From Pyrinomonadaceae bacterium (GTDB lineage Bacteria; Acidobacteriota; Blastocatellia; Pyrinomonadales; Pyrinomonadaceae): a stretch of 13,869 nucleotides of DNA. Positions 1 to 13,869 of this stretch are shown one piece after another. The translations under genes and the position numbers were made by a program. Where the stretch lies: NCBI GenBank assembly GCA_013812565.1, contig JACCTF010000101.1, positions 1-13,869 of the forward strand, read 5' to 3'. A model generated the notes under the pieces. That model saw only the letters and a list, made by a program, of their open reading frames with translations. It was not told the DNA's origin and ran no database searches. Positions within the stretch are counted from its first letter, which is position 1. Each line of letters begins with the position of its first letter.

Positions 1-13
1 AGAGAGGTAGAAG

Positions 14-1723
14 ATGGCGAAAGAGGAAATGTACGATGCGATTGTGGTCGGCTCGGGCGCGACCGGCGGGTGGGCCGCAAAGGAACTGACCGAAAAGGGT
101 TTGCGCGTGGCGGTGCTGGAAGCCGGGCGCAAGATCGATCCGATGAAGGAGTACACGGAACACACCTGGCCTTATGAGTTGAAGTATCGCGGCTTCGGAA
201 ACCAGCGCGAGATGACGCGGACACAGCCGATCCAAAGCCTTAACTATGCCTGCACTGAATATGGTCGTCACTTCTTCGTCAACGATCTGGAGAACCCTTA
301 CACCACGCCGCCCGGTAAACCGTTCTACTGGATACGCTCGCGTCAAGTCGGCGGGCGTTCGCTGCCGTGGGGGCGCCAAACCTACCGCATGTCCAACTAT
401 GATTTCAAAGCCGCGAGCCATGACGGATACGGTGACGACTGGCCCATCTCTCACGAGGAGATCGCTCCGTACTACGACAAAGTCGAGGAGTTCATCGGCA
501 TCAGCGGTTCCTACGAAAAGCTGCCGCAACTTCCTGACAGTCGATTTCTTCCGCCGATGCCGCTCACCTGCGGCGAGCTGGTTCTGAAGGAAGCCGTAGA
601 CAAGATAGGCGATCCGCTGCGCCGTGTGATCATCGGGCGTGTGGCGATTCTCACACAGAATATTCATCAGGGAACCCCGAACGCGCGCGCCGTCTGCCAC
701 TGGTGCGGCCACTGTGACCGGGGCTGCTCGACCGGGTCTTACTTCAGCAGCCCACACTCGACGCTGCCGGCCGCTGCCCGGACCGGGCGCATGAACCTTA
801 TCACCCACGCCGTCGTCAGTCATATCGTAGTGGATCAGAACACCGGCAAGGCCCGGGGGGTTCACTATGTTGACGCCGTGACGCGGGCGCACCGCGAAGT
901 CAGAGGCCGTGTGGTCCTGCTCTGCGCCGGAACGCTTGAGTCAACGCGCATCATGCTCAACTCCACCTCATCACTCTACCCCAACGGAATCGCCAACAGT
1001 TCCGGCGTAGTCGGCCACTACTTGATGGACCATCCGAAGCGTGGCGGCGCACAGGGCACAATGCCGATGCTCAACACCAAAGTGCTTGAGGGAGATGGAC
1101 GCGCTAACGGCATCTACATTCCGCGCTTCCATAATTTGAAGACGAAGCACAAACGCTTTCTTCGCGGCTATGGTTTTCAGGGCGGCTCGGGTCAATCGTT
1201 GTGGAACCATGCCAAGAGCCTTCCCGGCTTCGGTGCAGACTTCAAAAAAGCTGTGCGTGAGGATCACCCGTGGGGAATCAGCATCTACGGCTACGGTGAA
1301 TGTCTTGCCAGTTATGACAACCACGCCTCGATCAACAAAGACGTGGTTGATGCGTGGGGCATCCCCATTCTGCATATCGACATGGAGTTTGGCGACAACG
1401 AGCGCAAGATGACAGAAGATATGGGCGACACGGCTGAGGAGATGTTGCAGAAGGCGGGAGCAAAAGACATCACCGTCAGTCGCGGCCCTCTGTCGATTCC
1501 CGGCTTTAGCGTTCACGAAGTCGGCACCGCGCGCATGGGCAATGATCCGAAGAAATCCGTCTTAAATAAATTTAATCAAGCGCATGACGTGAAAAACCTC
1601 TTCGTCACCGACGGCGCTTGTTATGTCTCCAGCGGAAATCAGAATCCGACGTTGACGATGATGGCGCTCACCGTCCGCGCGTGCGAATACCTGGTCGGGG
1701 AACTCCGCGCAGGTCGTCTGTAA
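14..1723 (+). CDS. GMC-family FAD-dependent oxidoreductase (sugar/gluconate dehydrogenase type)
   Basis: 569 aa, complete. GMC (glucose-methanol-choline) enzymes oxidise alcohols or sugars with FAD. The N-terminal dinucleotide fold is clear: GSGATGG at residues 13-19 and Glu36 at the end of the second strand, as expected for FAD ribose binding. The C-terminal GMC domain has HEVGTARMG (His501) and GNQNPT (Asn544), the likely catalytic His/Asn pair. Four cysteines in the middle (228, 231, 234, 238; spacing C-x2-C-x2-C-x3-C) resemble the cluster region of iron-sulfur-containing sugar dehydrogenases of this superfamily, so electrons may leave through an Fe-S centre rather than to oxygen. I see no signal peptide. 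ATG 14 has a purine-rich AGAGG six bases upstream. The gene nearest upstream is outside the window, so a small partner subunit could lie there. Substrate unknown; the gluconate kinase downstream makes a sugar or gluconate plausible. Family certain, specificity not. Confidence 0.93.
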   Translation: MAKEEMYDAIVVGSGATGGWAAKELTEKGLRVAVLEAGRKIDPMKEYTEHTWPYELKYRGFGNQREMTRTQPIQSLNYACTEYGRHFFVNDLENPYTTPPGKPFYWIRSRQVGGRSLPWGRQTYRMSNYDFKAASHDGYGDDWPISHEEIAPYYDKVEEFIGISGSYEKLPQLPDSRFLPPMPLTCGELVLKEAVDKIGDPLRRVIIGRVAILTQNIHQGTPNARAVCHWCGHCDRGCSTGSYFSSPHSTLPAAARTGRMNLITHAVVSHIVVDQNTGKARGVHYVDAVTRAHREVRGRVVLLCAGTLESTRIMLNSTSSLYPNGIANSSGVVGHYLMDHPKRGGAQGTMPMLNTKVLEGDGRANGIYIPRFHNLKTKHKRFLRGYGFQGGSGQSLWNHAKSLPGFGADFKKAVREDHPWGISIYGYGECLASYDNHASINKDVVDAWGIPILHIDMEFGDNERKMTEDMGDTAEEMLQKAGAKDITVSRGPLSIPGFSVHEVGTARMGNDPKKSVLNKFNQAHDVKNLFVTDGACYVSSGNQNPTLTMMALTVRACEYLVGELRAGRL

Positions 1724-1725
1724 TA

Positions 1726-1814
1726 ATTTAGCCACAGAGGCGCAGAGATTCAATAAACATAAACCGCAAGGTTCTCTTTATAACCATTTGTTCTCCGTGT
1801 CTCTGTGGCTAAAT
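1726..1814. repeat. Intergenic imperfect inverted repeat, GCCACAGAG family
   Basis: The left arm at 1726-1748 and the right arm at 1792-1814 are reverse complements at 20 of 23 positions. The core is TTTAGCCACAGAG, and the arms are separated by about 43 bases. It starts three bases after the stop codon of the GMC gene, so the transcript could form a long hairpin that ends or stabilises the message. It lacks a T-tract and is not a classical intrinsic terminator. A related, more degraded copy lies at 2758-2859. Confidence 0.8.
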
Positions 1815-1901
1815 CGTAGCGGTTCAACAAATGGCTTGTCAGCGGAGGCAATGTAAATCGTTTAACATCTAAAGCGCCGGGGCGAAAAGAGGGAGGATGA
1901 T

Positions 1902-2684
1902 ATGAAGCTTGATGGTAAAGTCGCATTAATTACAGGAGCCGGGTCAGGGATAGGGAAAGCGGCGGCGCTGCTACTGGCACAGGCGGGCGCTCGGGTCGCC
2001 GCGCTCGGGCGCACCGAAGATGAACTGCAGAAAACAGTGGCGGAGATAAAGCAAGCGGGCGGTGAGTCGATGTCTTTGCTGGCGGACATCTCGCGGCCCG
2101 ACGAGATGAAGCGGGTCGTCGAGCAAATCGTCGAGCGGTACGACCGCCTCGATATTGTGTTCGCTAACGCCGGGATCAATGGCGTGTGGGCGCCGCTTGA
2201 AGAATTGGAACCCGATGAATGGGATAAAACCCTCGGCATCAATCTTAAGGGAACGTTCCTGACGGTTAAGTACGCCATCCCGCACTTGAAGAAGCGGGGT
2301 GGTTCGGTGATCGTCACCGCATCCGTGAACGGCACGCGCATTTTTAGCAACACCGGCGCGACCGCTTATTCATGCTCGAAGGCGGCGCAGGTCGCATTCA
2401 CAAAGATGGCGGCGCTCGAACTCGCGAAGCACCGTATACGGGTCAACGTGATCTGTCCCGGAGCGATTGAAACTGATATTGATGAGAACACCGAGAAGCG
2501 GGACATCGAGCGAGAGAAAGAGCCGGTCGAGTTTCCGCACGGCAAGATTCCGCTCACTGGCGGTGAGCCGGGAACCGCCGAGCAGGTCGCGCAACTTGTG
2601 CTGTTTCTCGCATCCGACGCTTCCAGCCATATCACCGGCACCGAAGTGTGGATCGACGGAGCTGAGTCGCTGCTGATGGGTTGA
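1902..2684 (+). CDS. Short-chain dehydrogenase/reductase (SDR), classical type
   Basis: 260 aa, the usual length for a classical SDR, an NAD(P)-dependent oxidoreductase of alcohols, sugars or ketones. All family motifs are visible: the cofactor glycine motif TGAGSGIG at 11-18, Asp62 before the adenine pocket, NAG at 89-91, and the catalytic tetrad Asn114, Ser141, Tyr156 and Lys160 (YSCSK). The C-terminal GTEVWIDGA segment is the normal end of the fold. Arg37 after the second strand could favour NADP(H), but this is weak evidence. Start ATG 1902 is preceded by GGGAGGATGAT, a strong ribosome-binding site. The gene follows the GMC oxidoreductase across an inverted repeat, so it may be a separate transcript. 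The substrate cannot be read from sequence; gluconate- or glucose-dehydrogenase-like activity would fit the neighbourhood but is a guess. Confidence 0.93.
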   Translation: MKLDGKVALITGAGSGIGKAAALLLAQAGARVAALGRTEDELQKTVAEIKQAGGESMSLLADISRPDEMKRVVEQIVERYDRLDIVFANAGINGVWAPLEELEPDEWDKTLGINLKGTFLTVKYAIPHLKKRGGSVIVTASVNGTRIFSNTGATAYSCSKAAQVAFTKMAALELAKHRIRVNVICPGAIETDIDENTEKRDIEREKEPVEFPHGKIPLTGGEPGTAEQVAQLVLFLASDASSHITGTEVWIDGAESLLMG

Positions 2685-2757
2685 TAGAATGACGAGCGGG
2701 CATGACAAGGAAACTATGCTCTAAATCGAACCACGCGACATTGGGACACAACAGATT

Positions 2758-2859
2758 AACCACGGCAAACACAGAGACACGGAGATAAAGCTGATAAAGA
2801 ACAGATGCTTGGAGGTTCTGATGTTTCGCATGCTCTCCAGTCTCTGTGCCTTCGTGGCT
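2758..2859. repeat. Intergenic imperfect inverted repeat, second CACAGAGACACGGAG copy
   Basis: The left arm at about 2758-2785 (ACCACGGCAAACACAGAGAC then ACGGAG) pairs imperfectly with the right arm at about 2834-2859 (CTCCAGTCTCTGTGCC then TTCGTGGCT). The core matches the element at 1726-1814, so the two are diverged members of one family. It sits between the SDR gene and the SelW-like gene; the rest of the 2685-2965 gap shows no gene. Confidence 0.7.
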
Positions 2860-2965
2860 GAGTTTCTCATGTGACCCAACCTTGTGAATTTCGATTTAGC
2901 GTATTCTTAGTTGTCCATTACAGGAACGGTTAATGAGTGGAAGGTCATGTTATAGGAGAGCAGTT

Positions 2966-3193
2966 ATGAAACATGTCATCATACGATATTGCAGAGTTTG
3001 AGCTTCATTCCGTCCGCGAGCCGCCCGTGTGGCGGAGATGATTAAAACCGAACTCGGAATCGAAGCGGAGTTGCAGGAGGGCGACCGAGGCGAGTTTACT
3101 GTGCGGGTAGATGACAAGGTCGTTGCCAAGAAGGGCTGGCTCAGATTCCCGCAAAATGAAAAGGTCCTCGCTGCCATCCGGCAGGAACTCTGA
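2966..3193 (+). CDS. SelW-like Rdx-family selenoprotein with CxxU motif (in-frame UGA at codon 12)
   Basis: 75 codons from ATG 2966 to TGA 3191-3193, read through one in-frame TGA at 2999-3001. AGGAG lies seven bases before the ATG. The N-terminus reads MKHVIIRYCRV-Sec-ASFRPRAA, so Cys9 and the TGA at codon 12 form the CxxU redox motif of the SelW/SelT/SelH (Rdx, PF10262) thioredoxin-like family. Everything after the TGA also fits the family: PRAARVAEMI helix, GDRGEFTVRV strand, VVAKKG hairpin, RFPQNEKVLAAI end. Length and layout match bacterial SelW-like proteins. Family members are small cytosolic thiol/selenol redox proteins; the partner here is unknown. A GC-rich stem-loop at 3021-3035 fits a bacterial SECIS element. 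Alternative: a Cys homologue with one nonsense mutation, but there is no other damage and the next gene shows the same pattern. An internal ATG at 3038 would lack the active site. Confidence 0.85.
2999..3001 (+). other. Predicted selenocysteine UGA codon (Sec12 of SelW-like protein)
   Basis: This TGA is in frame and falls three residues after Cys9, at the second redox position of the Rdx motif, where family members have Cys or Sec. TGA is also the true stop of this gene and of several others in the window, so reading it as Sec would need local context (the hairpin downstream), not a changed genetic code. Confidence 0.83.
3005..3041 (+). promoter_or_regulatory. Candidate bacterial SECIS element of the SelW-like gene
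   Basis: An upper stem CCGCC (3021-3025) pairs with GGCGG (3031-3035) around the loop CGUGU (3026-3030). An outer helix UCAUU (3005-3009) can pair with GAUGA (3037-3041). The loop begins 24 nt after the UGA and has G as its second base. As I recall the bacterial SECIS consensus, the apical loop lies roughly 16-37 nt from the UGA and has a G in its first two positions; this hairpin fits. A competing pairing, UCCGC (3013-3017) with GCGGA (3032-3036), is possible. The element lies inside the coding sequence, as usual in bacteria, where SelB binds it. Confidence 0.68.
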
Positions 3194-3296
3194 TTGGTTG
3201 AGGGTCATGCTACCGGGCTGGCTTAGGTGCACCACCCGCGACAGATGTGATTGAGCCTTCCGAGATAACGGCCGCCGTGAAAAGAGGTGAGCAGGA

Positions 3297-3710
3297 GTGG
3301 GCGAATTTCGCCAGACACATGTCACAAGCCGCAAGCACTTGATGATTTACGACGGTGCTTGAGGCATGTGACGGCGCATGGCTGTCTGGGTCAGACGGCG
3401 CGACATACATCACGAGTTTGATGCGGTGGCCTATCAAGATGCGCCTCGGATCATATCCTCGCCGCCGTTGACGCCGGAACTGCTCGAAGCATGTCAGCGA
3501 GCGGTGCACGTTATCAAGACAAACGGCGAGATCTTGCGCGCCGGGCGGGCGACGTTGTTCATCTTGGAGCGCATTGGGTGGGGATACGGTCTGCTGCCGC
3601 GCGTGATCGCGCAACCGCCGTTCATCTGGTTCACAGAAATCGGTTACCGAATGGTCGCACGCCACCGTTCGTTCTTCTCACGCTTCCTCTTTAAAAACAG
3701 TGGCAAGTGA
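3297..3710 (+). CDS. DCC-family (DUF393) thiol-disulfide oxidoreductase with UxxU active site (two in-frame UGAs)
   Basis: 137 codons from GTG 3297 to TGA 3708-3710, read through TGA at 3360-3362 (codon 22) and 3369-3371 (codon 25). The active site reads YDGA-Sec-GM-Sec-RR then WVRRRD. This is the family signature DxxCxxC (Asp19) with both cysteines replaced. The rest is typical DUF393: AYQDAP, LTPELLEACQRAVHVI, GRATLFILERIGW, PFIWFTEIGYRMVARHR and a basic FSRFLF end. The family is thioredoxin-like; specific substrates are poorly known. GAGGTGA seven bases upstream supports GTG 3297. ATG 3342, one codon before IYDG, is the main alternative start. An ATG at 3378 gives an open 110-codon fragment but discards the motif. 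A strong hairpin at 3375-3402 suits both UGAs as a SECIS element. It lies about 100 bases after the SelW-like gene, so co-transcription is likely. Confidence 0.85.
3360..3362 (+). other. Predicted selenocysteine UGA codon (first Sec of UxxU)
   Basis: In-frame TGA at the first redox-cysteine position of the DxxCxxC signature, following IYDGA. The candidate SECIS loop begins 26 nt after this codon. Confidence 0.82.
3369..3371 (+). other. Predicted selenocysteine UGA codon (second Sec of UxxU)
   Basis: In-frame TGA two codons after the previous one (TGA GGC ATG TGA), at the second redox-cysteine position of the DxxCxxC signature. The candidate SECIS loop begins 17 nt after this codon. Confidence 0.82.
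3375..3402 (+). promoter_or_regulatory. Candidate bacterial SECIS element serving two UGA codons
   Basis: GCUGUCUG (3381-3388) pairs over eight consecutive positions, one of them G-U, with CAGACGGC (3392-3399) around the loop GGU. CGC (3375-3377) then pairs with GCG (3400-3402) across a three-base AUG bulge, giving 11 pairs. The loop starts with GG, like the GGU(C) loop of the E. coli fdhF element. It lies 17 and 26 nt after the two UGAs, both inside the usual bacterial SECIS distance. It is within the coding sequence and encodes AVWVRR of the family's conserved helix. Confidence 0.78.
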
Positions 3711-3718
3711 CAAGACTG

Positions 3719-3830
3719 TTAGGATTGCGGAATACGGAGTTCGGATTGCGGATTAGAAAGCCATAAGGCGCTGCTTCTTGTGCTTCTTCATTCCGCATTC
3801 CGCATTCCTCAATCCCAAATCCGCATTCGT
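3719..3830. repeat. Intergenic imperfect inverted repeat, ATTCCGCATTC family
   Basis: The left part (about 3719-3755) repeats GGATTGCGGA-type units. The right part (about 3789-3830) repeats ATTCCGCATTCCGCATTCC in the opposite sense, so the two can fold on each other with mismatches. It fills most of the gap between the DCC gene and rpiB. The core is unrelated to the GCCACAGAG elements upstream. It may end the selenoprotein transcript, but there is no clear T-tract. Confidence 0.7.
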
Positions 3831-3878
3831 CTTAAAGGGCTTTACCCATTTTCAAAGTTCGAGTAAGGTTTGCACGCT

Positions 3879-4349
3879 ATGCGTATCGCTATTGGAGCTG
3901 ACCACGCGGGTTACCCGCTCAACGAACAAGTGATCGAAGAAGTAAAGCGCTTGGGGCATGAAGTTGTAGACTTCGGCACGCACGACGGCGGGATCGGTGA
4001 CGACTACCCGGACTACGCGCGTCGGGTCGGCGAGTGCCTGCAGCAGGGAAAGGCGGAGCGCGGCATTCTGATCTGCGGAAGCGGCGTCGGCGCGTGCGTT
4101 GCCGCGAACAAACTTCACGGGGTGCGCGCCTGTCTGTGCCACGACACCTACTCGGCCCGTCAGGGCGTCGAGCATGACGACATCAACGTGCTTTGTCTCG
4201 GAGCAAGAATTATCGGCTTCGAGTTGGCGCTCGAACTGGTGCGTACATTCGTCGGAGCAAGGTTCACCGGCGAAGAACGGCACCTGCGCCGGTTGGCGAA
4301 AATAGCGAAGATGGAGAAGGCTTCGGTCGCCGACGCCGCGGGGCAGTGA
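3879..4349 (+). CDS. rpiB: Ribose-5-phosphate isomerase B
   Basis: 156 aa from ATG 3879. RpiB interconverts ribose-5-phosphate and ribulose-5-phosphate in the non-oxidative pentose phosphate pathway. The RpiB/LacAB signature is complete: IGADHAG at 5-11, catalytic Cys66 in ICGSGVG, then AANK, RACLCHDTYSAR, and His99 before the NVLCLGARIIG segment. Residue numbers match the well-studied E. coli enzyme. An in-frame TTG at 3870 would add three residues; ATG 3879 is preferred because MRIAIGADH is the family's normal start and GTAAGG lies about ten bases upstream. It opens the sugar-phosphate cluster and supplies the step after Gnd. Related LacA/LacB galactose-6-phosphate isomerases share the fold, but the pentose phosphate neighbours favour RpiB. 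Confidence 0.95.
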   Translation: MRIAIGADHAGYPLNEQVIEEVKRLGHEVVDFGTHDGGIGDDYPDYARRVGECLQQGKAERGILICGSGVGACVAANKLHGVRACLCHDTYSARQGVEHDDINVLCLGARIIGFELALELVRTFVGARFTGEERHLRRLAKIAKMEKASVADAAGQ

Positions 4350-4422
4350 GTTGGAAGCACGAAACACACACCGCGTGATGCTTATATTTTGGGACTTACA
4401 TTTGGGCAGGGGGCGCTAAGCA

Positions 4423-5208
4423 GTGAAGGCGGTTTGTCTCCACACCAAAAGCGATATTGATGCGTTTCTTCGTCGTCACACTTTTCTTCATCTATTTGCT
4501 ATCGGAGACTTGGACGATTTCTTTTGGCAGTACACAACATGGTATGCGCTCAAAGATAACGAGCAAATCAAAGAAATCGTTCTGCTGTACACTGGCACGG
4601 CTCTGCCAACTTTGCTCGGCCTCACAGGGGAGCCCGCAGGTTCAATGCGAGAGTTGCTGCAGTCCGTCATGCATCTTTTGCCGAAACGGTTTTATGCGCA
4701 CTTCAGTGGAGACTTGGCGGCTGTGTTCGCGGAGAGTTACCGTGTGCAGTCGCATGGTGAGTATTACAAGATGGCTCTGACGGATGAATTACTACTAAAT
4801 GATATTGACACCTCGGAAGTGATAGGGTTGTCCCAATCAGATGTGAGCGACTTAGAAGGCTTGTACCGTGCGAGCTACCCCGGAAACTGGTTTGATCCGC
4901 GCATGCTGGAGACAGGGTATTATTACGGCATCAAACGCGATGCCGACCTGGTCAGCGTTGCAGGCGTTCATGTCTATTCCCCAGTGTACAAGGTCGCAGC
5001 GCTCGGCAACATTACGACGCACCCTGACTTTCGGGGCCAGGGGCTTGCCGTGGCCGTTACCGCGAAGCTATGTAAATCTCTGTCGCCGACGGTTGATCAT
5101 ATCGGGTTAAACGTTAAGGCAGAGAACATGAGCGCACTCAGTTGCTACGAGAGATTGGGTTTCGAACGCATCGCCTCTTATCAAGAGTGTTCGCTCGTGT
5201 CACGTTGA
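4423..5208 (+). CDS. GNAT-family N-acetyltransferase
   Basis: 261 aa, start GTG 4423 with a G-rich stretch upstream. The C-terminal half (about 130-260) is a GNAT domain: NITTHPDFRGQGLA with the acetyl-CoA pyrophosphate-binding loop Arg204-Gly-Gln-Gly-Leu-Ala, then NVKAENMSALSCYERLGF at about 230-247, the usual beta5/alpha4 region. The N-terminal half (1-120) is divergent and may be a degenerate second GNAT-like fold or a substrate-recognition domain. It would transfer acetyl from acetyl-CoA to an amine; the acceptor is unknown. By eye its codons and dipeptides are more AT-rich than those of the flanking genes, which hints at a different history. It sits between rpiB and tal-pgi with gaps of 73 and 137 bases and a possible terminator behind it, so it is probably not part of the metabolic pathway. 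Confidence 0.88.
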   Translation: MKAVCLHTKSDIDAFLRRHTFLHLFAIGDLDDFFWQYTTWYALKDNEQIKEIVLLYTGTALPTLLGLTGEPAGSMRELLQSVMHLLPKRFYAHFSGDLAAVFAESYRVQSHGEYYKMALTDELLLNDIDTSEVIGLSQSDVSDLEGLYRASYPGNWFDPRMLETGYYYGIKRDADLVSVAGVHVYSPVYKVAALGNITTHPDFRGQGLAVAVTAKLCKSLSPTVDHIGLNVKAENMSALSCYERLGFERIASYQECSLVSR

Positions 5209-5218
5209 ATGAAACTAC

Positions 5219-5247
5219 TCGCGCATGTGTTACGCGAAACTTTTTTT
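5219..5247 (+). terminator. Possible intrinsic terminator after the acetyltransferase gene
   Basis: TCGCG (5219-5223) can pair with CGCGA (5233-5237) around a nine-base loop, followed after AAC by seven T (5241-5247). The stem is short, so termination may be weak. Its position eleven bases after the stop codon at 5206-5208 is suitable. Confidence 0.45.
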
Positions 5248-5345
5248 GCGGCCGAGCCGCCGGGGATTGATACTGCTGCTACTGAGTAACATAAGCTGCT
5301 TAAATGTTCATCAATCGAAATTGGTGCCTTTGAAAGGAACTGTTT

Positions 5346-8240
5346 ATGAAAACGAATCCATTGACTGAGCTACACAAATATGGTCAGAGCGTCTGGTATG
5401 ACCAGATGCGGCGCGCGCTGCTCACGGGCGGCGAACTAAAGCGCATGATCGATGAGGATGACTTACGCGGCGTAACATCCAATCCAACGATTTTTGAGAA
5501 GGCGATTGGTGGTTCAACCGACTACGACGAAGCGCTGGGCCAATTGGCCAATAATGGCGCAAGCGTTAATGACATCTATGAAGCTTTAGTAGTTGATGAC
5601 ATCGGGCATGCCGCCGATCTGTTTCTGCCCGTTTATCAGAAGACAGAGGGCGTTGATGGTTACATCAGCTTAGAAGTTAGTCCGGCGCTCGCGCACGATA
5701 CCGAGGGAACCATTGCCAGTGCTAAAAGCTTGTTCGCGCGACTCAACCGCCCTAACGTGATGATCAAGATACCGGCGACGCCCGAAGGACTGCCGGCGAT
5801 TGAGGAAGCGATTGCCGCAGGGCTAAATGTTAACGTCACGCTGATCTTCGCGCAGGACGTTTACGCAGCGGTCGCGGAAGCGTACATACGCGGACTCGAA
5901 CGACGCATGGCAGCGGGGCAGCCGATTGACCGCATCGCCTCGGTCGCAAGCTTCTTCGTTTCGCGCATCGACACTGCCGTTGACAAGCAACTTGAGGAGC
6001 GCATCCGCGAAGCGAAGACCGAAGACGAACGCTCGCGTTTGGAATCGCTGCTTGGTAAGACGGCAATTGCGAACGCGAAGATGGCATATCAAAAGTATAA
6101 AGAGATATTTGAAGGCGAACGCTTTGCTCAGGTGCGTGCTAAAGGGGCGCGTCCGCAGCGTCAGTTGTGGGCTTCAACCGGCACGAAGAATCCGAAGTTC
6201 TCGGATGTGCTCTACGTTGAATCGCTCATCGGGCCGGAGACGGTAAACACCGTGCCGCCCGAAACGCTGAATGCTTTTCGCGATCACGGACGAGTGCGCC
6301 CGACTTTAGAAGAAGGAATCGAAGAAGCCGGAACTGCGCTTCAGCAGTTAACGGAAGTCGGCATCAGCCTTGAGGCGGTGACGACGAAATTGACAGCCGA
6401 GGGCGTCAAGTCGTTCGCCGATTCGTTTGATAAGTTAATCGCGGTCATCAAAGAGCGACGCGATGCCGTGACGCAGAACCTGGTCGAGCGACGAACGGCG
6501 AAGCTTGGTCGATATGAGAAGAATGTTGCCGACACGCTCAAGCGGATGGAAGAAGAAAAGTTTGTCTCGCGCATGACAAGTAAGGACGCGAGCCTGTGGA
6601 AGAGCGAAGAAGCGCATGAAAAGATTATCAAGAACTCGCTCGGCTGGCTGACGGTCGTCGAGCAGATGCAGAAGCAGGCGAAGGATTTGAAAGAGTTTGC
6701 CGGTGAGGTGCGCAGTGCGGGATTCGAACACGTCGTGGTGCTCGGCATGGGCGGATCGAGTTTGTGTCCTGAAGTGCTGCGGCAAACATTCGGAAAGCTT
6801 AACGGCTTCCCGGAACTTCATGTGCTTGACTCGACGGTGCCCGCCGCAGTGCGTCTCTTGGAAGATCGGGTTGATGTGGCGAAGACGATCTTCATCGTCG
6901 CTTCAAAATCCGGCTCAACGGTTGAGCCGCAGATGTTCTATCGGTACTTCTTGAATCGCGTGCGCGAAGCGAAGGGCGAGCAGGCGGGCGAGAATTTCAT
7001 CGCAATCACAGACCCCGACACCCAACTGGCAGCGGAAGCGAACGGCGACGGCTTTCGGCGTGTGTTCCTGAATCCAGCCGACATCGGCGGGCGCTATTCG
7101 GCGCTTTCCTTCTTTGGGATGGTGCCCGCTGCGCTGATGGGAGTAGATGTTGAGGCGCTGCTCGACCGGGCTCTAGAGGCGGTCAATGCTTGCTCAGAGG
7201 TTGTTCCCGTCCAGGAGAATCCGGGCGCACGACTGGCCGCCATCCTTGGAGCGCTGACCCGTGAAGGACGCGACAAGGTAACCCTCATTACTCCGCCGCC
7301 GCTCGGTTCGCTCGGGCTGTGGATTGAGCAACTCGTTGCTGAGAGCACCGGCAAAGAGGGGAGAGGCATTCTGCCTATCGCGGGGGAGCCGCTCGGGTCT
7401 CCGGATGTCTATGGCGATGATCGGGTCTTCGTCCTCATCAGCATTGAAGATTCAACACCCGCCGAGATATTAGCTAAGTTGGACCAGTTCGAACACGCCG
7501 GGCACCCCGTGGTGCGCCACACGTTGCAATCTCCCTTGGACCTCGGTGAAGAATTCTTCGTATGGGAATTTGCGACCGCCCTTGCTGGTGCGCTGTTACA
7601 GATAAACTCTTTTGACCAGCCGAACGTGCAAGAATCGAAAGACAACACGCGGGCGTTGCTTCGAGAATTTTCAGTCAAAGGCGAACTGCCCCAGCAAACG
7701 GTTATCAGTGAAGATGGCGTGATGAAAATTTACGCCGACGAAGCAACTACGCAGTCGCTCGGAAGGGGCAGTGCTTCGCGATCAACGCTCGGCGAAACTT
7801 TCGCGCGGCATCTCGCAAGTGTTAAGGCTGGCGACTATGTTGCGCTGCTCGCATACATCGGGGAGACGCCTGAGCACAATGCAGCGCTCGAAGCGATACA
7901 AGCACAGTTGCGCGATGGATTGCGTGTCGCCACCACCGTCGGCTATGGTCCACGCTTTCTTCACTCCACCGGGCAGTTACACAAAGGCGGGGCAGGCAGC
8001 GGCGTCTTTATCCAAATCACAGCCGACGATAGCGCGGACCTACAGATCCCCGGCGAGCCTTTTACCTTCGGGGTGCTCAAGGCAGCGCAGGCGCTTGGCG
8101 ATTTCCAAGCGCTTGCGAGCCGCGAGAGAAGGGCCATTCGCGTTCATCTCGGACAAGACACGGCGGCAGGACTGAAGCAACTTCACGCACTTGTGCGAGA
8201 GGCAACGACGAAACAGACCGAAGCTACGGCAGCGGATTAG
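5346..8240 (+). CDS. tal-pgi: Bifunctional transaldolase / glucose-6-phosphate isomerase
   Basis: 964 aa fusion. The N-terminal transaldolase domain (about 1-370) moves a dihydroxyacetone unit between sugar phosphates. It has GVTSNPTIFEKAI at about 42-54, and Lys141 in NVMIKIPAT is the expected Schiff-base lysine. The C-terminal isomerase domain (about 430-950) interconverts glucose-6-phosphate and fructose-6-phosphate. It has GMGGSS at about 467-472, SKSGST at 520-525 binding the phosphate, and GGRYS at 581-585. A charged, helical stretch at about 370-430 links the domains. The length matches tal-pgi fusions known from other bacteria. ATG 5346 has AAAGGA about nine bases upstream. Together with zwf and gnd it allows carbon to cycle through the pentose phosphate pathway. 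Both domains look intact. Confidence 0.95.
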   Translation: MKTNPLTELHKYGQSVWYDQMRRALLTGGELKRMIDEDDLRGVTSNPTIFEKAIGGSTDYDEALGQLANNGASVNDIYEALVVDDIGHAADLFLPVYQKTEGVDGYISLEVSPALAHDTEGTIASAKSLFARLNRPNVMIKIPATPEGLPAIEEAIAAGLNVNVTLIFAQDVYAAVAEAYIRGLERRMAAGQPIDRIASVASFFVSRIDTAVDKQLEERIREAKTEDERSRLESLLGKTAIANAKMAYQKYKEIFEGERFAQVRAKGARPQRQLWASTGTKNPKFSDVLYVESLIGPETVNTVPPETLNAFRDHGRVRPTLEEGIEEAGTALQQLTEVGISLEAVTTKLTAEGVKSFADSFDKLIAVIKERRDAVTQNLVERRTAKLGRYEKNVADTLKRMEEEKFVSRMTSKDASLWKSEEAHEKIIKNSLGWLTVVEQMQKQAKDLKEFAGEVRSAGFEHVVVLGMGGSSLCPEVLRQTFGKLNGFPELHVLDSTVPAAVRLLEDRVDVAKTIFIVASKSGSTVEPQMFYRYFLNRVREAKGEQAGENFIAITDPDTQLAAEANGDGFRRVFLNPADIGGRYSALSFFGMVPAALMGVDVEALLDRALEAVNACSEVVPVQENPGARLAAILGALTREGRDKVTLITPPPLGSLGLWIEQLVAESTGKEGRGILPIAGEPLGSPDVYGDDRVFVLISIEDSTPAEILAKLDQFEHAGHPVVRHTLQSPLDLGEEFFVWEFATALAGALLQINSFDQPNVQESKDNTRALLREFSVKGELPQQTVISEDGVMKIYADEATTQSLGRGSASRSTLGETFARHLASVKAGDYVALLAYIGETPEHNAALEAIQAQLRDGLRVATTVGYGPRFLHSTGQLHKGGAGSGVFIQITADDSADLQIPGEPFTFGVLKAAQALGDFQALASRERRAIRVHLGQDTAAGLKQLHALVREATTKQTEATAAD

Positions 8241-8250
8241 AAGAAAGAAG

Positions 8251-8316
8251 GCAGTAGGCCCAAAAGCAGTAAGCAGCAAGAGGATTGTGTGTCGCACTTT
8301 ACTTACTGCCTACTGC
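8251..8316. repeat. Intergenic inverted repeat, GCAGTAGGC/GCAGTAAG units
   Basis: The left arm (8251-8273) contains GCAGTAGGC and GCAGTAAG. The right arm (8302-8316) reads CTTACTGCCTACTGC, the reverse complement of the two units joined. The left arm has about eight extra bases between its units. It lies in the tal-pgi to gnd gap and could form a hairpin in the transcript. Confidence 0.72.
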
Positions 8317-8359
8317 GTTTTCCCTGCTGCGGCTGATTATTGAGAGGAGCAAGAAACTA

Positions 8360-9847
8360 ATGTCAACTCCACAAATTGGAACTGCAGCGGCGCAGTTCGG
8401 CATGATGGGCTTAGCGGTGATGGGCGCAAACCTTGCCTTGAATGTCGCGGATCACGGTTTCGCGGTTGCCGTGTGGAATCGCGACGGCACGGTTACCGAT
8501 AACTTTACGGCGACGCACAATGGGAATAATCGGTTTACAGCGACGAAGACTTTTGAGGAGTTTGTGCAGGCGCTTGAGCGTCCGCGTCGCATCATGATGA
8601 TGATTAAAGCGGGCGCGCCCGTGGATGAAACCATTGCGCGCTTGAAACCTTTACTCGATGAAGGTGACATCTTGATTGACGGCGGCAACTCATGGTTCAA
8701 AGACACGCAGCGGCGCGAACAAACGCTCAGCCAGGAGGGTTTCAACTTCTTCGGATCGGGTGTTTCAGGCGGTGAAGAAGGAGCACGCTACGGGCCGAGC
8801 ATCATGCCGGGCGGGCGTCGTGAAGCTTACGAGTATGTGCGTCCGATCTTTGAAGCCATCGCTGCTCAAACTGATTCAGGCGCATGCGTCACATACATCG
8901 GGCCGGACGGGGCCGGACACTTTGTCAAGATGGTGCACAACGGCATCGAGTACGGTGACATGCAACTGATCGCCGAAGCTTACGACATCCTGCGTAGCTG
9001 TCTCGATATGGAAGCGACGGAACTCGCCGACACGTTCGCCGAGTGGAACCGTGGGCCGCTTGAATCTTTTCTCATCGAGATCACCTCGAAGATCTTCACG
9101 GTTAAGGATGAACAGACGGGGAAGCCTCTGGTCGATTTGGTGCTGGACAAAGCCAGACAAAAGGGAACGGGTAAATGGACGGCGCAAGTCGCGCTTGATC
9201 TAGGCGTTCCCATCCCAACGATTGCCGCGGCGATTGATGCGCGCGTGATGTCGAGCATGAAAGACGAGCGCGTTGCCGCAAACAAAAAGATTAAAGGAAC
9301 CAAGACGAAGCGCTTTAGAGGCGAGCGGGGGAAACTGATCACGGCGGTTCATGATGCGTTGTATGCCTCTAAGGTCTGCTCTTACGCACAAGGCATGGAC
9401 CTGATCGCGGCAGGCTCGCGCGAGTACAATTGGGACATCAACTTGCGGGAGACGGCGCGCATCTGGAAGGGCGGCTGCATCATCCGCGCACGCTTCCTTG
9501 ACACGATCATGCAGGCTTATGAGCGCACGCCCGAACTACCAAACCTCCTGCTCGATGTCGAACTGGGGCCGAGCATTCAAAAGGCGCAGAGCGCGTGGCG
9601 TTATGCTGTAACCACTGCGCAGACGCTTGGCATCCCCGTCCCGGCGATGTCTTCGTCGCTCGCCTACTTCGATTCATACCGCACTGCAAACCTGCCGCAG
9701 AACTTGACGCAGGCACAGCGCGACTTCTTCGGCGCGCACACTTACGAACGCGCCGATAAATCTGGACAAGGCTTTGTGCATACTGACTGGACGAAGCTCG
9801 TCAGAGAAGAACAGCAAACTGGGGAGAGACGAGAAGAGGAGGTGTGA
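8360..9847 (+). CDS. gnd: 6-phosphogluconate dehydrogenase, decarboxylating
   Basis: 495 aa from ATG 8360. It oxidatively decarboxylates 6-phosphogluconate to ribulose-5-phosphate, producing NADPH and CO2. The N-terminal cofactor fold reads FGMMGLAVMGANLA at 13-26; IDGGNSWF and FFGSGVSGGEEGARYGPSIMPGG are the substrate-binding region; Lys190 in KMVHNGIEYGDMQLI is the catalytic lysine. The C-terminal helical domain includes WKGGCIIRARFL. The length matches the long, dimeric form of the enzyme. An in-frame GTG at 8285 would add 25 residues from repeat DNA and is rejected; ATG 8360 has AGGAG ten bases upstream. The stop overlaps the zwf start by one base (TGATG), so the two are translationally coupled. 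Confidence 0.96.
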   Translation: MSTPQIGTAAAQFGMMGLAVMGANLALNVADHGFAVAVWNRDGTVTDNFTATHNGNNRFTATKTFEEFVQALERPRRIMMMIKAGAPVDETIARLKPLLDEGDILIDGGNSWFKDTQRREQTLSQEGFNFFGSGVSGGEEGARYGPSIMPGGRREAYEYVRPIFEAIAAQTDSGACVTYIGPDGAGHFVKMVHNGIEYGDMQLIAEAYDILRSCLDMEATELADTFAEWNRGPLESFLIEITSKIFTVKDEQTGKPLVDLVLDKARQKGTGKWTAQVALDLGVPIPTIAAAIDARVMSSMKDERVAANKKIKGTKTKRFRGERGKLITAVHDALYASKVCSYAQGMDLIAAGSREYNWDINLRETARIWKGGCIIRARFLDTIMQAYERTPELPNLLLDVELGPSIQKAQSAWRYAVTTAQTLGIPVPAMSSSLAYFDSYRTANLPQNLTQAQRDFFGAHTYERADKSGQGFVHTDWTKLVREEQQTGERREEEV

Positions 9848-11454
9848 TGTCTTCGATCACTGAGGTAGCGGAGGCCGCGCCGCCACCAGCCGTTAAAGCT
9901 CACGAAGCAACAGCGACGCCGGCAACTGTCCTTCAAGGACAGCCACAGCAAGCTAAGTTGCCGCAAACCGATCCCTGTACCATCGTCATCTTCGGGGCCT
10001 CGGGCGACCTGGCACGGCGCAAACTTATTCCGGCCCTTTACAATCTCGCCTGCGAAGGCTGCACGGGAAACCGCTTCCATGTGCTTGGAATAGGGCGCAC
10101 GCATCTGAGCGACGAAGACTTTCGCGCTCAGATGCGAGATGCGGCGGCAACTGCGAAGGATACGCGTGATTTCAACGAAGAATCGTGGGCGAGGTTTGCT
10201 CCGCGTCTAACGTACATGATCGGCGATCCGAACGACGACGGCCTGCTGCATGAACTCGCCGCGCACCTAGATCACATGCGTGAGGAAAGCGACATCAGCC
10301 CCAACACGCTTTTTTACCTTTCGACGCCGCCCTCCGTTGCGCCAAACATTATCCAAGGCTTAGGAGCCGCAAGCCTGACTGAAGAGAAAGAAGGTTATCG
10401 GCGCATCATCATCGAAAAACCGTTCGGGAGTGACTTGAATTCAGCGCGTCAACTAAACGAAGTGGTGGCCCGTGTCTTCGACGAGCATCAGGTCTACCGC
10501 ATCGACCATTACCTCGGCAAAGAGACCGTGCAGAACATCCTCGTCTTTCGCTTCGGTAACTCGCTGTTCGAGCCTGTATGGAACCGCAACTACATCGACT
10601 ATGTTGAGATCACTGCTGCTGAGACCCTCGGCATCGGCGGGCGCGCAGGCTACTACGAAGAAGCAGGCGCGCTCCGCGACATGGTCGCCAACCACTTGTT
10701 GCAACTGCTCTGCTTGACGGCGATGGAACCGCCGGTAGCCTTTGATGCTGATTCGGTACGTGAAGAAAAGGTGCAGGTGTTGCGCGCGATTCGCCCGATG
10801 TCCGCCGAAGAGTTACGCACACGCACAGTGCACGGGCAGTATGCGGCAGGCAAAGTCGGGAGCGAGGATGCGGTTGCCTACAAACAAGAGAAAGGCGTGC
10901 GGCCGGGTTCAGCGACGGAGACTTACGTGGCGTTGGAGTTTCGCATTGAAAATTGGCGTTGGGCCGGTGTGCCGTTCTACGTGCGTACAGGGAAGCGACT
11001 CGCGCGCTCTGTGACGGAGGTCGCAGTGCATTTCAAACGCACGCCGCAAGCATTGTTCGCACGCACACCGGATGCGCAGATCGAGCCGAACGTCATCGTC
11101 CTACGCATTCAACCGGATGAAGGCATCAGCCTCGGCATCGACGCAAAGCTGCCGGGTACAGAGATGCAAACCGGCACCGTGCGGATGGACTTCTCTTACA
11201 GCAAAGGCTTCGGGGTGCGCTCGCCCGCCGCGTATGAAACTCTGTTGCTCGATGCGATGCAGGGTGATGCGACGCTCTTTACCAGGCGCGACGAGGTCGA
11301 AGCCGAGTGGAAACTAATCACACCGATTGAAGAAGCATGGGCGAGGAGTGAGTCAGCGCCGCCGCTCGCCACGTATGCTTCGGGAAGCTCAGGCCCAGCC
11401 GAAGCCGATCAGATGCTCGCGCGCAATGGTCACAACTGGCGACCACTCGGTTAA
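9847..11454 (+). CDS. zwf: Glucose-6-phosphate 1-dehydrogenase
   Basis: 535 aa from ATG 9847. It oxidises glucose-6-phosphate to 6-phosphogluconolactone with NADP(H), the entry step of the oxidative pentose phosphate pathway. Motifs: nucleotide-binding GASGDLA at 50-56, EKPFG at 190-194, substrate-binding RIDHYLGKE at 218-226, and the catalytic His283 in MVANHLLQ, 62 residues after His221 as in characterised enzymes. The first 40-45 residues are an Ala/Pro-rich extension before the fold, longer than usual and probably disordered. AGGAGGT ends just before the start; GTG 9844 is an alternative that adds one residue. It overlaps gnd by one base. The C-terminus ends normally with DQMLARNGHNWRPL. 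Confidence 0.96.
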   Translation: MSSITEVAEAAPPPAVKAHEATATPATVLQGQPQQAKLPQTDPCTIVIFGASGDLARRKLIPALYNLACEGCTGNRFHVLGIGRTHLSDEDFRAQMRDAAATAKDTRDFNEESWARFAPRLTYMIGDPNDDGLLHELAAHLDHMREESDISPNTLFYLSTPPSVAPNIIQGLGAASLTEEKEGYRRIIIEKPFGSDLNSARQLNEVVARVFDEHQVYRIDHYLGKETVQNILVFRFGNSLFEPVWNRNYIDYVEITAAETLGIGGRAGYYEEAGALRDMVANHLLQLLCLTAMEPPVAFDADSVREEKVQVLRAIRPMSAEELRTRTVHGQYAAGKVGSEDAVAYKQEKGVRPGSATETYVALEFRIENWRWAGVPFYVRTGKRLARSVTEVAVHFKRTPQALFARTPDAQIEPNVIVLRIQPDEGISLGIDAKLPGTEMQTGTVRMDFSYSKGFGVRSPAAYETLLLDAMQGDATLFTRRDEVEAEWKLITPIEEAWARSESAPPLATYASGSSGPAEADQMLARNGHNWRPLG

Positions 11455-11458
11455 CAAG

Positions 11459-11583
11459 AGTTCAAGGTTCAAAGTTAAATGTCCAAAGTCAAAACACCAA
11501 AGTCGTAATATACAGTCGGTAAACGTCGGCTGTGATTATCGATTGCGCACTTTAGACCTTGAACTTTGAACCTTGAACTTTGT
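11459..11583. repeat. Intergenic inverted repeat, GTTCAAGGTTCAAAGT family
   Basis: The left arm (from 11459) reads AGTTCAAGGTTCAAAGTTAA and continues with related TCCAAAGTC units. The right arm (about 11550-11583) reads CTTTAGACCTTGAACTTTG followed by AACCTTGAACTTTG. The reverse complement of the right arm matches the left closely. It fills the zwf-to-HAD gap. The closing bases of the window (GGACTTTGGACTT, 13852-13864) resemble its units and may start another copy. Confidence 0.75.
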
Positions 11584-11595
11584 CAGGTTTGACGG

Positions 11596-12408
11596 ATGCC
11601 CATCTCGCTTGTCATTTCAGATGTGGATGCCACCTTGCTGACGCCCGAGCACAAGGTGACAGAGCGCTCAATGCAGACGGTGCAGAGGCTACATAAGCAT
11701 GGCATTCTCTTCACAGTCGCCAGTTCGCGCCCGCCGCGCGGTCTCCTCTCCCTGGTCAAGACGTTCGGTTTACGCGAGCCGTTTGCCGCCTTCAACGGAG
11801 CAATCGTGCAACTGGCTGATGGTAAAACTTTGATCCGACATGTGCTCTCGCCCAGCGTCTGCGAGCATGTGCTCGGCATCTGCGAACGCTTCGGACTTGA
11901 GCTGTGGATTTACTGCGACCACGACTGGCATGTCGCGCGTCACACGCCCTTCGTCGCGCGCGAGGAACGCACCATCGGCTTTAATGCGCGGCTCGAATCC
12001 GATTTGCGCAAGTGGCTTACGCGTGCGACGAAGCTGACGGTGGTGGGTGATCCCTTGATTGTGGCACAAGCCGAGATTGCGGTGTTGGCGGAAATCGGAA
12101 GCTGTGTGTCGGCGACAAAATCCAGGCCGCGCTATATCGACATCACCGCGCGCGAGGCGCACAAGGGGACGGTCGTCACGCAACTCGCGAGCGTCTTGCG
12201 CATTCCGACCAGAGAGATTGCGGTCATTGGAGATGGGTTCAACGACATCTTGATGTTCGAGCGTGCGGGCGTGAGCATCGCGATGGGCAACGCCGGGCCG
12301 GAGGTTCAGGGAGCCGCGAGGCATGTGACCGCAGGCAACACACATGAGGGCTTTGCCCGTGGGATCGAAGATTTCGTACTGCGTCCGAACAATTCAAATA
12401 AGGGGTAA
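11596..12408 (+). CDS. Cof-type HAD-superfamily phosphatase
   Basis: 270 aa. HAD phosphatases of the Cof/YidA type dephosphorylate sugar phosphates and related metabolites. Motif I is SDVDATLLTP, with nucleophile Asp9 and acid/base Asp11; the usual glycine after Asp11 is alanine. VASSRPPRG at about 41-49 is motif II. A C2-type cap occupies the middle. IGDGFNDILMF (Gly212-Asp213, Asn216-Asp217) is motif IV, binding magnesium, followed by GVSIAMGNAGPEV, a very typical Cof ending. ATG 11596 follows the inverted repeat closely and lacks a strong ribosome-binding site. It lies between zwf and gntK, so a pentose phosphate or gluconate phosphate intermediate is a reasonable but unproven substrate. 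Confidence 0.92.
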   Translation: MPISLVISDVDATLLTPEHKVTERSMQTVQRLHKHGILFTVASSRPPRGLLSLVKTFGLREPFAAFNGAIVQLADGKTLIRHVLSPSVCEHVLGICERFGLELWIYCDHDWHVARHTPFVAREERTIGFNARLESDLRKWLTRATKLTVVGDPLIVAQAEIAVLAEIGSCVSATKSRPRYIDITAREAHKGTVVTQLASVLRIPTREIAVIGDGFNDILMFERAGVSIAMGNAGPEVQGAARHVTAGNTHEGFARGIEDFVLRPNNSNKG

Positions 12409-12450
12409 GTTTATGGAGATAAGTCGCAGGCGATTAGTAAAGGACCTCGT

Positions 12451-12933
12451 ATGATCGTCGTCCTCATGGGCGTTACCGGATCAGGCAAAACGACGGTTGG
12501 TGAGGTGTTGGCGGCCCAACTGGGATGGCAGTTCTGCGACGCTGATAATCTTCATCCAGCCCAGAACGTTGAAAAGATGCGTCGCGGCATACCGCTCACG
12601 GATGCGGACCGCATACCGTGGCTCGAAGCTCTCAGCAATTTCGTACGCGAATGCCTTAACCGCAATGAGAGCGCCGTCATCGCCTGCTCTGCATTAAGAG
12701 TTCTCTACCGCCGGTATCTACTGATTGACGAGACGGTCAAGCTTGTCTACCTCAAGGGGGAGTTCCATCTTATCGAAAAAAGACTTGGCGAGCGGCGCGG
12801 ACACTATATGAATCCAAAGCTTCTACAAAGTCAGTTCGATACGCTGGAGGAGCCGGAAGACGGCATCACGGTTGACGTTGCACCGAGTCCAGAAGAAATT
12901 GTGCGGACGATCAGGAGCGAACTCGGCCTGTAA
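12451..12933 (+). CDS. gntK: Gluconokinase (shikimate-kinase-like type)
   Basis: 160 aa, the normal size for GntK/IdnK-type gluconokinases, which phosphorylate D-gluconate to 6-phosphogluconate with ATP. The Walker A motif is GVTGSGKTT at 7-15 with Lys13. The diagnostic gluconate-binding stretch DADNLHPAQNVEKMRRGIPL follows at about 30-50, then DADRIPWL; ACSALRVLYRRYL and the LGERRGHYMNPKLLQSQFDTLEEP region complete the family pattern. AAAGGA lies six bases before ATG 12451. It is 42 bases after the HAD gene and 20 before pgl, so these probably form one transcript. It provides an entry for free gluconate into the pathway. Confidence 0.96.
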   Translation: MIVVLMGVTGSGKTTVGEVLAAQLGWQFCDADNLHPAQNVEKMRRGIPLTDADRIPWLEALSNFVRECLNRNESAVIACSALRVLYRRYLLIDETVKLVYLKGEFHLIEKRLGERRGHYMNPKLLQSQFDTLEEPEDGITVDVAPSPEEIVRTIRSELGL

Positions 12934-12953
12934 GAGATGACAAGGATAATAAG

Positions 12954-13712
12954 ATGTCAGCTTTGTCAGAAATCGAAGTTATTATCCGCGAAGATAAAGA
13001 TGCGCTCGCCATTGCGGCGGCCGCGCGCTTCGTGGTTGCGGCAGAGGAAGCCACTATCAATCGCGGCAGCTTTCGAATCGCGCTTGCCGGTGGCTCGACT
13101 CCGCGAACTCTTTACGAACTGCTCGCCGGTGACGAGTGGCGCGAGCGTGTTGCATGGAACAAGACGCACGTATTCTGGGGCGACGAACGTCACGTGCCGC
13201 CTGATCACGCCGATAGTAACTATCGTATGGCGCAGGAAGCTTTGCTCGCCCGCGTGCCGGTGCCAAGCGAAAACATCCACCGCATCAAGGCCGAACAGAC
13301 CGACGCGCCGGGAGTGGCATCAGAGTATGAAGAAACTCTACGCGAATCTTTTCAGTTGGAAGCCGCCGAGTTGCCGTGCTTTGATCTCGTGCTGCTCGGC
13401 ATGGGAGCGGACGGACACACCGCATCGCTGTTCCCAAACACAGACGCACTGCAAGCCTCAGAGAATCGTCTCGCTGTTGCGGTATGGGTCGAGCAATTCG
13501 CACAGCACCGTATTACGCTGACGCTGCAGGTATTGTCGAACGCCCGGTGTGTGATGTTTCTTGTTGCCGGTGAAGATAAAGCGGAGACGCTGCGCACGGT
13601 GCTTGATGAAACACAAGATCGGCGTCTTCCGGCAGGACTTGTTCGCCCTACGGCAGGCAAGCTGGTATGGTTGGTAGACAAAGCAGCGGCGAGCTTGCTA
13701 CAGCAAAATTAG
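12954..13712 (+). CDS. pgl: 6-phosphogluconolactonase (DevB/SOL type)
   Basis: 252 aa. It hydrolyses 6-phosphogluconolactone, the product of Zwf, to 6-phosphogluconate. Motifs: LAGGSTPRTLYELL with GGSTP at 46-50, WGDERHVPPDHADSNY with GDERH at 76-80, and LGMGADGHTASLFP at about 148-161, where His155 is the expected catalytic residue. The C-terminal LTLQVLSNARCVMFLVAG segment is typical of the NagB-like fold. AAGGA lies seven bases before ATG 12954. It is the last gene seen of the gntK group, and only about 20 bases separate it from gntK. Length and motifs are those of a complete enzyme. Confidence 0.95.
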   Translation: MSALSEIEVIIREDKDALAIAAAARFVVAAEEATINRGSFRIALAGGSTPRTLYELLAGDEWRERVAWNKTHVFWGDERHVPPDHADSNYRMAQEALLARVPVPSENIHRIKAEQTDAPGVASEYEETLRESFQLEAAELPCFDLVLLGMGADGHTASLFPNTDALQASENRLAVAVWVEQFAQHRITLTLQVLSNARCVMFLVAGEDKAETLRTVLDETQDRRLPAGLVRPTAGKLVWLVDKAAASLLQQN

Positions 13713-13779
13713 AACGACAATGCGGCCGCGCTTCGCATCATGAGTTACAGCACTTTCCGTATGAGGGAGCAGGCAGAAG

Positions 13780-13810
13780 GCGCGACCGTGAGGGAGGGCG
13801 TCGGTCGCGC
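13780..13810. repeat. GC-rich inverted repeat after pgl
   Basis: GCGCGACCG (13780-13788) is perfectly complementary to CGGTCGCGC (13802-13810), with a 13-base loop containing GAGGGAGGGCG. It lies about 70 bases after the pgl stop and has no T-tract. It may be a terminator-like or REP-like element. Nothing else was recognised in 13713-13869. Confidence 0.65.
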
Positions 13811-13869
13811 AAGCGCACAGTTCACGCCCGCGCCCACGCTTGGACTTTGGACTTCTGCCTCCTGTTCAC

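Follow-up and report, generated by a model that had tools for sequence, protein, structure and literature searches.

The gene at positions 3297-3710 of the window, the whole 13,869-nucleotide stretch of DNA that was analysed, contains two in-frame TGA codons, and an earlier note proposed that both encode selenocysteine (Sec, U) in the active site of an oxidoreductase. The question raised by this locus is whether the two codons are in fact recoded or have to be explained in another way. The product is very probably a small oxidoreductase of the thiol/selenol type, thioredoxin-like and belonging to the DCC (PF04134, YuxK) family, in which Sec takes the place of both active-site Cys residues (DxxUxxU). 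When TGA is translated as U, a protein of 137 residues is obtained (...RKHLMIYDGAUGMURRMAVWVRRR...), with U22, U25, and a terminal TGA at 3708-3710. The two internal TGA codons are the only in-frame stops within the gene. The GTG at 3297 probably serves as the start, and the ATG at 3342 is an alternative. The coordinates are listed in Table 1.

Table 1. Coordinates of the features of the locus; positions are those of the window except for tRNA-Sec
Feature	Position	Strand	Remarks
Rdx/SelW-like CxxU selenoprotein gene (predicted)	2966..3193	+	Sec at 2999-3001; directly upstream of the DCC gene
Possible SECIS hairpin for Rdx (tentative)	3020..3035	+	CCGCC-CGUGU-GGCGG
Ribosome-binding-site-like sequence, AGAGGTGA	3283-3290	+	6 nt before the GTG of the DCC gene
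DCC-family (PF04134) selenoprotein gene (predicted)	3297..3710	+	two in-frame TGA, TGA stop; putative GTG start
UGA codon 1 (predicted Sec22)	3360..3362	+	first Cys position of DxxCxxC; conserved in loci L011, L012
UGA codon 2 (predicted Sec25)	3369..3371	+	second Cys position of DxxCxxC; conserved in loci L011, L012
Candidate SECIS hairpin of the DCC gene	3381..3399	+	8 pairs, loop GGU at 3389-3391
tRNA-Sec	L002 (G000:C500) 556-650		near contig start

The protein was compared with profile collections, with U entered as C for these searches. Residues 17-128 match positions 2-111 of the 113 in PF04134 (DCC1-like thiol-disulfide oxidoreductase) at 57.7 bits, against a cut-off of 27.8, and the DCC-family assignment made earlier is borne out. 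This is the sole Pfam match at E ≤ 0.1. No NCBIfam match to the protein was obtained at E ≤ 1, and Rfam gave no match anywhere in the window. The family motif DxxCxxC is present as D19-G-A-U22-G-M-U25, provided that Sec is counted as Cys. Comparison with CxxC relatives places the two U residues at both Cys positions of the family motif, and, exactly as the earlier note had it, these two positions and no others are in-frame TGA. The structure model (pLDDT 79.6, pTM 0.71) has a strand at residues 14-18 and a helix at 23-35, so that U22 and U25 lie at the start of the helix. Against known folds, the model returned GST, Grx, and Trx rows, all of them weak matches. A search of the PDB by sequence gave one match, which was taken as chance (E 0.69).

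Of 97 related genomes, 27 contain a match to the DCC protein (E ≤ 1e-3), for a total of 28 places. Exactly two TGA codons appear in each of the three best matches, which come from the genome of the window itself, from G014, and from G007; none appears in the other 25 places. The three Sec genes belong to three genera, and their TGA codons share the same two alignment columns. The identity to the window protein is 68-71% for G014 and 56-58% for G007. The motif reads YDGAUGMUR, YDGAUGMUR, and YDGAUSLUR, where the residues between the TGA codons vary (GM to SL) and the TGA codons are constant. The MIYDGA block preceding the first UGA is invariant, and the codons just 5' of this UGA differ synonymously (GAC/GAT, GGT/GGC, GCT/GCG); the part of the gene before the first UGA is therefore also under protein selection. 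The pairwise dN values are 0.24, 0.35, and 0.41, versus dS values of 1.25, 1.02, and 1.42, for dN/dS ratios of about 0.2-0.35. This pattern is not one of decay. The shared TGA columns and the purifying selection add weight to the earlier argument that two chance nonsense mutations at these codons are unlikely. The state of the close relatives, named in the same place as a possible refutation, was also favourable: G014 and G007 show purifying selection and no further stop.

Wider searches were conducted for additional Sec forms. A three-row profile is matched by 15 of the 162 genomes searched within the class (E ≤ 1e-8), and TGA is present only in the genome of the window, G014, and G007. Among 396 genomes sampled from the phylum, four match at E ≤ 1e-20, namely the genome of the window and the CxxC genomes G216, G459, and G478. 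Searches of 41 genomes from the class of G216 and 148 from that of G478 matched G216, G459, and G478 alone. The G459 stretch contains one TAA in one search and none in another with slightly different ends. A scan of a contig collection with the part of the protein after the second UGA gave no further Sec DCC gene; its two loci are a CxxC form (L038) and a broken frame (L039). A scan of viral contigs gave 30 pattern matches, with 0 confirmed. The homologue search recommended in the earlier note has therefore been answered in part, since UxxU forms (G014 and G007) and CxxC homologues exist and a UxxC or CxxU form was not seen at the DNA level.

The Sec-insertion genes that the earlier note wished to see are present in the genome of the window. 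SelA is detected at 455 bits. SelB, which was assessed in this genome by its wing domain (SelB-wing_2) only, is detected at 44.6 bits (cut-off 22.3) within an open frame of 665 residues. The tRNA-Sec scores 70.6 bits (cut-off 47) and has the anticodon TCA (ARAGORN). SelD is found as two pieces at contig ends, L075 (G000:C38) and G000:C1033, the first with one internal TGA; the SelD genes of G007 and G014 have one TGA each, and SelD thus looks like a selenoprotein in the genome of the window, as it does in those two. SelA is also present in G007 and G014, with tRNA-Sec above the cut-off in both. SelA occurs in 95 of the 97 relatives and is therefore a permissive background that does not track the DCC gene. 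Conserved in-frame UGA codons at catalytic positions with Cys homologues, which mark a bacterial selenoprotein, are found here in a genome with SelA, SelB, SelD, and tRNA-Sec. In the window, TGA is the stop codon of SDR, Rdx, RpiB, GNAT, and Gnd as well as of the DCC gene; it terminates ordinary genes and hence is not globally reassigned, in agreement with the earlier conclusion that the internal codons are recoded. Selenocysteine recoding of both TGA codons is well supported by these comparisons.

The neighbouring Rdx/SelW-like gene, which is absent from the earlier note, encodes a product that begins MKHVIIRYCRVU. The protein matches PF10262 at 38.5 bits (cut-off 22.6); the scores against the NCBIfam models TIGR02174 (33.5 bits, cut-off 34.2) and NF041051 (56.3 bits, cut-off 88) lie just under and below the cut-off, respectively. 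The gene belongs to the SelW/Rdx selenoproteins (PF10262) with a CxxU motif, a Pfam family different from that of the DCC gene. The window appears to carry two selenoprotein genes in a row. Rdx matches are found at 18 places in 17 of the 97 genomes (that of the window included). One TGA is present in all 18, and it is located in CxxU in the 10 loci inspected. The Rdx gene of G014 is on a different contig from the DCC gene and none was found in G007; the pairing of Rdx and DCC is therefore not conserved.

A hairpin with the loop CGUGU or CGUGC was picked as the best in the Rdx relatives L058, L060, and L063. The minimum-energy fold of the corresponding stretch in the window itself differs from the 3020-3035 hairpin. 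The best hairpin loops of L058, L060, L063, and L065 begin 21-24 nt beyond the UGA. Automatic picking gave other folds for L066, L067, and the window, an incorrect CxxU site for L061, L062, and L064, and no row for L057 and L059; for SelD, two of five rows were at wrong places. Therefore, no hairpin count is claimed for Rdx or SelD.

A candidate SECIS hairpin of the DCC gene, likewise absent from the earlier note, is located just after the second UGA. Its loop starts 17 nt beyond the second UGA and 26 nt beyond the first. In fdhF of E. coli, the loop GU is found about 20 nt after the UGA. A core of 15 bases within the hairpin (GTCTGGGTCAGACGG) recurs unchanged in the three Sec loci, even though the proteins of G014 and G007 share 68% and 58% identity with that of the window. 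The core encodes Arg with AGA, a codon that accounts for 12 of the 260 Arg codons counted across ten further genes of the window. This hairpin is likely, but unproven, to be one SECIS serving both UGA codons.

The conservation and the stability of this hairpin were also evaluated. Among identical residues, the codons are identical in 5/6, 9/10, and 5/6 cases by pair over the 12 codons after the second UGA, where the counts are small, and in 33/66, 33/53, and 29/49 cases further downstream. The corresponding values upstream of the second UGA, 6/8, 6/8, and 5/7, are nearly as high, and synonymous-codon conservation is consequently not a clean proof of a SECIS. Random synonymous recodings matched the hairpin energy in 47, 16, and 60 of 300 trials. 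The 61-nt stretch with the hairpin has a z-score of -1.17, and 24 of 200 shuffles do as well. Among four CxxC homologues, an equally stable hairpin is present in one and a nearly as stable one in another. Hairpin energy was rejected as a stand-alone proof of the SECIS, being modest against shuffles, synonymous recodings, and CxxC homologues alike. The comparison comprises three Sec sequences, from which covariation is unobtainable. Automatic picking chose the 3381-3399 type in 4/6 DCC rows and other structures for DCC_G000 from the second UGA and for DCC_G007 from the first.

Relatives of the DCC protein were collected from a protein database as 66 clusters at E ≤ 1e-8, and a second, profile-based search gave 665 clusters at E ≤ 1e-15, of which 120 were listed. 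The CxxC relatives reach an identity of 73% to the window protein. Among the matches listed there are 168 clusters; the pattern DGxCxxC is present in 122, and CxxC with another residue after D was recognized by eye in 3. Another 24 have as their first residue the Met that lies three codons beyond the second U (Met28), 3 start at Met-Cys, and 16 start further downstream. A tree with 102 columns and a midpoint root was constructed from 54 rows, consisting of the three Sec genes and 51 of the first 66 clusters (at least 98 residues; 15 shorter ones were left out). A weakly supported group of 28 rows (84/67) unites the three Sec genes with 21 Met28 starters (out of 24), three CxxC clusters, and one further row. 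The support is 95/83 for 15 rows containing the CxxC trio and 99/90 for the trio itself. Three other Met28 starters are placed among CxxC rows. The Met28 label requires 9 changes on the tree, versus a shuffled mean of 18, and 0/500 shuffles are as low.

Over the tree region, the Met28 starter P0013 has the same sequence as the G014 protein truncated after the second U, and it is the G014 gene itself. Met28 starts are what a gene caller yields when the UGA is read as a stop; the other 20 could also reflect contig ends or other starts. The CxxC trio (P0005, P0007, and P0008), which is 66-73% identical to the window protein, falls inside the group of the Sec genes, and this placement points to a joint change of the two residues, in either direction. 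The trio may be a reversion, or Sec may have been acquired repeatedly. Other DCC clusters start still further downstream, often with MTPxL (P0049, P0052, P0053, P0055, and P0059-P0069), and four of these come from contigs 10-79 kb long. Such clusters could represent Sec genes from a different DCC group that lack a start codon closer to the active site, or odd gene calls. P0040, P0050, and P0057 start at Met-Cys, between the motif positions, and are possibly UxxC forms with TGA at the first position only.

That the two TGA codons are disabling mutations of a pseudogene, or errors of sequencing or draft assembly, is extremely unlikely. The assembly consists of 1103 contigs at 90.7% completeness, and TGC or TGT is converted to TGA in a single step, but the same TGA pair is found in two other genera, no other stop lies in the frame, and the dN/dS ratios are those of a gene under purifying selection. 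The probability that a variant code or a suppressor tRNA causes UGA to be read as Trp or some other residue is practically negligible. In-frame TGA does occur in the three genes inspected in this genome (DCC, Rdx, and SelD); however, it also ends ordinary genes of the window, a tRNA-Sec with the TCA anticodon is present, and the internal TGA codons sit at Cys/Sec positions of redox families. The mechanical ORF list contains, exactly so, a 110-residue frame at 3378-3710 that begins with the ATG after the second UGA, and 24/168 database clusters among the matches listed begin at that Met. It is nevertheless very unlikely that this protein, devoid of the active site, is the true product and the upstream part a remnant. 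The MIYDGA block before the first UGA is conserved across three genera with synonymous changes, the full motif is carried by the CxxC homologues, and the codon at that Met is ACG in G007, so the proposed start is not kept.

A reading in which only one UGA, probably the second and nearer to the hairpin, is efficiently translated as Sec is unlikely, without being far-fetched. The first UGA would then result mostly in termination or in another residue, and UxxU would be partial. The distances from the hairpin loop, 17 versus 26 nt, agree with such a reading, and in bacterial SelL one downstream SECIS is reportedly able to support either or both Sec insertions. Against it, both TGA codons are equally conserved, and these bacteria may tolerate a longer spacing because the candidate loops of the Rdx relatives, in hairpins that are themselves unproven, start 21-24 nt beyond the UGA. 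The preferred reading is Sec at both positions, and on the comparative sequence evidence 3297-3710 is regarded with high confidence as a real, functional double-Sec gene.

The literature was searched for Sec forms of this family. A 2026 inventory of prokaryotic selenoproteins, with 119 families/subfamilies by its own count, has no PF04134/DCC entry in Table 1 of its available part (PMC13188914), and the terms DUF393, DCC, pfam04134, COG3011, and YuxK were not found in the available part of a selenoprotein review (PMC9312934). Both results accord with the earlier note, whose author knew of no described DCC-family diselenide protein. In the text available for PMC12013277, which has one Acidobacteriota genome in its table, DCC and DUF393 are absent. 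No report tying selenoprotein or selenocysteine to DCC, DUF393, PF04134, COG3011, or YuxK was found in the literature searched, outside of which most subscription papers and preprints fall.

The available part of the inventory has three UxxU entries, a Prx-like thiol:disulfide oxidoreductase (PF00578), a metal-binding/mercuric reductase-like protein (NF041115), and an FmdB-like protein (TIGR02605), each likewise with a pair of Sec separated by two residues in a motif of the CxxC type but in another domain (PMC13188914). In the parts available of two other sources, UxxU is described in a Prx-like family (PMC2398784) and in SELENOW of Ostreococcus and amphioxus, where the two-Sec spacing is the same and the domain differs (PMC7539508). 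The DCC/DCC1-like/YuxK oxidoreductases (PF04134, DUF393) resemble the window protein in the whole-domain profile match and the motif spacing; they have Cys at both motif positions, whereas the window protein has a Sec-encoding UGA at both. SelL is reportedly a UxxU selenoprotein for which a diselenide was shown in the protein. It is similar to the window protein in having UxxU at the CxxC position. SelL differs in being Prx-like (PF00578), as judged by name matching to a review listing, whereas the window protein belongs to PF04134 and gave no PF00578 match (Pfam, E ≤ 0.1). UxxU is known elsewhere, and the DCC UxxU protein would therefore constitute a new selenoprotein family within a known UxxU kind.

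Downstream of the DCC gene, positions 3879-13712 of the window hold a carbohydrate gene cluster. A GNAT protein, a HAD hydrolase, a kinase fold, and a 6-phosphogluconolactonase were recognized by Pfam. Other genes of this region were named from their sequences and are presumably RpiB, a 964-residue transaldolase/glucose-6-phosphate isomerase fusion, Gnd, Zwf, and a GntK-like kinase. The gene that we take to be RpiB follows the DCC gene here and in G007 (L068) and not in G014 (L069). The pentose phosphate genes (RpiB, Tal-Pgi, Gnd, Zwf, and Pgl) would supply NADPH, a connection that is suggestive at best.

In the proposed mechanism, SelB with Sec-tRNA would decode both UGA codons, and the one hairpin just downstream (3381-3399) would guide both insertions. 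The selenolate pair, positioned where helix 1 begins, may alternate between its reduced state and a diselenide (or a selenenyl form bound to the substrate), and it would reduce or exchange disulfides or peroxides with a partner. The unusually low redox potential that the earlier note expected of such a diselenide is plausible chemistry. The balance tips modestly toward a previously unlisted family in which a DCC protein has a double-Sec, diselenide-forming site, one SECIS serves both UGA codons, and Cys and Sec have switched jointly in evolution. The family is easily missed because gene calls cut at least one protein (G014, P0013) just after the active site.

The DCC gene provides a test case for one bacterial hairpin possibly directing two Sec insertions nine bases apart. 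The UxxU protein and its close CxxC sisters (66-73% identity) form a natural pair in which the gain of a diselenide over a disulfide could be compared in one scaffold. If the assignment is true, this would rank among the few diselenide families found in nature and, with the SelW-like gene adjoining, might belong to a redox system rich in selenium in these bacteria.
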